DNA from: Natronosalvus caseinilyticus
Lineage (GTDB): Archaea; Halobacteriota; Halobacteria; Halobacteriales; Natrialbaceae
Length of the DNA stretch: 64,000 nucleotides
Assembly (NCBI RefSeq): GCF_017357105.1
Contig: NZ_CP071596.1
Coordinates: 1,178,001 to 1,242,000 of the forward strand
Direction of reading: 5' to 3'
Shown here: in pieces, positions 1 through 64,000 of the stretch
Position numbering within the stretch: the first letter of the stretch is position 1
Layout: each line of letters starts with the position of its first letter
The notes under the pieces: model-generated
Told to the model about the DNA's origin: nothing
The model's database searches: none
The model's input: only the letters and a program-made list of their open reading frames with translations
Position numbers and translations under genes: made by a program

Positions 1-832
1 CCACGACCGATCCCGCCCCGACAACGCAGTCGGCGGGGACGACGACGGGGTCGACCACCGTCGCGGACTCGTGGACGTAGGCGTCGGCTGACACCTGGCT
101 CTCGACGCCGCCGCTGGCGAGGAGGTCCTCGGCGATGGTCAGCAGGTCCCACGGGTAGGTCGCGTCGACCCAGAGGCCGTCGGAGACGACGCCACGAACG
201 CTGGCGGTCTCGTCGTCGACCAGGCTCGAGATGCCGTCGATGAGGGACTGTTCGCCGACGCGTGGATCGACGCCGCGAATCGCCTCGAAGATCAGGTCGT
301 CGAAGACGTAGACGCCAGCGTTGAGGTAGTACTCGCGGTCGTCGAACGGGTGCTCGACGATTTCGGTCACCTCGCCGTCGTCCGTGAGGACGCCGCCGTA
401 CTCACCGACGTCGTCGGTCGGGATCAGGCCGAGCGTCGCGACCGAGTCCTCGTCGTGGGACTCGAGCACGTCCGCGACGATGTCGCCGTCGACGAGCTGG
501 TCGCCGTAGACGACGAGTGTCGGCCCCTGGTGGTCCCGATGGGCGTCCTCTGCGGCCAGTAGGGCGTGGCCACTTCCCAGCAACTTCTCCTGTTTGACGT
601 ACCTGATCGGGACGTTGCGGTGGGTCGGCCCGAAGTGTGACTGGACGCGGTTTCGCTGGTAGCCCACGACGGTCGTGATCTCGGTCACGCCCGCGTCGAT
701 CAGCGCGTCGAAGACGTGCTCGAGGATCGGTTTCGTCGCCGCTGGCAACATCGGCTTCGGCCGATGTTTGGTCAGCGGTCTGAGACGGCTTCCCTCCCCG
801 GCCGCGAGCACGATCGCGGAACGTTCGGTCAT
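1..832 (-). CDS. Sugar-1-phosphate nucleotidylyltransferase, GlmU-like (3' end beyond window)
   Basis: The reading frame opens at the ATG at 832 and runs off the left edge, so only about 277 N-terminal residues are visible. The N-terminus carries the nucleotidyltransferase signature (IVLAAGEGSRLRPLT, then KPMLP), which binds the NTP and metal. Further on, VVYGDQ and the NAGVYVFDD segment are typical of UTP/dTTP:sugar-1-phosphate transferases. The last visible residues (SADAYVHESATVVDPVVV) look like the start of a left-handed beta-helix, so the whole protein is probably a bifunctional GlmU/AglF-type enzyme that makes nucleotide sugars for S-layer glycosylation or surface polysaccharide. The exact sugar cannot be told. 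It is transcribed away from the rest of the window. Confidence 0.88.
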   Translation of the reverse strand, partial: MTERSAIVLAAGEGSRLRPLTKHRPKPMLPAATKPILEHVFDALIDAGVTEITTVVGYQRNRVQSHFGPTHRNVPIRYVKQEKLLGSGHALLAAEDAHRDHQGPTLVVYGDQLVDGDIVADVLESHDEDSVATLGLIPTDDVGEYGGVLTDDGEVTEIVEHPFDDREYYLNAGVYVFDDLIFEAIRGVDPRVGEQSLIDGISSLVDDETASVRGVVSDGLWVDATYPWDLLTIAEDLLASGGVESQVSADAYVHESATVVDPVVVPADCVVGAGSVV

Positions 833-1103
833 ACTATTCGACCCTCCGTCTGGCGACGTCAGTCTTTTGGATGGGCTCATGTACACGGGTTCTGTATCTC
901 GGTCGATTCTCACGGCGGGTGTGGGGTTTCCCTCGAGCGTCCCCGATTCGGCGGGTCCAGTGGGCTTGAGTCGGTGGGGTGCGAGCGGGTGATCGGACGA
1001 GCGGGCAACCGGGCGGACCCGAGCGACGGACGTGAACGCGAACACCCGACGTGGACGCGAGCGCGACAGACGAGCGCCGAAACGGGGCCAGGGCGGAGCC
1101 GAC

Positions 1104-1358
1104 CTATCCCTCCCCTTCGGACTGGTACGGCTCGCCGACGGCCTCCATCGGCAGGGCGTTGTACAGCGAGTCCTCGAGTTGGTCCGCGGAGTCGTACTCC
1201 TCGCTGTGCGTGTCTTCAATGAGCGACCCGAGGTTGGCCTCGCCGTCGGCGAGCAACAGCGTCACGTCGTTCAACTCGACTGCGGCGTCCGCCCGCGTAA
1301 TCGGGTACGAGAGTTCCGAGAGTGCGTGCTCGACGCGGCTGAGTTTGACTTCCTCCAT
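1104..1358 (-). CDS. Small conserved haloarchaeal protein, DUF5789-like
   Basis: An 84-residue acidic protein starting MEEVKLSRVEHALSELSYPI. The pattern of a short N-terminal helix, a segment that reads like a small winged-helix or PRC-type fold (YPITRADAAVELNDVTLLLADG) and an acidic tail matches what I remember of the haloarchaeal DUF5789 family, often annotated as hypothetical. No catalytic or metal-binding residues stand out. The start is supported by an AT-rich box (around 1384-1392) about 28 nt upstream. It is divergent from the methyltransferase at 1539 and the tandem repeat at 1403-1466 lies between them. Function unknown. Confidence 0.7.
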   Translation of the reverse strand: MEEVKLSRVEHALSELSYPITRADAAVELNDVTLLLADGEANLGSLIEDTHSEEYDSADQLEDSLYNALPMEAVGEPYQSEGEG

Positions 1359-1402
1359 ACGCCTCGGACACCGCGGAATGGCTTGAATTTCTGTGAGGTT
1401 TC

Positions 1403-1466
1403 CCGTGAGTGTTCGCTCGAGTGATTCGAATTTTCCGTGAGTGTTCGCTCGAGCGATAGAAATTCG
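1403..1466. repeat. Two-copy 32-bp tandem repeat
   Basis: Two adjacent 32-bp units begin at 1403 and 1435. The first 23 bases differ at one position (ccgtgagtgttcgctcgag followed by t or c, then gat), and the last nine bases have diverged. The repeat lies between the divergent starts of the DUF5789-like gene and the methyltransferase, so it could carry duplicated regulator sites or be neutral slippage. Confidence 0.8.
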
Positions 1467-1538
1467 GGCTCGATACTATATAACTGGCCGATATATTTCG
1501 TGACCAGGTACTCGGTCGACCTGGCCCAACCCACGACT

Positions 1539-2300
1539 ATGAGCGACGAATCGACGGAGTCGAGGGACGTGACGGAAGCAGACGGCGACGGTGACGTCTC
1601 GAGCGCCGAGCACGAGGCCCACCTGGAACGCAGTCGGAAGGTGTGGAATCGCTGGAGCGACTGGTACGCGATGAGCGAACGCGACTTCGAGCCGATACGC
1701 GAGGATGCGATCGACCATCTGGACCTCCGACCGGGGGACCGCGTGCTCGACGTCGGCTGCGGTCCGGGGGTAAACTTCGAGCCGATTCGACGGGCGATCG
1801 GGAAGGACGGACGCCTCGTCGCCGTCGATTACAGCCCAGCGATGGTCGCGAAGGCTCGAGAGCGGATCGACCGGTACGGGTGGAAAAACGTCGAGGTTCA
1901 CCGTGTCGACGCGACGACCGTCGCGTTCGACGACTGGTTCGACGCCGCCGTCGCGACCCTCTCGATGAGCGTCATGCCCGACGTGCGTCGGGCGGTGGAG
2001 AACGTCCACCGACTCCTCGTTCCCGGCGGGTCGTTCGTCGTGTTCGACCTCGGTGCCGTCCCGGCGGGACCCGCACGGGTCGCGAATCCGTTCCTCCGGT
2101 GGTTCCTTCGCTGGTACGCGAACTGGAATCCCGACGGCGACGTCGACGAATCGCTCCGGGCGGTCTTCGACGAGTGCGAGGTCGTCGAGACGTACGCCGC
2201 GGGGATCGGGTACACGGTACGGTGTCGGAAGGCTCTCGGTTCGGATGGCGGTGTCGACGCGGGTATCGACGCCGGTTCCACCGCCCGAGACGATCACTGA
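1539..2300 (+). CDS. Class I SAM-dependent methyltransferase (UbiE-like)
   Basis: A 253-residue protein. The SAM-binding motif I is clear (VLDVGCGPGVNF, about residues 67-78), followed by the acidic end of strand 2 (LVAVDYSP) and a motif-IV-like region (FDAAVATLSMSVMPDV). This is the UbiE/COQ5-like class I fold; the substrate cannot be inferred. I chose the ATG at 1539 because the protein then begins with a typical acidic haloarchaeal tail (MSDESTESRDVTEAD), whereas the longer frame from 1437 would put the TATA-like boxes at 1474-1484 and 1491-1500 inside the gene. It ends 16 nt before the convergent HTH gene. Confidence 0.85.
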   Translation: MSDESTESRDVTEADGDGDVSSAEHEAHLERSRKVWNRWSDWYAMSERDFEPIREDAIDHLDLRPGDRVLDVGCGPGVNFEPIRRAIGKDGRLVAVDYSPAMVAKARERIDRYGWKNVEVHRVDATTVAFDDWFDAAVATLSMSVMPDVRRAVENVHRLLVPGGSFVVFDLGAVPAGPARVANPFLRWFLRWYANWNPDGDVDESLRAVFDECEVVETYAAGIGYTVRCRKALGSDGGVDAGIDAGSTARDDH

Positions 2301-2316
2301 ACGGACGCTCGCGCGA

Positions 2317-2964
2317 TCACCGGCGCGTCTCGAGCACCCGGCCAACGACGTTCGCTTCTCCGCGCCTGAGCAGTTCCGAGGCCGTCGACACGGCGCACTT
2401 GAGTTCGTCGGCGACCATTTCGATGCCGTTGCGGCGCGGGACCTCGTAGTAGCCGACCGCCCAGGCGGTCTCGAGCGCCGCCAGCTGTCGCTCAGTGGCC
2501 GCCGTTTCGTTCGTCGTCACGGAATCGCTCGTCCAGCGGACGTCGACTGTGACGCCGCCGGCGAGTTCCTCGAGCACGGTCGCGAGGTCGCTCGAGTGGC
2601 CGACGAGGGTCGTTCGGATCGTCCGGTCGGAGCGAATGTCGATCGGCGGAACCACGACGACGGTCTCCTGCGAGAGCGCGTCGAGCAACGACGCTCCTTC
2701 GGGCCCGAGGTCTCGACGGAGGTACAGGAAGAACCCGTCGTCGGCGGGGGTCGTGTCGTACTCGTGAACCGTCTCGAGGCCGTCCAGGATCGACTCGTAG
2801 GCGTCGACGTCACCGTACACGAACGAAGTAATCGTCTCGACGCCGTCGACCGCTTGCCCGCCGAGAACGACCTCGCGGTCGATGGCGGGCGACTCGCAGA
2901 TGGCCGCGTGGATCGGCGCGAGCGCCTCCGGGTCGTGACCGAGCGAAACGCGCACGGACTTCAT
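2317..2964 (-). CDS. HTH_10 (bacterio-opsin activator type) transcriptional regulator
   Basis: A 215-residue protein. The C-terminal 55 residues match the HTH_10 domain of Bat-like haloarchaeal regulators: a helix with TERQLAALETAWAVGYYEVP, then ELKCAVSTASELLRRGEANV as the recognition helix region. The N-terminal ~150 residues resemble the usual small ligand-sensing half of these proteins but show no PAS or GAF motif I can name. The start at 2964 is supported by a TATA box (TTTATAA on the minus strand, 2989-2996) about 28 nt upstream, which predicts a leaderless mRNA. It is divergent from the radical SAM gene. Confidence 0.85.
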   Translation of the reverse strand: MKSVRVSLGHDPEALAPIHAAICESPAIDREVVLGGQAVDGVETITSFVYGDVDAYESILDGLETVHEYDTTPADDGFFLYLRRDLGPEGASLLDALSQETVVVVPPIDIRSDRTIRTTLVGHSSDLATVLEELAGGVTVDVRWTSDSVTTNETAATERQLAALETAWAVGYYEVPRRNGIEMVADELKCAVSTASELLRRGEANVVGRVLETRR

Positions 2965-2988
2965 GCGCCGACGACACGAATTCGGCCG

Positions 2989-2996
2989 TTATAAAT
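2989..2996 (-). promoter_or_regulatory. TATA box of the HTH_10 regulator gene
   Basis: ATTTATAA on the minus strand, centred 28 nt before the ATG at 2964, the spacing expected for a leaderless haloarchaeal transcript. Confidence 0.6.
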
Positions 2997-3086
2997 CCAC
3001 GATATGCTTCGGTCGAAACTCCCGTCGGTTCGTTCGACTCGCCTCCCAGAGCCGATCGGTAAAGATCGCGGAGAACACACGAGAGC

Positions 3087-3124
3087 GATTCGCACGCAGG
3101 GATTCGCACGCGCCGATTCGCACC
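3087..3124. repeat. Three GATTCGCAC motifs at 14-bp spacing
   Basis: GATTCGCAC occurs at 3087, 3101 and 3115, each 14 bp apart, just upstream of the T-rich box (3125-3130) that probably serves as the promoter of the radical SAM gene at 3160. Regular spacing suggests a binding-site array or a micro-duplication. Confidence 0.7.
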
Positions 3125-3159
3125 GCTTTTGACCCTCGAGACCGAATCGGTACTATTGA

Positions 3160-4155
3160 ATGATCTCGAAGGGCTGTGAGCAGTGTGCGAAAGGCGGCAA
3201 GATGGTGCTGTTCGTCTACGGTTATTGCGACCAGCGCGACTGCTTTTACTGCCCGCTCGGCGAGAACCGCAAGAACGTCACGGACGTCTACGCCAACGAG
3301 CGCCTCGTCGAGTCTGACGAGGACGTGGTCACCGAGGCCCACCGCATGGACGCGCTGGGCACCTCGATCACCGGCGGGGAACCCCAGGAGGCCCTCGAGC
3401 GAACCTGTCACTACCTCTCCTTGCTGAAAGACGAGTTCGGCGAGGATCACCACACCCACCTCTACACCGGCATTCCGGGGGGACGAGAGAACATGCGACG
3501 ACTCTCGGAGGCCGGCCTCGACGAGATTCGCTTCCACCCGCCGCTCGAGCAGTGGGGCGACCTCCACGGCACGGAGTGGGAGGACATCCTCTATATCGCT
3601 CGCGAGGAGGGACTGACCCCTGCCTTCGAGATCCCCGGTATCCGCCCCGAGATGGAGTTCCTCGACTTTCTGGACGAGGGCGCCGCCGACTTCTGTAACG
3701 TCAACGAGTTCGAGATGTCCCACGGCAACTACCGCCGGATGCAGGCGGAAGGGTTCGAACTCAAAGAGGGCCACATGAGCGCCGTCGACAACGACCGCGA
3801 CGGCATCCTCGAGGTGATGGGCGACCACCCGAAGGTCTACTTCTGCACCTCGGTGTTCAAGGACGCGGCCCAGCACCGGCGGCGACTCAAGCGGATGGCC
3901 CGCACGGTCCGCCGGGAGTTCGACGACGTCACCGACGACGGCACCCTGGTTTATGGAAAGACTCGCGTCGACCCCTCGAGGTTCGAGGCCCTCGGAGTCC
4001 CCGAGGAGTTCTACACCGTGAAGTCGAATCACGTCGAGGTCGCCTGGTGGCTGCTCGAGGAGATGATCGAGGCGGGCGACGTCGACGACGGCGAGATCGT
4101 CGAGCAGTATCCGACGTACGACGGCCAGGTGGTCGAGCGGACGCCGCTAGCGTGA
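3160..4155 (+). CDS. Radical SAM protein, COG2108-like
   Basis: A 331-residue radical SAM protein. The cluster ligands are in YGYCDQRDCFYC: C23, C28 and C31, a C-x4-C-x2-C spacing instead of the canonical C-x3-C-x2-C. A second CxxC pair (C6, C9) precedes it. The ITGGEP motif for SAM binding follows at about residue 69, and further barrel strands are clear. It resembles the archaeal COG2108 group related to pyruvate formate-lyase activase; the substrate is unknown. The C-terminal end YDGQVVERTPLA is repeated in a decayed form about 195 nt downstream. The ATG at 3160 gives MISKGCEQC, so no N-terminal extension is needed. Confidence 0.85.
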   Translation: MISKGCEQCAKGGKMVLFVYGYCDQRDCFYCPLGENRKNVTDVYANERLVESDEDVVTEAHRMDALGTSITGGEPQEALERTCHYLSLLKDEFGEDHHTHLYTGIPGGRENMRRLSEAGLDEIRFHPPLEQWGDLHGTEWEDILYIAREEGLTPAFEIPGIRPEMEFLDFLDEGAADFCNVNEFEMSHGNYRRMQAEGFELKEGHMSAVDNDRDGILEVMGDHPKVYFCTSVFKDAAQHRRRLKRMARTVRREFDDVTDDGTLVYGKTRVDPSRFEALGVPEEFYTVKSNHVEVAWWLLEEMIEAGDVDDGEIVEQYPTYDGQVVERTPLA

Positions 4156-4172
4156 CCGGCCGAGCGGACCGA

Positions 4173-4196
4173 GGCCGTTTTCGGGCCAGATTTTTG
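4173..4196 (+). terminator. Hairpin plus T-tract after the radical SAM gene
   Basis: GGCCG-TTTT-CGGGCC can fold into a short hairpin (4173-4187) and is followed by TTTTTG (4191-4196). This is 18 nt after the stop codon of the radical SAM gene and is a plausible intrinsic-type terminator. Confidence 0.45.
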
Positions 4197-4280
4197 TCGG
4201 AGCGTGGGCGGTGCGCGGTTCGGAACGTACAGAGCGAGTGAGAACCGCGACTGCGAACGGCGACGCCGTGAGCGAGTTCG

Positions 4281-4351
4281 AGCGTAAAATAGTGACGACG
4301 CGGTGCCCGACGAACGACGGGCAGGTGGTCGAGCGGGCACTGCCGGCCTGA
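4281..4351 (+). pseudogene. Decayed duplicate of the radical SAM gene 3' end
   Basis: In one frame this stretch reads RKIVTTRCPTNDGQVVER and then ALPA plus a TGA at 4349-4351. The genuine gene ends GEIVEQYPTYDGQVVER, then TPLA and TGA. The 15 bases CAGGTGGTCGAGCGG are identical. The copy has no start codon or upstream frame. It therefore looks like the remnant of a tandem duplication of the gene's 3' end. The whole gap 4156-4604 holds only this remnant, a terminator, a GTTTCAC/GTGAAAC inverted repeat (4383-4389 with 4404-4410) and an AT-rich promoter region. Confidence 0.6.
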
Positions 4352-4574
4352 CGTCATCTCGGTCTCGAGGCGGTTTTTCGGTGTTTCACCGCGTAGCACA
4401 CCAGTGAAACGCGTGTGGTTGTCGTCTCGTTCGCCTCTAGACTCGCAAAGTACGGTTCCACACCGATCTTCAAACCATAGTCGCGACCCCTCGGTTTGAA
4501 TGAGTGACGTTAAATTACACCACAAATATCCGAACTTTCTCCAATACTGTAATACCTCCAATGTTTGTATAAAC

Positions 4575-4584
4575 AATTATTAAT
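4575..4584 (+). promoter_or_regulatory. TATA box of the binding-protein/transducer operon
   Basis: AATTATTAAT, in an AT-rich stretch (4500-4590) that stands out in this GC-rich DNA, is centred about 25 nt before the ATG at 4605. It predicts a leaderless bicistronic transcript. Confidence 0.6.
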
Positions 4585-4604
4585 ACGGGCTCTAACGCAG
4601 GCGT

Positions 4605-5885
4605 ATGACTTCTTCCCCCAGGCGGGCAGTCCTCGCTGCCGTTGGTGCCGGCAGCCTGACCGCACTGTCCGGTTGTCTGAGTGACGTTCGCGAGTTCGTT
4701 CCCTCGAGCGACGGCCAGAGCCAGGACGAAACGAATCGAACGATCAAACTCGGCGTGATGCAACCACTGACGGGCGACCTCGAGGCGGTGGGGAAACCGA
4801 TTCGGGACGCGGCGATCCTGCCCGCAGAACAGGTAGCCGATTCCATCGACGCGGACGTCGACTACAGCGTCGCCGACACCGCCGCCGATCAGGTGACCGG
4901 CGTCCAGCGGGCCGTCGAACTCGTCGAGGCGGGGTACCCGATGGTGAACGGACCGGCCGCTTCGGACGTCACGTTGCAGGCGACCCAACAGGTCTTGATT
5001 CCGTATCGGGCAGTCTGTTGCTCGCCGGCGAGTACGACCCCGACAATTACGTCGCTGAACGACGGGGGGCTGGTCTTTCGGACGGCGCTCTCGGACTCCC
5101 TGCAGGCGGTCGTCCTCGCCGAACGCGCCGCGAGCGACCTGGGCCACGACAGCGCGGCGGTCCTGTACGTCAACAACGACTACGGCTGGCAGTTGAGCCA
5201 GGCGTTCACCCAGTCGTTCGAGACGGAACACGACGGAACGGTGACGAACCGGGTGCCGTTCAATCCCCTCGAGGACGAGGAAGACGACCGATCGTACGAG
5301 GACGAACTCGAGTCCGCTCGAGCCGACGACCCGAATCTGCTGGTGCTCATCGGCTATCCGCTCACCGGTGCGCGTATCCTCACCGACTTCTACGATGCCG
5401 GCGGTGAGGAGGACGTGCTGGTGACCGAAGGGATGCGGGATCCGACGCTCCACGAGGCCGTCGACTACTCCCTCGACGGCATCCGCGGAACGGCGCCGCT
5501 GTCGGCCGGTCCCCACGCTGACGAGTTCGCCGACCTCTTCACGGACGCCTACGACGCCGAGCCGGGCATCTTCACCGCCCACGCCTACGACGCGTCGGCG
5601 GCGCTGTTGCTCGCGAACGCGTACGCCGGGCAGAACGATGGGACGGCCATCCGGAGCGCGATGTACGCCGTCACGAGCGAGTCCGGCACGATCGTCACCC
5701 CAGAGAGCCTCGCCGACGGCCTCGAGACGGCGGCTGCCGGAGAGCCGGTCGAGTACCGGGGCGCCTCGAGTTCGGTCGTCTTCGATACGAACGGCGATAC
5801 GGTCGACGCGACCTTCGAGTACTGGGAGTTCGACGAGAGCGCGGACGGCGGCATCGCCAGTCTGGACGAGGTGAGTCTCGAATGA
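4605..5885 (+). CDS. Lipoprotein amino-acid-type binding protein for chemotaxis (BasB-like)
   Basis: A 426-residue secreted lipoprotein. The N-terminus has a twin-arginine pair (R6-R7), a hydrophobic run and a lipobox LSGC with C24 as the likely lipidated residue, so it should leave by the Tat pathway and be anchored outside the membrane. The body is a Peripla_BP_6 (Leu/Ile/Val-binding, Type I periplasmic) fold: LGVMQPLTGDL at the start and YVNNDYGWQLSQAF in the middle. No ABC permease or ATPase gene follows; instead its stop overlaps the start of a chemotaxis transducer. That matches Halobacterium BasB, which presents branched-chain amino acids to transducer BasT. Ligand identity is inference. 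Confidence 0.85.
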   Translation: MTSSPRRAVLAAVGAGSLTALSGCLSDVREFVPSSDGQSQDETNRTIKLGVMQPLTGDLEAVGKPIRDAAILPAEQVADSIDADVDYSVADTAADQVTGVQRAVELVEAGYPMVNGPAASDVTLQATQQVLIPYRAVCCSPASTTPTITSLNDGGLVFRTALSDSLQAVVLAERAASDLGHDSAAVLYVNNDYGWQLSQAFTQSFETEHDGTVTNRVPFNPLEDEEDDRSYEDELESARADDPNLLVLIGYPLTGARILTDFYDAGGEEDVLVTEGMRDPTLHEAVDYSLDGIRGTAPLSAGPHADEFADLFTDAYDAEPGIFTAHAYDASAALLLANAYAGQNDGTAIRSAMYAVTSESGTIVTPESLADGLETAAAGEPVEYRGASSSVVFDTNGDTVDATFEYWEFDESADGGIASLDEVSLE

Positions 5886-8383
5886 GCCGTCTCTCGCGAC
5901 TCGTTCCGGGCCCGATTCGCCGGCGGTACCTGCTCAAATTCGTCATCTCGATTCTCGCCGTGACGCTCGTGATCGGCGCCGTCGGTGCGGTCAGCTACGA
6001 CGAAATCAACCGAACGGTTCGCGACGACGCGACCGACCAGCTCGCCTCGACGGCCGAGTTGCAGGCGGAGGGAATCGGCGACTGGGTCGAGTCGATGCGT
6101 GTCCAGACGCGAACGACTTCGACCGACGAGACCCTGCGTTCCGAGGACGTGCAGGAAGTGCAGGGGGCGATCGTCGAATCGCAGGCGCGCCTCTCCGTCG
6201 ACGTCCGGGCGATCCACGTCGTGAACGCCGAGACAGGAACGATCGAGACCAGCACGAGTTCCCAGTACCGGGACGTCTCCCTCGAGTCGGTCTCGGAGCC
6301 CTGGACTGAGGCCGAGTTCGCGAGCGAACTCGGCAACGAGGAAGCGGTCTGGAACACCGAGGAGGCCTACGAGTCAGAGGCTCTGGGCGATCAGGTGATG
6401 GCCTTCGCCAGCCCAGTCGCTGGCGACGGCGACCGCGTGGTGGTGCTGATCGGCACCCTCGAGTACCGCGTCAACCAGCTCGACCAGCCCGGCGCGGCGT
6501 CGACGACGATGATCGTCGACGGCGACCGAAGTGGGGTGTTGGCGCCGGGATCGCTCGCGTTCGACGGCGACGACCTCGACGGGGAAGCCGTCGAAGCGGC
6601 CCTTGGCGGACGGATGACGGTCGCGAACGAGGGCGACTACGTCCGCGCGTACGTCCCCGTCGCTGACACTCAGTGGGTCGCCGTCTCAAGCGTGCCCACC
6701 GACGCGGCCTACGGCGTGGCGACGGACGTGGGCCAGAACGTCCTCGCGATGCTCCTGGTGAGCCTGCTCGCGCTGGGGCTCGTTGCGGTCGTCCTCGGGC
6801 GGCAGACGGTCGCCCCGCTCGGGCGCCTCCGGGATCGAGCGGCGGACATGGAACGCGGGGACCTGGAGGTCGACCTCGAGACGAACCGCGTCGACGAGAT
6901 CGGACAACTGTTCGTTGCGTTCGACAGCATGCGAACGTCGCTTCGCGAGCAGATCCGCGAGGCTGAGCGGGCGCGAACGGATGCCGAGCAGGCCCGCGCC
7001 GAATCCGAGGCGATGGCCCGTCACCTCGAAACGAAAGCCGACGAGTACCGCGTCGTGATGGAGGAGGCCGCCGACGGCGACCTCACTCGACGACTCGACC
7101 CAGAGAGCCAGAGCGAGGCGATGACCGACATCGCTCACTCGTTCAATGCAATGCTCGAGGAACTCGAGGAGACGACCGACGGCGTCAAGCGATTCGCCCA
7201 CGAGGTCGCCACCGCGAGCGAGCAGGTCACGGCCTCGAGCGAGGAGGTGCGCTCCGCGAGCGAGCAGGTCACGCAGTCGATCCAGGCGATTTCGGACGGT
7301 GCGGACAGACAGCACGAGGAACTGCAGGCCGTCTCCGGGGAGATGGAGGGCCTCTCGACGACGACCGAGGAGATCGCGGCCTCCTCGAACGAGGTCGCCG
7401 ACATCGCGGCGCGGACGGCGGAAACCGGACGGCGCGGGAAGGAAGCCGCCCAGGCGGCCAAAGACGGCATGGACGAGATCGAGGCCGAGTCGGAGGAGGC
7501 CGTCGAGGCGATCGACGCCCTCGAGGAAGAGATGGCCCAGATCGACCACCTGGTCGAGTTCATCTCCGACATCGCCAGGGAGACGAACATGCTGGCGCTC
7601 AACGCGAACATCGAGGCCTCCCGCGGCGGAACTGGCGGCGACGAAGACGGCGGGTTCGCGGTCGTCGCCGCGCAGGTCAAGGAACTGGCCGCCGACGCCA
7701 AGGAGACGGCCGAGGACATCGAGGAGCGCATCGAGTCGATCAGTTCTCAAACCCACGAGACGGCTGCCCAAATCGAGGGGACGGCGACGCGCATCGACGA
7801 GCACAGCGAGTCGATCGAGAACGCGGTGACGGCGCTCGACGAGATCGCCGAGTACGCCCAGCGGACGAACGACGGCGTTCAGGAGATCTCGGCGGCGACC
7901 GAGGAACAGGCGGCCTCGACCCAGGAGGCCGTGGCGATGGTCTCGAACGCAACCGAGATCTCCCAGGCGACCTCGAACGAGTCACAGCACGTCGCCGCCG
8001 CAGCCGAGGAACAGACCTCGGCGATTTCTGAAGTAACGACCTCCGCGAGTTCGCTCACCGACCAGGCGAGCCAGTTGAGCGCCGCCCTCGAGCGCTTCGA
8101 GACGAACGGTGCGAGCGTCGGGATCGACGGCCCTAGGGCTGGGGCCCTTCAGGACCCCGATACAGCCCACGCGTCGACCGCGTCGGACGAGCCGCTCGAG
8201 TTCGACGACGCGTCGGCAACGGAATCGACCGACGACTCGGCTGGTGACGAACCCGTGCAGGTGGGTGGAGACGGAGACGAAGACGGAGACGAACCCCTCG
8301 AGGACGCCGAGGATGAGCGCGAGACTGCGGACGACTCGGACCCCGACACCGAGGGGACGTTCACGTTCGGCGATACTAAATAG
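5882..8383 (+). CDS. Methyl-accepting chemotaxis transducer (BasT/Htr-like)
   Basis: An 833-residue transducer overlapping the binding-protein gene by ATGA (5882-5885), so translation is coupled. Order of parts: short cytoplasmic tail, TM1 (about residues 18-38), extracellular sensor of about 240 residues, TM2 (about 281-303), HAMP region (about 305-360) with a further helical segment, then a long coiled-coil signalling domain with the CheA/CheW tip ETNMLALNANIEAS. Glutamate-rich segments in the coiled coil are probable methylation sites. The tail after about residue 740 is low-complexity acidic (Asp/Glu repeats, DNA 8268-8330). It should relay binding-protein occupancy to the CheA kinase that controls the archaellum. 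Confidence 0.92.
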   Translation: MSRLSRLVPGPIRRRYLLKFVISILAVTLVIGAVGAVSYDEINRTVRDDATDQLASTAELQAEGIGDWVESMRVQTRTTSTDETLRSEDVQEVQGAIVESQARLSVDVRAIHVVNAETGTIETSTSSQYRDVSLESVSEPWTEAEFASELGNEEAVWNTEEAYESEALGDQVMAFASPVAGDGDRVVVLIGTLEYRVNQLDQPGAASTTMIVDGDRSGVLAPGSLAFDGDDLDGEAVEAALGGRMTVANEGDYVRAYVPVADTQWVAVSSVPTDAAYGVATDVGQNVLAMLLVSLLALGLVAVVLGRQTVAPLGRLRDRAADMERGDLEVDLETNRVDEIGQLFVAFDSMRTSLREQIREAERARTDAEQARAESEAMARHLETKADEYRVVMEEAADGDLTRRLDPESQSEAMTDIAHSFNAMLEELEETTDGVKRFAHEVATASEQVTASSEEVRSASEQVTQSIQAISDGADRQHEELQAVSGEMEGLSTTTEEIAASSNEVADIAARTAETGRRGKEAAQAAKDGMDEIEAESEEAVEAIDALEEEMAQIDHLVEFISDIARETNMLALNANIEASRGGTGGDEDGGFAVVAAQVKELAADAKETAEDIEERIESISSQTHETAAQIEGTATRIDEHSESIENAVTALDEIAEYAQRTNDGVQEISAATEEQAASTQEAVAMVSNATEISQATSNESQHVAAAAEEQTSAISEVTTSASSLTDQASQLSAALERFETNGASVGIDGPRAGALQDPDTAHASTASDEPLEFDDASATESTDDSAGDEPVQVGGDGDEDGDEPLEDAEDERETADDSDPDTEGTFTFGDTK

Positions 8384-8433
8384 GGGTCGGACCGGCTTCG
8401 AGTCCCTCCTCGGACGACGCTCGATTCTCGGGA

Positions 8434-9645
8434 CTACACCAGCACTTCGACCGCGTACCCGTGATCCTCGATGGCCTCGAGCAACTCCTCGACGTGGTCG
8501 TGGCCCCGCGTCTCGAGGTCGATCTCGACTTCGGTGTCGCTCATCTTGATGTCCCTCGACGTTCGATCGTGCTGGATCGCGTAGATGTTCGCTCGATGGC
8601 CCGAGATGATCGCCAGGAGTTCCTCGAGCGCTCCCGGCTGGTCCTTGAGGACGGTCTGGATCTTCAGGTAGCGGCCGGTTTCGATCAACCCGCGAACGAT
8701 CACCGTGGTGAGCATGTTGAGGTCGATGTTCCCTCCCGAGAGGAGCGGAACGATCACCTCGCCGTCGTCGTAGTCGAACGCCTCGAAGAGGATCGCCGCG
8801 AGCGGGACGGCGCCCGCACCCTCGACGACGGTCTTCGAACGCTCGAGGAGGTGGGCGACGGCCATCGCGATCTGTTCGTCGGTGACGGTGACGACCTCGT
8901 CGACGCGCTCGCGGATGACCGAGAACGTCTTCTCGCCGATGCTCCGGGTCGCGATCCCGTCGGCGATGGTGTCGACCCCGTCGATGGTGACGACCGATCC
9001 CTTCTCGAGGGACGCCGCGACGCTCGAGGCGCCCGTCGACTGGACGCCGACGACGCGGACGTCGGGTCGCTTCGCCTTGACGGCCGTCGCGATGCCGGCA
9101 ATGAGGCCGCCGCCGCCGATAGGGACGACCACGGTCTCGACGTCGGGGCAGTCCTCGAGGATCTCGAGGCCGATCGTCCCCTGGCCGGCCATCACGTACT
9201 CGTCGTCGAAGGCGTGGACGTAGGTTCGGCCCTCCTCGCGCTCGATTTCGTGGGCGCGCTCGGCGGCCGCGTCGTAGTCGGCCCCCGCGAGGACGACCTC
9301 GGCGCCGTAACTCCGGGTCGCCTTGACCTTCGCGATCGGAGCCTGCTCGGGCATGACGATCTTCGAGTCGACGCCCGCCCGCGTGGCCGCGAGCGCGACG
9401 CCCTGGGCGTGGTTGCCCGCGCTGGCCGTGACGACGCCGGCGGCCTGCTCGTCGGGCGAGAGCGTCTGAATGCGGTTGGTCGCCCCACGGATCTTGAACG
9501 CGCCGGTCCGCTGGAAGTTCTCGAGTTTCAGGTGGACCGCCGCGCCGGTCATGTCGGAGTAGGTGTGTGAGTACGTCAGCGGGGTGTGACGCGAGGTCTC
9601 TCGAACCCGTTCGCGGGCCTCGAGGACGTCGGCAAGCTCGAGCAT
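8434..9645 (-). CDS. ilvA: Threonine ammonia-lyase (threonine dehydratase)
   Basis: A 403-residue PLP enzyme that converts threonine to 2-oxobutanoate and ammonia, the first step of isoleucine synthesis by the threonine route. The PLP lysine lies in ENFQRTGAFKIRG (K51), the phosphate-binding glycine loop is VPIGGGGLIAG, and a single ACT domain fills about residues 325-403 (FLKIQTVLKDQPGALEELL region). One ACT domain and the length fit the short TdcB/IlvA form common in archaea. A TATA-like TTTACAATAC (minus strand, 9665-9674) about 25 nt upstream supports the ATG at 9645 as a leaderless start. Its 3' end lies 50 nt from the convergent transducer gene. Confidence 0.92.
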   Translation of the reverse strand: MLELADVLEARERVRETSRHTPLTYSHTYSDMTGAAVHLKLENFQRTGAFKIRGATNRIQTLSPDEQAAGVVTASAGNHAQGVALAATRAGVDSKIVMPEQAPIAKVKATRSYGAEVVLAGADYDAAAERAHEIEREEGRTYVHAFDDEYVMAGQGTIGLEILEDCPDVETVVVPIGGGGLIAGIATAVKAKRPDVRVVGVQSTGASSVAASLEKGSVVTIDGVDTIADGIATRSIGEKTFSVIRERVDEVVTVTDEQIAMAVAHLLERSKTVVEGAGAVPLAAILFEAFDYDDGEVIVPLLSGGNIDLNMLTTVIVRGLIETGRYLKIQTVLKDQPGALEELLAIISGHRANIYAIQHDRTSRDIKMSDTEVEIDLETRGHDHVEELLEAIEDHGYAVEVLV

Positions 9646-9750
9646 ACCTGCGAGTATCGGGCAAGTATTGTAAAGGATTGCTGTTGGCGACGGCCCAGCT
9701 GTTCGTCGATTCGGTCGGAGACATCAGCGCCGCTGGCCTCGTGTGGAAAA

Positions 9751-9774
9751 CGTGCTGTCAGAAGCGACAGCACG
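9751..9774. other. Perfect 9-bp inverted repeat
   Basis: CGTGCTGTC (9751-9759) and GACAGCACG (9766-9774) are perfectly complementary around a 6-nt loop. It lies in the 393-nt stretch between ilvA and the MATE gene, which has no convincing ORF. It could be a hairpin in a transcript or a dimeric operator. Confidence 0.6.
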
Positions 9775-9832
9775 ACAGGGAATACAGGGTATGCACGGCG
9801 TGTGACGTGCGACTGTATAGGAGGACCGGAGA

Positions 9833-9840
9833 TATATAAA
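9833..9840 (+). promoter_or_regulatory. Strong TATA box in the ilvA-MATE intergenic region
   Basis: TATATAAA is the best TATA match in the region and would start transcription near 9865, almost 175 nt before the MATE start codon. A second weaker AATAAA box (10006-10012) sits about 28 nt before that ATG, so the strong box may serve a separate RNA or a long leader. Confidence 0.5.
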
Positions 9841-9893
9841 TCTCATGCAGCCGGAGCGAAAGTGTAATCGATAGACGGGAGCGAGGTGAAACT

Positions 9894-9950
9894 GGCGTCT
9901 GACGGGTAGCAGACGGTTGTCGTTCGTGCCTCGGTGACACGTCAGACGCC
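9894..9950 (+). ncRNA. Candidate structured RNA or 5' leader element
   Basis: GGCGTCTGACG (9894-9904) and CGTCAGACGCC (9940-9950) form a perfect 11-bp stem around a 35-nt loop. Inside the loop TGTC/GACA can pair, and CGAGG just upstream (9882-9886) could pair with CCTCG in the loop (9929-9933) as a pseudoknot. It lies about 30 nt after the predicted start from the TATA box at 9833. No family recognised; it could be a small RNA or a leader of the MATE gene. Confidence 0.3.
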
Positions 9951-10038
9951 CCTTCTTGCCACTTCTACTGCGTGAACTAAACGTCGCGCAGCTTGCTCCT
10001 TTCGGAGGAATAAACGCCGCCGAGAACGGTTCGACCGT

Positions 10039-11439
10039 ATGGGCGCGAGCGGCTCCGGAGCCGAGTCGTCGGGGCGCGAGCGACTGCTTTCGGTCTGGAA
10101 ACGCGTCCTCGCGCTCGCGTGGCCGATCATGGCCGAGCAGACGACGCGGACGCTGATGCGGACCGTCGACATCGTCGTGACTGGCCTCTTTTCGCCGGCC
10201 GCCATCGCCGCTATCGGCCTCGCAGACCTCTACGCGCGCCTGCCGCTCCGGATCGGCCTCGGCCTCGGTGACGGCGCCATCGCGCTCTCGAGCCAGGACA
10301 CCGGCAGCGGCGCAACCGAAACTCGCGACGAGGCGATCACCCAGGCGATCCTCCTCGGAGCCGTCGCCGGCGTCCCCTTCGTGCTCTTCGGCGTCCTCCT
10401 CAGTGAATACGCGATCGCGGTCCTCGGCGCCGAATCGGCGGTCGTGGCGTACGGCTCGGTGTACCTCGCGATCATTATGGCCACCGCGCCCGCCCGCCAC
10501 GTCGGCATCATTGCCGCGAGAGCGCTGCAGGGAACCGGCGACACGATCTCGCCGATGGTCGTCAACGTCTTCGCCAACGTCCTCAACGTGACGGGGTCGG
10601 TCGTGCTGGGACTCGGCCTGTTCGGCGCCCCGCGCCTCGAGGTCGTCGGCGTCGGTCTCGCGACGGCCGGCGCCAACGTGTTCACGGCCCTGGCGTTGCT
10701 GGGAATACTTGCGGGTCCCTGGCGGGAGAGTTCGCTCGTCAGGCCGACCGACTGGATCATCGCGAAGCAACTGCTTGCAGTGAGCGCGCCGCGCATCGCC
10801 GAGGGCCTGATCGCGACCGCCATCGAGTTCCCGTTCAACTCGATCCTCCTCCTGATCAGCACGGAGGCCAACGCCGCCTACCAGATCGGCCGCCGGGTCT
10901 ACCAGCAGATCTCGAGTCCCCTCTCCCGCGGCTATCACGTCGCCGCGAGCATCGTCGTCGGCCAGCACCTCGGGGAGGGCGATCCGGACACGGCCCGCTA
11001 CGACGGCTGGGCGATCGCCGGCCTGGGGCTGGCGACGGTCGGCGTCATCGGGCTCGTCCTCGCGGTCTTCGCGCCCCGGTTCGTCCGGATCTTCACCGAC
11101 GACCCGGAAACGGCGAGCCACGCCGTCACCTTCGCTCGAGCCTACGGCCTCAGCGCGCCGTTCCTCGTCGTCTACGTCGCCATCGCGGGCGCGCTCCAGG
11201 GCGCTAGCGAGACGATCTACCCCCTGCTGGCGCGCTCGAGCGGTCTCTTCCTGTTCTATCTCTGTTTCTCCTACGTCGCCGCCATCTCGCTCGAGTGGGG
11301 CGTCCTCGGCGTCGCGACCGGCGTTTTTCTGTACTACCTCTGGGCGCTGTGTGTCGTCTCCTGGGCGTACCTCGAGCGCGACTGGGCGGCCAAAGCGGCC
11401 CGGATGATGGCCGAGCGCGGCAGTCGCTCGAGCGAGTGA
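10039..11439 (+). CDS. MATE family efflux transporter
   Basis: A 466-residue membrane protein with about 12 hydrophobic segments in two halves, the length and layout of MATE (NorM/DinF) exporters. The conserved start of the family (LAWPIMAEQTTRTLMRTVD) and the second-half equivalent (VSAPRIAEGLIATAIEFPF) are both present. Family members export cationic drugs and metabolites using Na+ or H+ gradients; a Na+ gradient is likely in a halophile, but the substrate is unknown. An AATAAA box about 28 nt upstream fits a leaderless start at the ATG. The gene converges on purU, with only 64 nt between stop codons. Confidence 0.9.
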   Translation: MGASGSGAESSGRERLLSVWKRVLALAWPIMAEQTTRTLMRTVDIVVTGLFSPAAIAAIGLADLYARLPLRIGLGLGDGAIALSSQDTGSGATETRDEAITQAILLGAVAGVPFVLFGVLLSEYAIAVLGAESAVVAYGSVYLAIIMATAPARHVGIIAARALQGTGDTISPMVVNVFANVLNVTGSVVLGLGLFGAPRLEVVGVGLATAGANVFTALALLGILAGPWRESSLVRPTDWIIAKQLLAVSAPRIAEGLIATAIEFPFNSILLLISTEANAAYQIGRRVYQQISSPLSRGYHVAASIVVGQHLGEGDPDTARYDGWAIAGLGLATVGVIGLVLAVFAPRFVRIFTDDPETASHAVTFARAYGLSAPFLVVYVAIAGALQGASETIYPLLARSSGLFLFYLCFSYVAAISLEWGVLGVATGVFLYYLWALCVVSWAYLERDWAAKAARMMAERGSRSSE

Positions 11440-11474
11440 GGGAGCGACGAGTGAACGAACGGCGAGCGAGCAAC

Positions 11475-11482
11475 GAAAAAAT
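11475..11482 (-). terminator. T-tract downstream of purU
   Basis: GATTTTTTC on the minus strand begins about 22 nt after the purU stop codon, in the short convergent gap with the MATE gene. T-tracts like this serve as archaeal terminators. Confidence 0.4.
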
Positions 11483-11503
11483 CGAACGCGACTCGCCGTA
11501 CGC

Positions 11504-12448
11504 TCAGTCGTCGAGCGCGCTCGTGATCCCGTCGACCGGGCGGTCGGGCGTCACGTCCTCGAGTTCCCGGGGCAACCCGAGCTGGTAGGCGTCGCCGTTC
11601 TCTCGCACCGTCGTCCGGCCGCGGTGGACCGAGACGTCGCCGTTCAGGTGGAGCTGGACGGCCTCGAGCAGCGCCTCGGCCTCGAGTGGCTGTCCGCGGG
11701 CTTTCATCTCCGCGAGGTCGGCATCGTCGGGGACGTCGAAGGCCCGCTGGGTGATGATCGGTCCCTGGTCGAGGTCCGTCGTGACGTAGTGGGCGGTGAC
11801 GCCGGCGACCCGGACGCCTTCCTCGATTGCCTGCCGGTAGGCTTCGGCGCCGGGGAACGACGGCAGCAGGGAGGGGTGGACGTTGATGATGCGGTCCTCG
11901 TAGCGGAACACGACGTTCGGACTCAGGATCCGCATGTACCGGGCGAGGACGATCAGGTCGGCGTCGTACTCGGCGAGCAACTCGAGGAGGTGTTCCTCGT
12001 CCTGCTGGCCGTTCTCCGTCCCGACGTCGTGGAAGGGCACGTCGTAGTGGTCGGCCAGCGGCTCGAGGGTGTCGTGGTTGCCGATCACGACGCCGATGTC
12101 GGCGCCCAGTCGGTCGTTGGCCCAGGCCTCGAACAGTGCCTCGAGGCAGTGGCTCTCCTTCGTGACGAGGACGGCGATTTGCTGGCTGTCGCGGTCGGTC
12201 GGGAACCGGACCTGGACGTCCAGACCCAGGTCGTCGCCCAGGTCCTCGAGGTCCGCCCGGAGTTTGGCCTCCGTGCAGACCATCCCCGACGTGTCGATGG
12301 CGAGGTTCATCCGGAAGACGCCGTCGCGAACCGCCTGGTCGAGGTCCTCGATGTTGCACCCGCGCTCGAACAGGAGCGTCGTGACGTTGGCGATCAGTCC
12401 GGTGTCGTCGTCTCCGACGACCGTGATTTCGGTCAGATCGGTTGTCAT
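11504..12448 (-). CDS. purU: Formyltetrahydrofolate deformylase
   Basis: A 314-residue enzyme that hydrolyses 10-formyl-THF to THF and formate. An N-terminal ACT region (ITVVGDDDTGLIANVTTLLF, about residues 6-90) is followed by a formyltransferase fold with the catalytic set: Asn in VIGNHDTL, His in INVHPSLLPSFPGA and Asp in TTDLDQGPI. I place the start at the ATG at 12448 rather than 12460, because a separate 12-codon ORF ends with its TGA overlapping this ATG (ATGA). No adjacent purine gene is present. In archaea PurU-type enzymes may supply formate for PurT-like formylation; that role here is inference. Confidence 0.9.
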   Translation of the reverse strand: MTTDLTEITVVGDDDTGLIANVTTLLFERGCNIEDLDQAVRDGVFRMNLAIDTSGMVCTEAKLRADLEDLGDDLGLDVQVRFPTDRDSQQIAVLVTKESHCLEALFEAWANDRLGADIGVVIGNHDTLEPLADHYDVPFHDVGTENGQQDEEHLLELLAEYDADLIVLARYMRILSPNVVFRYEDRIINVHPSLLPSFPGAEAYRQAIEEGVRVAGVTAHYVTTDLDQGPIITQRAFDVPDDADLAEMKARGQPLEAEALLEAVQLHLNGDVSVHRGRTTVRENGDAYQLGLPRELEDVTPDRPVDGITSALDD

Positions 12449-12483
12449 CGACACCACCACTGCTCGAGCACTGCAGTAGACAT
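12445..12483 (-). CDS. Candidate leader peptide (12 codons) upstream of purU
   Basis: On the minus strand an ATG at 12483 opens MSTAVLEQWWCR and stops with a TGA at 12447-12445, overlapping the purU ATG at 12448. Shine-Dalgarno sequence GGAGG (12493-12489, within GAGGAGGAGGT) precedes it by 5 nt, which is rare among the mostly leaderless genes here. A TATA-like AATATTA (12531-12537) upstream would give a leader of roughly 20-25 nt. The peptide contains two adjacent Trp codons and one Cys codon near its end, so it could be an attenuator or coupling ORF. Too short for homology; coding status is inference. Confidence 0.45.
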   Translation of the reverse strand: MSTAVLEQWWCR

Positions 12484-12604
12484 TACCTCCTCCTCATGCC
12501 ACGGGTGGGTAAAAGCCCTGCCATCCACGTAATATTGGTCTCGCTCGAGGTGACGTCAGCCCGCGAACTCGAGCTCACGCTATAGAAGATATAGTGATGG
12601 TGCG

Positions 12605-12640
12605 AGCTGAAAAACCGCGCTCGCGTCCGCACCGCGCACC
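12605..12640 (-). terminator. GC-rich stem and T-tract after etfA
   Basis: Downstream of the etfA stop on the minus strand there is a GC-rich region able to fold, followed by GGTTTTTCAG (T5 at 12610-12614). It probably ends the etfBA transcript before the purU promoter. A CTATA-GAAGA-TATAG inverted repeat lies just beyond (12580-12594). Confidence 0.4.
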
Positions 12641-12654
12641 GCTCGCGCGGGTGC

Positions 12655-13614
12655 TCAGGAGAACTGCTCGATCAGCGCCGGCACCACGTCGAAGAGGTCG
12701 TCGTGGATCGCGTAATCCGCGATGTCCATGATCGGTGCGTTCGGGTCCGTGTTGATCGCGACGATCGTCTCGGAGCCTTTCATCCCGGCGACGTGCTGGA
12801 CGGCGCCGGAGATACCGATGGCGATGTAGACGTCGGGCGTGACGACCTTGCCGGACTGGCCGACCTGACGGTTGGCCGGGAGCCAGCCCGCGTCGACGAT
12901 CGGTCGCGACGACGAGAGCGTCGCATCCAGCGCCTCGACCAGCTCGCGGATCAGGTCCAGGTTCTCCTCTTCCTCGATGCCGCGTCCGATGGAGACCAGC
13001 AGGTCCGCCTCGCTGATGTCGACGTCGCCGCCGGCGACCTCCTCGAAGCCCGTGACCGTGGAGCCGATAGCGTCCTCGTCGATGTCGGCCTCAAAGGCCT
13101 CGACGGTGGCGTCGCCCGCGGCCTCGGTGGGTTCCCACTCGGCCCCGCGGATGGTGACCGCGGCCTGCTCGGCGTCGACCTCGGTGGTCGTCTCGACCTT
13201 CCCGCCGTACATCTCGCGCGTGCCAACGAGGGTGTCGCCCTCGGTCGCGAGGCCAACGGCGTCTGTCACCAGCGGAATCTCGAGGCGGGTGGCGACCGCG
13301 GGCGCGTAATCCAGCCCGTTGACGCTGTTGGGCATCACCAGGTACGCGGGCTCGAGTGCGTCCGCCAGCTGGGTGACCGCCTGGGTGTAGACGTCGTGGT
13401 TGAATTCCTCGCCGTAGGCGACGGTGTGGACGGTGTCGACGCCCTCGAGGGTCAGCGCGTCGGCGAAGGTCTCGACGTCGCCGCCGACGACGGCCACGTG
13501 GAGGTCGCCGCCGGTTTCGCCGGCGAGTTCGGTCCCCGCGGTGACGACCTCGCGGCTGACGTCCCGGAGCTCGCCCTGGCGGTGCTCGGCGACGGCCAGC
13601 ACGTCGGCGCTCAT
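12655..13614 (-). CDS. etfA: Electron transfer flavoprotein alpha subunit
   Basis: A 319-residue protein, usual length for EtfA. The C-terminal FAD-binding domain is unmistakable: SIGRGIEEEENLDL, SSSRPIVDAGWLP, RQVGQSGKVVTPDVYIA and GISGAVQHVAGMKGSETIVA. Together with EtfB it forms a heterodimer carrying FAD and AMP that moves electrons from acyl-CoA and other dehydrogenases to a membrane quinone oxidoreductase. Its ATG at 13614 overlaps the etfB stop (ATGA), so the subunits are translationally coupled. No FixC/FixX or ETF:quinone oxidoreductase gene is next to it, so the electron exit partner is encoded elsewhere. Confidence 0.95.
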   Translation of the reverse strand: MSADVLAVAEHRQGELRDVSREVVTAGTELAGETGGDLHVAVVGGDVETFADALTLEGVDTVHTVAYGEEFNHDVYTQAVTQLADALEPAYLVMPNSVNGLDYAPAVATRLEIPLVTDAVGLATEGDTLVGTREMYGGKVETTTEVDAEQAAVTIRGAEWEPTEAAGDATVEAFEADIDEDAIGSTVTGFEEVAGGDVDISEADLLVSIGRGIEEEENLDLIRELVEALDATLSSSRPIVDAGWLPANRQVGQSGKVVTPDVYIAIGISGAVQHVAGMKGSETIVAINTDPNAPIMDIADYAIHDDLFDVVPALIEQFS

Positions 13615-14402
13615 TGGGCCACCCCCTTCTCCCGCAGGAGATCAGCTAACGCTGCCGCCGTCTCGTCGGCGCCGCCCTCGAAGACGGTAGTGTCGCTCTC
13701 GCTCTCGGGCTCGTACATCGCGGTCAGTCGGAGGTCGCCCGCGACGGCGTCGGCCTCGACGCCGAGGTCGGCGAGCGTCTGGTGGTCGAGGTCCTTGCGC
13801 TGGGCCATCCGGATGCCCCGGAGGCTGGCGTAGCGAGGCTCGTTGATCCCCGTCTGGATCGTGAGCACGGCGGGGAGGTCGATCTCGGTCAGTTCCTCGA
13901 TCCCGCCCTCGAGCTCGCGGTGGACGGAGGCGGTCTCGTCGCCAGCCCCCAGGTCGAGCTGGTTGACGACGGCGCCCCACTGGTAGCCGACGGCTTCCGC
14001 GAGGGCGACGCCCGTCGCGCCGAAGCTATCGTCGCCCGACTGGACGCCCGTCAGCACGAGGTCGGGATCCTCGGCTTCGACGATCGCCTCGAGGATGGCG
14101 ACCTTCGCACCGACGTCGAGGAGGTCGACGTCCTCGAGGGTGTCGTCCCAGACGCGGATGGCGCGGTCGGCGCCCTTCGCGAGCGCCTGGCGGATGGTCT
14201 GTTCGGTCTCCTCGTCGCCGATGGTGACGGTGACGACCTCGTCGACGATGCCGTCTTCCTCGAGCTGGACGGCTTCCTCGATGGCGTAGTCGTCCCACTC
14301 GTTGAGATCGGCGCCGAGATACCGCTCGTCGATGGTCGTCCCGTCGATTTCGAACTCGTCTTCGACGGTTGCAACCTCCTTGACCGGTACGAGTACCTTC
14401 AT
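13611..14402 (-). CDS. etfB: Electron transfer flavoprotein beta subunit
   Basis: A 263-residue protein beginning MKVLVPVKEVATVEDEFEID, the standard EtfB opening. Nucleotide-binding features are present (GVQSGDDSFGATGVALAEA; LPAVLTIQTGINEPRYASLRGI, the beta-subunit signature). EtfB binds AMP and contacts the electron-donating dehydrogenases. Two ATGs occur in a row (14405 and 14402). The GTTTACG box (14427-14433) is centred 28 nt before 14402, which favours the second ATG and a leaderless mRNA. First gene of the etfB-etfA operon. Confidence 0.95.
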   Translation of the reverse strand: MKVLVPVKEVATVEDEFEIDGTTIDERYLGADLNEWDDYAIEEAVQLEEDGIVDEVVTVTIGDEETEQTIRQALAKGADRAIRVWDDTLEDVDLLDVGAKVAILEAIVEAEDPDLVLTGVQSGDDSFGATGVALAEAVGYQWGAVVNQLDLGAGDETASVHRELEGGIEELTEIDLPAVLTIQTGINEPRYASLRGIRMAQRKDLDHQTLADLGVEADAVAGDLRLTAMYEPESESDTTVFEGGADETAAALADLLREKGVAQ

Positions 14403-14616
14403 CATCGTTGATTGCGCTCCCCCGGGCGTAAACGTTTTCGAAACCGCGCGTCGCGGGCGTTCAGTTGATTCGGGCTCGCCTGGATTCGTGACGGTCTCTC
14501 ACCGACCGAGAGTATCACGCCTCCGGACGCGTCTGCGGTGGGTTTACCCGGCGTTCGACTCGATTCTGGAAGCCAGTTCCGGAAGCGGTTTAACGATACC
14601 ACAGGTACTAGGGCCC

Positions 14617-15102
14617 ATGGCGGACTGTCCACTCGCAGACGACTGCCCCAGCTTTACCGAGCGAATCAGCGGAATGGGGTGTACGCACTACGGCGACCGC
14701 GGCGGCAAAGAGTGGTGTAATCACTACAACCAGCCGATCCAGGACCTCAAGACCCAGCCGGTCAAATCCGGCGAGGAAGTGGTCGTCGACGTCGTCGACA
14801 TGCACGAAAGCGGCGCCGGCGTCGGGCGAACTGAGGACGGCTTCATCGTCATGATCGACGGCGTCCTCCCGGAGGCCCGTGTCAAGGCCGAAATCACCCG
14901 CGTCCACAGCAACCACGCACGCGCTGACGTCCTCGAGCGATTGCCGCTCGAGCCCGAGGAGTCCGACGACGAAAGCGACGATGACGACGACGCGAACGCC
15001 GACGGGGCGGACGCCGACGACGAGGAAGACGCGTCCGAGCGGGGCGGGCGTCGCCCACAGCGCGAGCAACTCGGCAGTCGCGAGAACTTCTGGGGCTCCT
15101 GA
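14617..15102 (+). CDS. TRAM domain protein with N-terminal cysteine motif
   Basis: A 161-residue protein. The first 35 residues carry four cysteines (C4, C9, C22, C34; MADCPLADDCP, GMGCTHYG, EWCNHY) that could hold zinc or an Fe-S cluster. A TRAM domain follows at about residues 50-110 (GEEVVVDVVDMHESGAGVGR, DGFIVMIDGVLPEARVKAEI), a small beta-barrel RNA-binding module found in TrmA and MiaB enzymes and in haloarchaeal stand-alone proteins. The rest is a long Asp/Glu tail. It may act as an RNA chaperone or tRNA-associated protein. Start at the ATG 14617 because the cysteine motif begins right there; the frame upstream has no such conservation. Confidence 0.85.
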   Translation: MADCPLADDCPSFTERISGMGCTHYGDRGGKEWCNHYNQPIQDLKTQPVKSGEEVVVDVVDMHESGAGVGRTEDGFIVMIDGVLPEARVKAEITRVHSNHARADVLERLPLEPEESDDESDDDDDANADGADADDEEDASERGGRRPQREQLGSRENFWGS

Positions 15103-15231
15103 GCGGGCCGCCGGGGTGGACAGACCCTTCGTAGAGCCGTCGCCACGTATTCTCGTTTTCGCCTCTACTCGCCGCTTCGTGCGCCAATCTGCAATAAGAC
15201 GTAAGTAGACCTGCTGGTATGTCACACGTGA

Positions 15232-17025
15232 ATGACGATTGGATCGGACGGAACGTCTCGCCTCCTCGCCGTTCTCGCCGTCGGCTGTGCCATCGGTGGG
15301 ATCGTCCTGGCCGCGAGTGCGATGCCGATGCTCGCCGCGGATTCTCCAGTGGCGACCGCGCTCGGCGACGGTGAGACGAGCGCAGAGCGCGACCGGGCGA
15401 TCCAGGAGGCGATGCTCGAGGCGGCCGCGGAGGGCGACGGCGACCTCGCTGGGCGGGCTGACGAACTCGGAGCGTCGGATGCGGACGGCGAAGGACTTCG
15501 AACGGGTGGTTCCGGTGCTGGTGCAGGTGGTACAGGAGCTGGCGCCAGTGGCGGTGCTGGTGCTGGCGCCTTCGACAACCAACTCGTGCAGGCAGCAGCT
15601 CTCTCGGCGATGGAGGACCAGCACGACCTCCTGACGAATCCCGTCGTGAGCGACGCGTTGTTCGGACTCGCGGGTATCTACGCCGCTATCGGTGGGTCAC
15701 CGGGCGATTTCGCCGCCGGTGCCGCCGATTCCGATCCCGGCGCGTACGACGACCCCGGGGACCTCGAGCCGAGCGCATACGACGACCCCGCGAACCTCGA
15801 GGGAGCCGCTCCCGAAGACCTGGCTGGGACGGCCGACGAGCCGATGACGTCGGGCGGATTGCTCGACGTGCCGACCTCGGCGAACGGACTCGAGGGCGGC
15901 TACGGCGACCTCGTGACCGACCAGCGCGCCGGGTCGACTTCGCTCGAGGGCGATGGGGCTGGCGGCCCGAATACAGATGCCGAACTCGACTCGAGCGACG
16001 GGTTCGACGCGAACGCCAACGACGGGGCGTGGGACGAGGACGCCGCCCCCGACGACAGCTGGACCGACGATCCGACCGTCGACCCGGATGCGAGTCAGGA
16101 CGGCGACGAGTCGGGCGTCGAGACGACGGGCGGAACCGAGGATTCGAGCGCGAGCGACGTCAGTGACGCCACCGACGCTACCGACGCTTCGGACGACGAG
16201 ACAAACGGTGCGGAGGCTGACGGAACTGACAGCGCCAAAGACGACGAAACGAACAGCGCTGAGACGGACGGAACGGACAGCGCCGAGGAAGAGACGAACA
16301 GTATGATCGACTCGCTCGAGGACTCGCTGGGACCGGCCGGCGAGCGGCCGATCCTGACACTCCTGGCCGTCGCATTGACGGTCGTCGTCGGCTACGTCTT
16401 CGTGCGAACGGACGACCCGATCGCGACGCTTCGAGCGCTCCCCGGCCGCCTGCTGGCGGTCGCGATGGGCGTCGTCGTCGCCTGCTCACGGGCGCTCGAG
16501 CGGGCCTACGCGGCGCTGTGCGGACTTCGATCGATCGCCGAGTTGCCGGGGCTCCTCCTCGGGGTAGTCGCCGGGATCCTCGCCGGAGCGAGGACGAAAG
16601 CTCGGTCCGTACGGGCGTCGCTTCCGTTCGTCGGCGAGGGGATCGAGGCCGATCCCGAAGCCGCCACACCAGACGACCGACCGACCGCTCGCGTACGCAT
16701 CCGCGAGGCGTTCGCGGACGTGGCCGCGGTCTCGACCGTGTCCCGACTGCGGGTCGCGACCCCCACGGACGTCGCCGAGGGGGCGAAGGCCCGGGGCGTG
16801 CCCGCCGAACCGGTCGAGACGATCACGGACGCCTTCCGCGACGTCGAGTACGGCGGTCGGGACCCGGAACGGCGACTCGAGCGAACGACGGCCGCTCGAG
16901 CGACGATTCGGTCGTCGCTCGCGGCGGGCGACGAATCGGCGGACGACGCACCGAGCGACGGGGACGGTGACGCGAGTCGGGACGCAAACGAAAACCCGAA
17001 CGAGAACTCGACAGGTGACCCGTGA
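15232..17025 (+). CDS. DUF4129 domain membrane protein
   Basis: A 597-residue protein. A signal-like hydrophobic stretch (about residues 11-31) opens it, then a Gly/Ala repeat (GSGAGAGGTGAGASGGAGAG, about 93-112) and a long Asp/Ser/Thr-rich, surface-exposed region. Hydrophobic segments lie near residues 373-390, 402-420 and 437-455. The C-terminal ~90 residues (VRIREAFADVAAVS to ATIRSSL) match the DUF4129 domain, often found at the end of transglutaminase-like proteins. Its stop overlaps the next gene's GTG start. With the DUF58 gene it resembles membrane complexes assembled with MoxR ATPases; function unknown. Confidence 0.75.
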   Translation: MTIGSDGTSRLLAVLAVGCAIGGIVLAASAMPMLAADSPVATALGDGETSAERDRAIQEAMLEAAAEGDGDLAGRADELGASDADGEGLRTGGSGAGAGGTGAGASGGAGAGAFDNQLVQAAALSAMEDQHDLLTNPVVSDALFGLAGIYAAIGGSPGDFAAGAADSDPGAYDDPGDLEPSAYDDPANLEGAAPEDLAGTADEPMTSGGLLDVPTSANGLEGGYGDLVTDQRAGSTSLEGDGAGGPNTDAELDSSDGFDANANDGAWDEDAAPDDSWTDDPTVDPDASQDGDESGVETTGGTEDSSASDVSDATDATDASDDETNGAEADGTDSAKDDETNSAETDGTDSAEEETNSMIDSLEDSLGPAGERPILTLLAVALTVVVGYVFVRTDDPIATLRALPGRLLAVAMGVVVACSRALERAYAALCGLRSIAELPGLLLGVVAGILAGARTKARSVRASLPFVGEGIEADPEAATPDDRPTARVRIREAFADVAAVSTVSRLRVATPTDVAEGAKARGVPAEPVETITDAFRDVEYGGRDPERRLERTTAARATIRSSLAAGDESADDAPSDGDGDASRDANENPNENSTGDP

Positions 17026-17717
17026 GCCGTGGCCCGTCGACGCTCGGCCTGCTCGCCGGAACCGCCCTCGCGACCGGTCTGCTCGCACTCGGTGCAGGCC
17101 TGCTGTACCGCCCGGCGACGGTGCTCGAGGCGGTTCCCGAACTCGAGGCGGCGCTCTCGACGCTGAACCCGACCCACCTGGTGCTGGCGTTCGCGCTCGT
17201 CCTCCTGATCGTCGCCCCGACGATCACGGCCGCCGGTCGGTTCCGAGTCGACGCGCCGCGACCGATCGATGCGGGTTCGACAGAGCCGTTCGCCGACTCT
17301 CGCTCGCTGACCGATAGCTCGTCTCGACTCGCGGGCGCGGTCTACGACGACTGGATCGACCGCGCGACGGCGTACGACGACGAGCCTCGCCCGGTTCGCG
17401 ACCAGGCCCGAACGGAACTCGTCGAGGCGCTTCGCGCGCTCGCCGCGGACGCCTACGCGACTCGCGCCGGACTGGACCGGGCGGACGCCCTCGAGGCAAT
17501 CCGGGCAGGGACCTGGACCGACGACCGACGGGCGGCTGCCTTCCTCGCCGACGAGGACGGCCCGTCGACGCCGCTGTCGCTCTGGTTGTTCGACCTCTGC
17601 AGCACGGCCGATCCCTTCACGCGCGGGCTCGAGCACGCGATCGAAGCAGTCGAGGCGATTCGGGAGCGCCCTGTGAGAGCGGGGATCGAAGGCAAACGAT
17701 GCGAGGGCTCGCGATGA
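17022..17717 (+). CDS. Two-TM protein of the DUF58 cluster (DUF7269-like)
   Basis: A 231-residue protein starting at a GTG that overlaps the previous stop (GTGA, 17022-17025). Two hydrophobic segments near the N-terminus (about residues 8-29 and 50-68) form a hairpin; the rest is a soluble helical domain with no motif I recognise. Position between DUF4129 and DUF58 genes matches the haloarchaeal family I remember as DUF7269. Its stop overlaps the DUF58 start by ATGA, so it is probably made stoichiometrically with the partners. Confidence 0.7.
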   Translation: MSRGPSTLGLLAGTALATGLLALGAGLLYRPATVLEAVPELEAALSTLNPTHLVLAFALVLLIVAPTITAAGRFRVDAPRPIDAGSTEPFADSRSLTDSSSRLAGAVYDDWIDRATAYDDEPRPVRDQARTELVEALRALAADAYATRAGLDRADALEAIRAGTWTDDRRAAAFLADEDGPSTPLSLWLFDLCSTADPFTRGLEHAIEAVEAIRERPVRAGIEGKRCEGSR

Positions 17718-18997
17718 GCCGCGTTCCCCGCTGGCAGAGTGCTGTCGTCGTTGCCCTCGCCATCTGCCTCCTCGCTGTGGTGCTGGGCGCGCCCGCGTTG
17801 TTCATGGTCGCCGTCGTTCCGCTCGGGTACGTCCTCGTCGGCGTCTCGAGCGGCGCGCCGTCGACCGACCTCGCCGTCGAGCGAACCCTCGACGACGATC
17901 GACCGCGACCCGGTCAGCCGGTTTCCGTCACCCTTTCGGTGACCAACGAGGGCGACCGGGTGCTCCCCGACGTCCGGGTGGTTGACGCCGTCCCCGAGGA
18001 CGTGCCGGTGGTCACCGGCTCGAGCGCGTTCGCCACCGCAATTCGACCCGGGGAAACCGTCAGCCACGAGTACGAGGTGCTGCCGCCCCGGGGCCAGTAC
18101 CCGTTCGGCACACCCCGCGTTCGCGTCCGGAACCTGGCCGCGAGCGCGCTCGAGACGCTCGAGCCCGACGCCGAGGGCGACGACTCGCTGACCTGTGAGA
18201 CGCTGCTCGACTCCTTCGCCGTTCGCGACCGAACGATCCGCTTCGTCGGGCGGACGCCGACCGACGACGGCGGGAGCGGGATCGAGTTCTACGCGGCTCG
18301 GGAGTACCGCCACGGCGATCCAATCAACCGAATCGACTGGCACCGCCTCGCCCGGACCGGCGACCTCGCGACGATCGAACACCGGGAGGAACGCGCCGTC
18401 ACGATGGTCTTCCTCGTCGACGACCGAACCGGTGTCCACCGCGAGTCGCGTTCCGGCGGCCCCGACTCGCACGACCTGACGCTGTACGCCGCCTCCCGCG
18501 GCGTGCTCGCCTCGCTCGAGGACGGTAACCGAACCGGGTTCGCGACGCTCGAGGACGACGTGTGGATCGACCCCGGTGGGGGCGACGACGTTCGTCGGCG
18601 TGTGGACGACGCGGTCGGCGACGTGTCCGGTAACGGCACCGCGAGCCGCCTCGCCGCCGACGGCGGGACGCTCGCGACCGGCCTCGAGACGCGCCTCCCC
18701 CGAAACGCGCAGGTCGTTCTCTGTAGCCCGCTCACGGACGACGCGGCGGTCGACCTGGTCGAACAGCTTCGCCTCCGCGGACGGACGGTGACCGTCGTGA
18801 GCCCGGACATGACGACCAGCGTGTCCGGCGGCGACCGGTCGCCGGGAACGGCGATCGCCGGCATCGAACGCGGGAATCGCGTCGACGACCTCCGCGGACT
18901 CGGCTCCGTCGTCGTCGACTGGGACCTGGCCGACCCGCTGTCGGTCGAACTGGCTCGTGCGATCCGCACGATGGGGGCGATGGGGGGCGCCCGATGA
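17714..18997 (+). CDS. DUF58 domain membrane protein
   Basis: A 427-residue protein when started at the ATG 17714, which overlaps the previous stop (ATGA); an in-frame ATG at 17699 is the alternative. Two TM segments near the N-terminus, then a beta-rich domain (PGQPVSVTLSVTNEGDRVLP), then the DUF58 core with its signature GIEFYAAREYRHGDPINRID and WHRLART. DUF58 proteins have a von Willebrand A-like fold (FLVDDRTGVH) and typically partner MoxR AAA ATPases. No MoxR gene is adjacent here, which is notable. Function unknown; likely an envelope or stress-related complex. Confidence 0.88.
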   Translation: MSRVPRWQSAVVVALAICLLAVVLGAPALFMVAVVPLGYVLVGVSSGAPSTDLAVERTLDDDRPRPGQPVSVTLSVTNEGDRVLPDVRVVDAVPEDVPVVTGSSAFATAIRPGETVSHEYEVLPPRGQYPFGTPRVRVRNLAASALETLEPDAEGDDSLTCETLLDSFAVRDRTIRFVGRTPTDDGGSGIEFYAAREYRHGDPINRIDWHRLARTGDLATIEHREERAVTMVFLVDDRTGVHRESRSGGPDSHDLTLYAASRGVLASLEDGNRTGFATLEDDVWIDPGGGDDVRRRVDDAVGDVSGNGTASRLAADGGTLATGLETRLPRNAQVVLCSPLTDDAAVDLVEQLRLRGRTVTVVSPDMTTSVSGGDRSPGTAIAGIERGNRVDDLRGLGSVVVDWDLADPLSVELARAIRTMGAMGGAR

Positions 18998-20793
18998 CGA
19001 CATCCGACCCGGAACCGGGAACGGACGGACGCGACCAGCAGTCGACGCCGTTTCGGTCGGACGGCGGAACCGAATCAGGTGCGTCGACTCGAGTCGGTAG
19101 CCCGGATCCGCGCTCGAGTCCGCGTTCGAGCCGCACCGTTCCCTCGAGTACCGACCGCGATGGGCGTAGTCCGTCCCGACTCGAGTCGGTCCGAACCGTG
19201 ACAATCGCGTCCGGGAAACGAGGAACGAGTGCCGTACTCGGGGCCGTTCGAGGCGCCCTGGCACAGCCGACGACGAGCGACGTCGCGACCCTCGTGCTCA
19301 CGCTCGCGATCTGTCTCGCCGTCGGCGGGTCCCTGATCGGCCCGCGATTCGCGGCCGTCGCGACGGTCGGCGGCGTCGGCGCGGCGCTGGTCGCCACCCT
19401 GCTCGGGAGCGACCGTCCGGTGCGTCGCGCCGTCGGCGGGGCGCTCGCCGTCCCCGTGGCCGTCCTGGTCGCCGTTCCCGTGACCCTCGCCTGGGCGTTC
19501 GCCGTCGGCGTCGCCGGGTTCGGCCCGTTTACGGCAGTGATCGTCTGGTCGCTCGTCGTCGCCGCCCTCGCCGGGACGCTGGCGTCGTGGGATCGACTGG
19601 GCGACGGCGGGGTCCGCGCAGCCGCCAGAGCCACGACGCTCGCCGCACTCGGGGTCGTGGCCGTGGTCGTTGTTCGCGTGCTCCCAGAGGCCGGCGTCAG
19701 GGAGCGCGCGGGGCCGGCGGTCGCCGAAGTGACGGGGGCTGCCAGTGGCGTCCTCCGTGAGCCAGGCCAGACCCTGGCGACCGTCTCGTTCTTCGCGCTC
19801 GTCCTGGCGACGGCCGGGGCCGTCTTCGTGACGGTCGGCTACGTCCCGATCGAACGCCTCGCCCCGCCCGACCGGCGTGAGGCCGTCTCGCGGGCCGTCG
19901 GTGTCGTTCGCCGCGGCAACTCGATTGCCATCCGTGTGGCGCTGGTCGGTCTTTCCGGGGTCGTGATGCTTCCGGCGCTGCTCGAGCAGTTCTCGGACGT
20001 TCCGCTCTCGCCGCGGGAACTCTCCACTATCGTCCCGTTACCCGTCGGCGAGGCGCTGGCCACGGTCGTCCTCGCACGCGAAATTCGCCTGGTATTGCTC
20101 GTCGTCCTCGCCATAGCCGCGTTCGTGGCTGCCCTCGAGTGGACTCGGCGGGCGCTGCGGCGGGGGCTGGCTGCGGTGCTCGCTCGGCTCCTGGCTCCGA
20201 TGGTCGGCGGAGTCGTCCTGACGCTCGCGCTGGCGTCGGTGCTCGCCACGCCCGCCGTCGAGGCGTCGCTCGAGGCCCTGGTTCGCCAGATCGAACCGCA
20301 GGTGGTCGCCGACCTGCTGCTCGAGTTCCCGCCGATCGCGCTCGTCGTCGCCGTCCTGCTGGTCGCGCTGGGGATGCTCTCGTCGCTGTTCGGGACGGTC
20401 TCGTTGCTTCGAGCGATTCGCCTCCTGCCGCCGCGGGCGATCGGATCGGCGCTAGCGGCGATGGCGATCCTCGGCCTCGCTGGCTCGCTCGCGGTCATCG
20501 GCCGGACGGAGGCGGCGATCTGGACGGCCGCCGGCGCGTTCGTCGTCTGGGACGTCGGCGAGTACGCGGACGGGCTCCGCGCCGAACTCGGACGGGACGC
20601 GGCGACGATGCGGGCCGAACTGGTCCACGCGCTCGGCGCGGTCGCGACCGGCGCTGCAGTCGCACTCGGGACCGTCGGCCTCTATCGCTGGGCGGGGAGC
20701 GACGTCCTCGTCGTCGACCGCCGTCTCGCGGCGGCGGCACTCGGGGCGGCGTTGCTGGCGGTCGTGCTGGTCGCCTGGATCCTCCGCAAGTGA
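18994..20793 (+). CDS. Polytopic membrane protein of the DUF58 cluster (DUF7519-like)
   Basis: A 599-residue protein overlapping the DUF58 gene by ATGA (18994-18997). After a ~90-residue hydrophilic Ser/Thr/Asp-rich N-terminus it consists of about a dozen hydrophobic segments rich in Ala, Val and Leu, with no transporter signature that I recognise. Gene order matches the haloarchaeal family I remember as DUF7519. Its stop codon is immediately followed, with no gap, by the stop codon of the convergent acetyltransferase gene. Confidence 0.75.
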   Translation: MTTSDPEPGTDGRDQQSTPFRSDGGTESGASTRVGSPDPRSSPRSSRTVPSSTDRDGRSPSRLESVRTVTIASGKRGTSAVLGAVRGALAQPTTSDVATLVLTLAICLAVGGSLIGPRFAAVATVGGVGAALVATLLGSDRPVRRAVGGALAVPVAVLVAVPVTLAWAFAVGVAGFGPFTAVIVWSLVVAALAGTLASWDRLGDGGVRAAARATTLAALGVVAVVVVRVLPEAGVRERAGPAVAEVTGAASGVLREPGQTLATVSFFALVLATAGAVFVTVGYVPIERLAPPDRREAVSRAVGVVRRGNSIAIRVALVGLSGVVMLPALLEQFSDVPLSPRELSTIVPLPVGEALATVVLAREIRLVLLVVLAIAAFVAALEWTRRALRRGLAAVLARLLAPMVGGVVLTLALASVLATPAVEASLEALVRQIEPQVVADLLLEFPPIALVVAVLLVALGMLSSLFGTVSLLRAIRLLPPRAIGSALAAMAILGLAGSLAVIGRTEAAIWTAAGAFVVWDVGEYADGLRAELGRDAATMRAELVHALGAVATGAAVALGTVGLYRWAGSDVLVVDRRLAAAALGAALLAVVLVAWILRK

Positions 20794-21453
20794 TTACGTT
20801 TCTTCCGTTCCCGCTCCCTCCGCCGACGGCACCTCCCTGATCACCCGCGCGGGATTCCCGCCGACCACGACGCCCGCGGGCACGTCGTCGACCACGACCG
20901 CGCCGGCCGCGACGACGGCGCCGTCGCCGACCGTCGCGCCGGGGGTGAGCACCGCCTGCCCGCCGATCCAGACGTCGTCGCCGACCGTGACCGGCTTTCC
21001 GTACTCGAGGCCCTCGCGTCGCGCGGCGGCCTCGAGCGGGTGCGTCGCCGTGTAGACGTGGACGCCGGGCCCGAGCAGGCAGTTCCGGCCGAACTCCACG
21101 GGACAGACGTCCAGGACGAAGCAGTCGTAGTTTGCGAAGAAGTCCTCGCCGACGTGGACGTTGTACCCGTAATCGCAGCGAAAGGGTGGCTCGATCTGAC
21201 ACTCGTCGCCGATCGATCCGAGGAGGTCCTCGAGTATCTGCCGTCGCTGGTCGCTGTCACCGTCGCTGTCGGCCGTCTCGTCGCTGTCTGCTGTCCCGTC
21301 ACTGCCGCCGTCACTATCGTCGTCGCCGCCGCTCTCGCTCATCCGGTTGTATCGACGCGTGAGCGCTCGAGCGCGCTCACGGTCGGCCACGAGTTCGGGA
21401 TCGCCGGGGTCGTACAACTCCCCGGCTACCATCTTCCGTTTTTCAGGTCCCAT
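20794..21453 (-). CDS. Maltose/galactoside O-acetyltransferase-like protein
   Basis: A 219-residue hexapeptide-repeat acetyltransferase. The N-terminus [18 protein letters not shown] lines up with E. coli Maa (which begins with EKEKMIAGELY), so the start at 21453 is secure. The catalytic histidine is in [14 protein letters not shown], the left-handed beta-helix follows ([20 protein letters not shown]), and [13 protein letters not shown] ends the fold as in LacA/NodL. It transfers acetyl from acetyl-CoA to a sugar hydroxyl. Odd feature: residues about 37-68 are a low-complexity Asp/Ser/Gly insert between the first helices and the helix, absent from the bacterial enzymes. Confidence 0.88.
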
Positions 21454-21546
21454 ACGGGTGTGTGGACGTCGATTCGAACGCGGGTAGAAAACGGTTTTCG
21501 TGATCGGCTCGGCGGGGGCGAACCGACCTACGGCTGACGAGGTCGC

Positions 21547-22626
21547 TCAGTCGTCAGCCGGGATCGCACGAGGGGAACGTCGAGGCGCGGCCATCGCGAG
21601 GACGTCGTCGAAGAAGTCGAGGGTGTCCTCGGGGCCGGGGTTTGCTTCGGGGTGGTACTGGCGAGTGAGCACGTCGTACTCGATCCCGTCGAGGCCTTCG
21701 GGCGTGTCGTCGTTGACGTTGAGCTGGGTGATCTCGAGGTGGTCGCCGGGTTCGGCGACGGTGTAGCCGTGGTTCTGGGTCGTCATCACGACCCGGCCGG
21801 ACTCGAGGTCGAGGACGGGCTGGTTGACGCCGCGGTGGCCAAAGGTCATCTTCTCGGTGGTCCCACCCAGGGCCTCGGCGACGATCTGTTGGCCGAGACA
21901 GATGCCGGCTACGGGCGTGCCCTCGACGAATTCCTGGACGAGGTCGATCGCGGCCTTGAAGTTGACCGGGTCGCCGGGGCCGTTCGAGACGAACAGGACG
22001 TCGGGATCGACGGCCTCGACGTCGGCGGTGCTCGCGTCGTGGGGGAGGACGTGAACCGTGGCGCTACGGGCGAGCAGCGAGTCGACGATCGACCCCTTCG
22101 CGCCGCAGTCGACGAGCGCGACGGTCGGCCCGTCGTTGTCCGCGCCGCGGACCACGGGTTCGTCGACGCTGACCTGTGCGCCGATCTCGGTGTGGTCGCT
22201 CATCGCCCCACACTGCTCGAGTTCCGCGCGGGCGTCGTCGGGGGTGACGCCCTCGCCGACGGCGATGCCGCACTTCATGGCGCCGCCCTCGCGGACGTCG
22301 GTGACGACGTCGCGAGTGTCGAGGTGGTCGACGGCCGGAACGCCCTCGGACGCGAGCCAGTCGGCGACGTCGTCGGTGAGCTCGCGAGCCAGGACGGCTC
22401 GTGGGTGGATTCGATCGGACTCGAAGCGCTCCTCGCGGACGCCGTAGTTGCCGATCAGCGGGTACGAGAAGGTGAGGATCTGCTCCTCGTAGGAGGGGTC
22501 GGTGAGACTCTCCTCGTAGCCGGTGTAAGCTGTTGTGAAAACCAGTTCCCCGCGTGCGGTACCCGGAGCACGAGCACGTCCCTCGAGTACGTGACCGCTC
22601 TCCAGCGCAACGTAGGCCGGGTTCAT
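21547..22626 (-). CDS. carA: Carbamoyl-phosphate synthase small subunit
   Basis: A 359-residue glutaminase subunit that supplies ammonia to CarB for arginine and pyrimidine synthesis. The N-terminal domain (TTAYTGYEESLTDPSYEEQI) and the class I amidotransferase domain are both complete: nucleophile Cys in VAGICLGQQIVAEALGG, oxyanion and catalytic His/Glu near RQYHPEANPGPEDT. Its partner carB is not in this window. The TTATGG box (22652-22658) is centred 29 nt upstream, so the mRNA is leaderless. A palindrome-like element TACG-N5-CGTA abuts the start codon, and the gene is divergent from an Lrp-type regulator. Confidence 0.95.
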   Translation of the reverse strand: MNPAYVALESGHVLEGRARAPGTARGELVFTTAYTGYEESLTDPSYEEQILTFSYPLIGNYGVREERFESDRIHPRAVLARELTDDVADWLASEGVPAVDHLDTRDVVTDVREGGAMKCGIAVGEGVTPDDARAELEQCGAMSDHTEIGAQVSVDEPVVRGADNDGPTVALVDCGAKGSIVDSLLARSATVHVLPHDASTADVEAVDPDVLFVSNGPGDPVNFKAAIDLVQEFVEGTPVAGICLGQQIVAEALGGTTEKMTFGHRGVNQPVLDLESGRVVMTTQNHGYTVAEPGDHLEITQLNVNDDTPEGLDGIEYDVLTRQYHPEANPGPEDTLDFFDDVLAMAAPRRSPRAIPADD

Positions 22627-22639
22627 TACGAGATACGTA
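22627..22639. promoter_or_regulatory. Operator half of the carA/lrp region (TACG-N5-CGTA)
   Basis: TACG AGATA CGTA lies directly next to the carA start codon, over the predicted transcription start. It resembles the more perfect palindrome at 22678-22692. Confidence 0.45.
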
Positions 22640-22677
22640 TTGTACGGCCCACCATAAGTGTTGCCTTCGAAGTATTG

Positions 22678-22692
22678 TTACGAAATTCGTAA
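22678..22692. promoter_or_regulatory. Palindromic operator TTACGAA-A-TTCGTAA
   Basis: A perfect 7-bp inverted repeat with a one-base centre, between divergent carA and the Lrp/AsnC gene, 36 nt before the regulator's ATG. Dyads of this size are typical Lrp/AsnC binding sites, so autoregulation together with carA control is plausible. Confidence 0.55.
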
Positions 22693-22728
22693 TCGACAAG
22701 TAGGTGCCGTCCGAACAGTCACATCTCA

Positions 22729-23142
22729 ATGGACGACCTGGACCGACACATCCTGAACATTCTCCGGCGAGACGCCCGCACGCCGTACACGGAGATCGCC
22801 GAAGAGGTTGGAACGAGCGAGGGGACCGTCAGAAATCGCGTCGAACGTATGAACGCCGACGGTGTGATCGAACGATTCACCGTCACCACGCGCACGGGGA
22901 ACGTCAAGGCGATGATCGAGATCAGCGTCGCCGTCGACGTCGACACCGCGAGCATCGCCGAGCGCATGGCCGAGTGGGCGGAAGTCGACTTCGTCTGGCA
23001 GGTCTCGGGCGAACAGGACGTCGTACTCGTCGTCGACGCCGCCGACACCCGCAGCGTCAACGAACTCATCACGCAGGCGCGCGAGCAGGAGGAGGTCGTG
23101 AGCACGAAGACGCGGCTGATTCTCGAGGAAAAACTGGGCTGA
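22729..23142 (+). CDS. Lrp/AsnC family transcriptional regulator
   Basis: A 137-residue regulator. An N-terminal winged helix-turn-helix (LDRHILNILRRDARTPYTEI, then EEVGTSEGTVRNRVERM) is followed by a C-terminal RAM/ACT-like effector domain (about 65-135). Effectors of this family are usually amino acids. It is divergent from carA with operator-like palindromes between, so it likely responds to an amino acid such as glutamine or arginine (inference). The C-terminus ends inside a 23-bp tandem duplication that places the TGA stop at the start of the second copy, so the present end may be recent. Confidence 0.9.
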   Translation: MDDLDRHILNILRRDARTPYTEIAEEVGTSEGTVRNRVERMNADGVIERFTVTTRTGNVKAMIEISVAVDVDTASIAERMAEWAEVDFVWQVSGEQDVVLVVDAADTRSVNELITQAREQEEVVSTKTRLILEEKLG

Positions 23143-23160
23143 TTCTCGAGGAAAAACTGG
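23115..23160. repeat. Exact 23-bp tandem duplication at the end of the Lrp gene
   Basis: Bases 23115-23137 and 23138-23160 are identical (each starts gctgattctcgagg). Because 23 is not a multiple of three, the second copy is read in another frame and its first TGA (23140-23142) is the stop codon of the Lrp gene. Confidence 0.9.
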
Positions 23161-23175
23161 GCCAGGCATCGAGAA

Positions 23176-23877
23176 CTAGCTCTGTGGGGGTTCCCCGACG
23201 CCGGGCGTCGGCTTTGAGAGCAGGTCTTCCGGGTGTTTTCGGCTGTGGATCGCCCGATACCAGCGACGGATAAACCGGTCGACGGGCCGTCGATCGACGA
23301 CCGCTTCGACCCGATCGTCCCGGATCGCCTCGACGACCGACTCGGGGGTCAGTTCGTCGGCGTCGATTCGCGTGTACGCCCGGCCGACCTCGATCGGGTA
23401 GTGGGCGTCGCTCCCGGCGACCAGGGGGACATCGTGTTCGGTCGCAAGTCGCTCGACCAGTGGCTGCGTCCGGGGGTGTTTGCCGTTGATCTCGATGGCG
23501 TCGAACGGGAGGTCCGGGACGTCGGTCACTGTGCTGTTTCGAAACGGATGGGCGACGATAGCCGCACAGCCACGGTCGTGGGCCATCTCGATCACCTCTG
23601 CGGGGGTGTACTCGAGCGGGACCGTCTCCGCTGGCGGATCCGGGCCGACGACCAGGACGTGTCCGCGCGTCGTCGTAACCTCGATTCCGGGGACGACCGT
23701 GGCGGCCTCGCGCTCGAAGGGGGTGTAGTAGTCGTGATTGGTCGTCGCGACGCCGTCGAGCCCGCGCCAGCGGGCGGTTCGAGCGAGGAGCGAGACGCCG
23801 ATTGGATCGTACCGATCCCCGAGTCCCCGATGGCCGTGAAAGAACCGGGTGTGTGCGTGTAAATCGACGGCGAACAT
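23176..23877 (-). CDS. PHP domain metal-dependent phosphoesterase
   Basis: A 233-residue protein with the PHP metal-binding motifs in order: DLHAHTRF (motif 1), TTNHDYY (motif 2), PGIEVTT, VAHPFRN (motif 3) and GSDAHYPIEVG (motif 4). Proteins of this type hydrolyse small phosphates (for example histidinol phosphate or nucleoside bisphosphates), or belong to TrpH/YciV-like nucleases; no specific substrate can be assigned. Start at 23877 gives MFAVDLHAHT with the first motif at residue 5, as usual. It is divergent from the lipid kinase gene, 53 nt away. Confidence 0.88.
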   Translation of the reverse strand: MFAVDLHAHTRFFHGHRGLGDRYDPIGVSLLARTARWRGLDGVATTNHDYYTPFEREAATVVPGIEVTTTRGHVLVVGPDPPAETVPLEYTPAEVIEMAHDRGCAAIVAHPFRNSTVTDVPDLPFDAIEINGKHPRTQPLVERLATEHDVPLVAGSDAHYPIEVGRAYTRIDADELTPESVVEAIRDDRVEAVVDRRPVDRFIRRWYRAIHSRKHPEDLLSKPTPGVGEPPQS

Positions 23878-23930
23878 ACCCTGGACAACGATGGGGGAGG
23901 GTTTTTGTTTTGGGGACAGTTGGTGTTGGC

Positions 23931-24914
23931 ATGTACGTCCCGATGGTCCCTCCTGGCTCGGTCAGAGCAGACGGTTCCGGGGTCGCCGAATCGACCGACA
24001 GAGTCGTGATCTGTAACCCGGTGAGCGGGAGCGAGGACCACCTCGAGCAGGTGCACGCGCTGGCGACAGAGGGTGGGTGGGCGTTGCGTGTGACCGAATC
24101 CGAAGGCGACGCCCGCGAGTACGCCCGGGAAGCGGCCGAGAGCGGGACGGACCTCGTCGCAGCGGCCGGCGGCGACGGGACGGTGAACGAGGTTGTCGAC
24201 GGATTCGTCGACTCCGGAGTCGAGGACTGGCCGACGCTGCTGATCGTCCCCGCCGGGACGGGCAACAACGCCGCGTCGAACCTCGGCATCGAGAGCATCG
24301 GCGAGGCGTTCTCGCTGGCGGAGTCGGGCCGACGAAGACGCCTCGACCTCGGGCGGGCCAACGACCGCGCGTTTCTCAACTCCTGTATCGGCGGGCTGAC
24401 CGCCGAGGCCAGCCTCGAGACCGACTCCGAGAGCAAACGCCGGTTCGGCGTGCTCGCGTACGTGCTCAAGACGATCGAGACGGCGACGAACTACAACGGA
24501 GCGCCATTGCGGGTCACCCTCGAGAACGCCGACAGAGAGACGTCCGTCGTCTGGGAGGGAGACGTCGCGCTCGCGTTCATCGGGAACTGTCGCCGGTTCG
24601 GCCGTCGCCAGGCACAGGCCCACGCCGAGGACGGGTTGCTCGAGGTGACTCTCGTCGAGAACGCGTCGATGCCGTCGATGGTCGGTGCGACGGCGCTCGA
24701 GCACCTCTTCGACCGGGAGACGGACGGTCTCGTTCGCAACCGCGTGCCGCGGGTAACGATCGAGAGTCTCCACGACGAACCGATCACCTACAGCCTCGAC
24801 GGCGAGGTGCTCGCGGCCGAGGAACTCGATCTCGAGACCCTCCCGGGAGCGATTTCGGTCGTCGTGGGGGACGACTACGCGTCGAACCCGGACGCCGAGG
24901 GTGCGGGCTTGTAG
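23931..24914 (+). CDS. Diacylglycerol kinase-family lipid kinase
   Basis: A 327-residue protein. The DAGK catalytic nucleotide motif is present (AAGGDGTVNEVVDGF, about residues 80-95), as are the start RVVICNPVSGSEDHLEQV and the PAGTGNNAASNLGI loop. The C-terminal lobe (about 150-327) is the usual beta-sandwich of YegS/DgkB proteins. It probably phosphorylates an archaeal lipid alcohol, such as archaeol- or sphingoid-like substrates, at the membrane; substrate unproven. I use the ATG at 23931, because the upstream in-frame codons overlap the PHP gene's N-terminus. Confidence 0.88.
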   Translation: MYVPMVPPGSVRADGSGVAESTDRVVICNPVSGSEDHLEQVHALATEGGWALRVTESEGDAREYAREAAESGTDLVAAAGGDGTVNEVVDGFVDSGVEDWPTLLIVPAGTGNNAASNLGIESIGEAFSLAESGRRRRLDLGRANDRAFLNSCIGGLTAEASLETDSESKRRFGVLAYVLKTIETATNYNGAPLRVTLENADRETSVVWEGDVALAFIGNCRRFGRRQAQAHAEDGLLEVTLVENASMPSMVGATALEHLFDRETDGLVRNRVPRVTIESLHDEPITYSLDGEVLAAEELDLETLPGAISVVVGDDYASNPDAEGAGL

Positions 24915-25017
24915 AGCTGGTAGGGGAGGGCTCGAGGGGGCTGGTAGGGCTGGTCTCGAGGAACTCCCCCTCCCGAAAGCCGATACTGGTTTCACGGACG
25001 CCCCGTTCAGTTGTCGT

Positions 25018-25584
25018 ATGAACGAGTCGACGGATTCCGAAGAACTGCCACACAAGAACGCTGCCCAGGACGTGATCGCGGTCGACGCCGACGACACCGA
25101 ACTCGGCCTGGTCAACCGCCTCGAGGCTCACACCGGCGAGGGGACGCGCCACCGGGCCTTTACGTCGCTCGTGTTCGACCAGGACGACAACATCCTGCTC
25201 GCCCAGCGAGCCCCCGGAAAGCGCCTCTGGGGGACCTACTGGGACGGGACGGTCGCCTCCCACCCCGTCGAGGGCCAGAGCCAGGAGGACGCGACGCGCC
25301 AGCGTCTCGAGGAGGAACTCGGCATCACACCGGATCAGTACGAGGACCTCCGCCTCACCGACCGCTTCGAGTACAAGCGGTACTTCGAGAACGCAGGCGT
25401 CGAGCACGAAGTCTGTGCCGTCCTCGAGGTGACGCTCCACGACACGACGCTCGATCCGGACGAGGAGGAGGTCGCGGGCCTCATGTGGGTGCCCTACGAG
25501 CGACTCTCGACCCATCCCGAGTGGTACCGACAACTTCGCCTCTGTCCCTGGTTCGAGATCGCGATGCGGCGGGACACCCGGTGA
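25018..25584 (+). CDS. idi: Isopentenyl-diphosphate delta-isomerase type I, Cys-to-Ala variant
   Basis: A 188-residue Nudix-fold protein. HRAFTSLVF, QRLEEELGITPDQY, the Glu of EHEVCAVLEV (E131) and the C-terminal YRQLRLCPWFEIAMRRD are typical of type I IPP isomerase, which interconverts IPP and DMAPP for archaeal lipid and carotenoid synthesis. At the position of the catalytic cysteine (E. coli C67, NSVCGHP) this protein has Ala80 in DGTVASHP. Archaea usually rely on the type II FMN enzyme, so this may be a paralogue with altered chemistry. Start at the ATG 25018, where the haloarchaeal N-terminus begins. Confidence 0.85.
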   Translation: MNESTDSEELPHKNAAQDVIAVDADDTELGLVNRLEAHTGEGTRHRAFTSLVFDQDDNILLAQRAPGKRLWGTYWDGTVASHPVEGQSQEDATRQRLEEELGITPDQYEDLRLTDRFEYKRYFENAGVEHEVCAVLEVTLHDTTLDPDEEEVAGLMWVPYERLSTHPEWYRQLRLCPWFEIAMRRDTR

Positions 25585-25675
25585 GCGACTTCCAGGCATG
25601 TTAACAATCGACAAGGCTTATTAGTGGACGGTCCTTACTGTCAGCCAGCGGTCGGTAGAGCCGACCCGTGACACG

Positions 25676-25972
25676 ATGAGTACACCTCCACAGGAAGCCG
25701 ATAGCCGCACTGTCGACCTCTCGCGCGAAGAGCGCTGGGTCGTTCATCACGCCCTCGTCCAGCGTGCCGACACGTACCTCGAGGACGAGCGAACCATCCC
25801 GGCGTGGCTCGTCCAGGTCGTCGAGAGCATCGAGGCCGACGACGACACGATTACGGTCAGACAGGGCCAGAAACTCATCTCGCTGCTCCGGGGTGACCGC
25901 GTTTCGATTCCGGACGCGGACCAGGAGGCCGTCGACGGCGCGCTCGTCGAACTCGAGGCCGCGCTGGTCTGA
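25676..25972 (+). CDS. Small conserved haloarchaeal protein
   Basis: A 98-residue acidic protein (MSTPPQEADSRTVDLSREER onward) that looks like a compact helical bundle: ERWVVHHALVQRADTYLEDE, then WLVQVVESIEADD and a final LVELEAALV helix. No cysteines or catalytic motif. I recognise it only as a haloarchaeal hypothetical (possibly the DUF7853 group). A TATA-like CTTATTAG (25616-25623) sits about 55 nt before the ATG, so it may have a short leader. It lies 91 nt after the IPP isomerase gene on the same strand. Confidence 0.7.
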   Translation: MSTPPQEADSRTVDLSREERWVVHHALVQRADTYLEDERTIPAWLVQVVESIEADDDTITVRQGQKLISLLRGDRVSIPDADQEAVDGALVELEAALV

Positions 25973-26219
25973 CGTCCATTTTCGTCCTCACGAACGCGAC
26001 TTCTCGATTCTACGTTACAACCCGTCGAACCGTGCTACCGAACGCGGGATGGCCGTCCATCACACCGAAGCGAACCCCTGGCGCTTCCTTCGGTCGTCGA
26101 ACGCCCAGATTGCTCTCGAGAACTTCCGGAACCTCGAGCAGCGGTTGATACTATCCACGAACGTGTATGACGAGGCGAACCCGAAAGCGTTTTTGAGCAC
26201 GGATGCGGGGATTCAGACG

Positions 26220-26471
26220 ATGACCGCCTACACCGCCACGGTGACCGTCCGACTCAAACGCGGCGTCCTCGACCCCGAGGCCGAGACCACCCGCCGTGCC
26301 CTCGAGCGACTGGGGTTCTCGCTCGAGGCGCTTCGCTCGGCCGATCGCTTCGAGATCGACCTCGAGGCGGCGTCGGCCGACGAGGCGGCTGATCGAGCCG
26401 ACGAGATGGCCGAACGACTGCTCGCGAACCCGACCATCCACGACTACGACGTGGCGGTCGACGAGCGATAG
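26220..26471 (+). CDS. purS: Phosphoribosylformylglycinamidine synthase, PurS subunit
   Basis: An 83-residue PurS, the small bridging subunit of the PurL-PurQ-PurS complex that makes FGAM in purine synthesis. The sequence ATVTVRLKRGVLDPEAETTR and the final HDYDVAVDER are standard. The start at 26220 is supported by a TTTTTGAG box (26190-26196) 27 nt upstream; an open in-frame extension back to 25764 has no family match and overlaps the preceding gene. The 247 nt before it hold no other gene. It is followed at once by a small ORF and then purQ; purL is not in this window. Confidence 0.93.
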   Translation: MTAYTATVTVRLKRGVLDPEAETTRRALERLGFSLEALRSADRFEIDLEAASADEAADRADEMAERLLANPTIHDYDVAVDER

Positions 26472-26618
26472 ATGACGGTGGCACGTGCGTCGACGCCGGT
26501 GCCCATGCCGACGTCGACCGAGACTCGCCACACCGAGAAGCCAACGGTGCCGACGATGACGGTCGCCGTCAACCCGACACCGACCGGGAGTCGCCACACC
26601 AGGGGGTGCCGACGGTGA
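26472..26618 (+). CDS. Possible 48-residue ORF made of duplicated purQ start sequence
   Basis: An ATG directly after the purS stop opens a 48-codon frame (MTVARASTPVPMPTSTET, later MTVAVNPTPTGSRHT) whose TGA (26616-26618) overlaps the purQ GTG at 26615. Three copies of the purQ beginning, [AG]TGACGGT[CG]GC, occur at 26472, 26556 and 26615, and a CGCCACACC...GGTGCCGACG block precedes each of the last two. This looks like an in-place expansion of an ancestral purS-purQ junction. It may be translated, because both ends are coupled to neighbours, but the amino acids show no protein-like conservation. Confidence 0.4.
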   Translation: MTVARASTPVPMPTSTETRHTEKPTVPTMTVAVNPTPTGSRHTRGCRR

Positions 26619-27304
26619 CGGTCGCCGTCGTCCGCTTCGGCGGCTCGAACTGCGACCGCGACGCCGAAGCCGCCCTCGGGCACCTGAACATCGACGCCGA
26701 AATCGTCTGGCACGAGGACGGCCTCCCCGCGGACACGACGGGTATCGTCCTCCCCGGCGGCTTCTCCTATGGCGACTACCTTCGCGCGGGCGCGATGGCC
26801 GCCCGGTCCCCGATCCTCGAGGAGGTGCGCGAGGCGGCCGCCGAGGGCGTCCCCGTCCTCGGGATCTGTAACGGCGCCCAGGTCGGCTGCGAGTCCGGCC
26901 TGACCGAGGGGGCGTTCACGACGAACGAGAGCGCCCGCTTCCAGTGTGAGCACGTCTTCCTGCGCGTCGAACGCACCGACGCGCCCTGGACGGCCGCCTT
27001 CGAGGAGGGCGACGTAATCGAGATCCCGATCGCCCACGGCGAGGGCCGCTTCGAGATCGAGGAGGACCGACTCACCCGCCTCGAGACCGAGGACCGCGTC
27101 CTTTTCCGGTACTGCGACGCCGAGGGCAACCTCACCGACGACGCCAATCCGAACGGCTCGAAGCACAACGTTGCGGGCGTGCTGGGCGAGAGCGAGACGG
27201 TGGCGGTACTGATGCCCCACCCCGAACGGGCGACGCTCCCTGACGTTGGCGGGACGGACGGACAGGAAATTCTGCGCGGATTCGAACGGGCCCTCGAGGG
27301 GTAA
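26615..27304 (+). CDS. purQ: Phosphoribosylformylglycinamidine synthase, PurQ (glutaminase) subunit
   Basis: A 229-residue class I glutamine amidotransferase that feeds ammonia to PurL. The nucleophile Cys is in VLGICNGAQVGCE, the catalytic His/Glu in MPHPERATLP, and the N-terminus TVAVVRFGGSNCDRD is the PurQ signature. I favour the GTG at 26615 (MTVAVVRFGG), as in other haloarchaea; the GTG at 26606 would add three residues and lie within the repeated junction. Length is normal for PurQ. Co-transcribed with purS. Confidence 0.93.
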   Translation: MTVAVVRFGGSNCDRDAEAALGHLNIDAEIVWHEDGLPADTTGIVLPGGFSYGDYLRAGAMAARSPILEEVREAAAEGVPVLGICNGAQVGCESGLTEGAFTTNESARFQCEHVFLRVERTDAPWTAAFEEGDVIEIPIAHGEGRFEIEEDRLTRLETEDRVLFRYCDAEGNLTDDANPNGSKHNVAGVLGESETVAVLMPHPERATLPDVGGTDGQEILRGFERALEG

Positions 27305-27434
27305 TCGGCGACGGGGTCAGCCTCGAGCGGACTCTACTCGAGCGGCCCTTGATCGAGTGGACTACACTCGAACCGACTCCACTCGAGCGAATCATGCTCG
27401 ATACACTCTGCTCGAACGAACGAACGACGATGGC
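27305..27434. repeat. Degenerate ACTCGAGCG-type repeats between convergent genes
   Basis: This stretch contains five or more imperfect copies of an ACTCGAGCGG / ACTCGAACCG / TGCTCGAACG element, 15-18 nt apart. It lies between the ends of purQ and the convergent rhodanese/MBL gene. No ORF is supported. The CTCGAG cores are palindromic, so it may form secondary structure at the transcript ends. Confidence 0.5.
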
Positions 27435-28559
27435 TCAGTTGGCCGCGCAGTTGTTGGGTCCGAGCTCGAGGGTTTCGACGTCGCCACCTGGCTGTTCTTT
27501 GCCCCAGTTGATCTGCTTGATCTCGTTGTAGTTCGCGGGTTCGTCGGAGAGATTCTCGACGATGGTTTCGACGAACGCCTCTTCGTCACCATCTTCGACG
27601 TACCCCAGGAGTTCGTTCGTCGTCTCCGCCCGGAGGTCGCCGAGTTCGGTCGCGAGCGGGCGCACGTCCTCGTCGTTGAAGTGCCCGGGGAGGACGACGG
27701 CCTCGTCGGGGAGGTCGAGGAGTCCGTCGAGGCTGTCGAACAACTGGCCGGACGCCTCGCGGATGGCGTCCTCGGAGCCGTCCTCGAGGTCGGGACGGCC
27801 GACGCTCCGGAGGAACAGGGTGTCCCCGGAGAGGAGTGCGTCGCCGAAACGGAACGAGACGCTTCCGGGCGTGTGGCCGGGCGTGTGTATCGTTTCGAGC
27901 TCCCGGCCACCGACCGAAATCGTGTCGCCGTCTGCGAGGGCCGTGATGTCCTCGAGTTCGCCCGTGTCCGCCGCGTGGAGATAGTACGGGACGTCGAGTT
28001 CGCCGGCCAGTTGACGCGCCCCGGAGACGTGATCGGCGTGGGCGTGGGTGTCGACGACGCCGACGATTTCGAGGTCGCGGTCGTCGGCGAGGCCCAGGTA
28101 CCGGTCGACGTACTGGGTCGGATCGACGACGACGGCTTCCTCGCCGTCGTGGACGAGGTAGGAGACACAGCCAGTTCCGGGTCGGACGATCTGTACGACG
28201 CCGTCAATATCGGGGATTTCGTACTCCCGGTGGACGCGGCCCCAGTCGTTCATTCCGTCTGGGATCGACTTCGCGTCGAACCCGTGGTCGCGGAGGAACT
28301 CGGCCGCGCGAGCGGACGTGACGCCCGCGACGCAGACGACGGCGATCTCCTCGTCCTCGGGGAGGTCCTCGAGGTGATCTTCGAGCCCCGAGTAGTCGTA
28401 CTCGAGCAGTTCGTCGTAGACCGGGACGTTCGTGCTGGTCGGAATCTGCCACTCTTCGTAGTCGTCCTCGTTGCGGACGTCGAGGACGAACAGGTCCTCG
28501 GCATGGTCGTCAACGATGCGGCGGGCAACCTCGGACGCGTCGATATCAGTATTGCTCAT
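27435..28559 (-). CDS. Rhodanese-MBL fold hydrolase
   Basis: A 374-residue fusion. The N-terminal rhodanese domain (about residues 5-110) has the active-site cysteine in AVVCVAGVTSARAAEF. The C-terminal metallo-beta-lactamase domain (about 120-330) has VDTHAHADHVSGARQL (HxHxDH), HTPGHTPGSVSF, LLSGDTLFL and LPGHFNDED. The combination resembles persulfide dioxygenase (ETHE1/BlhA)-type enzymes, so a role in sulfide or persulfide metabolism is likely. A TATA box (ATTTATAA on the minus strand, 28587-28594) lies about 31 nt before the ATG at 28559; an upstream ATG at 28568 is the alternative. Confidence 0.9.
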   Translation of the reverse strand: MSNTDIDASEVARRIVDDHAEDLFVLDVRNEDDYEEWQIPTSTNVPVYDELLEYDYSGLEDHLEDLPEDEEIAVVCVAGVTSARAAEFLRDHGFDAKSIPDGMNDWGRVHREYEIPDIDGVVQIVRPGTGCVSYLVHDGEEAVVVDPTQYVDRYLGLADDRDLEIVGVVDTHAHADHVSGARQLAGELDVPYYLHAADTGELEDITALADGDTISVGGRELETIHTPGHTPGSVSFRFGDALLSGDTLFLRSVGRPDLEDGSEDAIREASGQLFDSLDGLLDLPDEAVVLPGHFNDEDVRPLATELGDLRAETTNELLGYVEDGDEEAFVETIVENLSDEPANYNEIKQINWGKEQPGGDVETLELGPNNCAAN

Positions 28560-28586
28560 CCTATACAATACTATCTGCGCAGGCGA

Positions 28587-28594
28587 TTATAAAT
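28587..28594 (-). promoter_or_regulatory. TATA box of the rhodanese-MBL gene
   Basis: ATTTATAA on the minus strand, 31 nt (centre) before the preferred ATG and 22 nt before the alternative one, pointing to a leaderless mRNA. Confidence 0.6.
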
Positions 28595-28698
28595 GTGTTG
28601 CAGGCTGTCGCGGCGCTCTGCGCTGGCCTTCAGCAATGGTATTCGGGAAAAACGCTTCGCGAGCCCTCACCACCGTTAATTTCCCATAGCTTAAAGTG

Positions 28699-28715
28699 GA
28701 CTCAATTCCTGAGTC
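28699..28715. promoter_or_regulatory. Inverted repeat GACTCA-N5-TGAGTC upstream of the first kinase
   Basis: A perfect 6-bp inverted repeat with a 5-nt spacer, followed by GAGTCGACTC. It sits between a TTAAAG box (28691-28696) and a CTAAAG box (28726-28731), ahead of the kinase start at 28791. It is a plausible regulator site; no regulator can be named. Confidence 0.35.
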
Positions 28716-28790
28716 GACTCGAACACTAAAGACGGGGCCGTTCCTTGTAGATTGCAACTGAACGACAGCACCCGTTCTGGAACTCGAGTC

Positions 28791-31700
28791 ATGGACACAC
28801 GAACCCGCGTCATATACGTCGACCCCGACTGCACCGATCGCGTCGCCTCCGCCGTTCGAGCAGTCGGTCTCGACCTCGAGTGCGTCGAGAGCGACGAGGC
28901 GTGTCTCGACCGACTCGAGTCCGCCGATTGCGTCATTACGGAGTACGACCTCGGCTCCGCCGCGAGAACTGGCCTCGACCTCCACCGAGCGATTCGCCGG
29001 CGGGCGCCGGACGTTCCGGTCGTGCTCTACACCGACGCCGGTACCGAAGCCATCGCGGGCGAGGCGCTCGCCGCCGGCGTCGCCGGCTACGTTCCGAAGT
29101 CACAGGGCGTCGAGACGCTCGTGACCCGCGTGCTCGAGGCGATCGTCGAGACGGAAACCGGTGCTAACCCGGACCTCGGTCACGGCTCCGATTCCGAACC
29201 CGACTCCGGTCTCAACTCAGACTCAGAACCCGAACCCGACCCCAACCCCCACCCTGACTCCAGCGACTCGTCCTCGCTCGCAAAAACGCACGACGAGCGA
29301 AACGAATCGTTCCTCGAGTCGTCTCCTGACCACGTCCACCTCATCGTCGAGCAGTCGCCGTTTGCGATCATCAAGTGGACTCCCGATTTCGAGGTCCGCC
29401 ACTGGAACGACGCCGCGGCCGACCTGTTCGGCTACACCGCGGCGGAAGCGATTGGCCGTCACGCGACCGACCTCGTCGTCCCCCGGGAGCAACGCGACGC
29501 GATTACCGACTGGTGGGCGACCTGGCTCGAGGGCGAGCCGAGTACGAATCACGGTATCTCGCGAAACGTCGCCAAAGACGGGACGTCGTTTCGGTGCGAG
29601 TGGTCCACGACGCCCCTTGTCGACGCTGACGGCACCGTCACGGGAGCCCTCTCGTTCGTCCGCGACATGACGTCGGAGTTTCGGCGGTCGCTCGCACTCG
29701 AGACGCTCCAGGAGACGACCCAGGCGCTGATGCAGACGAGTTCGGAGGCCGAAATCGGCTCGCTGGTCATCGACGCGACGGACGAGATTATCGACGACGT
29801 CCTCGCCGGTATCCGGGTCTACGACGAGGACGCGAACCGACTCGACCTGGTGGCGGTGAGCGATCGACTCGAGGAGCAAACGGTGCAGTTTACGCCGGTC
29901 GGTCCCGGCGACGACCCGCTGTGGTCGACCTACGAATCCGGATCGCCGGTCGTCATCGAGGACGCCTCCGCGGAGATGGTCCCCTACGACCTCACCGACG
30001 AGGTGGGCAACGCCGTCATCTACCCGCTCGGCGAGCACGGCCTGCTGACCGTCGCCGCCTCCGGGTCCGCCACGATCGAGGAGACCGACCTCACCTTGAT
30101 ACAAATTCTCGCGGCAACGGCCGAAGCCGCCTTCGACCAGGCCGCCCGCGAGCGCGAACTCGAGCGGGCGAAGACGGTCGTCGAGGCCGTCGGCGATAGC
30201 CTGTATGCCGTCGACACCCAGGGGACGCTCGTCACGGTCAACGACACGATGGTCGAGATCACCGGTTACGATCGGGACACCCTCGTCGGACTCCACGCCT
30301 CCGAAATCCTCACTGACGAGAGTTTCGAGCGCGGCGCCCGGGTGGTCGAACGGCTCGCTGCTTGCGACGGCGACGGCGGCAGAGACGAGGTCGCGACCTA
30401 CGACGTCGACATCGTCAGCGCGAGCGGGGACATCGTCCCCTGCGAGGTCAACACCACGCTCCTCGAGGACGAAGGCGACCTCTCGGGCAGCGTCGGCATC
30501 CTCCGGGACGTCACCGATCGAAAGCAGATGGAACGAGAGCTCGTCGATCATCGGGAGAAGATGGCGAAACTCCACGAGATCGCCTCCCGCCTCGACTCGT
30601 GTGAAACGCCCCAGGACGTCTACGACCTCACCGTCGAAACCGCCGAGGACGTCCTCGAGTTCGACGTCTGCGTCGTCGACCGCGTCGACGGCGAGTACCT
30701 CGAAACCGTCGCCGTCTCCTCGACGATCCACGAAGACGGGTTCTCGAGTCGCGCGCCGATCGATCAGGGCATCGCCGGGAAAACCTATCGAAACGACCGG
30801 ACGTACCGGCTCGACGACCTCAGAGCCGACGAGGAGGCAACGCCCGAACGCGACTCCTACCGGTCGGCGCTGAGTGCGCCGATCGGAGGCCGCGGAATCT
30901 TCCAGGCGGTCTCGACGGACGTGGGTGCGTTCGACCGGGCCGACCAGGAACTGACCGAGTTGTTGCTCTCGCACGTCACGGATACGCTCGACCGTCTCGC
31001 GTTCGAAACCCGGCTCAAGGCGGAACGCGACCGCTTCGCTGCGCTCTTCGAGAACGTCCCCGACGCGATCGTCAGCACGAAGCGCGTCCCCGAGGGCCCG
31101 ATCGTCGAGCAGGTGAACCCGGCGTTCGAGCGAATATTCGGGTACGAGGAGTCCGAACTGCTCGAGGAACCGCTCGATTCGTTCATCGTGCCTCCCGATC
31201 GCTTCGGGCACGCCCAGGAGATCAACGAGCGCGGGACGAAGGGAGAGGCTGTCGAGGCGGAGGTCAAGCGTCGGACGAGCGACGGGCTCCGCGACTTCAT
31301 GATGCGGGTCGTCCCGATGGACATGACCGGATCGACCGACCGCGCGTTCGGCCTCTACACCGACATCACGGCCCAGAAACAGCACCAGAAGCGCGTCGAG
31401 ATCCTGAATCGCGTCCTCCGACACGATCTGCGAAACGGCATGAACATCATCAACGGCTGCGCGGAGATGCTCGCGGAGGTCGTCGAGGACGAGGCCGACC
31501 GGGACTTTGCCGAAGCGATTCAGGAACGGGCTGGCGAACTCATCAGCCTCGCCGAGAAGACCCGAGCGGTCGAACGAACGCTGGATCGCGACGGCGCGGC
31601 GACCGGCCCTGTCGACGTCGTCGACTGCGTCGAAACCGCCCTCGACCGAATCGACACGGAGTACCCGTCCGTGGACGTCGACTGTACGCTCCCCGATCGG

Positions 31701-32087
31701 GCACACGCTCGTGCCGACGAACTCCTCGCCGACGCGATCTTCCACGTCCTCGAGAACGCCATCGAACACAGCGACCGGGCGGAACCGACGATCGAGATCG
31801 GTCTCGAGGTGGACGACGACGACACGCTCACGCTCACGGTCGCCGACGACGGCCCCGGCATTCCTGGGGAAGAGCGTGCGCTCTTGCAGGAAGACGAAGA
31901 GATTACCCAGCTCCGTCACGCCAGCGGGCTCGGGCTGTGGCTCGTCAACTGGGTGATCACCCAGTCCGGCGGTCAGTTGACCTTCCAGGAGAACGATCCG
32001 CGAGGCACCATCGTCAGGATGCAGATCCCGACGGCCGACGTGCCGACGCGCTCAGCGGCGATGGACGGGACGGCGGCGAGCGACTGA
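28791..32087 (+). CDS. Multi-domain PAS/GAF sensor histidine kinase
   Basis: A 1098-residue cytoplasmic kinase without TM segments. Order: degenerate receiver-like domain (1-120; the usual phospho-acceptor position in VITEYDLG is Glu51), Asp/Ser/Pro-rich linker (124-160), PAS (180-300), GAF (305-455), PAS (460-580), GAF (595-740), PAS (745-865), HisKA with H878 in NRVLRHDLRNGMNI, and HATPase (about 970-1085; DDGPGIPGEE, then GLGLWLVNWV). It should autophosphorylate on H878. Start chosen at the ATG 28791; a TTG at 28752 is possible. The nearest downstream genes are a second kinase and a CHAT-like protein. Confidence 0.9.
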   Translation: MDTRTRVIYVDPDCTDRVASAVRAVGLDLECVESDEACLDRLESADCVITEYDLGSAARTGLDLHRAIRRRAPDVPVVLYTDAGTEAIAGEALAAGVAGYVPKSQGVETLVTRVLEAIVETETGANPDLGHGSDSEPDSGLNSDSEPEPDPNPHPDSSDSSSLAKTHDERNESFLESSPDHVHLIVEQSPFAIIKWTPDFEVRHWNDAAADLFGYTAAEAIGRHATDLVVPREQRDAITDWWATWLEGEPSTNHGISRNVAKDGTSFRCEWSTTPLVDADGTVTGALSFVRDMTSEFRRSLALETLQETTQALMQTSSEAEIGSLVIDATDEIIDDVLAGIRVYDEDANRLDLVAVSDRLEEQTVQFTPVGPGDDPLWSTYESGSPVVIEDASAEMVPYDLTDEVGNAVIYPLGEHGLLTVAASGSATIEETDLTLIQILAATAEAAFDQAARERELERAKTVVEAVGDSLYAVDTQGTLVTVNDTMVEITGYDRDTLVGLHASEILTDESFERGARVVERLAACDGDGGRDEVATYDVDIVSASGDIVPCEVNTTLLEDEGDLSGSVGILRDVTDRKQMERELVDHREKMAKLHEIASRLDSCETPQDVYDLTVETAEDVLEFDVCVVDRVDGEYLETVAVSSTIHEDGFSSRAPIDQGIAGKTYRNDRTYRLDDLRADEEATPERDSYRSALSAPIGGRGIFQAVSTDVGAFDRADQELTELLLSHVTDTLDRLAFETRLKAERDRFAALFENVPDAIVSTKRVPEGPIVEQVNPAFERIFGYEESELLEEPLDSFIVPPDRFGHAQEINERGTKGEAVEAEVKRRTSDGLRDFMMRVVPMDMTGSTDRAFGLYTDITAQKQHQKRVEILNRVLRHDLRNGMNIINGCAEMLAEVVEDEADRDFAEAIQERAGELISLAEKTRAVERTLDRDGAATGPVDVVDCVETALDRIDTEYPSVDVDCTLPDRAHARADELLADAIFHVLENAIEHSDRAEPTIEIGLEVDDDDTLTLTVADDGPGIPGEERALLQEDEEITQLRHASGLGLWLVNWVITQSGGQLTFQENDPRGTIVRMQIPTADVPTRSAAMDGTAASD

Positions 32088-32130
32088 TTCGAGCGGGTCA
32101 CGACGGCGATTCGCGGGAGCCACAATGGCT

Positions 32131-32139
32131 TTAATATGT
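32131..32139 (+). promoter_or_regulatory. TATA box of the second kinase gene
   Basis: TTTAATATG centred about 25 nt before the ATG at 32160, so the second kinase and the CHAT-like gene probably have their own leaderless bicistronic promoter. Confidence 0.55.
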
Positions 32140-32159
32140 GGGAATCGATCGCTATTATC

Positions 32160-34538
32160 ATGGATACCCCCGAAATGTCGCTCCTGCTGGTCGGTTCGCC
32201 GCCCTGCAGGGACGACCTCACGTCCGTACTGTCGAATGCGGGGTGGTCCCTACGAACCGAATCGACTGTCGAGGATGCGCGAGCGCGACTCGTGGCGGAT
32301 TCGTCGGACTCGGTCGACTGTCTCCTCGTGGCGACGGGCTCGCCCTACGAGACGGTTTCGGCGCTCGAGGAGGTTCGACCACTGGTTCCGATTCTGGCGT
32401 TGCTTCCCGATTCTGATTCTGATTCTATCACTGACCCCGATCTCGACCCCGTTCCTGACCCCGACATCCCCAGCGATCCCACCGCCGACCCAGCCACGAT
32501 TCTGGAGGCAGGGGCCACCGATTACGTCGTCCAGGCGGGGTCGATCGAGGCATGGGGTCCGCTCCTCTGTCGGCGACTCGAGGTGGCTCGCGACCGCGCT
32601 CTGGAACGCATCGCCTCGCGTGCGTTGTACGACGGGGCCCACGGAACGGACGCGGCACTTCACTGCCTGTTCGACGCGGAGTTACGACACGTCGTCGCCG
32701 TCGGCGGGGCGCTCGGTCGCGGCCTCGAGGCGTCGTCGCTCGAGGGCGTTGCGATCGACGAACTGGCGGCAGACGGGTCCGTCGACTCGGACGACCGCTC
32801 CGAGAGCGGCCTGGACCCGGGCGCCTGCACCCACCTCGAAGCCAACTACGTCGCCGCGCTTGAGGGAACCGCTCGGCGACGGGAATTTCGCCTCCGTGGA
32901 CGCCCGTACGCGGTCGAAACGACGCCCGTCCCGGACCTCGAGGGCCGGTTCGGCATCGCCCGGTATCGACCGGTGCCGGAAACGACGCCCCGGGAGACCC
33001 GGGACAAACTCGATCGCCTCTCGGCAATCGCTTCGGAACTCGACGAGTACGACGACGAGTCTCTTATCTGTCGACGGACGGTCGAAACCGCTGCCCAGGT
33101 CCTCGAGTTCGACGCGTGTTCGATCACCGAACGGATAGACGACGAACTCGTCCCGCTCGCGGCGACCGCGTCGGACCCATCACAGTCACTCGAATACCAC
33201 TCCGCCGACGACGGAATCGCCGGGGAGACCCTTCGCCGGGGTAAATCGATCGTCGTCGACGACATTCGCGACGACCCGGTCGCCCGATCGACCGACGATC
33301 GCTACCGGTCGGGGCTCTCGATCCCGGTCGGGGAGTTTGGCGTGTTCCAGGCGGCGTCGGTCGAGCCTCGCGCCTTCAGCGATACCGACCGCGAACTCGC
33401 CGAACTGCTCGTCTCCAACGCCACCCACGCGATCGAACGGGTTCGCTACGATCGGACGATCACCCGCGAACGCGACCGCTTCGCGGCACTCTTCCAGAAC
33501 GTGCCGGATGCGGCCGTCCAGTACGTCGTCGAGACGGACGAGTCCGGCGAGCCCAAACCCATCGTCGAAGCCGTCAACGCGGCGTTCGTGCGGCTGTTCG
33601 GCTACGAACCGGTGGACGCCATCGGCCAGTCGACGTGCGACCTGCTGGTCCCGGACGACGACGAGGCGCTCGAGGCCGCCCGGTCGCTCTACAACACCGT
33701 CGCCCAGGGCGAGCGCCTCGAGGCGGAGGTAACCCGACTGGGCGTCGACGGACTCGCCCCGTTCTTGCTCCGGAGCGCCCCCGTGGGAACCGACGGCGAC
33801 GACCAGCGCGGCTACTTCATCTACACCGACATCGGCGAACTCGTCGAACGCGAACGTCAACTCGAGCGCCAGAACGAACGCCTCGATACGTTCGCCTCGG
33901 TCGTCAGTCACGACCTGCGAAACCCGCTGTCTATCGCCAGCGGCTACCTCGAAACGGCCCTCGACACGGGAGAGCGCGAACACCTTCACGTCGTCGCCGA
34001 GGAACACGACCGAATGTACGACATGATCGAAGACCTGTTGCAACTGGCTCGTCAGGGCGACTCGATCGGCGACGTCGAACCCGTCGACCTCGAGGCCGTC
34101 GCCGAGCGCTCGTGGGACGGCGTCGACACCGCCGACGCGACCCTGTCGATCGAGTCGGTACCGGCGGTCGAGGGTGACGCCGACCGCTTACAGCACCTCT
34201 TCGAGAACCTGTTTCGAAACGCGGTCCTCCACGGGGGCGATCAGGTCTCCGTCACCGTCGGGACCTGCGAGAACGGCTTCTACGTCGAAGACGACGGTCC
34301 GGGCATTCCGGACATGATGAAAGACGAAGTCCTCGAGATGGGCGTCTCGACGGCGAAAGGGCAGGGTGGAAACGGGTTCGGGCTGGCGATCGTTTCCGAA
34401 ATCGCGGTGGCACACGGCTGGCGCGTCGACGTCGTCGACGGCGCCGCGGGCGGCGCTCGCTTCGAAATCTCGATTGACGAGAGTCGACTCGGCGGCCTCG
34501 AGTCGCTGACCGGCGGGGCTGGTGGTCGGGACAGATGA
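32160..34538 (+). CDS. PAS/GAF sensor histidine kinase coupled to a CHAT-like protein
   Basis: A 792-residue cytoplasmic kinase. A receiver-like domain (1-145) is split by an Asp/Pro/Ser insert (84-112) and lacks an obvious phospho-acceptor Asp (CLLVATGSPYE). A PAS-like region (150-270), GAF (285-430), PAS (435-560), HisKA with H584 in SVVSHDLRNPLSIA, and HATPase (650-780; DDGPGIPDMM, GFGLAIVSEI) follow. The GAF-PAS core closely parallels that of the first kinase (IAGET/IAGKT, QAASVE/QAVSTD), so the two are probably paralogues. Its stop overlaps the next gene's ATG (ATGA, 34535-34538). No response regulator gene follows, so the CHAT-like protein may be the output. Confidence 0.9.
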   Translation: MDTPEMSLLLVGSPPCRDDLTSVLSNAGWSLRTESTVEDARARLVADSSDSVDCLLVATGSPYETVSALEEVRPLVPILALLPDSDSDSITDPDLDPVPDPDIPSDPTADPATILEAGATDYVVQAGSIEAWGPLLCRRLEVARDRALERIASRALYDGAHGTDAALHCLFDAELRHVVAVGGALGRGLEASSLEGVAIDELAADGSVDSDDRSESGLDPGACTHLEANYVAALEGTARRREFRLRGRPYAVETTPVPDLEGRFGIARYRPVPETTPRETRDKLDRLSAIASELDEYDDESLICRRTVETAAQVLEFDACSITERIDDELVPLAATASDPSQSLEYHSADDGIAGETLRRGKSIVVDDIRDDPVARSTDDRYRSGLSIPVGEFGVFQAASVEPRAFSDTDRELAELLVSNATHAIERVRYDRTITRERDRFAALFQNVPDAAVQYVVETDESGEPKPIVEAVNAAFVRLFGYEPVDAIGQSTCDLLVPDDDEALEAARSLYNTVAQGERLEAEVTRLGVDGLAPFLLRSAPVGTDGDDQRGYFIYTDIGELVERERQLERQNERLDTFASVVSHDLRNPLSIASGYLETALDTGEREHLHVVAEEHDRMYDMIEDLLQLARQGDSIGDVEPVDLEAVAERSWDGVDTADATLSIESVPAVEGDADRLQHLFENLFRNAVLHGGDQVSVTVGTCENGFYVEDDGPGIPDMMKDEVLEMGVSTAKGQGGNGFGLAIVSEIAVAHGWRVDVVDGAAGGARFEISIDESRLGGLESLTGGAGGRDR

Positions 34539-36556
34539 TCGACATCTCGGTGATCGATACGACTATCCGTGCGACCGATCCGGCCGACAACAGCGTCGAA
34601 CTCGACGTCGTCGGCTGGGATCGCATCGACGATCACTACACGTTCACCGAACCGGTCGACGACGTGATCTCTGCTCGAGTGTCAGAGCTTGCGTTGCCAG
34701 CGAACTTCCCACTCCTCTCGGAAGTCTTCGCCGACGGTACCGCCCGTCGACGCGCCGCCATCGACGACGAAAGCCGACTCGATATCGATCCCGGCTCGTA
34801 TCGGCTGCTGATCGAGGCGCCGGTTCAGGTGACGATCCGGTTCGACGGCGAGGCCACGATCAGGTCCACCGACGGCGAACTCACGATTTCGTTTCCCCAC
34901 CCACAGCGAGTGAGCCTCGGCTTCACGACCTGGCTCAAACGCCCGCGAGAGACGATCACCGTCCCGCGAACGCCCGAGGGGATCGCGACGGGACTCTCAC
35001 ACATGTCAGCGTCGATTCGAGCGGCCAATTCGCAAAAAGTCACGGCCATGAACCGGCCTCACCCGCCGAGAATCCGATACGACGACTCGCTCGAGGTGCC
35101 GGACGCCGTTCGCAATCGCACCCCCGAAACCGGAATCGAACTGCGGATTCCATCCAGTCTCGAGTACCTGTTTCCCGCCGCCCCGCTCGTCTACTACCTG
35201 GGTGCCAGGATTCGCCTCGGACCCGGCGATCCCGTCCTCTCGATCGACGGTGCGGAACGGTATCGGTTCGAGTCGATGCCGGGATTCCAGTACCAGTGTG
35301 CGTCCCTGCTCAGGCGCGTGTTCCTGCTCGACATGCTGGTGCGAAGCGATCAGCACACCGACGTCCCACCCCAGGAACTCGACTTGTTCTCGCTCCTCGA
35401 GTTCGACCCTGCTACCTGCGTCGACTTCGAACCGGGTCCCCAGCTCGCGTACTACCTCGAGGCCGACTTCGAGCGAATCAGCCACGCCCTGCCGGACTGG
35501 CACTTCGTCGGATACGTCGAGCCGACGCTAGACCACGTCGAGGCGATCCCGTACCTGCTCCAGTACCTGGCGACGATCTATCACCCAGCGGCCGCGCCGG
35601 GATCGACGTCCGGCGGCGAGGCGCATCGACGCTGGCAACGGGCACCCGACACCGTTCCACGGCGGCTCGTCGAAGGCGGTCCGCACGGGAGCGCCGCGGT
35701 CTGGATGGCCGACGGCGCGCCGCCGGATCCGACGCTGTTTCGCGCGTCGCCGGCGGGCTTCGTCAATCGACCCGAGTACGTCGACCGCGCGGAAACTGCC
35801 GGAAGCGTCGTCGTCGTCTGCAACGATGCGAGTCGAACCGACGAGTGTGCGGCTGCCGTGAACCGCTACCGCACCACCGGCCCCGCGGACATCGACCTCG
35901 AGGTTCGCACCGACCTCTCGTGTGCCGACCTGCGCGAGCAATTCGAACGGGGAGCCGACTTCCTGCACTTCGTCGGCGACTGTCGAGACGGACTGTCGTG
36001 TCCAGACGGCACGCTGGCCCTCGAGACCCTCGAGCAATCGCACGTTCGACTCTTCTTCCTCGATGGGTACGATTCGCTCGAGGCAGGCGAGACCTGCATC
36101 GAACGCGGGAGCGTCGGCGGATTCGTCCGGGGAGCGGGCGAACTGAATCCGGCCTACCGCGAGCGACTGCTCGGACTGTTCGCCCAGGGACTCACCGTCG
36201 ACCAGACGGTTCGCTACGCCGCTCTCCCTGCCGACGAGCGAGGAGACGTTGTCGCACTCGGCGACGCCCATCAGCAACTCGCGAGAATGTTGAACCTCTA
36301 CTGCGTCCCCGCCGTCGTGGAGGCCCGTGACGCGCTCACCTACCAGGTGGAGGCCTACCCCTACATTCCCGAGGCGGGCTTCATCTGGCGACCGGGGCCA
36401 CTCAACGTCGAACCCCGACTCTGTGGCAACCCGTTTCACCTGACCATGTCGGGGGTACAGTTCGAGTCGCTGGTCGAGTTCGAGAACTTGCTGCCCATCG
36501 AGGGCGACACCGTCTACTGGGACTCGAGTCGGGGCCTGTTCTACCCGCTGTTTTGA
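34535..36556 (+). CDS. Large protein with degenerate CHAT (caspase-like) domain
   Basis: A 673-residue soluble protein coupled to the kinase upstream by ATGA. Residues 1-180 look beta-rich (PGSYRLLIEAPVQVTIRFDG); residues 200-400 are a middle domain with SSLEYLFPAAPLVYYLGARI; neither is recognised. Residues about 422-590 follow the CHAT layout: VVVVCNDASRTDECAAAVN, then ADFLHFVGD, then VRLFFLDGYDS, then GGFVRGAGELN and LLGLFAQGLTVDQTVRYA. In active CHAT proteases the second and third blocks read LHFAGHG and LNACDS; here the His is Asp482 and the Cys is Tyr512. It therefore looks like a pseudoprotease, perhaps a scaffold or sensor output. CHAT assignment is from pattern only. Confidence 0.7.
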   Translation: MIDISVIDTTIRATDPADNSVELDVVGWDRIDDHYTFTEPVDDVISARVSELALPANFPLLSEVFADGTARRRAAIDDESRLDIDPGSYRLLIEAPVQVTIRFDGEATIRSTDGELTISFPHPQRVSLGFTTWLKRPRETITVPRTPEGIATGLSHMSASIRAANSQKVTAMNRPHPPRIRYDDSLEVPDAVRNRTPETGIELRIPSSLEYLFPAAPLVYYLGARIRLGPGDPVLSIDGAERYRFESMPGFQYQCASLLRRVFLLDMLVRSDQHTDVPPQELDLFSLLEFDPATCVDFEPGPQLAYYLEADFERISHALPDWHFVGYVEPTLDHVEAIPYLLQYLATIYHPAAAPGSTSGGEAHRRWQRAPDTVPRRLVEGGPHGSAAVWMADGAPPDPTLFRASPAGFVNRPEYVDRAETAGSVVVVCNDASRTDECAAAVNRYRTTGPADIDLEVRTDLSCADLREQFERGADFLHFVGDCRDGLSCPDGTLALETLEQSHVRLFFLDGYDSLEAGETCIERGSVGGFVRGAGELNPAYRERLLGLFAQGLTVDQTVRYAALPADERGDVVALGDAHQQLARMLNLYCVPAVVEARDALTYQVEAYPYIPEAGFIWRPGPLNVEPRLCGNPFHLTMSGVQFESLVEFENLLPIEGDTVYWDSSRGLFYPLF

Positions 36557-36577
36557 TACTGTCGCTCTACTCTCTCG

Positions 36578-37702
36578 CTACCGCGTGAGCGGCTGGTTGA
36601 ACCCCGTTTCGAGGTCGAGGACGGCCTCCCAGGTCGCCTCGCACTCACACGAAACCTGCTCGAACACCGATGGGTCCTGGCGCAGGTCGAAGTCCTTGAT
36701 CGCCTTCTGGACGAGGTCGTCACACTCCCCGCAGTTGTGGGCGCCGCGGTCGGTGCCGTGGCCGACCGGATCGGAGACGACGATGCCGTCGACGTCCGCG
36801 GTCTGCTCGAGGACGGCGGCGACCGACCAGAGCCACGGCGGGCGGTAGCCATCCTGGAAGTAGAGGTCGTCGACCATGGTGTAGCGCTGGACGTTGCAGG
36901 GGTTCATCGAGACGGTGTGACAGCCGTCGACGGCCAGGCAGCGTTCGACGGAGGCGACCATGTCCTCGAGAGCCTCCGATTCGGTGAGGAAGGGGGGTTT
37001 CATGAGGAGGTAGGCTTTGATGCCGGCGCCGCCGGTGGGTTTCTCGCCGGTCTCAGAGGAGGCGTCACCGGCCCCGTCCGCCGCGACCGCCTCCGCACAG
37101 GCCGCCTCGAACGCCTCGAAGTCGAAGTACTTGTTCACGCAATCGCGACGCACGCGGTCGGTCGCCGTCTCGAGGCCGATCGCCACGTCGGTCTGGAGGC
37201 CGTACTGCGTGAAGTCGCCGATCTTCTCGCGGTCGACGAAGTCGGGCAGCGACTCGAGGACGATCCGCTCGCGGTCGCCGAAAGTCTCGGCGATGGCCTT
37301 CCGGGACTCGGCGCTCACTTCGCGTTCGTCGAGGAACGACCCGGAGGTGTAGATCTTGATCAGGGGTGCTGGCTCGTCGGCCTCGTCGGCTTCGTGATCC
37401 AGACAGACCTGGATCTGGTCCATCAGCGCCCCGTGGGGGACCGTCCCGCCGTCGACGCTCTCGGCGACGTAGCCACACATCGTACAGCCGCCGGCACGCG
37501 CCCAGCGACAGCCGCCGGTGTTGAGGATGATCGTCAGGCTCTCCCTGACGCCATTGGGCGTGTTGTCCTCGTCGAGCCAGACCCGCGTCGGTTCGTGGGG
37601 GTCGTAGCTCTTCTCTTTGCGCGAGCGAACCTCGCGCATCACCTGGTTGTGGGCGTCCATGCCCTTGCCCTGCTCGTAGACCTCGGGCGTCGGCTGGCTC
37701 AT
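36578..37702 (-). CDS. Archaeosine biosynthesis radical SAM protein RaSEA
   Basis: A 374-residue radical SAM enzyme. With ArcS it converts preQ0-Lys-modified G15 of tRNA to archaeosine. Family hallmarks: SLTIILNTGGCRWARAGGCT followed by MCGY, with cluster ligands C65, C73 and C76 (C-x7-C-x2-C, the wide spacing known from Elp3-related radical SAM proteins), then IKIYTSGSFLDE and the late CNVQRYTMVDDLYF and HNCGECDD segments. An Asp/Glu/Gly linker around residue 215 is an insertion. The ATG at 37702 (MSQPTPEVYEQG) matches the usual N-terminus; the frame continues upstream to 38119 without family similarity. ArcS is not in this window. Confidence 0.85.
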   Translation of the reverse strand: MSQPTPEVYEQGKGMDAHNQVMREVRSRKEKSYDPHEPTRVWLDEDNTPNGVRESLTIILNTGGCRWARAGGCTMCGYVAESVDGGTVPHGALMDQIQVCLDHEADEADEPAPLIKIYTSGSFLDEREVSAESRKAIAETFGDRERIVLESLPDFVDREKIGDFTQYGLQTDVAIGLETATDRVRRDCVNKYFDFEAFEAACAEAVAADGAGDASSETGEKPTGGAGIKAYLLMKPPFLTESEALEDMVASVERCLAVDGCHTVSMNPCNVQRYTMVDDLYFQDGYRPPWLWSVAAVLEQTADVDGIVVSDPVGHGTDRGAHNCGECDDLVQKAIKDFDLRQDPSVFEQVSCECEATWEAVLDLETGFNQPLTR

Positions 37703-37809
37703 TACCGGAGGAAGCGTCTCGAGGGGTAAAGCGGCTTCGGGACGTACACAGTAGTTAAAGAGGCCGTTCGCTCGTGGGTGGAGACGTTCGTCACTTCGTG
37801 CGGCTGTCG

Positions 37810-38445
37810 TCACGAATCCGGATTCGAAACCCGGAGCGCGAACCCCCACTCGAGCGAGACGGCTTTGTCCGCGTCCCATCTCGCGTCCGGGTCGTCCCAC
37901 CCCGAAACGCGCTGGCTCCAGTGGTAGGTTCCGGGCTCGAAGTAGCCTTCGACCTGAAAGTCGTGCCACACCTCGTACTCGGTGACGATCGACTCGCCGG
38001 GGTCGTACGCCCGGGGCGGACAGCCCTGAGTGGTGAACGTTCGCCCTTCGTCTGCATCGCGGTCCTCGACCCACCTGCCATCGACCCGCTCGAGGTGGTC
38101 GATGTGTCTGTAGAGCCACAGCCCCTCGGGGTCGTCGCTTCCGCCTCTCGATCGGTTGAACAGACTACACCCGGCTTCGCCCACGGAGAGCGCCCGTTCG
38201 TCGCCCTCGTTCGTCGTCCGCACCTCGAGACGTGCCGATTGATCTTCCGTTACCGTCTCCTCGAGTAGCGTCACATCGATCGAGAACCCGTACTCGTCGG
38301 GAATCGACTCCTGTTCGACCAGCGCGAGTTCGCGCTCGGTGTTCTTTGCTCGGGCGCTCGAGGTCGATCCAATCTCGCCGAGACAGCCGGCGGCTCCGGC
38401 GACGAGGGCGGCGGCGGATCCGGTGAGGAGGGCACGGCGGTGCAT
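37810..38445 (-). CDS. Tat-exported lipoprotein, unknown function
   Basis: A 211-residue lipoprotein: MHRRALLTGSAAALVAGAAGC has a twin arginine, a hydrophobic run and a lipobox with C21. The mature part begins with a polar linker and is a beta-rich domain (RLEVRTTNEGDERALSV, YDPGESIVTEYEVWHD, FEPGTYHWSQRV) like an immunoglobulin-type or BsuPI-like fold. Two further cysteines (in EAGCSLF and TQGCPPRAY) could form a disulfide. No partner gene. Start at the ATG 38445, because it puts the signal sequence at the N-terminus. Unrecognised function. Confidence 0.8.
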   Translation of the reverse strand: MHRRALLTGSAAALVAGAAGCLGEIGSTSSARAKNTERELALVEQESIPDEYGFSIDVTLLEETVTEDQSARLEVRTTNEGDERALSVGEAGCSLFNRSRGGSDDPEGLWLYRHIDHLERVDGRWVEDRDADEGRTFTTQGCPPRAYDPGESIVTEYEVWHDFQVEGYFEPGTYHWSQRVSGWDDPDARWDADKAVSLEWGFALRVSNPDS

Positions 38446-38582
38446 ACCTGTAGTGACAATACGCCTGAACGTAATCCTTCGGGTGGTGCTGCTTGCTTCA
38501 GGTGGCGGCGCCGATGGCCGGTGACACCGCGTCCCACGACGTGTCAAAGGGTACTTACCTGCGGCTCCGTTCTAGAGAGACA

Positions 38583-39842
38583 ATGAGTCAGGAGGGAGAG
38601 CAGGCCAGTTCCGACCGGAAGAAGTACGAGTTCCGGAAGGTCATCGAGGACCTCGACAACTACGAGGGGTCGGGAACCCAGCTCGTAACGATCTACGTCC
38701 CCGAGGACCGCCAGGTCAGCGACGTCGTCGCCCACGTCACCCAGGAACACAGCGAGGCGGCGAACATCAAGTCCAAGCAGACCCGGACGAACGTCCAGGA
38801 CGCCCTCAAGAGCATCAAGGACCGGCTCCGCTACTACGACACTTACCCGCCCGAGAACGGCATGGTGCTGTTCTCGGGCGCCGTCGACTCCGGCGGTGGC
38901 CAGACCGAGATGATCACGCGCGTCCTCGAGAGTCCGCCCGACCCGGTCGAGTCCTTTCGCTACCACTGCGACTCGAACTTCCTGACCGACCCACTCGAGT
39001 ACATGCTCGAGGACCACGGCCTCTACGGGCTGATCGTCCTGGACCGCCGGGAGGCCAACGTCGGCTGGCTGAAGGGCAAGCGCATCGAACCCGTCAAGTC
39101 CGCCTCCTCGCTCGTCCCCGGCAAGCAGCGGAAAGGTGGCCAGTCCGCCCAGCGATTCGCCCGCCTCCGTCTCGAGGCCATCGATAACTTCTACCAGGAG
39201 GTCGCGGGGATGGCCAACGACCTGTTCGTCCCGAAGCGTCACGAACTCGACGGCGTCTTGGTCGGCGGCCCCTCCCCGACGAAAGACGAGTTCCTCGACG
39301 GCGACTACCTCCATCACGAGATTCAGGACGCGGTCTTAGGGAAGTTCGACGTCTCCTACACCGACGAGTCCGGCCTGAAGGACCTGGTCGACAACGCCGA
39401 GGACGCCCTGGCCGACGCCGAGGTGATGAAGGACAAGAAGCACATGGAGCGCTTCTTCAAGGAACTCCACAGCGGGGAACTCGCCACCTACGGATTCGAC
39501 CAGACTCGACGCAACCTCGTGATGGGCTCAGTGGAGACCCTCCTGATCAGCGAGGACCTCCGCAAGGACGTCGTCACCTTCGACTGCGAGGCCTGTGGCA
39601 ACACCGACTACGACCTGATCGACCGCCGGAAGGCCACGCCGTCCCACGAGTGCAGCGAGTGTGGCACCGCGGTCGAGGCCACGGACGAAGACCGCGAGGA
39701 CGCCATCGAGCACCTCATCACGATCGCCGAACAGCGCGGCACCGAGACCAAGTTCATCTCGAGTGACTTCGAGAAGGGCGAACAGCTCTACAACGCCTTC
39801 GGCGGTATTGCGGGCATTCTCCGGTACGATACGGGCATCTAG
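38583..39842 (+). CDS. prf1: Peptide chain release factor aRF1
   Basis: A 419-residue translation termination factor that reads all three stop codons and triggers peptide release. Stop-codon recognition motif NIKS is at residues 61-64 and the catalytic GGQ at 185-187 (GKQRKGGQSAQ). The C-terminal domain ends in a zinc-type pair of CxxC motifs (FDCEACGNTD and HECSECG). Length is typical for archaeal aRF1. The ATG at 38583 gives MSQEGEQASSDRKKYE; the frame upstream is not conserved. Single gene, convergent with nothing, facing the lipoprotein gene divergently. Confidence 0.95.
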   Translation: MSQEGEQASSDRKKYEFRKVIEDLDNYEGSGTQLVTIYVPEDRQVSDVVAHVTQEHSEAANIKSKQTRTNVQDALKSIKDRLRYYDTYPPENGMVLFSGAVDSGGGQTEMITRVLESPPDPVESFRYHCDSNFLTDPLEYMLEDHGLYGLIVLDRREANVGWLKGKRIEPVKSASSLVPGKQRKGGQSAQRFARLRLEAIDNFYQEVAGMANDLFVPKRHELDGVLVGGPSPTKDEFLDGDYLHHEIQDAVLGKFDVSYTDESGLKDLVDNAEDALADAEVMKDKKHMERFFKELHSGELATYGFDQTRRNLVMGSVETLLISEDLRKDVVTFDCEACGNTDYDLIDRRKATPSHECSECGTAVEATDEDREDAIEHLITIAEQRGTETKFISSDFEKGEQLYNAFGGIAGILRYDTGI

Positions 39843-39943
39843 GCGGTTCAGGCATTTCCCTCTAGACGGCTACTGCGATCTGACCTTCCTGTCGATTCCT
39901 CGAGTGGCGGTAGCTCTCTCGACCCCGTGTCCAGTTGGAACGA

Positions 39944-40005
39944 CGAATCACGAGTTTCGAATCACGAGGTGCAAGGCTCGAGTCGTGAATCGCACGTCGT
40001 GAACG
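39944..40005. repeat. Repeated CGAATCACGAG-type sites upstream of the FilR1-type regulator
   Basis: CGAATCACGAG occurs at 39944 and 39958 (14-bp period), a diverged inverted form GTCGTGAATCG at 39982-39992 and GTCGTGAACG at 39996-40005. The cluster lies just before the promoter of the regulator gene at 40050, as expected for autoregulation. Confidence 0.5.
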
Positions 40006-40049
40006 ACCGAGAGACTTTTTACCGCGAGTAGAGGAGTCGATGACGAACG

Positions 40050-40832
40050 ATGACCGCACCGTCGCCCGCCGACCCGCTCGAGATGGTGTCCCGCCGTCAC
40101 TCACTGCTGGCAGCGCTCGAGACGGGGCCGCGGGTGAAAGGCGACCTCCTCGACGCCGTCGACTGCTCGTCGTCGACGCTCGACCGCGCCATCCGCGAAC
40201 TCGAGACCTCCTACTTCCTCGAGCGTCGCGACGGGTCGGTACGGTTGACCACTGCGGGTCGACTCGCCCTCGAGGAGTACCGGCGGAGCCAGCGAGCCCT
40301 CGAATCCATCACGGCGGCCAGTCACGTCCTGCAGTTCGCCCCGCCCGACGCGCCGCTGTCGATGGCGGTTCTGGAGGGGGCGACGCTCCACGAACCCAGT
40401 TCGCACGCGCCGAACGCGCCAGTCGAACGGATCGCCGACTGCATGCGAGACGCGGACCGGGTCTGGGCACTCGGCGCCACCGAACGCACGCCACAGTTCC
40501 GTCGCATCATCGCCGAGCAAACGGCCGACGGCGACCTCGCGGTCGAGGTCGTTTTGACGGACGACCTCATATCGTTTCTCCTCGAGACCTCCACTGATGC
40601 CCTCGAGCGCTTCCTCGAGGTGGATGCGTTCGAAGCGGCGACGGTCGAGGAGATTCCGTACGGACTGGCGGTCCTCGAGCTGCCGGCGAAGACGTACACG
40701 TTCGTCACTCTCACGAATGAGGGCAACGTCCAGGGAGTTATCGAGAACGACTCGCGGGCGGCCTACGAGTGGGGGCGCGAGGTGTTTCGACAGATTCGCT
40801 CTGCGGCGACAGCGCTGCAGCCGCCGGAGTAG
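40050..40832 (+). CDS. Winged-helix regulator with FilR1-type (DUF1724) middle domain
   Basis: A 260-residue transcriptional regulator. The N-terminal winged HTH (RRHSLLAALETGPRVKGDLL, then SSSTLDRAIRELETSYFLER) is followed by a ~170-residue domain resembling the FilR1/DUF1724 effector domain of archaeal regulators (QFRRIIAEQTADGDLAVEVV, then VLTDDLISFLLE). The effector is unknown. A T-rich box (40014-40022) is about 30 nt before the ATG at 40050, and the repeated CGAATCACGAG motifs precede it. An alternative ATG at 40040 is in another frame. Confidence 0.82.
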   Translation: MTAPSPADPLEMVSRRHSLLAALETGPRVKGDLLDAVDCSSSTLDRAIRELETSYFLERRDGSVRLTTAGRLALEEYRRSQRALESITAASHVLQFAPPDAPLSMAVLEGATLHEPSSHAPNAPVERIADCMRDADRVWALGATERTPQFRRIIAEQTADGDLAVEVVLTDDLISFLLETSTDALERFLEVDAFEAATVEEIPYGLAVLELPAKTYTFVTLTNEGNVQGVIENDSRAAYEWGREVFRQIRSAATALQPPE

Positions 40833-40943
40833 ACTGCGCGTGAGTTACAGAACCGAGTGGCGTCGCTCGAGTAGCCCTGTAGCCATTATAGCCTCAACCC
40901 CTGTAGTCCCTGAGCCCCGTGGCTCACAGCGCCGATCGCTCAA

Positions 40944-41330
40944 TCAGTAGAGTAGCTGTTCGAGTTGATGGCGCCGGCGCTCGAGGTCGACCGCTGGCTC
41001 GACCGACGGCTCGGCGAGCACCCGATCGATGGCCAGCAGTGGGTCGGCCCCGTGGCGCTCGACCGCCTCGAGGGCGCCCTCGAGTTTCGTGCGGTTCGTC
41101 GCCAGCGAGTCACAGAGTCCGATCGCGAGCGCCAGTGCGATTCCTGCGTCACCTGACGGAAATGAAACACTCACGCGCGAGAAGTCGGGATCGCCCGCCC
41201 CGGAGGTGGCGGGTTCGACGCGAAGGCAGTGCGGACAGATTGCCGCCGCGTCAGCCTCCTCGGGAGCGTAGGCTCGAAGCGAGGACGAAACCGCGAAGGC
41301 AATCGGGTCGACGTCACAGGAGCAGTTCAT
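40944..41330 (-). CDS. Small cysteine-containing haloarchaeal protein, DUF6276-like
   Basis: A 128-residue protein. Two cysteines at the N-terminus (MNCSCDVD) and a CPHC pair at about residues 32-35 could form one zinc site. The rest (RVSVSFPSGDAGIALALAIG, then TKLEGALEAVERHGADPLLA) is helical and conserved in haloarchaea as what I recall as DUF6276. No enzymatic motif. It ends near 40944 without an evident terminator and starts 41 nt from the atpD stop on the same strand. Confidence 0.75.
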   Translation of the reverse strand: MNCSCDVDPIAFAVSSSLRAYAPEEADAAAICPHCLRVEPATSGAGDPDFSRVSVSFPSGDAGIALALAIGLCDSLATNRTKLEGALEAVERHGADPLLAIDRVLAEPSVEPAVDLERRRHQLEQLLY

Positions 41331-41371
41331 CGAGATAAATGCGTGTCGACGGTCTTCGGGACGATACCGAG

Positions 41372-42088
41372 TCAGTTGGTTCCGGGAACGCCGCTCGCGG
41401 TCGCGGGTTCGTGTTCCTCGGCGTCACGCGGAGTACCGACGAGTTCCTTCTCTTCGTCTTCCTCTGCCTCTTTCTTCTCCTTGATCTTCTTGAGCCGGAA
41501 AATCTCCTCGCGTTCTTGCTCCTCGAGTTTCTGCTCGATGTACTCCTTGTTCTCGTAGAGGTCGGGCAGGAGTTTGAACTCGAGGGCGTTGACGCGCCGT
41601 TTGGTGGTCTCGATCTCCCGCAGCATCTTCTTCATCGCCGTCTCGACCTCGGCGGCGAGGATGATGCTCTGGAGGAGGTCCTCGTAGGCTTCGGCGGCCT
41701 CGTCGATGCGCGCGGAGGTGCCCATGATCCCGTAGCCACGCTGGTCGAGACTCTTCGTGACCTTCGAGGACTCGATCTGGGGGACGACGACGCCCATGAT
41801 GTTCTTCGACTCGGTCGTGATCTCGGGGTGTTCCTGCAGGGCGGCGGCCGCGCCGCGAACGGCGACGTCGCCTTCCATCGCACGCGCCATGTTGATCGTC
41901 TTCTGGGCGCGCTCGTAGTCCTCCGAGAGTTCGCCCCGGACGTCCTGGGCCTGGTCCAGGATGTCCATGAACTCCATGATCAGCCCGTCGCGTTTCTTCT
42001 CGAGCGTCCCGTGCCCGCGCTCGGAGAGGTCGATGCGATCCTCGATCTGCATCAACTCCTTCCGGGTGGGTTTGACGTCCTTGGCCAT
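41372..42088 (-). CDS. atpD: A-type (V-type-like) ATP synthase subunit D
   Basis: A 238-residue central-stalk subunit ([20 protein letters not shown] onward) of the archaeal A1Ao ATP synthase. Long coiled-coil helices flank the middle and the segment [16 protein letters not shown] is the family signature. The C-terminus is an extended Glu/Lys-rich tail. No other atp gene is in this window, so subunit D is either separated from the operon or its 3'-most member lies here; upstream is hsp20. TATA-like GTTATCC (42113-42119) is about 28 nt before the ATG, with a perfect palindrome next to it. Confidence 0.95.
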
Positions 42089-42118
42089 CTTGTGGGTGGG
42101 TTGCGCGCGCAGTCGGAT

Positions 42119-42132
42119 AACTGTTTACAGTT
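42119..42132. promoter_or_regulatory. Palindrome AACTGT-TT-ACAGTT at the atpD promoter
   Basis: A perfect 6-bp inverted repeat overlapping the promoter elements of atpD, directly upstream of its TATA-like box. It is a candidate operator. Confidence 0.4.
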
Positions 42133-42180
42133 GCAGCCAACAGCCAGACGGTCGTTGCGTGTCTGTGTGATCGTCCTCGA

Positions 42181-42260
42181 CGGGTGCCGGTGGCTGTGGT
42201 GACCGCTGGCGGCCGCTGGTGGCCGCTGATAATCGTCGGTAACCGTCGGTGACTGCTGGT
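42181..42260. repeat. Decamer repeat in exact 10-bp register
   Basis: Eight consecutive 10-bp blocks share a pattern close to RRCCGYYGGT (for example gaccgctggc, ggccgctggt, ggccgctgat, aatcgtcggt, aaccgtcggt, gactgctggt). They fill most of the gap between hsp20 and atpD. The rest of 42089-42341 has no gene. Confidence 0.7.
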
Positions 42261-42341
42261 AGGAGTCAAGGAACTGGAGGACACTGATCGCACAGAGGCG
42301 AGGAAAAAACCGACTGTGTACCGAGACCGCTTTCGATACCG

Positions 42342-42737
42342 CTACTCGAGGCTGATGTCCGAGGACTGCTCGGCGGGCTCGAAGACGACCTCGAGCACCC
42401 CGTTGTTGTAGGTCGCGGAGGCGGTGTGTTCGTTGACCCGGCGAGGAAGGGAGACGCGTTCGTCGTACTCGCGGTGATCGCTCCGGGCGGAGATCGTGAG
42501 CGTCTTGCCGTCGCACTCGAGTTCGATGTTCCCCTTTTCGACGCCTGGGAGGTCGGCGATGACGCGGACTTCCTCCTCGGTGTCGTGGACGTCGACGTGG
42601 GTGTCGGCGCCGAAGCCAGCGTCGGTGTCCGTCCGTGACTCGAAGCCGACGTCACCGCCGGCCATCATGTCGTTCATCATCCGTTCAATCTCCCGAAAGA
42701 GGTCGTCAAAGGGTTCGTCGCGGTCGTCTCGGCGCAT
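42342..42737 (-). CDS. Hsp20/alpha-crystallin small heat-shock protein
   Basis: A 131-residue small heat-shock protein. The alpha-crystallin domain (VDVHDTEEEVRVIADLPGVE, later DERVSLPRRVNEHTASATYN and NGVLEVVF) is complete; the N-terminal arm is the acidic MRRDDRDEPFDDLFREIERM. It binds unfolding proteins without ATP. I use the ATG at 42737; a frame starting at 42764 would run over the TATA-like AATACCTTTT (42762-42771), which is centred 30 nt before this ATG. The C-terminal IxI motif typical of some sHSPs is replaced by DISLE. Confidence 0.93.
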   Translation of the reverse strand: MRRDDRDEPFDDLFREIERMMNDMMAGGDVGFESRTDTDAGFGADTHVDVHDTEEEVRVIADLPGVEKGNIELECDGKTLTISARSDHREYDERVSLPRRVNEHTASATYNNGVLEVVFEPAEQSSDISLE

Positions 42738-42930
42738 GAGGAACTCTAGAAGTGGCAGGTGCAAAAAGGTATTCCTCGAGGCGAGATCCTGAGAACGGGA
42801 TCGACGTGCTCGAGTGAGGGCGACTTTGCTGGCGCTGGCGACTCGGTGTGAAACGGAGTGGTGGAGGATGGAACGTGGTTGGTAGTCTCGCCAGCGGTCA
42901 GTCGTTGATCATCAGTCGTCGGTTCAGCCG

Positions 42931-44001
42931 TCAGTCGTCGGCCGTCTGCGTATCGAGTCGCTTCACCGGTCGGTCGCGGAGGCCTCCGAAGCCGATGCCG
43001 AGCGTCTCGTTCGTCAGCGACCGGCTTTCGGGACCCGAAAGGTGACCGGAGATTGCACGCAGGGCGTCGACGTTCTCGGGGACGACGTCGGACTCCTGGT
43101 GGATCGCCTGCATGCAGTAGAGGTCCGGGCCCTGGAGCGTGACCGACTCCTCCCAGATGCAGTTCTCCCAGATGTCGCCGCGGGGTCGACCGGCGTCGGC
43201 CGCCATGTCCTTGAGCGTCCCGGCGCCGTCGATGCGGGCGTACTCGGGGACCATGATGGTTCGCTCTTGCGCTGCGAGCAGGTCGCGTACGTCGTCTTCG
43301 CTCGCAGGCGGGTTCTCGAGGGTGACGTTGATGGCGTGAACGTGCATCATTGTCGTCGGCACCTTCAGGCCGATGGTGTCGATGTCGAGTTTGGGGAAGA
43401 GCGTCTGCACGTCGGGACCGTGGTGGGAGGGGATAGAGACGGGGTCGGGGACGGCGTCGTTGATCGGGCCGCGTCCGGTCTGGTTGGGGTCGCCGCCGCG
43501 TCGAACAAGCGTTGCCCGTACCTTCTCGATGCCGTAGGCCTCCTCGAGCGGGGCGACGAGCCGGGAGAGTCCGGTCGTGTTACAGGAGACAACGCGGACG
43601 TAGTCGGCGTCTTCGGCCTCGTCGTAGTTCACGCGGGCGTTGAAGCTCACTTCGGCGACGGTGGCGTCTTCGCCGCCCTGGAAGATCGCGGGCGTGTCGT
43701 GGCGCTCGTAGAGCGAGCGGTTTTCGGCACCGATCCCGGAGGGCGTTGCGTCGACGACGACGTCGCTTTCCGCGACGAGTTCGTCGACCGTGCCGGCGAC
43801 GTCGACGCCGATCTCGCGGAACTCCTCGATCCGCGTTTCGTCGACCACGTAGAGGGGGTAGCCGGCCTCGACGGCGCCGATGGCGACGTAGTCCGGGCTG
43901 ACCTTGGCGACGCCACAGAGTTCCATGTCGGGTTGCGCCGAGACGGCGTCCGCGACGCGTTTCCCGATGGTTCCATATCCGTTGATTCCGACGCGGAGCA
44001 T
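42931..44001 (-). CDS. Type II (archaeal) glyceraldehyde-3-phosphate dehydrogenase
   Basis: A 356-residue phosphorylating GAPDH of the archaeal GapB/GapII type. Nucleotide-binding start [17 protein letters not shown], catalytic Cys in [13 protein letters not shown], and the HHGPDVQ and MMHVHAINV segments. In halophiles this type generally works in gluconeogenesis, while the bacterial-type I enzyme works in glycolysis. It is divergent from the type I gene across a 326-bp, AT-rich control region. CAATTATACC (44025-44034) 28 nt upstream gives a leaderless start, and a TrmB-like site lies beyond that TATA box. Confidence 0.93.
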
Positions 44002-44024
44002 ACGAGGTCCACTCCACCGGCGAC

Positions 44025-44034
44025 GGGTATAATT
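44025..44034 (-). promoter_or_regulatory. TATA box of the type II GAPDH gene
   Basis: CAATTATACC on the minus strand, centred about 28 nt before the ATG at 44001. Confidence 0.6.
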
Positions 44035-44058
44035 GTTTCGGACAGACTGATAGATGTT

Positions 44059-44074
44059 AACTCGTAATTGAGTA
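44059..44074 (-). promoter_or_regulatory. TrmB-like site TACT-N7-GAGTT, activator position for type II GAPDH
   Basis: Minus-strand TACT CAATTAC GAGTT matches the Halobacterium TrmB consensus (TACT, 7-8 nt, GAGTA) at all but the last base. Its centre is about 36 nt upstream of the TATA box, where an activator would sit. Confidence 0.55.
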
Positions 44075-44204
44075 CTCTGGAGGATAATCGGCAGACTGCA
44101 TCGGGTTGGTAATGGGGCACACGGCCGAACACATATCTTTTAATTTTTTCATAAACGGGGTTTAGTGGGTCCTATATCGACCTCAGTACGTCAGTCTCGT
44201 TCGA

Positions 44205-44242
44205 CAGACCGTTCGAACATCTCTAGTGTTAATTACGGTCTG
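44205..44242. promoter_or_regulatory. Long inverted repeat CAGACCGT/ACGGTCTG in the GAPDH control region
   Basis: CAGACCGT (44205-44212) pairs with ACGGTCTG (44235-44242) around 22 nt that include the palindrome GTTCGAAC. The surrounding 44002-44327 is unusually AT-rich (for example TCTTTTAATTTTTTCATAAA, 44136-44155) and codes for nothing I can support. Confidence 0.4.
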
Positions 44243-44275
44243 CCTGTTAGTATCGGATCCAGGGTACGTCGGACG

Positions 44276-44313
44276 CTGTCCAGAGCCAGGGCAACTACTT
44301 TAACCCTGGACAG
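44276..44313 (+). promoter_or_regulatory. Nested inverted repeat around the type I GAPDH TATA box
   Basis: CTGTCCAG (44276-44283) with CTGGACAG (44306-44313), and nested CCAGGG (44286-44291) with CCCTGG (44304-44309), enclose the TATA-like TACTTTAA (44296-44303), 28 nt before the ATG. A protein on this element would block the promoter. Confidence 0.5.
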
Positions 44314-44318
44314 CTTAG

Positions 44319-44334
44319 TACTCAGATATGAGTG
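44319..44334 (+). promoter_or_regulatory. TrmB-like site TACT-N7-GAGTG over the type I GAPDH start
   Basis: TACT CAGATAT GAGTG spans the start codon and expected transcription start of the type I GAPDH gene, a repressor position, and differs from the TrmB consensus only at its last base. Confidence 0.55.
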
Positions 44335-45395
44335 AACATTCATTCGCCGAAGACACTTCCACGGAGGGCGTCGTTCGCGTCGGCCTCAACGGATTCGGTC
44401 GCATCGGCCGGAACGTCTTGCGCGCGTCCCTCGAGTACGACGGGATCGAGATCGTCGCGATCAACGACGTGATGGACAACGACGACATGGAGTACCTGCT
44501 CCGGTACGACTCCGTCCACGGCCGCCTCGACGACGTCGAGCGCGACGGTGACACCCTGTTCGTCGGCGGCCAGGAAATCCGCCTGCTCAACGAGCGCGAC
44601 CCTTCCGAGTTGCCGTGGGCGGAGTTCGACGTCGACGTCGCCTTCGAGGCGACCGGCCTGTTTCGCTCCCACGACGACGCTGCCATGCACCTCGAGGCCG
44701 GCGCCGACAAGGTCATCATCTCCGCGCCGCCGAAGGGCGAGAAGGACGTCTCGATGTTCGTTTACGGCGTCAACCACGACGAGTACGAGGGCGAGGACAT
44801 CCTCTCGAACGCCTCCTGTACCACGAACAGCGTCGCCCCCGTCGCCAAGGTGCTCGACGAGGAGTTCGGCATCGCCTCGGGACTGCTCACCACGGTCCAT
44901 GCCTACACCGGCACCCAGTCGCTCGTCGACGGTCCCGAATCGAAGCGCCGCCGCGGTCGCGCCGCCGCCGAGAACATCATCCCCACGACGACCGGCGCCG
45001 CCATCGCCACCACCGAAGTCCTCCCCGAACTCAAGGGGAAACTCGACGGCATGGCCATGCGCGTCCCCGTCCCCAACGGCTCAATCACCGATCTGACGGT
45101 CGACCTCGAGGCCGACGTCACGAAAGACGACCTCGAGGCCGCAATCCGCGAGGCCGCCGACGGCGAGCTCGCCGGCGTACTCGGCTACACCGACGAGGAG
45201 ATCGTCTCCCGGGACATCGTCGGCCTTCCCTTCTCGTCGTACGTCGACCTCGAGTCCGCGATGGTGCTCGAGGACGGCCTCGTGAAGATCCTCACGTGGT
45301 ACGACAACGAACACGGCTTCTCGAACCGCATGCTCGACCTCGCGACGTACGTGATCGCCGAGGACGAAGCCGAGGCGGAAGCCCCGACGCAGTAG
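44328..45395 (+). CDS. gap: Type I glyceraldehyde-3-phosphate dehydrogenase
   Basis: A 355-residue bacterial-type GAPDH. NAD-binding start VRVGLNGFGRIGRNVLRA, catalytic Cys in ILSNASCTTNSVAPVAKV, catalytic His in TTVHAYTGTQSLVDGP, and NGSITDLTVDLEADV plus WYDNEHGFSNRMLDL near the end. It oxidises GAP to 1,3-bisphosphoglycerate in sugar breakdown; the pgk gene for the next step follows. The acidic tail is halophilic. Leaderless start at 44328 from the TACTTTAA box. A TrmB-like element and a nested inverted repeat sit on this promoter. Confidence 0.95.
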   Translation: MSEHSFAEDTSTEGVVRVGLNGFGRIGRNVLRASLEYDGIEIVAINDVMDNDDMEYLLRYDSVHGRLDDVERDGDTLFVGGQEIRLLNERDPSELPWAEFDVDVAFEATGLFRSHDDAAMHLEAGADKVIISAPPKGEKDVSMFVYGVNHDEYEGEDILSNASCTTNSVAPVAKVLDEEFGIASGLLTTVHAYTGTQSLVDGPESKRRRGRAAAENIIPTTTGAAIATTEVLPELKGKLDGMAMRVPVPNGSITDLTVDLEADVTKDDLEAAIREAADGELAGVLGYTDEEIVSRDIVGLPFSSYVDLESAMVLEDGLVKILTWYDNEHGFSNRMLDLATYVIAEDEAEAEAPTQ

Positions 45396-45450
45396 TCACG
45401 CTCGAGTTGTCGTTCGCGACGGACCGGACGAAACACCTGACACATCCGTC

Positions 45451-45459
45451 CCTTTTAAG
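45451..45459 (+). promoter_or_regulatory. TATA box of pgk
   Basis: CCTTTTAAG centred 29 nt before the pgk ATG, so pgk can be transcribed independently of the GAPDH gene. Confidence 0.6.
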
Positions 45460-45483
45460 CGATCGCGCGACGCGCGTACGGAT

Positions 45484-46689
45484 ATGTTCGACACCATCGA
45501 CGATCTCGAGTCCGGCCAGCGACTGCTCGTCCGCGTCGACCTCAACGCGCCCGTCGAGGACGGCCGCGCCCAGGACAATCGCCGGTTCGCTCGCCACGCC
45601 GACTCGATTCGCGCGTTGCTCGAGCACGGTCACGCCGTCGCCGTCATGGCTCACCAGGGCCGACCCGGTCGGGACACGTTCATCTCGCTCGAAAGCCACG
45701 CCGAGATCCTCGCCGACCACCTCGACCGACCCGTCGAGTTCGTCGCTGACACCTACGGCGAGGTGGCGCTCGAGGCCATCGACGACCTCGAGGCCGACGA
45801 CGTCCTGGTGCTCGAGAACGTCCGCATGTGCGAGGACGAACTCCCCGAGAAGGAGCCCGAGGAACACGCCGAGAGCGAGTTCGTACGAACCCTCGCCCCG
45901 CACTTCGACGCCTACGTCAACGACGCCTACTCGGCGGCCCACCGCGCCCACGCCTCCCTCGTCGGCTTCCCGCTCGTGATGGACGCCTACGCGGGGCCGG
46001 TGATGGACGCCGAGTACACCGCCAACTCCGCCATCCAGGACCGCGAGTTCGACGGTCCCGTCACTATGGTGCTCGGTGGCACCAAGGCCGAGGACCTCAT
46101 CCCGGTCATCGAGCAGGTCGACGAGACGGTCGACCGCTTCTGCCTAGGCGGAATCGTCGGTGAGCTCTTCCTCCGGGCCGCGGACCACGACGTGGGCTAC
46201 GACGTCGACGGCACCGAGTTCTTCGACCACCAGTGGGACGATCAGGCCGACACCATCGAGCGCATCCTCGAGACCTACGGCGACCGCCTGACTCTCGCGA
46301 CGGACCTCGCCTACGAGGGCGACGACGGCGACCGCGCGGAAACCGACGTCGAAGGTCTCGAGAAGGACACCTCTTACCTCGACGTTGGCAGCGACACCGC
46401 CGACGCGTACGCCGACCTCGTCCGGGACTCCGAGGCGGTCTTCGTGAAGGGTGCACTGGGCGTCTTCGAGGACGAGCGCTTCGCGGACGGCACCGTCGAG
46501 GTCCTCCGTGCCATCGCCGAAACCGACTGCTTCTCGGTCGTCGGCGGCGGCGACACTTCACGGGCCATCGAAATGTACGGGCTCGACGAGGCCGACTTCT
46601 CGCACGTCTCCATCGCCGGCGGCGCCTACGTTCGGGCGCTCACGGGTGACACGCTGGCCGGCGTCGAGGTGCTCGAGCGGGAAGCCTGA
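45484..46689 (+). CDS. pgk: Phosphoglycerate kinase
   Basis: A 401-residue enzyme that makes ATP from 1,3-bisphosphoglycerate and works in both glycolysis and gluconeogenesis. Substrate-binding N-domain (LLVRVDLNAPVEDGRAQDNR, then VMAHQGRPGRD), hinge and ATP-side motifs (GPVTMVLGGTKAEDLIPVIE; VKGALGVFEDERFADGT; SVVGGGDTSRAIEMYGL; SIAGGAYVRALTG) are present. Length is normal. It lies 88 nt after the type I GAPDH gene with its own TATA box. The 141 nt after it (46690-46830) hold nothing I can support. Confidence 0.95.
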   Translation: MFDTIDDLESGQRLLVRVDLNAPVEDGRAQDNRRFARHADSIRALLEHGHAVAVMAHQGRPGRDTFISLESHAEILADHLDRPVEFVADTYGEVALEAIDDLEADDVLVLENVRMCEDELPEKEPEEHAESEFVRTLAPHFDAYVNDAYSAAHRAHASLVGFPLVMDAYAGPVMDAEYTANSAIQDREFDGPVTMVLGGTKAEDLIPVIEQVDETVDRFCLGGIVGELFLRAADHDVGYDVDGTEFFDHQWDDQADTIERILETYGDRLTLATDLAYEGDDGDRAETDVEGLEKDTSYLDVGSDTADAYADLVRDSEAVFVKGALGVFEDERFADGTVEVLRAIAETDCFSVVGGGDTSRAIEMYGLDEADFSHVSIAGGAYVRALTGDTLAGVEVLEREA

Positions 46690-46830
46690 TTCTGCACTCC
46701 GACCGAGGACACCGCTTGTACCGATACATACCGTTTGCACCCGACCAGCACCGCCTGGACTCGCCGATACCGACTGGACTCGACCGACGACACCGGCACC
46801 GCTCGAGCTACCGGGTCACCCGTCCCCAAT

Positions 46831-48228
46831 TCAGTCGGACTCGAGGGGCTCACCCTCGTTTCCAGCCGCCGTCAGCTCCTCGAGCGACCCCCGTTTACCG
46901 GTGGTGGATTCGGGGATCGTACGCCCGAAGCGACACTTGCTGACCCGTAGCCGCGGATCGCTTCCTACGGCACCACCACGATTCGGCGACGGGACCTCGA
47001 GCACCACGTCTGATACCTGTACCGTCAGCCGCCGGTTCCGTGGCTCGTGGCCGTCACGCAGACCGTACAGGACGACCACGCTCTCTGTCTCGACCACTCG
47101 TTCGAAAACCGACGAGAGGAACTCGCGGTAGGACCGTCGACCCGCCCGCTCGAGGGCGTCCACGACGTCGACGATCACCGTCGCCCCCTCCGGTAGTTTC
47201 TCCAGCAACTCGAGGACCCGGTCCAGGTCGTCCTCGACTTCGACGCGCTCGCCCGCGAGTGATCGAATCGTCGGCGTTCCGGTCCGACGAGGCGCCGCCT
47301 GGATCGCCCGCTCGAGTTGTGCCTTCGAGCGATCGGTTGCGAGGTACAGCGTGCCGCGAACGGCCGTAACCCCGTAGAGGAGGTGTTCGACCTGACTCGC
47401 GGGCGGTGCCGTCAACGTCACGATCGATCCGGCCGGAACGCCACCGCCGAGCGCACGGTCGACCGCGTCGACGCCGATCGGTAATCGACCACGGTCGGCG
47501 TTTCCGAACGTGGCCAGACCGGACCGCTCGAGTCGCTCGACGACGTGGTCGAAGGCGTCGGTAGCCGCGTCCACCGTCAGCGGTGAGGGCTCTTCCACCT
47601 CGGGAACCGCTCCGAGCGCTTCGACGCCGAGACGGGCCTCGAGCCCCGACGGAACGGCGTCACACCGGGTGCAGACGACGCCCAGGATCGGGACGTCGAG
47701 TCGGCGAGCGACGTCGACGGTCGTCTCCGCCGCGACGACGCTTCGCTCGGTCCCCGTCGTCACTACGACGACGCCGTCGGCCGCCGACAGCGGATCGACC
47801 AGTTCGGGGCCGGCCCCCGACGGACAGTCGACGAACACCGTTCCCGACCCGTCGCCGTCCAGGCGGCCGATCGCTACCTCGAGGTCGACGGCCGCGTCCG
47901 TTGGCGGTGCCGAGACGATGCCGACGTTTCCCGCGCGCGGGCTTCGCTGGGCGACGGCGAATGGGGCTGCACTCGCGTCTCCATCCACACCCACACCCAC
48001 ATCTGGCCTCGCATCTGCATCCCCACCTGGGTCCTCCTCGTCGGCACAGACGGCCTCGAGCGTCGGCGTTCGATCGGTTCCCGCCATCACGTGCAGGTTC
48101 GGAAGCTGCCTGTCGGCGTCGACGGCGAGGGCGGTCGCCCCCGTCCGCCCCACCGCCTCGGCTAGCCCGAGGGTCGTCGTCGTCTTTCCACAGCCACCCT
48201 TCACGCCGGCGATCGCAACGATCGTCAT
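46831..48228 (-). CDS. MinD-like ATPase fused to P-loop-less KaiC-like domain
   Basis: A 465-residue fusion. N-terminal half (1-240): ParA/MinD ATPase with a deviant Walker A (GVKGGCGKTTTT, K10 and K15) and a VFVDCPSGAGPEL Walker-B-like strand. C-terminal half (245-430): starts like KaiC/RadA proteins (LPIGVDAVDRALGGGVPAGS) but at the P-loop reads LTAPPASQVEHL instead of GxxGxGKT, so it should not bind ATP in the usual way. A Gly/Val/Asp low-complexity stretch (about 68-85; CACCCA repeats in the DNA) lies in between strands. It is the last gene after the pilus genes on this strand, suggesting localisation or regulation of the secretion machine. Confidence 0.8.
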   Translation of the reverse strand: MTIVAIAGVKGGCGKTTTTLGLAEAVGRTGATALAVDADRQLPNLHVMAGTDRTPTLEAVCADEEDPGGDADARPDVGVGVDGDASAAPFAVAQRSPRAGNVGIVSAPPTDAAVDLEVAIGRLDGDGSGTVFVDCPSGAGPELVDPLSAADGVVVVTTGTERSVVAAETTVDVARRLDVPILGVVCTRCDAVPSGLEARLGVEALGAVPEVEEPSPLTVDAATDAFDHVVERLERSGLATFGNADRGRLPIGVDAVDRALGGGVPAGSIVTLTAPPASQVEHLLYGVTAVRGTLYLATDRSKAQLERAIQAAPRRTGTPTIRSLAGERVEVEDDLDRVLELLEKLPEGATVIVDVVDALERAGRRSYREFLSSVFERVVETESVVVLYGLRDGHEPRNRRLTVQVSDVVLEVPSPNRGGAVGSDPRLRVSKCRFGRTIPESTTGKRGSLEELTAAGNEGEPLESD

Positions 48229-48312
48229 GCCGGGGTTGGCCGCGTCATGGGTCTTGAATGTGCGGACGACGGTCGGGGCCACCGGTGGAACCACGGGCGC
48301 CTCGAGGGCGGC

Positions 48313-48906
48313 TCACGCAGCCACCAGCACGACGTAGAACTCCCCGCTGGAGTCATCGTACCGAACCCCCCGCCACTCCGAGGTCACCGTCTCAGGCCCG
48401 TCGATCGGACCGACCGAGACCCGATCGAGAATCTCGAGCAGCCGCGAGTCCAGCGTGACTCGTCTCACGACCACGTCCCCGGTCGTTGGCCGCCACTCCG
48501 GCGGCGCGCTGGCGGCAACGTCGACGGCTTCGAGGAAGCGGTACTCGGGCGGGACGTACGGCGAACCGTACTCGGCTTCGTACGCCGTCCCGTAGGTGAC
48601 GTTCTCGAGACTTCGGACGCCGCTCGCGGGAACCACCGTGCCGAACGACACCGTCGCGTGGCTCGTTCCGTGCTGGTTTCGCAACGCGATCGTTCGCGCG
48701 GTCACTCGAACCTCGTCGCCGTCGTGGGCGTACGAACCGCTCGCCTGGTAGGGACTCGCGGCGACTTGATCGATCGCGTTCGCCACGCCGTTCGCGTCCG
48801 GCGCCGGCCCGGTCGGAACGGCGAGTGCCACGCCGGCGATCGCGAAGCTCACGAGTGCGACGGCCATCCAGACGTACCAGGCGTCGAGGGGTGCATCCCA
48901 GTCCAT
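48313..48906 (-). CDS. Membrane-anchored protein of the pilus cluster (DUF7283-like)
   Basis: A 197-residue protein. One hydrophobic segment (MDWDAPLDAWYVWMAVALVS onward, to about residue 30) anchors it with the rest outside: beta-rich with TSHATVSFGTVVPASGV and a C-terminal EFYVVLVAA. Such a TM-plus-beta layout resembles haloarchaeal pilus-associated proteins (DUF7283, from memory). The ATG at 48906 places the TM segment right after the start; an alternative at 48945 adds a short polar tail. It lies 85 nt upstream of the MinD-like fusion and 155 nt after the TadC gene, in line with them. Confidence 0.7.
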   Translation of the reverse strand: MDWDAPLDAWYVWMAVALVSFAIAGVALAVPTGPAPDANGVANAIDQVAASPYQASGSYAHDGDEVRVTARTIALRNQHGTSHATVSFGTVVPASGVRSLENVTYGTAYEAEYGSPYVPPEYRFLEAVDVAASAPPEWRPTTGDVVVRRVTLDSRLLEILDRVSVGPIDGPETVTSEWRGVRYDDSSGEFYVVLVAA

Positions 48907-49060
48907 GCCGGCGTTCGTTCCCTCTTCGTATGTAAACGCATTCACGGCTGCGACGGGCGCGTGTTCTTCGAGCCATCCGCCGAGTCACTCGCTCGAGGCA
49001 CCCGTTTCTCGAGACGTCTGCTCGAGTCGCCCGTTCGAAGCATTCGCTCGAGACACTGGA

Positions 49061-50776
49061 TCAGTGAATCACCGTTCCAACCAGCCAGACCGTCGCGACG
49101 TACACCGGCGTGGCGATCACGAGCGATCGGCCCGCGTAGTACCCGATCAGCGCCCGGTCGAGACCGTGGCGGAGCGCCAGCGACAGCGGCGTCAACACGA
49201 GACAGAGCGTCAGGACGTAGACGCCGATGACGACGCCCAGGTCCTCGACTGCCAGCATCGACTCGGCCAGGTCGTCGCCCTCGAGGACGTGCTCGGCCAT
49301 CAATCCGGCCAGCGCGACCGTCGACCCGGCGACCAGCGGTCCGAAGAACGAGGCCGTGTTCTCGAGGGTGCCCGTCACCGCCGCCAGCTGGCGACGGGTC
49401 TCCCGCTCGAGTTCCTGGAGTTCCTCGAGGTGGTCGGCCATCGCGACGACCGCACGTCCGGCGGGGCGACCTTCCTCGGCGGCGATGGCGAGCAGGCGCG
49501 CCATGCTCCGGGCTCGAGGGCTGGGAATCGCTCGGAGAGCGCCGTACTCGCCGAGAAATGACTCCTCGACCGAGACCTGTAACCGATGCTGGACGCCCGC
49601 CGCACGCTCGAACACGTCACCGGTTTCGGCCGGAACCCGGTCGGCGGCGAGCGCAACCGCGGACTCCACGGCGTGGCCGTCCGACACCTGTCGACCGACG
49701 AGGTAGAGGGCGTCCACGAGGTGCGCTTCGACGTCGCGGACGTGGTTTCGGACGGCCAGGATCGGGTGGAAGAGCGCGAGGAGTGTGACGCCGCCGCCGA
49801 CGCCGAGTCCGGCTATCGGGGCGAGATACGACGGACCGAACAGGGAAGTGGCGACGAACGCCACCGTCCCGGCGGCGACGCCCCAGGTGACTCGAAGCCA
49901 CAGCCGATCCGGGACGCCCGGGTGGTCGGGCGGCACCGTCGGCGGCGGGAACGCGACCGGCCGTCGCGTGAGCAACCAGACGCTCGCCGCGAGGAGGCCG
50001 ACGGGGAGCAACAAGTTGTAGACCGCGACGAACGGCCAGATGGTCACGGCGTAGCCGACGATGGCCGCGGCGGGGACGAGCGCGACCAGCGCCAGCGGGA
50101 GCAAGACGCCGAACGCGTACAGCGCGGTCGTCGGGCCACGGATCGCGCTCGTGAACTCGGCCATCTGCTCGCGCGTTCCGGTCAGGATGGCGGTGAGTGC
50201 CCGGTCGAGGGTCCGTCCGCGCTCGCCATCGGGCGCGTCCTGGGCCGTCGCGAGCAGGTACGCCGACCGTCGAAGCGCCGGAAACCGCGTCGTCCACTCC
50301 TCGGCGAACGTCAGCAGTCCCGACCGGGGATGCCCGCTGGCTCGAGCGACGTGTCTCGACAGGCTGACCGAGAGCGGCCCGCGTCCGGTGTCGGCGGCGA
50401 AGCGAACGGCGCTCTCGACAGAGGGTTGGATCTGCATGCGAAGGACGGCTCGACCGATCAGCGACGGTGTCCCCCCGAGCGCCTCCGTCCGCGCGATGGC
50501 GGCGCGAACGGCCGGCGCCGTGTGCACCCCGTGGACAACGCTCAGCGCCGCAGCGAGTATCACGACCGGGACCGCGAACGTGCGGAGCGGCGTGAGGAAC
50601 AACGCGAGGAGAACGCAGGCGGTGACCACGCCAGCGACGTAGCCCGCCCGAACGACGGTCTCCGGACTGTGCGGTGACTCGAGAAACGACAGCGCGTCAG
50701 CCAGGTCGTCGCCGTAGGTGACGGGGTACGGATACCACCGCGCGAGCGCGACGACAAGTGCGTCGAGTCGCCCCAT
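49061..50776 (-). CDS. Type IV pilus assembly membrane protein (T2SSF/TadC-like)
   Basis: A 571-residue membrane protein with two type II secretion system F domains, each followed by hydrophobic segments (for example LLTFAEEWTTRFPALRRSAY in the first and EEGRPAGRAVVAMADHLEEL in the second). Archaeal pilus and archaellum systems use one such platform protein (PilC/FlaJ family) at the inner base, driven by the VirB11-type ATPase encoded just upstream. Start at the ATG 50776, two nucleotides after the ATPase stop, so the two are coupled. Confidence 0.88.
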   Translation of the reverse strand: MGRLDALVVALARWYPYPVTYGDDLADALSFLESPHSPETVVRAGYVAGVVTACVLLALFLTPLRTFAVPVVILAAALSVVHGVHTAPAVRAAIARTEALGGTPSLIGRAVLRMQIQPSVESAVRFAADTGRGPLSVSLSRHVARASGHPRSGLLTFAEEWTTRFPALRRSAYLLATAQDAPDGERGRTLDRALTAILTGTREQMAEFTSAIRGPTTALYAFGVLLPLALVALVPAAAIVGYAVTIWPFVAVYNLLLPVGLLAASVWLLTRRPVAFPPPTVPPDHPGVPDRLWLRVTWGVAAGTVAFVATSLFGPSYLAPIAGLGVGGGVTLLALFHPILAVRNHVRDVEAHLVDALYLVGRQVSDGHAVESAVALAADRVPAETGDVFERAAGVQHRLQVSVEESFLGEYGALRAIPSPRARSMARLLAIAAEEGRPAGRAVVAMADHLEELQELERETRRQLAAVTGTLENTASFFGPLVAGSTVALAGLMAEHVLEGDDLAESMLAVEDLGVVIGVYVLTLCLVLTPLSLALRHGLDRALIGYYAGRSLVIATPVYVATVWLVGTVIH

Positions 50777-50778
50777 CG

Positions 50779-52725
50779 CTACGGCCTCGAGCGGCGTGCG
50801 TGCAGTCGGTCCGTCGCGTACGCGGCCGTGACGTCCGCGGGAGTCGTCCGTCCTTCGGCGGCGAGCGTTCGCAGCCGTCGCGTTCGCTCGTCGATCGCCG
50901 CCCGGACGTCGGCGTAGGTTTCGGTCGGTCCGGCGAGTCGGTCGACGAGGTGGCTCTCGCCGCGGTCGATGCGGCCGGTCGCTCGCGCCTGCTCGCCGTC
51001 GAGTTCGTAGAGCGGTTCGAACCGCGCCTCCATCCCGGAACCGACGACCTCTTCGATGCGGGCGAGGCGACGACGTTTCCCCGACGGCGTCCGGTAGGCC
51101 TGGACTGTGACGACCAGATCCGTCGCGCCGAACGAGGAGGGCTCGACGCCGAGGTCGGAGACGACGCGCTCGTAGACGTCCGCCGCGCCGTCACCGTGGA
51201 TAGTCCCGAGTACGGCGTTCGCGTTCGCCCCGACGCGCATCGCCTCGTACAGCACGCGGGCCTCCTCGCCGCGAATCTCGCCGACGACGAGCGCCCCGTC
51301 GCCGAGACGAAGCGCGGTCCGGAGCGCCGCCGCGGGGGTGATCTCGGGTCCGTCTCCCCGGCCCGTTCGAAGCGCCTGGACGTCCCGGTCGACCGACTGG
51401 AGGGACCGAACCGGCAGTTCGGGCGTGTCCTCGATCACGACCGTCCGCGTGTCGGGGGTCAGTTCGTACAGCAACGTTCCCAGCAGCGTCGTCTTCCCCG
51501 CGCCTCGAGTGCCAGCGATCAACGCCGCCGCGTTGCGTTCGACGGCGACCGAGAGAAACGCCGCCACCTCCGGGGTCACGGTCCCGTTCTCGACGAGTCC
51601 CGGAACGGTGAACCGATCGTCGGCCCGCTCGCGGAACGCGAACGCGACGCCCCGGGACACCGGTTCGTTCACGCCGGCGATGCGGACGCCAACGCCGTTC
51701 TCGAGGTCGACGGTGGCGTCGACTGTCGGGTTCGCCCTCGAGAAGGCCCGTCCGCTCGTGCGCCGAACGCGCGAGGCGAGGGCCGCAGCCCCCGCTGGCA
51801 CGAGCGAGAGGTTCGTCGCCATGGCCTCCCCATCACAGACGATCCGCAGGGGGTTCTCCTCGACCGGTGACGTGACGTACACGTCGCTGATCCGGGAATC
51901 CGCGAACAGGTCCTCGAGCACGCCGTAGCCGGCGGTGTGCTTCTCGAGAATCGACACCAGGAGCGGATCGGCGGCGCCCGCAGAACACCGCTCGATCGCG
52001 CGCTCGGGAGCGCGGTCACCGTCGACGGTCCCCTCGGCGATGGCCTTGTAGCTCTCGACGAGGAGGGCCATTGCTGGGGCGGAGAGGGTCGTTTCGACCA
52101 CTTCGAGGGCGTACAGGGGAACGCTGTCGGCTCGCTCGTAGATTCGCGCCTCGCTTCCGGTCTCGAGAGATCGGACGTCCCGTAGCCGGCACCCGTCGCC
52201 GAGCGTCGGGTCGACGGCGTAGTGGCCGAACGAGACGCCCACCGACGGAGCGAACCCGCCTTCGTACGTGTCGACGTTCCGTGCCGACTCGAGCAATCCG
52301 GAACTCACGCCGAGTTCGGCGACCGGTCCAGTGCGGGTTCGGAGCTCGTCCGTGACAGCCAGCGGATCCGTTCGCGCGGTTTCGGCGAGGCGGTGGTCTC
52401 GCGCATCGGCGGCTCGAGCGAATCGACCGGCTCCCGACAGCAACGCCGAAACCGCCGATCCGTACCGATAGACGTTCCCGCCGGAGTGGACGACCACCGA
52501 GGCGGCCGCTCGCGTCTCGAGGTGCTCGATCACCGTACGCCGACACGCGGGGGAACTCGCGAGTCTGCCGTCGCAGTCGCAGTCGGTGGCGTCGGCGGTG
52601 AGCGTGTCGCCGTCGAACGCGGGCGAGCACCGACAGCCCCCGGTCGCCGTTTCGTTGGATTCACCGGCCGAACCGAAACCGACTGCCTCGAGCGCGGTCT
52701 CGAGTACCGACCCGTCCCGTGTCAT
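50779..52725 (-). CDS. Type II/IV secretion ATPase (VirB11/PilB-like)
   Basis: A 648-residue assembly ATPase. N-terminus with possible metal-binding cysteines (GGCRCSPAF, ATDCDCDGRL, SSPACRRTV), a middle regulatory domain, and the RecA-like motor: DRFTVPGLVENGTVTPEVAA, Walker A in IAGTRGAGKTTLLGTL, Asp box in VVIEDTPELPVRSLQSVDRD, Walker B-like ALVVGEIRGEEARVLYEAM and His box GTIHGDGAADVYERV. It powers pilus extension or protein export. The ATG at 52725 is preceded by a TTTAAG box (52747-52753) at about 25 nt; a GTG at 52764, overlapping the upstream stop, is the alternative. Confidence 0.9.
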   Translation of the reverse strand: MTRDGSVLETALEAVGFGSAGESNETATGGCRCSPAFDGDTLTADATDCDCDGRLASSPACRRTVIEHLETRAAASVVVHSGGNVYRYGSAVSALLSGAGRFARAADARDHRLAETARTDPLAVTDELRTRTGPVAELGVSSGLLESARNVDTYEGGFAPSVGVSFGHYAVDPTLGDGCRLRDVRSLETGSEARIYERADSVPLYALEVVETTLSAPAMALLVESYKAIAEGTVDGDRAPERAIERCSAGAADPLLVSILEKHTAGYGVLEDLFADSRISDVYVTSPVEENPLRIVCDGEAMATNLSLVPAGAAALASRVRRTSGRAFSRANPTVDATVDLENGVGVRIAGVNEPVSRGVAFAFRERADDRFTVPGLVENGTVTPEVAAFLSVAVERNAAALIAGTRGAGKTTLLGTLLYELTPDTRTVVIEDTPELPVRSLQSVDRDVQALRTGRGDGPEITPAAALRTALRLGDGALVVGEIRGEEARVLYEAMRVGANANAVLGTIHGDGAADVYERVVSDLGVEPSSFGATDLVVTVQAYRTPSGKRRRLARIEEVVGSGMEARFEPLYELDGEQARATGRIDRGESHLVDRLAGPTETYADVRAAIDERTRRLRTLAAEGRTTPADVTAAYATDRLHARRSRP

Positions 52726-52756
52726 ACCGGCGGTTGCCGCGCCTTCCGACTTAAAC

Positions 52757-53218
52757 TCACACACGGGTGGCGACGACGACCGGCTGTCCGCAGTCGTCGG
52801 TCTCGAGCGTCAGCCGAAGGGTTCGCTCGCCGGTCCCCTGGAGTCTCACCGGGCGACTCGAGTCAGCCGCGTCGGCGACGATCGGGACGTCGATGACATG
52901 TGTCCGCATCGCCCGATCCTCGAATCGGTACCGGGCCACGCTCGAGTCCCGGTCCAGTCGCTCGATTTCGAACGCCGACAACGGATGTGCCGTCGCCGCG
53001 TCCGGCGGAAGCGCGACCGTGACTGTTCGTTGCGGTGGCGGGTGTCCTGGTGGCGGGACTTCTTCCTCGCGTGCGAGCGAATTCGCTGCCTCGGCGAGAT
53101 CGGTCAGCGCAGCCCTGGCGTGTCGGTCGGTGTTCTCGGCGGCTGCGTGCTCGAGCGCGGGCACTGCCATCGCCAGCAGGGCGACGGCGAGCAACGCGGC
53201 CAGGACGACGCGGATCAC
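52757..53218 (-). CDS. Pilin-like or membrane-anchored protein (DUF7311-like)
   Basis: A 153-residue protein starting at a GTG that overlaps the previous gene's TGA (GTGA). A single hydrophobic helix (VVLAALLAVALLAMAVPALE, residues 4-23) starts almost at the N-terminus, as in pilin-like subunits, followed by a predicted helix and a beta-rich outer domain (APPDAATAHPLSAFEI region, then TLRLTLETDDCGQPVVV). I see no clear prepilin peptidase site. Family label DUF7311 is from memory. It sits between the coiled-coil protein and the ATPase, so it is probably an assembly component. Confidence 0.7.
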   Translation of the reverse strand: MIRVVLAALLAVALLAMAVPALEHAAAENTDRHARAALTDLAEAANSLAREEEVPPPGHPPPQRTVTVALPPDAATAHPLSAFEIERLDRDSSVARYRFEDRAMRTHVIDVPIVADAADSSRPVRLQGTGERTLRLTLETDDCGQPVVVATRV

Positions 53219-53907
53219 GGGAGTCGGGCTGCGAGGCGCTCGAGAACGGTCGACGGCTTCGAACTCGAGTTGCCGTCCTGCTCGCCTCCGTTTCCGTTTC
53301 CGTTTTCGTCTTCGCGTTCGCGTCCGCCTCCGTACTCGTCCCCCCTGTCAACCGTCCCGTCTGCCTGCGTGGTCGATTCCACATCAGTACCGTCGCCCTC
53401 GAATATCGCCGCGACGGTTCGGTCGGCCGCCGACGGGTCGCTGAGTCCGTCACCCGTTTCGCTCGCGTTGGTCGACCGAGGAGCGCCGCGGGAATCGGGA
53501 ACGCCCGTTCGTTCCTCGGGTCCACTTCCTCTTTCGCCCGCGGGCGCCGCGCTAACGGAAACACGCCCCTCGACTGGCTGGTCAAGTTCCGGCGGCGACG
53601 CCTCGAGGCGCGTCTCGAACTCGTCCAGTCGCCGTTCGAGCCGGTCGACGGCCGCCAGTGCGGCGTTCGCCCGTCGTTCGACGTCGTCGTTGACGTGGCG
53701 GACGTTGTCGACGAACCCGCTCGTCGCTTGCATCGAGCCCTCGACCTCGGCGATCCGCCGGTCGTGGGCCTCGAGTCGGGCTTCGAACTGCGTGACGTCC
53801 TCGTCGAGTGCGGCGACTTCGGCGATGTCGTCGAACGGCCGTTCGTCCTCGAGCAACACCCGTTCCACACCGGCCAGTCGTCGCTCGAGTCGCTCGGTGT
53901 CGGTCAT
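53215..53907 (-). CDS. Coiled-coil protein at the head of the pilus operon (DUF7310-like)
   Basis: A 230-residue protein. Residues about 1-105 form a long coiled coil with heptads of Leu, Val and Ala (TERLERRLAGVERVLLEDER, VERRANAALAAVDRLERRLD). The remainder is a disordered, acidic, Asn/Gly/Asp-rich region ending in KPSTVLERLAARLP, a short amphipathic helix. It lacks TM segments. First gene of the run 53907 to 46831 with the ATGA/GTGA-type overlap to the next gene. Probably a cytoplasmic adaptor of the assembly complex (inference). Confidence 0.72.
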   Translation of the reverse strand: MTDTERLERRLAGVERVLLEDERPFDDIAEVAALDEDVTQFEARLEAHDRRIAEVEGSMQATSGFVDNVRHVNDDVERRANAALAAVDRLERRLDEFETRLEASPPELDQPVEGRVSVSAAPAGERGSGPEERTGVPDSRGAPRSTNASETGDGLSDPSAADRTVAAIFEGDGTDVESTTQADGTVDRGDEYGGGREREDENGNGNGGEQDGNSSSKPSTVLERLAARLP

Positions 53908-53990
53908 GCCGCCGTTGGTCCGGGTATCGTACTTAAACTCTTGGCCTCGAAACGACTCACCGTCAATAATATAAACGGTGTAGTTGAATA

Positions 53991-55106
53991 CTATAAAATT
54001 TGTACTATATCGCTCGCGCGAGGACTGTCCCCGCCGTGGGGCGTCTCCCGACGACGAACCTGTGCGACGTGTATCGTCTCCGTCGCGTCGTCAATCACGA
54101 CGACCTCTCCCGGTCGCTCGGGTAGCCGATCGGCCAGCGGTCCGCTCACGTACGCCGGCCGGGCCGTCTCGAGCGCCTCGAGGTCGGCCCTCGCCGTCAG
54201 TCGATGGGAGACGACGATGTCGGACTGGGAGATGCCCACGGCAGGAACGGCGCTCGGGCGCTGGGTGGCCGCCACGAGACTGACGCCGGGGGCTCGACCG
54301 CGTGTGAGGATGGTTTCGAGAGCGGGCCGGGCGACGCCGTCGAAGAACGTGTGGGCCTCGTCGAGCAGCAGCCAGGGCAAGCGATCGATCGCGCCGTCGA
54401 CCCGGGCCCGGTAGAGCGCCTCGGCGACGCCCCTGGCCACGGCGTTCATCGGCGCGTCGGCCAGCCCGGAGACGTCGAGAACGGTCGCGTCCGGTCCCGC
54501 CAGATCAGCGGCAGTGAGTCCATCTGGATCGAAGACGCCCCAGGCGTCGGCGAGTTCGAGGTGGTTGCTCGCTGCCCGCTTGTCGGCCCGCGGCGCGTCC
54601 GCGGCTTCGATCCGCTCGGCCATCGCCTCGAGCGTCGACTCACGCTGGGCCGCTCGCCAGAGGAGGCTGCCGGCGCCGCTTTCGGGCGAGAGGCCGACGA
54701 GGGCACACCAGGATTTCGGGTTCAGCGACGACGGATCGACGGTTGGCCGGTCGACGACGGTGGCCGGAACGGGCGCACCGTCTGCGGGGTCCGCGAGCGA
54801 TCCGAAGACGCCCATCGGGTCGACGACCACTGGCGAGACGCCGCGAGCGCGGGCGAGTTCCTCGGCGACGACCCCGAGCGTATAGGACTTGCCGTAGCCG
54901 CGTTTGCCGACGATGGACACCGCGTGCGGCCCGTCGAGGTCCAGGAAGAGTGCCGCGCCGGCGCTCCCGTCGCGGGCGCGGTACGTGCCGAAGTTCGCGG
55001 TCGGCCGGCTGCCAGTATCGTCGTCGCTATTGTCGCCATTGTCGCCATCGTCGCCGTGGTTGCCGTCACCGTGGTTGCCGTCGCCGCGTCCGATCACGAA
55101 CGTCAC
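53991..55106 (-). CDS. HerA/VirB4-like P-loop ATPase
   Basis: A 371-residue ATPase. Walker A is VSIVGKRGYGKSYTLGVVAE, Walker B WLLLDEAHTFFD, then sensor region GVSLVAATQRPSAVP; these are as in the HerA/FtsK-related DUF87 family, which includes DNA pumps. No nuclease (NurA) gene is beside it. The N-terminus (about 6-35) is a Gly/Asp/Asn repeat encoded by 9- and 15-nt units (55019-55087), unrelated to the core. It is divergent from the TrkA-like pair and reads into the pilus operon direction but with its own stop 84 nt before that operon's first gene. Confidence 0.83.
   Translation of the reverse strand: MTFVIGRGDGNHGDGNHGDDGDNGDNSDDDTGSRPTANFGTYRARDGSAGAALFLDLDGPHAVSIVGKRGYGKSYTLGVVAEELARARGVSPVVVDPMGVFGSLADPADGAPVPATVVDRPTVDPSSLNPKSWCALVGLSPESGAGSLLWRAAQRESTLEAMAERIEAADAPRADKRAASNHLELADAWGVFDPDGLTAADLAGPDATVLDVSGLADAPMNAVARGVAEALYRARVDGAIDRLPWLLLDEAHTFFDGVARPALETILTRGRAPGVSLVAATQRPSAVPAVGISQSDIVVSHRLTARADLEALETARPAYVSGPLADRLPERPGEVVVIDDATETIHVAQVRRRETPHGGDSPRASDIVQIL
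55019..55087. repeat. Short tandem repeats encoding the Gly/Asp/Asn head of the ATPase
   Basis: Repeats of ttgtcgcca (9 nt) and of gtggttgccgtcacc (15 nt) encode the GDGNHGDGNHGDDGDNGDNS-like N-terminus. This is a likely site of length variation between strains. Confidence 0.75.
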
Positions 55107-55161
55107 GGCTCGTTGTGGGCTCGCTCTGCGATATAAACGTTCGCCTGCTGGCCGCCGAGAG

Positions 55162-55168
55162 TATAAGT
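55162..55168 (+). promoter_or_regulatory. TATA box of the TrkA-C-like gene pair
   Basis: TATAAGT centred 28 nt before the ATG at 55193, in the short gap between divergent genes. An alternative ATG at 55172 lies too close to it to be the start of a leaderless mRNA. Confidence 0.55.
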
Positions 55169-55192
55169 CGGATGGCGCGGCAAACGGCGGCT

Positions 55193-56419
55193 ATGTCGCT
55201 TCCAGTCGACGCCCTCGCGGGTCTCGCCTACGGTCTGTTGATCGGACTCGCCGTCACCCCCGCCTTCACGGTGGTCGCTGCTTGCTACCGGTTTGCGTTC
55301 GACGGCACACCCCCGCGAGCGGTAATCGCCGTAACCGCTTTCCTCGCTACGCTCGCCGTCTCCTGGCACCTGGACCTCCTCGAGACGGTCGGTGGTGGCG
55401 GTTTCAGACTCGTCCTCTCGACGACCGTCGTCGTGGTACTGGGAGTCTACGCCACGACCGTCGCCGACCGATTCGCGGCGACGGTTCCGCGATGGACGAC
55501 CCGCTCGCTCGTCCGCGAACCGACGCTCTCGAGCGACGCCCTCGACGACGTCGACGCAACGGGGCAGGTTACCGTCACCGCGACGGACATCGCCGACCTC
55601 GAGGGCTACCCACCGCTCGACCGCCAGCGACGCCGCCGACTCGAGGCTGGTTCCTGGCGACTACCGGCGGATCTGCCGCTTCCGGCGCTCGAGTCGCGCC
55701 TCGAGGACCGGTTGCGGACGGTCCACGAACTGGCGGCCGTTCGCGTTTCGATCGACGCTCGCGGCCGAGCGTCCATCGGTGCAGCTTCGCCCAGAAACGG
55801 CGTCTCGAATCGGCTTCGACCGGGGTTTCGTGCCGTCTCTCTCACGGCCCGCGTCCCGGACGGACTCGCAGCGGGCGACCGGGTGCGCGTCGAGACGGAA
55901 TCGGCGTCCGTGCCCGGCACGGTCGTCGACGTACCCTGCCTCGACGAAGGACTCGAATCGACGCGCGCGACGGCGTCCGATGGCGTCGCCAGCGTGACGG
56001 TTGCCGTTCGGACGAGCGACGCCGGTGACGTCCTCGCGACAGACCGGGCGCGTCTCGTCGTCGTCCCGGACGGACGCTCCCGGGTGTTCGAAACCTGGTC
56101 GCTCCTGGAGCGAGCGGGAACGGGCGCTCGACGGGTGGCCCTCGACGCCGACTTGCTCGCCGAACTCGAGGCCGCGAACGACGTCAGGCCGTTCGCGGCA
56201 CGTCTCGAGGGCGACGACGGTGTGATGTGGCAGTTCGAGCCCGACTACTCGGCTCTCGTACCGGGCGACGAGGCGTTCGTCGTGGGCGACGAACGCCGGG
56301 TGAACGCGCTCTCCCCGTCGGCGTCCTCGGCGGTCGATGCGGACGATCACCGGTCTCGACAGTACGGTAGGAACGAATCGAACCCACCGGCCGGGGTTCT
56401 CGCGGAGGCGGTCCAGTGA
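55193..56419 (+). CDS. Membrane protein with TrkA-C-like (RCK_C) domains, first copy
   Basis: A 408-residue protein. Three hydrophobic segments at the N-terminus (about residues 6-28, 42-60, 70-85), then a soluble part with two repeats that read like RCK C-terminal domains (TVTATDIADLEGYPPLDRQR; DRLRTVHELAAVRVSIDARG; GDEAFVVGDERRVNAL). RCK_C domains bind ions or cyclic nucleotides in K+ channels and transporters. The N-terminal pore loop of a channel is not visible, so it is likely a regulatory subunit. It shares architecture with the next gene, whose GTG overlaps its stop (GTGA). Confidence 0.72.
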   Translation: MSLPVDALAGLAYGLLIGLAVTPAFTVVAACYRFAFDGTPPRAVIAVTAFLATLAVSWHLDLLETVGGGGFRLVLSTTVVVVLGVYATTVADRFAATVPRWTTRSLVREPTLSSDALDDVDATGQVTVTATDIADLEGYPPLDRQRRRRLEAGSWRLPADLPLPALESRLEDRLRTVHELAAVRVSIDARGRASIGAASPRNGVSNRLRPGFRAVSLTARVPDGLAAGDRVRVETESASVPGTVVDVPCLDEGLESTRATASDGVASVTVAVRTSDAGDVLATDRARLVVVPDGRSRVFETWSLLERAGTGARRVALDADLLAELEAANDVRPFAARLEGDDGVMWQFEPDYSALVPGDEAFVVGDERRVNALSPSASSAVDADDHRSRQYGRNESNPPAGVLAEAVQ

Positions 56420-57543
56420 CATACGTCCTCCCCTCGAGCGCGCCGCTCGCACTGGTCTCCCAGTGGACGCACACTGCGGTGCTGTCCGTCCTCGGGTTCG
56501 CTGCCCTGGCTGGCGTCGTGGCGATGGGTGCCGCGTTCGTCACTCGCTGGGCGACGGGCCGGGCGCTGTCGACGGGTGTGGCTATCGTCGCAGGTTCGAC
56601 CGTCCCGGCGTCCGTCCTCCTCGTCCAGGCGGTCGTCCGCGGTGCGTTCGTCGAGCCAGCACCGCTGGCCGGGTACGCGAGTAGCAGCTACTTACTCGGC
56701 GTGTTCGCGGGCACCCTACTCGCCACCGCCGGCGGTCGGTCCGTCGGCGACCACCTCGCCTGCGCGGTGTTCGAAGTCCGGCGAGTCGAGGGCGATAGTA
56801 TCGCGGCGGGACTCGTTCGCTCGGCGGGAGTGGCCGTCTCGCTGACGCTTCCCAACGTGATCAGCGACCTCGAGGGGTACCGAACAGTCGCCGAGGGGAC
56901 CAGACGGCGGCTGGCTGGTCGACGACTGATCGTTCCTCGCGGCCTCTCGGAATCGGCGCTCGAGCGACGACTTCGCGACCGACTCGAGGCGGATTTCGAC
57001 GTCGATCGAACAGTACTCGAGATGGGACCGCACGGGTCGATCGAGTCGCTTGCCGTCGGTCGTCTCCATCCGGGACGAAGTCCGACGGTTCCGCCGGGGA
57101 TGGAGGCGGTCGCAATCGACAGCGACGTTCCCGCCGCGGCGAGCGACGGCGACCCGCTCGAGGTCCGGGACGAGGACGGTCACCTCGTCGCGACGGGCGT
57201 CCTGTGCGGGGTCGACGGCCCGACCGCGACGGTCCTCGTCGAGGCCGGTGTGACGGCGGATCTCGAGGACGAGCACCGCTACCGGCTCGCGATCCGGGCT
57301 GCGGCGCCCGACGACGGACGAGAACTGGTTCGACGGATCCAGCGTGCATCGGAGACAATTTCGACGCGAACGGTCGAGATCGGGGACGACCTCGAGGGTG
57401 AGTTCGTCGAGTGGGTTCCGGGAACCGTCCTGGTGATCGAACGCGACGGCGACCTCCACCCGTTCCCGGCGGGGCGCGAACCGATTCGAGCGGGCGACCG
57501 GATTCACGCCTTCGGTGCGCCCGAGGAACTGGCGGCGCCCTGA
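56416..57543 (+). CDS. Membrane protein with TrkA-C-like (RCK_C) domains, second copy
   Basis: A 375-residue paralogue of the preceding gene, started at the GTG 56416 that overlaps its stop. Hydrophobic segments at about residues 18-42, 50-75 and 85-105, then the soluble part beginning SLTLPNVISDLEGYRTVAEG and ending with HPFPAGREPIRAGDRIHAF, which is a typical RCK_C closing strand. The shared DLEGY motif marks a common origin. Both together may form a heteromeric K+-sensing complex at the membrane (inference). Confidence 0.72.
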   Translation: MTYVLPSSAPLALVSQWTHTAVLSVLGFAALAGVVAMGAAFVTRWATGRALSTGVAIVAGSTVPASVLLVQAVVRGAFVEPAPLAGYASSSYLLGVFAGTLLATAGGRSVGDHLACAVFEVRRVEGDSIAAGLVRSAGVAVSLTLPNVISDLEGYRTVAEGTRRRLAGRRLIVPRGLSESALERRLRDRLEADFDVDRTVLEMGPHGSIESLAVGRLHPGRSPTVPPGMEAVAIDSDVPAAASDGDPLEVRDEDGHLVATGVLCGVDGPTATVLVEAGVTADLEDEHRYRLAIRAAAPDDGRELVRRIQRASETISTRTVEIGDDLEGEFVEWVPGTVLVIERDGDLHPFPAGREPIRAGDRIHAFGAPEELAAP

Positions 57544-57562
57544 CTGCGGTCAACGGACAAGG

Positions 57563-57568
57563 CTTTAA
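57563..57568 (+). promoter_or_regulatory. TATA box of the SRP54 gene
   Basis: CTTTAA centred 29 nt before the ATG at 57595, the leaderless spacing. Confidence 0.6.
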
Positions 57569-57594
57569 CCGCATCGTCGCCTATCGGCATGCAA

Positions 57595-58986
57595 ATGGTA
57601 CTCGACGATCTCGGAAGTTCCCTCCGAGGCACCCTCGACAAACTCCGCGGCAAGTCGCGCATCTCCGAGGAGGACGTCGAGGAGGTCGTCAAGGAGATTC
57701 AGCGGTCGCTGCTGTCGGCCGACGTCGACGTCTCCCTGGTGATGGAGCTCTCGGACAACATCAAGACCCGCGCGCTCGAGGAGGAGCCACCCGCGGGGAC
57801 GCCCGCTCGCGACTTCGTCCTCCGCATCGTCTACGAGGAACTGGTCGATCTCATCGGCGAGTCGACCGACCTCCCGCTCGAGGAACAGACCATCCTGCTG
57901 GCCGGTCTCCAGGGGTCGGGGAAGACGACCACGTCCGCGAAGATGGCGTGGTGGTTCTCGACGAAGGGGCTCCGGCCCGCCGTGATCCAGACCGACACGT
58001 TCCGGCCCGGTGCCTACGAGCAGGCCAAAGAGATGTGCCGGCGCGCGGAAGTCGACTTCTACGGCGACCCGGACGGCGACAACCCGGTCCAGATCGCCCG
58101 CGACGGCCTCGAGGCGACGAGCGAGGCCGACGTCCACATCGTCGACACGGCGGGTCGCCACGCGCTCGAAGACGATCTGATCGACGAGATCGAGGACATC
58201 GAGGACGTGGTCGACCCCGACGTCGGCCTGCTGGTGCTCGACGCGGCGATCGGTCAGGGCGCGAAAGACCAGGCCCAGCAGTTCGACGAGTCCGTGGGCA
58301 TCGATGGCGTCGTCATCACCAAACTCGACGGGACGGCGAAGGGTGGTGGCGCGCTGACGGCGGTCGATCAGACCGACTCCTCCATCGCTTTCCTCGGGAC
58401 TGGCGAGGAGGTCCAGGACATCGAACGCTTCGAGCCCAACGGGTTCATCTCCCGACTGCTGGGGATGGGCGACCTCGCCCAGCTCGCCGAGCGCGTCGAG
58501 CGCGCGATGGAGCACACCGGCGAGGAGGAAGACGACTGGGACCCCGAGGACATGCTCCAGGGGCAGTTCACCCTCAACGACATGCAAAAGCAGATGGAGG
58601 CGATGAACAACATGGGCCCCCTCGATCAGGTGCTGGACATGATTCCCGGCTTCGGCGGCGGGATCAAGGACCAGTTGCCCGACGACGCGATGGACGTCAC
58701 CCAGGACCGAATGCGGACCTTCGAGGTCATCATGGATTCGATGACCGACGCCGAGAAGGAGTATCCGCGGGCGATTGGGGCTGACCAGATTCGCCGGATC
58801 GCTCGTGGTTCCGGGACCTCGGAGGAGAGCGTTCGGGAACTCCTCCAGCAGTTCAAGATGATGGAACGCACCCTCAAACAGTTCCAGGGAATGGGCTCAG
58901 ATAAGGAGATGCAGCGGATGATGCAGCAGATGCAACAGCAAGGCGGCGGTGGCATGGGCGGAATGGGTGGCGGCGGCCCGTTCTGA
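57595..58986 (+). CDS. srp54: Signal recognition particle 54 kDa protein
   Basis: A 463-residue GTPase that targets nascent membrane and secreted proteins. N-domain [21 protein letters not shown]-domain motifs in [31 protein letters not shown] and [18 protein letters not shown], and the methionine-rich M-domain ([18 protein letters not shown], then [18 protein letters not shown]) that binds signal sequences and SRP RNA. The ATG at 57595 follows the conserved start and TATA spacing; the ATG at 57589 adds MQ. No SRP RNA gene is visible nearby. Confidence 0.95.
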
Positions 58987-59142
58987 GACGTCAGTCGCGG
59001 CTTCCCGAAGACGTCTAGGTCGACTTTCGCCGAGACGCTGACCGTTCCCTTCTTTCGCTCCTCGAGTCGGCTTCACTCCTGTCGCTACCGGCTATCGTGT
59101 CCAAACCCGAGGTTCGCCGTCAGAACGCGACTCGAGCCCGCT

Positions 59143-60057
59143 TCAGGCGATTTTCTCGTACTGATCGGTAAGCTTCTCGGCGGCCTCGCCCAGCTGTTCG
59201 CGCTCGTAGGCCGAGAGGTCCCACTCGACGATCTCCTCGACGCCGTTCGAGCCGAGCTTCGCGGGGACGCCGAAGGCGGTGTCTTCGTGGCCGAACTCGC
59301 CCTCGAGGACGACGCTGGCGGGCAGCACTTCGCCGGTGTCACGGAGGACGGCCTCGACCATGTGGGCGACGCCGGTGGCGGGGCCCCACTCGGTGGCGCC
59401 TTTCTTCTCGATGACGTTCATCGCGGAGGTCTGGAGTTCGTTCAGGATCTCCTTCTTTTCGTCGTCCGAGAACGAGCGATCCTCGCCGTCGACGCGCACT
59501 TTCGAGAACACGGGAACCTGCGCGTCGCCGTGTTCGCCGAGAATCGTCGCCTCGACGTTCTGGACGGGGACGTCGTAGCGCTGGGAGAGGACGTACCGGA
59601 ACCGGGCGGAGTCGAGGCGGCCGCCGAAGCCGATCACCTGTTCCCGACTTCGATCACCCGTCTCGTAGAGGTGCCGGTTCAGCAGGTCGACCGGGTTCGA
59701 GGTGGTGATCGTCACGAAGTCGTCGTTGTGCTCGGCGAGCGAGGAGCCGATGTCCTCCATGATCGGGGCGTTGTCCCCCGCGAGGTCGATTCGGGTCTGG
59801 CCCGGCTGGCGCGGAATGCCGGCCGTGATGACGACGACGTCCGACCCTGCGGTGTCCTCGTAACTACCCTGGCGGACGACCGTGTTCGAGTCGTAGGCGG
59901 CGCCGTGATTGACGTCGGCCGCCTGGCCGATCGTGTCGTCTTCCTTGTCCGGAATGTCGACGAAGATGAGTTCGTCAGTGACTCCGCGCAATGCGATGTT
60001 GTAGCCCGCCGCGGCCCCGACGGTACCGGCCGCGCCGACCACGCTCACTTTTGTCAT
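59143..60057 (-). CDS. mdh: Malate dehydrogenase (halophilic LDH-like)
   Basis: A 304-residue NAD(H)-dependent enzyme of the TCA cycle that interconverts malate and oxaloacetate. NAD fold [20 protein letters not shown], substrate arginine region [20 protein letters not shown], and the catalytic His in [16 protein letters not shown]. The sequence is the halophilic, LDH-like tetrameric type (acidic residues throughout). GTTAAA (60085-60090) upstream predicts a leaderless start. It ends 156 nt after the SRP54 stop with nothing identifiable in between, and starts divergently from the LOG-GNAT gene. Confidence 0.95.
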
Positions 60058-60249
60058 ACCACGTTCCTCGTCACCTGCCAGGGCGTTAAATCCGTCGGAA
60101 AACGGGATTCGAGCGGAGCGTCGAGCGATCGGACGGACCGCCCGTGGTCGGCCGTCGGGGATGACCGCGGTGGCGGTGTTGTCGCGCTCGAGTCACCCGT
60201 CCCGACGGGAACCGAACCACCCTTGCACGCTCGAGTCCCTCCCTCGAGT

Positions 60250-61173
60250 ATGCGCGTCAGCGTCGTCGGCGGTGGGTCGATCACGGACGAGGAGACCGAG
60301 CGAGCTGTTGCGGTCGGTCGCGAACTGGGCCAGCGCGGCCACGCGGTCGTCTGCGGCGGCCGAGGCGGGACGATGGAGGCAGTCTGTCGCGGGGCACGCG
60401 AGGCCGGCGGCGAGACGATCGGTATCCTGCCCTCGAGCGAGCGTTCGGACGCGAACCCGTACGTCGAGACGGTGATCGCGACCGGAATGGGCCACGCCCG
60501 GAACGCGCTCGTCCCGCTGAACGGAGACGCAGTCATCGCGCTCAGCGGCGGTCCCGGAACCCTCTCGGAGATCGGTTTCGCCCTCGTCTACGGTCGCCCG
60601 GTCGTCGGCATCGAGACCCACGACGTTCCCGACGTCGAGACCGTCGAGACGCCGAAGACAGCCGTCGACGCGGTCGAACGAGCGGTGGTCGGCGAGACGA
60701 CCGACTCGGCGGCCGAGGGAGTCGAGAGGGACGAAGGGCCCGAGGGAGTCGAAGCCGACCTCCCGGGACCGTACACTCTCGTCCCCCGGCCGCCGAGCCC
60801 CGAGGCGTTCGTCGCCCTCCGGGAAGCTGCGGACATGGCCCCGCGCTCGCTCGAGGCCGTCGAGCGCGGCCTCCCGAATTCGGTGTTCGCGGTGCACGTA
60901 ACCCACGACCCCTCGGGCGAACCGGTCGGTATGGGGCGCATCGTCGGCGACGACGGGGCGGTCTATCACATTTCGGACATGGCCGTCCACCCCGATCACC
61001 AGGGACAGGGGCTCGGCACGCACATCATGGACCGACTGTGGGCCTACATCGAGGAGACGGCGCCCGAGTCGGCGTACGTAAACCTGCTGGCCGACGTCGA
61101 CGGGTTCTACGAGCGCTTCGGTTTCGAGGAGACTCGTCCGGCTTCGAAGGGAATGTATCGCCGGGTCGAGTGA
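60250..61173 (+). CDS. LOG-like Rossmann protein fused to GNAT acetyltransferase
   Basis: A 307-residue fusion. Residues 1-150: TIGR00725/LOG-like domain (VVGGGSITDEETERAVAVGR, VCGGRGGTMEAVCRGAREAG, ALSGGPGTLSEIGFALVYGR; the GGxGT phosphate-binding loop). Residues 175-307: GNAT domain (ISDMAVHPDHQGQGLGTHIM as the acetyl-CoA loop, YVNLLADVDGFYERFGFEET). LOG proteins release cytokinin bases from nucleotides; in archaea the role is unknown. The ATG at 60250 begins the LOG fold exactly. The frame runs far upstream only as an antisense shadow of mdh. Confidence 0.82.
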   Translation: MRVSVVGGGSITDEETERAVAVGRELGQRGHAVVCGGRGGTMEAVCRGAREAGGETIGILPSSERSDANPYVETVIATGMGHARNALVPLNGDAVIALSGGPGTLSEIGFALVYGRPVVGIETHDVPDVETVETPKTAVDAVERAVVGETTDSAAEGVERDEGPEGVEADLPGPYTLVPRPPSPEAFVALREAADMAPRSLEAVERGLPNSVFAVHVTHDPSGEPVGMGRIVGDDGAVYHISDMAVHPDHQGQGLGTHIMDRLWAYIEETAPESAYVNLLADVDGFYERFGFEETRPASKGMYRRVE

Positions 61174-61258
61174 CCGGGCAGGGCGATGCGGCCTCGAGGC
61201 CGGGGCCAGCCCGCGTCAGTCCGTAGCTTTTTCGACGTCTGCCCTCCATACACCGGAT

Positions 61259-61996
61259 ATGAGCGACTTCGACAAGGAAGCCGAACGCGAGAAGCTTCGA
61301 AAGAAGTACGAGCGCGACGAGGCTGACCGCGAGGCGACCCAGCGGATGAGCGACCTTCTGCTCAAGGGGGCGACGATGACCAACACCCACTGCGACGTCT
61401 GCGGTGACCCCCTCTTTCGCTACCAGGGGACGACATTCTGCCCGAGCTGTCACGGCGGGCCGGAGGGCGTCGAGGCGTCGGTCGACGACGGTGCCAGCGA
61501 TGCGAGCCGAGCCACGGAAGCGGGGTCGACCCAGGAGACGCGAGCGGACGACCGACCGTCGAGCGAAGTACCTGCCGGGGAGGCGGAAGCCGCGAACGAC
61601 CCCGAGCATGCGGCCTCGAGCGCCGGTGCCGGCGACGCCGACGCGGATCGATCGACGGCGACGCCCGAAACTCGCGCCACGTCCAGTACGGTGAGCGAGG
61701 AGCCAGAACACGAGATCCCTCGAGAGGCGCCCGACACCCCCGGAGCCGTCGATGCGCCCGAAACCCATGGAACCGCCGAACCCAGTCGAGCACCGTCGAC
61801 CGTCCCATCGAGCGGTTCCAGCTCCGGATCGGGTGTCGACGTCGGCAGCGACCTCGAGGCTGGAACGGACGCCCTCGTAACTGCGCTCGAGCGATTCTCG
61901 CGGGCAGCCGCTGAGGCCGACGACCCACGGTACGCGAAGGCGTGCCTCGAGGCGGCCCACGAGGCGGCGGAAACGCTGTCGGTGCTTCGCGAGTAG
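61259..61996 (+). CDS. SSSCA1-family zinc-ribbon protein with helical tail
   Basis: A 245-residue protein. N-terminal helix (FDKEAEREKLRKKYERDEAD), then a zinc ribbon MTNTHCDVCGDPLFRYQGTT and FCPSCHGG with CxxC...CxxC, matching the Sjogren-syndrome/scleroderma autoantigen 1 (ZNRD2) family. A long low-complexity acidic, Ser/Thr/Ala-rich middle (about 70-195) leads to a C-terminal helical hairpin (LVTALERFSRAAAEADDPRY, CLEAAHEAAETLSVLRE). Cellular role in archaea unknown. 86 nt after the LOG-GNAT gene on the same strand. Confidence 0.82.
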   Translation: MSDFDKEAEREKLRKKYERDEADREATQRMSDLLLKGATMTNTHCDVCGDPLFRYQGTTFCPSCHGGPEGVEASVDDGASDASRATEAGSTQETRADDRPSSEVPAGEAEAANDPEHAASSAGAGDADADRSTATPETRATSSTVSEEPEHEIPREAPDTPGAVDAPETHGTAEPSRAPSTVPSSGSSSGSGVDVGSDLEAGTDALVTALERFSRAAAEADDPRYAKACLEAAHEAAETLSVLRE

Positions 61997-62076
61997 CGGA
62001 GTACGGGGTGGGAAACAGAAGAATCGGCACAAGACGCTCCGGAACCTACAACTCACCGCCGGCCGTCCTGCCAGCC

Positions 62077-62895
62077 ATGCCCGAGCCAGCGGTCATTTCC
62101 CACCGCGGATTCGCCGGCGTCGCCCCCGAGAACACGATCGAGGCGGCTCGAGTCGCCAGCGAGCACCCCTCGACGGACATGATCGAGATCGACGTCCAGC
62201 CCGCTGCCTGCGGAACGCCGGTCGTGATTCACGACGATCGACTCGAGGGGACCCGCGACGGGCGTCCGCTCACCGATTCCGAGGGGATAGTGTGGGAGAC
62301 TAGCCTCGAGGACCTCTCGAACGCCCGGATCCTGGGGACAGACGAGACGGTCCCGACGCTCGAGGCGTTCCTCACGGCCGTCGGCCCCGGCGTCGGCGTC
62401 AACGTCGAACTCAAGAATCCGGGGACGCCGTCGATCCGTCCGGCGGAGTCGCTGTCGCGGAGTGCGCGCGCCGAACGCCGAGCGATCTGGGAACCGTTCG
62501 TCGAGCGCGTCGTCGAGGTCTGTGACGGCTTCGACGGCGAGGTGCTCTTCTCGTCGTTCTGTGCCGGCGCGCTCGCGGCCATCCGGAACGTGGCACCCGA
62601 GTATTCCATCGGAACGCTCGTCGAAGACGACCTCGAGACGAGCCTCGAAATCGCCCGCGAGTACGACTGTGAGGCGATCCATCCGCCGCGAAACGCGATT
62701 GTCGGGACGGCGCTGTCGACGGAATCGTCCGCCGGCGTCTCGGAAGCGCCGACGGTCGACCTGCTCGAGGTCGCTCGCGACGAGGGGCGAACGGTCAACG
62801 TCTGGACGGTCGACACCTGGATCCAGTTCGATCAGTTGCGATCGGCCGGCGTCGACGGGATCATCGTGAACTATCCGGGTCTCGACTCGTGGTGA
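62077..62895 (+). CDS. Glycerophosphodiester phosphodiesterase
   Basis: A 272-residue GDPD-type TIM barrel. Catalytic set: HRG in ISHRGFAGVAPENTIEAAR, EIDVQ (Glu, Asp metal ligands), VVIHDDRLEGTRDG with the second His, and VNVELKNPGTP with Glu. It ends with the usual NVWTVDTWIQFDQLRSAGVD and GIIVNYPG. It cleaves glycerophosphodiesters from lipid turnover to glycerol phosphate. No signal peptide, so cytoplasmic. Start at the ATG 62077; the frame upstream has no family similarity. Confidence 0.9.
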   Translation: MPEPAVISHRGFAGVAPENTIEAARVASEHPSTDMIEIDVQPAACGTPVVIHDDRLEGTRDGRPLTDSEGIVWETSLEDLSNARILGTDETVPTLEAFLTAVGPGVGVNVELKNPGTPSIRPAESLSRSARAERRAIWEPFVERVVEVCDGFDGEVLFSSFCAGALAAIRNVAPEYSIGTLVEDDLETSLEIAREYDCEAIHPPRNAIVGTALSTESSAGVSEAPTVDLLEVARDEGRTVNVWTVDTWIQFDQLRSAGVDGIIVNYPGLDSW

Positions 62896-62968
62896 GCGGG
62901 TGCTCGGGCGTTCGAGTATTCGAGTATTCGAGCGTTCGTACCAGCCCGGTTTCTGAGGCGTCCGTTGG

Positions 62969-63484
62969 CTACTCGAGCCCCAGCGTCTCCTCGAGCGCGT
63001 CGTAGTCGGGGAACTCCGGCCACTCGGTGGCGACCCACGACCCCGTCACCGTCAGGTCGGCGTCGACGGCGAAGAAGGCAACCCGTGGCTCACTGAGGCC
63101 GGTCATCCCGTCGAGATCGTGAGCGATTCCGTAGTCTTCGGCGACGTCGTTGCCCGGATCGGCGACGATCTCGAACGGCAGGTCGCGCTCCTCGAGGAAG
63201 CCGGCGATGCCGTAGGGGTTCGCGGCGGAGACGCCGACGACGTGGGCGCGCTCGCCCCACTCGCGCTCGGCGAGTTCCGTCCAGACGTACTGGGCGACGA
63301 ACGAGCCGATCATGGGGGTGAACACCAGGACGAGGTCGTTGCCGTCCTCCTCGGCCGCTAACGCCGATAGCGACCGATCCTCCCAGAACTCGCTCGAGAC
63401 GAGCGGTCGGGTGAAGTCCGGCACCGTCGTTCCCGTTTCGGGATGATCGGCCGGCCCAAGGTCGACGACGTCGAAGTCGACCAC
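62969..63484 (-). CDS. Peroxiredoxin-like redoxin lacking the catalytic cysteine
   Basis: A 171-residue AhpC/TSA-fold protein started at a GTG that overlaps the upstream stop by one base (TAGTG). The fold is clear (DLVLVFTPMIGSFVAQYVWT, VVGVSAANPYGIAGFLEERD, PFEIVADPGNDVAEDYGIAH). In active peroxiredoxins the sequence after FTP has the peroxidatic Cys (PxxxTxxC); here it reads FTPMIGSFVAQYVW and the protein contains no cysteine at all. It may be a structural or regulatory partner of the glutaredoxin-like protein encoded just upstream. Confidence 0.85.
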   Translation of the reverse strand: MVDFDVVDLGPADHPETGTTVPDFTRPLVSSEFWEDRSLSALAAEEDGNDLVLVFTPMIGSFVAQYVWTELAEREWGERAHVVGVSAANPYGIAGFLEERDLPFEIVADPGNDVAEDYGIAHDLDGMTGLSEPRVAFFAVDADLTVTGSWVATEWPEFPDYDALEETLGLE

Positions 63485-63798
63485 TAGTCGTCACCCCGGC
63501 TTTCCGCAGCGCCTGCAGCGTCTGCAGTGCCCCCAGCGCCGTCACCGTAAACCGAATCCAGGTAGTCGACGATGTTCGCACTCTCGGCCATCGTGACTCC
63601 AGTTTCCTCGTCGACGAGGACGGGAACCGACCGGACCCCGGCCTCGCGTTTGACCGCGTTTCGTCGCGAGTGCATCGGTTCGACGAAGCGCGATCGGTAC
63701 TCGAGGCCGTACGTTTGCAGTCGGGAAACGACCCGTTCGCAGTAGGGACACCCTTGCAGTCGGTACAGCGTCCGTGGCGAGTCGGCCGGTGCTGACAT
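63484..63798 (-). CDS. Glutaredoxin-like protein
   Basis: A 104-residue thioredoxin-fold protein with the CPYC redox motif (YRLQGCPYCERVVSRLQTYG) and the cis-Pro loop (SVPVLVDEETG, MAESANIVDYLD), like GST N-terminal domains or glutaredoxins. In haloarchaea, which lack glutathione but have gamma-glutamylcysteine, it may serve that thiol or reduce disulfides generally. Its stop overlaps the start of the peroxiredoxin-like gene, so they form one operon. Start at the ATG 63798; upstream frame to 63843 is not conserved. Confidence 0.85.
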   Translation of the reverse strand: MSAPADSPRTLYRLQGCPYCERVVSRLQTYGLEYRSRFVEPMHSRRNAVKREAGVRSVPVLVDEETGVTMAESANIVDYLDSVYGDGAGGTADAAGAAESRGDD

Positions 63799-63888
63799 AG
63801 TTCCCGATTGGGAGACGAGTGCAAAAACGGTGCCGGGGCTCAAAAGGGTAAAACGTTAATCAGTCCGGTGATAACAGACAGGGAGTTA

Positions 63889-64000
63889 ATGGTGTATTCG
63901 CTGCTCGAAGCGGTCGTGTTCGCGTACACGGTCCCAGGACTGGGGCTGGAGATGGACGAATCGATCGTGACGATCCTCGGTGGGATCACCGTGATCTTGC
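63889..64000 (+). CDS. Membrane protein, 5' end only
   Basis: The ATG at 63889 opens a frame (MVYSLLEAVVFAYTVPGLGL, then a hydrophobic LGGITVIL) that runs off the right edge. A TTAAT box (63856-63860) is about 31 nt upstream, consistent with a leaderless start. With 37 residues visible the family cannot be named; the hydrophobic start suggests a membrane protein. Confidence 0.5.
   Translation, partial: MVYSLLEAVVFAYTVPGLGLEMDESIVTILGGITVIL

Follow-up and report, generated by a model that had tools for sequence, protein, structure and literature searches.

Three genes lie in a row on one strand at 28791–36556 of the window (the whole stretch of DNA analysed, 64 kb in length; Table 1), as the earlier note had described; they encode two soluble sensor kinases, K1 and K2, and a CHAT-like protein, P0003. 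The stop codon of K2 and the start codon of the CHAT-like gene share an ATGA, which is consistent with translational coupling of the two. The flanks are ordinary: purS and a purQ-type glutamine amidotransferase gene lie upstream (window 25676–27304), and archaeosine RaSEA and the archaeal release factor aRF1 are encoded downstream (window 36578–39842). The anti-phage defence models of PADLOC gave no match for K2 or the CHAT-like protein and a single weak one for K1 (E = 0.013); a reading of the three genes as an anti-phage system has no support from this source and was dropped.

Table 1. Features of the K1–K2–CHAT-like locus (window coordinates)
Feature	Position	Strand	Length or start	Basis
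K1, soluble sensor kinase	28791..32087	+	1098 aa	Pfam
K2, soluble sensor kinase	32160..34538	+	ORF from 32136, best start ATG 32160	Pfam
Pseudo-CHAT (P0003)	34535..36556	+	673 aa	AlphaFold, structure matches, alignment
ATGA overlap, K2 stop/CHAT start	34535..34538	+		sequence
Codons of D510-G511-Y512, the former Asn-Ala-Cys nucleophile site	36062..36070	+		alignment

In K1, Pfam recognizes the order receiver-PAS-GAF-PAS-GAF-PAS-HisKA-HATPase; the HisKA domain scores under the Pfam cut-off (21.5 versus 26.9), and the HDLRN motif and ATP boxes are present. K2 comprises GAF, PAS, HisKA (54.5 bits) and HATPase_c (64.3 bits) domains, the HisKA histidine being H584 (numbered from the start at 32160). 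Both the HDLRN phospho-histidine motif and the ATP boxes are conserved across the aligned CHAT-paired kinases, and K2 is predicted to be a cytosolic sensor histidine kinase with its catalytic motifs kept. (The kinase partner at one related locus, L071, loses its frame past the G1 box.) The GAF-PAS-kinase cores of K1 and K2 are homologous, with 33% identity over 535 columns (E = 3e-60), in keeping with their proposed paralogy. The suggestion that both kinases begin with a receiver-like domain is borne out only for K1, where Response_reg reaches 39.1 bits (cut-off 30.2) and, on our reading of the sequence, Glu replaces the phospho-accepting Asp; the N-terminal part of K2, described as receiver-like or PAS-like, has no receiver match in Pfam. 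The K1 domain, with Glu at the phospho-Asp position, is the sole receiver in the 64 kb; apart from K1 and K2, a profile search of the window found no receiver, kinase, HalOD1 or DUF7504, which bears out the claim that no response regulator is encoded nearby. This does not mean that K2 lacks one, because response regulators may be encoded elsewhere in the genome.

P0003 is difficult to place by sequence: it has no Pfam match at E 0.1 (and thus none to CHAT, PF12770, above the curated cut-off), none in NCBIfam or PADLOC, and none in a sequence search of the PDB. A scan of the contigs with the single protein found no relatives; an alignment-based scan recovered them. The AlphaFold model of P0003 (pLDDT 86.2, pTM 0.88) and that of a relative from Haloarcula sebkhae with intact catalytic residues (pLDDT 83.5, pTM 0.84) were both built on alignments of related-locus sequences. 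P0003 consists of a β-rich N-domain (residues 1–132) followed by two caspase-like halves at about 140–350 and about 420–585. Its model matches gingipain RgpB (Foldseek probability 1.00, E = 2.9e-4, Z = 17.7), SAVED-CHAT (Z = 16.0), separase and Csx29, whereas the Haloarcula model matches SAVED-CHAT (8tl0; E = 3.3e-7, Z = 18.9), RgpB (Z = 20.8) and, again, separase. The models support a caspase-type fold (CHAT/gingipain/separase, clan CD) for P0003 and its relatives, and it is through these matches, rather than through Pfam, that the label 'CHAT-like' is right at the level of the fold. In the second caspase-like half, the catalytic His and Cys have given way to D482 and Y512, confirming that the protease residues have been lost.

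P0003 belongs to a pan-haloarchaeal family of some 690 residues for which neither Pfam nor NCBIfam offers a dedicated model; its named loci come from Haloarcula, Halorussus, Haladaptatus, Halobellus and Halogeometricum, among other genera. Relatives were found in 54 of the 61 genomes searched, and the window genome has six copies. The Pfam CHAT model matches 17 of 43 aligned members, with a best E of 1.1e-5; the member at L085 scores 21.4, below the cut-off of 24. Most of the wider family is of the catalytic type and without K2. Among 125 members, a count in which some genomes enter twice via two collections, both dyad residues are kept in 103 ('live') and not in the other 22 ('dead'). Neighbouring TbsP, DUF7504 and HalOD1 were assigned by Pfam at L052, L053, L054 and L111, and at other loci by profiles made from these. 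On this basis, 52 live members lie beside glyA and tbsP, 29 beside DUF7504/HalOD1 and 21 beside other genes; one further live member, from Halorussus litoreus (L111), is beside a kinase and DUF7504 together. In the dead class, a K2-type kinase adjoins 20 members, and the other two belong to a tandem triple with the kinase at its end (L060).

These neighbourhoods differ in their layout. At L052:6556–8634 and many other loci, across many of the haloarchaea sampled, the live gene sits between a divergent glyA and a downstream tbsP; TbsP is cited as a metabolic regulator in Haloferax in PMC13286277. L053, L054 and L055, all from the window genome, are among the loci at which a live gene is beside DUF7504 or HalOD1-DUF7504 genes; L054 and L055 each show a 4-base overlap, and one copy is on a 230 kb second contig. 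In H. litoreus (L111:6416–14804), a receiver-PAS-GAF-kinase, DUF7504 and a live CHAT-like gene are in a row, and another kinase of this type faces them. The tandem triple (L060:4964–13540) is from G017, in the genus of Halovivax asiaticus, and consists of three dead genes followed by one K2. A second dead group, L172 and the L173 tandem, has no kinase, K2 or other, and falls outside the kinase-paired dead clade; the tandem (L173:2824–8088) is near Bat-type HTH_10 genes, and the single gene at L172:1598–3646 is near cobalamin-type genes. The generalization that every dead CHAT is kinase-linked is ruled out by this group.

For a residue-level comparison, further loci were added and near-copies removed, giving 94 live and 38 dead kinase-paired members. 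H482, C512, N510 and S514 are present in all 94 of the former; in the latter, the Cys is lost throughout (38/38) and the His in 37, a single member keeping it. The kinase-paired dead proteins form one clade (SH-aLRT 100). Most of the residues invariant in, and specific to, the dead class lie in the N-domain (G27-W28-D29 and G47-R48). Two further residues, H478 and C489, are present in all live members and persist in 35/38 and 36/38 of the dead ones, respectively; they could in principle form an alternative pair with which the protein would still be a peptidase. In the model, H478 is within strand 474–480 and C489 in strand 487–489, whereas the canonical H482 and C512 of the live class sit at strand ends, following the third and the fourth strand, respectively, and we regard residual peptidase activity of this kind as highly improbable. 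Position 510, the invariant Asn of the live class, is acidic in 37/38 dead members (Asp in 35, Glu in two). With Asp or Glu at 482 and Asp at 431 in many members, these strand-end residues might make a receiver-like acidic pocket, such that the caspase fold would have been remade as a receiver-like phospho-acceptor for K2. No conserved Lys, as would suit receiver-like chemistry, was seen in the alignment columns looked at, and Asp482 occurs in only 18/38 dead members; for these reasons, we consider this phospho-acceptor role very unlikely.

The earlier note had made its proposal depend on whether the arrangement recurs in other haloarchaea. Profiles for K2 and for the dead CHAT-like protein were run on 125 Natrialbaceae genomes, and a kinase–CHAT neighbourhood does recur, in 10 genera, albeit within this one family and not across all haloarchaea; it is not unique to this genome, which would have spoken against the note's proposal. 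The 41 K2 matches of at least 638 bits, from 31 genomes, are without exception beside a CHAT relative: 37 adjoin a listed CHAT match, and in the remaining four (three Natrialba genomes and the same-genus G032) the CHAT-like gene is in long or split frames that were read directly. The next 21 kinases (553–617 bits) are never beside a listed CHAT match, and direct reading of two of these loci (L168 and L171) found none; nor is there a CHAT-like gene beside a K2-like kinase from outside the family (G042; 648 bits). All CHAT-paired kinases fall into a single clade (SH-aLRT 96), in which the one row labelled 'other', L153, is the window K2 itself. The K2 and CHAT trees agree in their main groups, and the two distance matrices are strongly correlated (Mantel r 0.946, reached by 0/5000 permutations). 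Since the catalytic loss and the kinase pairing both seem to go back to a single ancestral change apiece, this perfect association would represent one origin, long kept, and not a series of independent events.

The surroundings of the pair are variable. In the window, the flanks are purS/purQ and RaSEA; for a large subgroup elsewhere, purA is the neighbour, and for other pairs MatE, an M29 peptidase, an ABC transporter or a β-eliminating lyase. A Natrononativus plasmid carries one of the pairs, whose products are annotated as an ATP-binding protein and a hypothetical protein. Paralogous pairs occur within a single genome in both G017 (L059, L060 and L064) and the window genome, G000 (window and L051), and the congruence of K2 and CHAT distances extends to them. 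The changing flanks, in one case those of a plasmid, indicate that it is the pair and not the region that is conserved, and that its two genes move and are duplicated together; with flanks so variable, the purine-gene neighbourhood was dropped as a functional clue. The purA gene common to many pairs might suggest that K2 and the CHAT-like gene are linked merely by accidental conserved synteny, but the pairs are congruent and persist despite changed flanks and repeated duplications, leaving this explanation scarcely credible and close to refuted. On comparative sequence evidence, K2 and the CHAT-like protein are evidently a co-inherited two-gene unit of the Natrialbaceae.

K1 does not belong to this unit. 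It occurs at this position in only three genomes, all of the genus: G000 (the window genome), G007 and G002. In G002, one deletion has removed most of K2 and the CHAT-like gene together, fusing the first part of the former to the last third of the latter, and K1 is intact. This narrow distribution and the G002 deletion rule out a conserved three-gene module, and the two-kinase arrangement previously envisaged has to be given up; K1 is apparently a genus-level addition outside the conserved pair, and may serve as an optional additional sensor.

The window CHAT-like gene is under purifying selection: comparison with G007 gives dN/dS values of 0.137 for this gene, 0.168 for K1 and 0.202 for K2, which rules out a decaying pseudogene for the window copy. 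At several related loci, those of Natrialba and G012 included (L184, L164 (Natrialba), L159, L071), K2 or the CHAT-like gene has split frames or in-frame stops, for which sequencing error, inserts or decay are all possible. Mean pairwise identity in the second caspase-like, formerly catalytic domain is 0.34 in the dead class versus 0.55 in the live class (live sample, n = 40), whereas for the β-rich N-domain the corresponding values are 0.36 and 0.35; the ex-catalytic domain has relaxed in the dead class, and the N-domain has not.

Taken as a whole, K2 and the pseudo-CHAT protein probably constitute a Natrialbaceae signalling module in which a pseudo-protease partner acts by binding rather than by cutting. 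The pseudo-CHAT protein would bind K2 and work through conformation or binding, with the β-rich N-domain as the likely contact, because most of the class-specific invariant residues lie there. A phosphorylation-driven change in K2 would be passed to the pseudo-CHAT protein, which may then act on a third protein, standing in for a response regulator. We favour such a role as binding output or adaptor, with regulation of the kinase a close second. In the latter case, the pseudo-CHAT protein would be a co-sensor or clamp on K2, and K2 would signal via a response regulator encoded elsewhere. That the CHAT-like gene comes first at L031/L074, L060, L063, L064, L177, L178 and L189, such that the gene order of the pair is not fixed, speaks for kinase regulation, as does the purA-linked K2 group, which is without the N-terminal receiver/PAS part and yet retains its CHAT-like partner. 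Archaeal kinases are, moreover, often soluble and thought to signal via protein–protein contacts (PMC5847659); overall, we hold regulation of K2 to be a tentative possibility. A further alternative is that the pseudo-CHAT protein is a decoy, tuned by K2, that controls the live paralogues of its own genome. Pseudo-enzymes commonly act as decoys of this sort, and inactive caspase relatives control active ones. Paralogues with both His and Cys do exist in the window genome, one of them linked to glyA-tbsP and three to DUF7504, but none of the loci read has a live copy next to a dead one, and we think a decoy function unlikely.

Compared with known systems, the pseudo-CHAT protein shares its predicted fold with the clan CD peptidases (CHAT, PF12770; SAVED-CHAT/CalpL; TPR-CHAT/Csx29; gingipain, C25; separase; caspase, C14), and the GH and NAC motifs are still present in the live family members. 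Unlike these enzymes, P0003 is without both catalytic residues, has no Pfam match and is paired with a histidine kinase. Unlike SAVED-CHAT and TPR-CHAT, it has no SAVED or TPR part that Pfam recognizes, and CRISPR genes were not noticed in its vicinity. Similar in setting are the DUF7504/HalOD1-linked haloarchaeal proteins, which are of the same ~690-residue family and also lie beside signalling genes, but which keep His and Cys and usually neighbour DUF7504, not K2. In cyanobacteria, HetF is linked to PatA, a receiver-domain protein. HetF functions in heterocyst development and is likewise a CHAT-type protein that takes part in a regulatory circuit (PMC8406250), but it is bacterial, has transmembrane and TPR parts, is not kinase-paired and requires its own active site (PMC8406250). 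K2 itself resembles the soluble PAS/GAF kinases of archaeal two-component systems (PMC5847659), but no response regulator is linked to it. The view of Galperin et al. (2018; PMC5847659) that archaeal signalling mainly involves protein–protein contacts fits the binding role; the text of their census mentions neither CHAT nor caspase, and our literature searches on CHAT with haloarchaea or kinases returned nothing on this family or the K2–CHAT pair.

Haloarchaea possess many soluble sensor kinases without assigned outputs, and the pseudo-CHAT protein is a concrete candidate partner for one of them. In this one archaeal family, a former enzyme has seemingly been turned into the signalling partner of a sensor kinase; if true, this would show how archaea can reuse a peptidase as a signalling component that no longer cuts.

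Follow-up and report, generated by a model that had tools for sequence, protein, structure and literature searches.

Animal pseudocaspases such as c-FLIP use a dead caspase fold for regulation, as the proteins described here may; their domains and partners are different. In the bacterial pseudo-orthocaspases (PMC6426788; SyOC, PMC7889975), as here, the His-Cys dyad is lost and the gene retained. Deletion of SyOC in Synechocystis gives an oxidative-stress phenotype (PMC7889975), so dead caspase homologues can act, and can matter for stress survival. The pseudo-orthocaspases belong to the p20 branch and carry Tyr or Ser at the dyad (PMC6426788), whereas the proteins treated here belong to the CHAT branch, vary widely at those positions, and have a histidine kinase gene as their partner gene. 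A survey of prokaryotic caspase homologues, covering the p20 branch only, found no pseudo-variants in Archaea (PMC6426788). In the open-access literature (subscription journals lay outside the scope) no description of an archaeal CHAT pseudoprotease clade tied to histidine kinases was found, nor any paper on a CHAT domain in haloarchaea or together with an archaeal histidine kinase. Each of the ingredients (pseudocaspases, CHAT proteins, kinases) is already known; their combination in an archaeal clade of kinase-tied CHAT pseudoproteases appears to be new.

The gene that represents this clade here, P0001, lies in a window of 64,000 nucleotides (the whole stretch of DNA analysed) from Natronosalvus caseinilyticus, with two kinase genes before it (Table 1). 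Its start overlaps the stop codon of the kinase reading frame 32136-34538 in an ATGA at 34535-34538, and Pfam matches to HisKA (E 1.2e-14) and HATPase_c (E 1.7e-17) identify the product of that frame as a histidine kinase. The N-terminus of the coupled kinase (residues 1-130) is a pseudo-receiver-like stretch (a weak likeness over residues 18-94, KaiA_N E 0.049) followed by a linker rich in Asp, Pro and Ser; a similar linker follows the real receiver domain of the kinase further upstream. The latter, which is also found in the near relative G002, is possibly a further partner.

Table 1. Features of the P0001 locus (positions in the window) and other family members of the source genome (positions by contig)
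Feature	Position	Strand	Remarks and evidence
Second histidine kinase	28752..32087	+	N-terminal receiver domain, PAS, GAF, HATPase; HisKA below Pfam cut-off
Coupled histidine kinase, 800 aa	32136..34538	+	GAF 311-434, PAS ~465-570, HisKA 583-640, HATPase 680-782
P0001, pseudoprotease gene of haloarchaeal CHAT family, 673 aa	34535..36556	+	Intact ORF
P0001 N1 domain, residues 1-145	34535..34969	+	Almost wholly beta strand; AlphaFold2 secondary structure
P0001 M domain, residues 146-350	34970..35584	+	Alpha/beta; AlphaFold2, regional conservation
P0001 CHAT (caspase-like) domain, residues 387-580	35693..36274	+	Catalytically degenerate; model, Foldseek, profiles
P0001 D482 codon, catalytic His position	35978..35980	+	Homologue alignments
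P0001 Y512 codon, catalytic Cys position	36068..36070	+	Homologue alignments
P0001 C-terminal tail, residues 585-673	36287..36553	+	Strands and helix mixed; AlphaFold2
Intact members, source genome (G000)	C1:1304712, C1:2974579, C1:3013640, C2:4537
Second Cys-less gene, source genome (G000)	C1:3240869		Kinase upstream as well

Taken alone, the P0001 sequence makes a weak case for CHAT. It has zero domain matches in Pfam and NCBIfam (a receiver domain included), it falls short of the PF12770 gathering cut-off, and Pfam scans find no Peptidase_C14 (p20) domain in it or its relatives; the anti-phage defence models of PADLOC match neither P0001 nor any of five relatives. The family bridges the gap, because two intact members score above Pfam's cut-off for CHAT (PF12770; 24 bits), at 34.1 and 28.1 bits, and one member above the cut-off, G148:C7, matches P0001 strongly (E 2.6e-63 over residues 136-600). 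Of 43 intact members, 14 match PF12770 weakly. When family profiles are compared with those of archaeal CHAT domains (hhalign), both motifs fall in register, at a probability of 95% for the intact members; the Cys-less set by itself reaches 46% (E 2e-4). For P0001, the AlphaFold2 model (pLDDT 82.5 and pTM 0.86, from an alignment with 43 relatives) has gingipain R (1cvr) as its best PDB match in Foldseek (probability 1.00, E 1.6e-3), with separase (0.94) and procaspase-3 (0.82) lower down and no PDB match at E < 0.001. For the model of an intact relative, L051, the top match is activated SAVED-CHAT (8tl0, E 7.5e-6); gingipain, separase and caspases come next. A sequence-profile search of the PDB gives no credible relative, and the likeness is seen by fold comparison only. 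A caspase-like fold is established for the family, and P0001 itself, judging from its model, very likely adopts it. The alignment with gingipain R spans 392 columns and so perhaps takes in part of the M domain; the rmsd of 10 over this joint alignment means that the relative placement of the domains differs. Gingipain R is, unlike P0001, a secreted, active arginine-specific protease.

P0001 reads LHFVGD, ending in D482, where its intact relatives show HYIGHCE (His), and LDGYDS, with Y512, where they show FFLNACGSY (Cys); alignments of 51, 163 and 205 homologues agree on the placement. By its sequence the site is dead, and P0001 would therefore be a pseudoenzyme derived from the CHAT family rather than an active member of it. 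The original prediction, made from the window alone, had proposed a CHAT-like C-terminal domain lacking both catalytic residues in a gene translationally coupled to a histidine kinase, and all of this is borne out: by the scores of intact members, the register of the motifs, the fold comparisons (including that of L051 with SAVED-CHAT), the two substituted columns and the ATGA overlap. The modelled fold is not an unrelated one, nor do orthologues have an unrelated domain in its place; in the family alignments the intact members retain His and Cys. Two further domains toward the N-terminus were also predicted, and two are present, but they are not peculiar to P0001: N1 and M are family-wide and common to the intact members, and M carries most of the residues conserved throughout the family (P177, P178, Y221, L222, A224, D266, P320, W322). 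Set against the CHAT family at large (PF12770; SAVED-CHAT, TPR-CHAT/Csx29, separase), intact members share the AlphaFold2/Foldseek fold and the motif order HxxGH...LNAC, whereas P0001 is without both catalytic residues, has no recognised SAVED or TPR part, has N1 and M domains of its own, and is coupled to a kinase.

The haloarchaeal family has no Pfam or NCBIfam model of its own, and a first scan of the genome collection with P0001 as the only query gave no matches. Members are present in 134 of the 149 related genomes, frequently as multiple copies, and most of those sampled retain HYIGH...LNACGS. Among 205 non-redundant genes, 157 have both His and Cys, 36 have neither, one (L234, His/Thr) has His only, and 11 are partial; the Cys-less genes number 37, 36 of them haloarchaeal and the other, L170, from family f25 of the same phylum. 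Every haloarchaeal Cys-less gene (36/36) is clustered with a gene for a histidine kinase, upstream or downstream, and an adjacent kinase is found at 0 of the 157 intact genes (94 of them with full flanks, at least 900 nt upstream and at least 2600 nt downstream, in view), counts that are no frequency estimates because the intact set was enriched by a scan with a Cys-containing motif and some of the Cys-less genes added later were chosen on account of an adjoining kinase match. The association of dyad loss with a kinase was complete already in the first set, which was picked by similarity to P0001 alone. A script finds the kinase directly adjacent in 32 of the 36; of the remaining four, one is the second gene of a tandem pair that follows a kinase (L187), two belong to a triple tandem with a kinase at its end (L190), and one has its kinase just downstream (L191). 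The neighbouring kinases have GAF, PAS and HisKA in 10/10 scanned and HATPase in 8/10, the other two being cut by the end of the locus. This pattern among the sampled haloarchaeal genes, the Cys-less ones always clustered with a kinase and the intact ones never, suggests the recruitment of a protease into signalling as a partner that does not cut.

All 36 Cys-less genes from haloarchaea fall into a single clade (SH-aLRT 100; 25 of them in another tree) nested among the intact ones, so kinase clustering and dyad loss amount in effect to one correlated event, long retained, not to 36 independent ones. The clade is almost confined to family f1, with one genome of f7 in addition. Mean pairwise identity over N1, M, CHAT and tail is 0.34, 0.47, 0.62 and 0.31 in intact clade A, 0.34, 0.49, 0.49 and 0.27 in intact clade B, and 0.36, 0.41, 0.31 and 0.24 in the Cys-less clade. 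The CHAT region is thus the best conserved part in intact clade A (62%) but not in the Cys-less clade (31%), and only in the latter does its conservation fall below that of M (CHAT/M ratios of 1.34, 1.01 and 0.77 for clade A, clade B and the Cys-less clade). P0001 is under purifying selection: against L002, a 96% identical orthologue, dN/dS is 0.137 over the whole gene and 0.13 over the CHAT part, and three other Cys-less pairs give 0.29-0.32.

The best explanation, to which we give a probability of about 60%, is that P0001 is a pseudoprotease captured once as the partner of a cytosolic histidine kinase, its caspase-like fold kept as a non-cutting binding module. The ancestor would have been an active haloarchaeal CHAT cysteine peptidase, as its intact relatives presumably still are; a single coupling event would have tied one copy of the gene to a cytosolic GAF-PAS histidine kinase, and that copy would have lost the catalytic dyad. 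Kinase and pseudoprotease would sit in a physical complex, in which the shared N1 and M domains may bind some partner or ligand, possibly together with the degenerate CHAT fold. Such binding might tune the kinase, or the state of the kinase might tune binding by the pseudoprotease. The observations behind this explanation are family membership, the dead site, the fold (at moderate scores), the single origin, the clustering with kinases across the sample, selection, and the coexisting paralogues. Against it, co-transcribed genes need not bind each other, the Cys-less clade is found almost only in f1, and most of the module is lost in G002. The original prediction went beyond the evidence in calling P0001 the output of a two-component kinase: the kinase lies downstream in several relatives, and P0001 has no receiver or other Pfam domain, which leaves a phosphorelay to it unsupported. 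The roles it offered for P0001, as scaffold, decoy or partner of an active protease, stand as hypotheses. A conserved archaeal pseudoprotease clade in the CHAT branch would make a clean case of a protease turned signalling partner.

The intact paralogues may be partners of another kind. The source genome has six family members, P0001, the second Cys-less gene and four with His and Cys, so that intact relatives of P0001 do occur elsewhere in the same genome, as had been supposed. An intact copy is present in 23/23 of the haloarchaeal genomes examined that have a Cys-less copy. The pseudoprotease might accordingly regulate in trans, pairing with intact CHAT proteases or competing with them for a substrate or activator, with the kinase setting the amount that is free; c-FLIP regulates caspase-8 in such a fashion. 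It would fit this alternative that the shared N1 and M domains keep their conservation as the CHAT part relaxes. Coexistence is expected anyway, however, given how common the intact core gene is in these archaea, and neither a shared locus nor structural support for mixed oligomers speaks for regulation in trans, which we consider rather unlikely. The status of a core gene follows from steady neighbours: over the 24 loci of intact clade A compared, L051 among them, the upstream neighbour is glyA (serine hydroxymethyltransferase) in 22, mostly in opposite orientation, and the downstream neighbour a TbsP-type regulator in 23, so the gene should be findable by position in model haloarchaea. It is present in Halogranum, Halobium, Haloprofundus and Halobaculum, genera near Haloferax. 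Caspase-like activity has been measured in Haloferax volcanii, the gene being unknown (PMC3615174), and the widespread intact family is a testable candidate for the source of this haloarchaeal caspase-type activity. A larger scheme of caspase/CHAT signalling, in which kinase-bound pseudoproteases would gate the intact core CHAT proteases and these might account for the archaeal caspase-like activity that still lacks a source, is unlikely. L135 (C2:4537) and L136 (C1:3013640) in the source genome are close intact copies on short tree branches, one per contig; they go back to a recent duplication or to transfer from one replicon to the other. Intact CHAT family members are mostly annotated "hypothetical protein" in those plasmid records that were examined. 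Spread by viruses was considered and rejected, as phage records gave no match and a scan of viral contigs no relative.

Kinase and pseudoprotease may also be co-transcribed without acting together, sharing an operon and its regulation and making no contact. The kinase may stand upstream or downstream, at a spacing from the ATGA overlap to about 200 nt, which would suit such an arrangement, but pairing with the same type of kinase persists across strongly diverged members and is absent from the 157 intact ones, and we judge mere co-transcription improbable. A non-canonical enzyme, its site reshaped for other chemistry by way of, for example, H478 and C489, is very unlikely: these two residues are indeed retained in the Cys-less clade, but they and several conserved glycines are kept equally in the intact group and are probably structural, the residues at both former dyad positions have diversified widely, and the whole CHAT part is less conserved in the Cys-less clade. 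That P0001 is a decaying gene without function is scarcely credible, for all the reduced CHAT conservation and the deletion in G002, since frames are intact in nearly all members, dN/dS of 0.14-0.32 in four Cys-less pairs disfavours it, and the clade is old and diverse, with up to five or more copies per genome.

Several individual loci deserve mention. In G002, of the same genus (L196, G002:C1:1008000-1020000; 8117-9069), about 181 aa of the coupled kinase are left, and the pseudoprotease is reduced to residues 487-673; a deletion has taken most of the module, which is thus dispensable there. In three relatives an in-frame TGA raised the question of selenocysteine, which was rejected: at each locus the reading frame runs uninterrupted through the full length of the family profile, and the TGA is therefore a normal stop near the C-terminus. 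L190 (G017) has three Cys-less copies in tandem, from about 3103 to 10589 in locus coordinates, and then one kinase, and L187 (G073) two tandem copies behind one kinase. L234 (G003), with Cys replaced by Thr, is the sole kinase-coupled member to keep His; as it nests among the Cys-less members, its His may have been kept throughout or regained later. L170, L171 and L172, from family f25 outside the order, are distant non-haloarchaeal members, two of them with His and Cys; L170 has Arg/Asp at the dyad and no kinase beside it, and is possibly an independent dyad loss.
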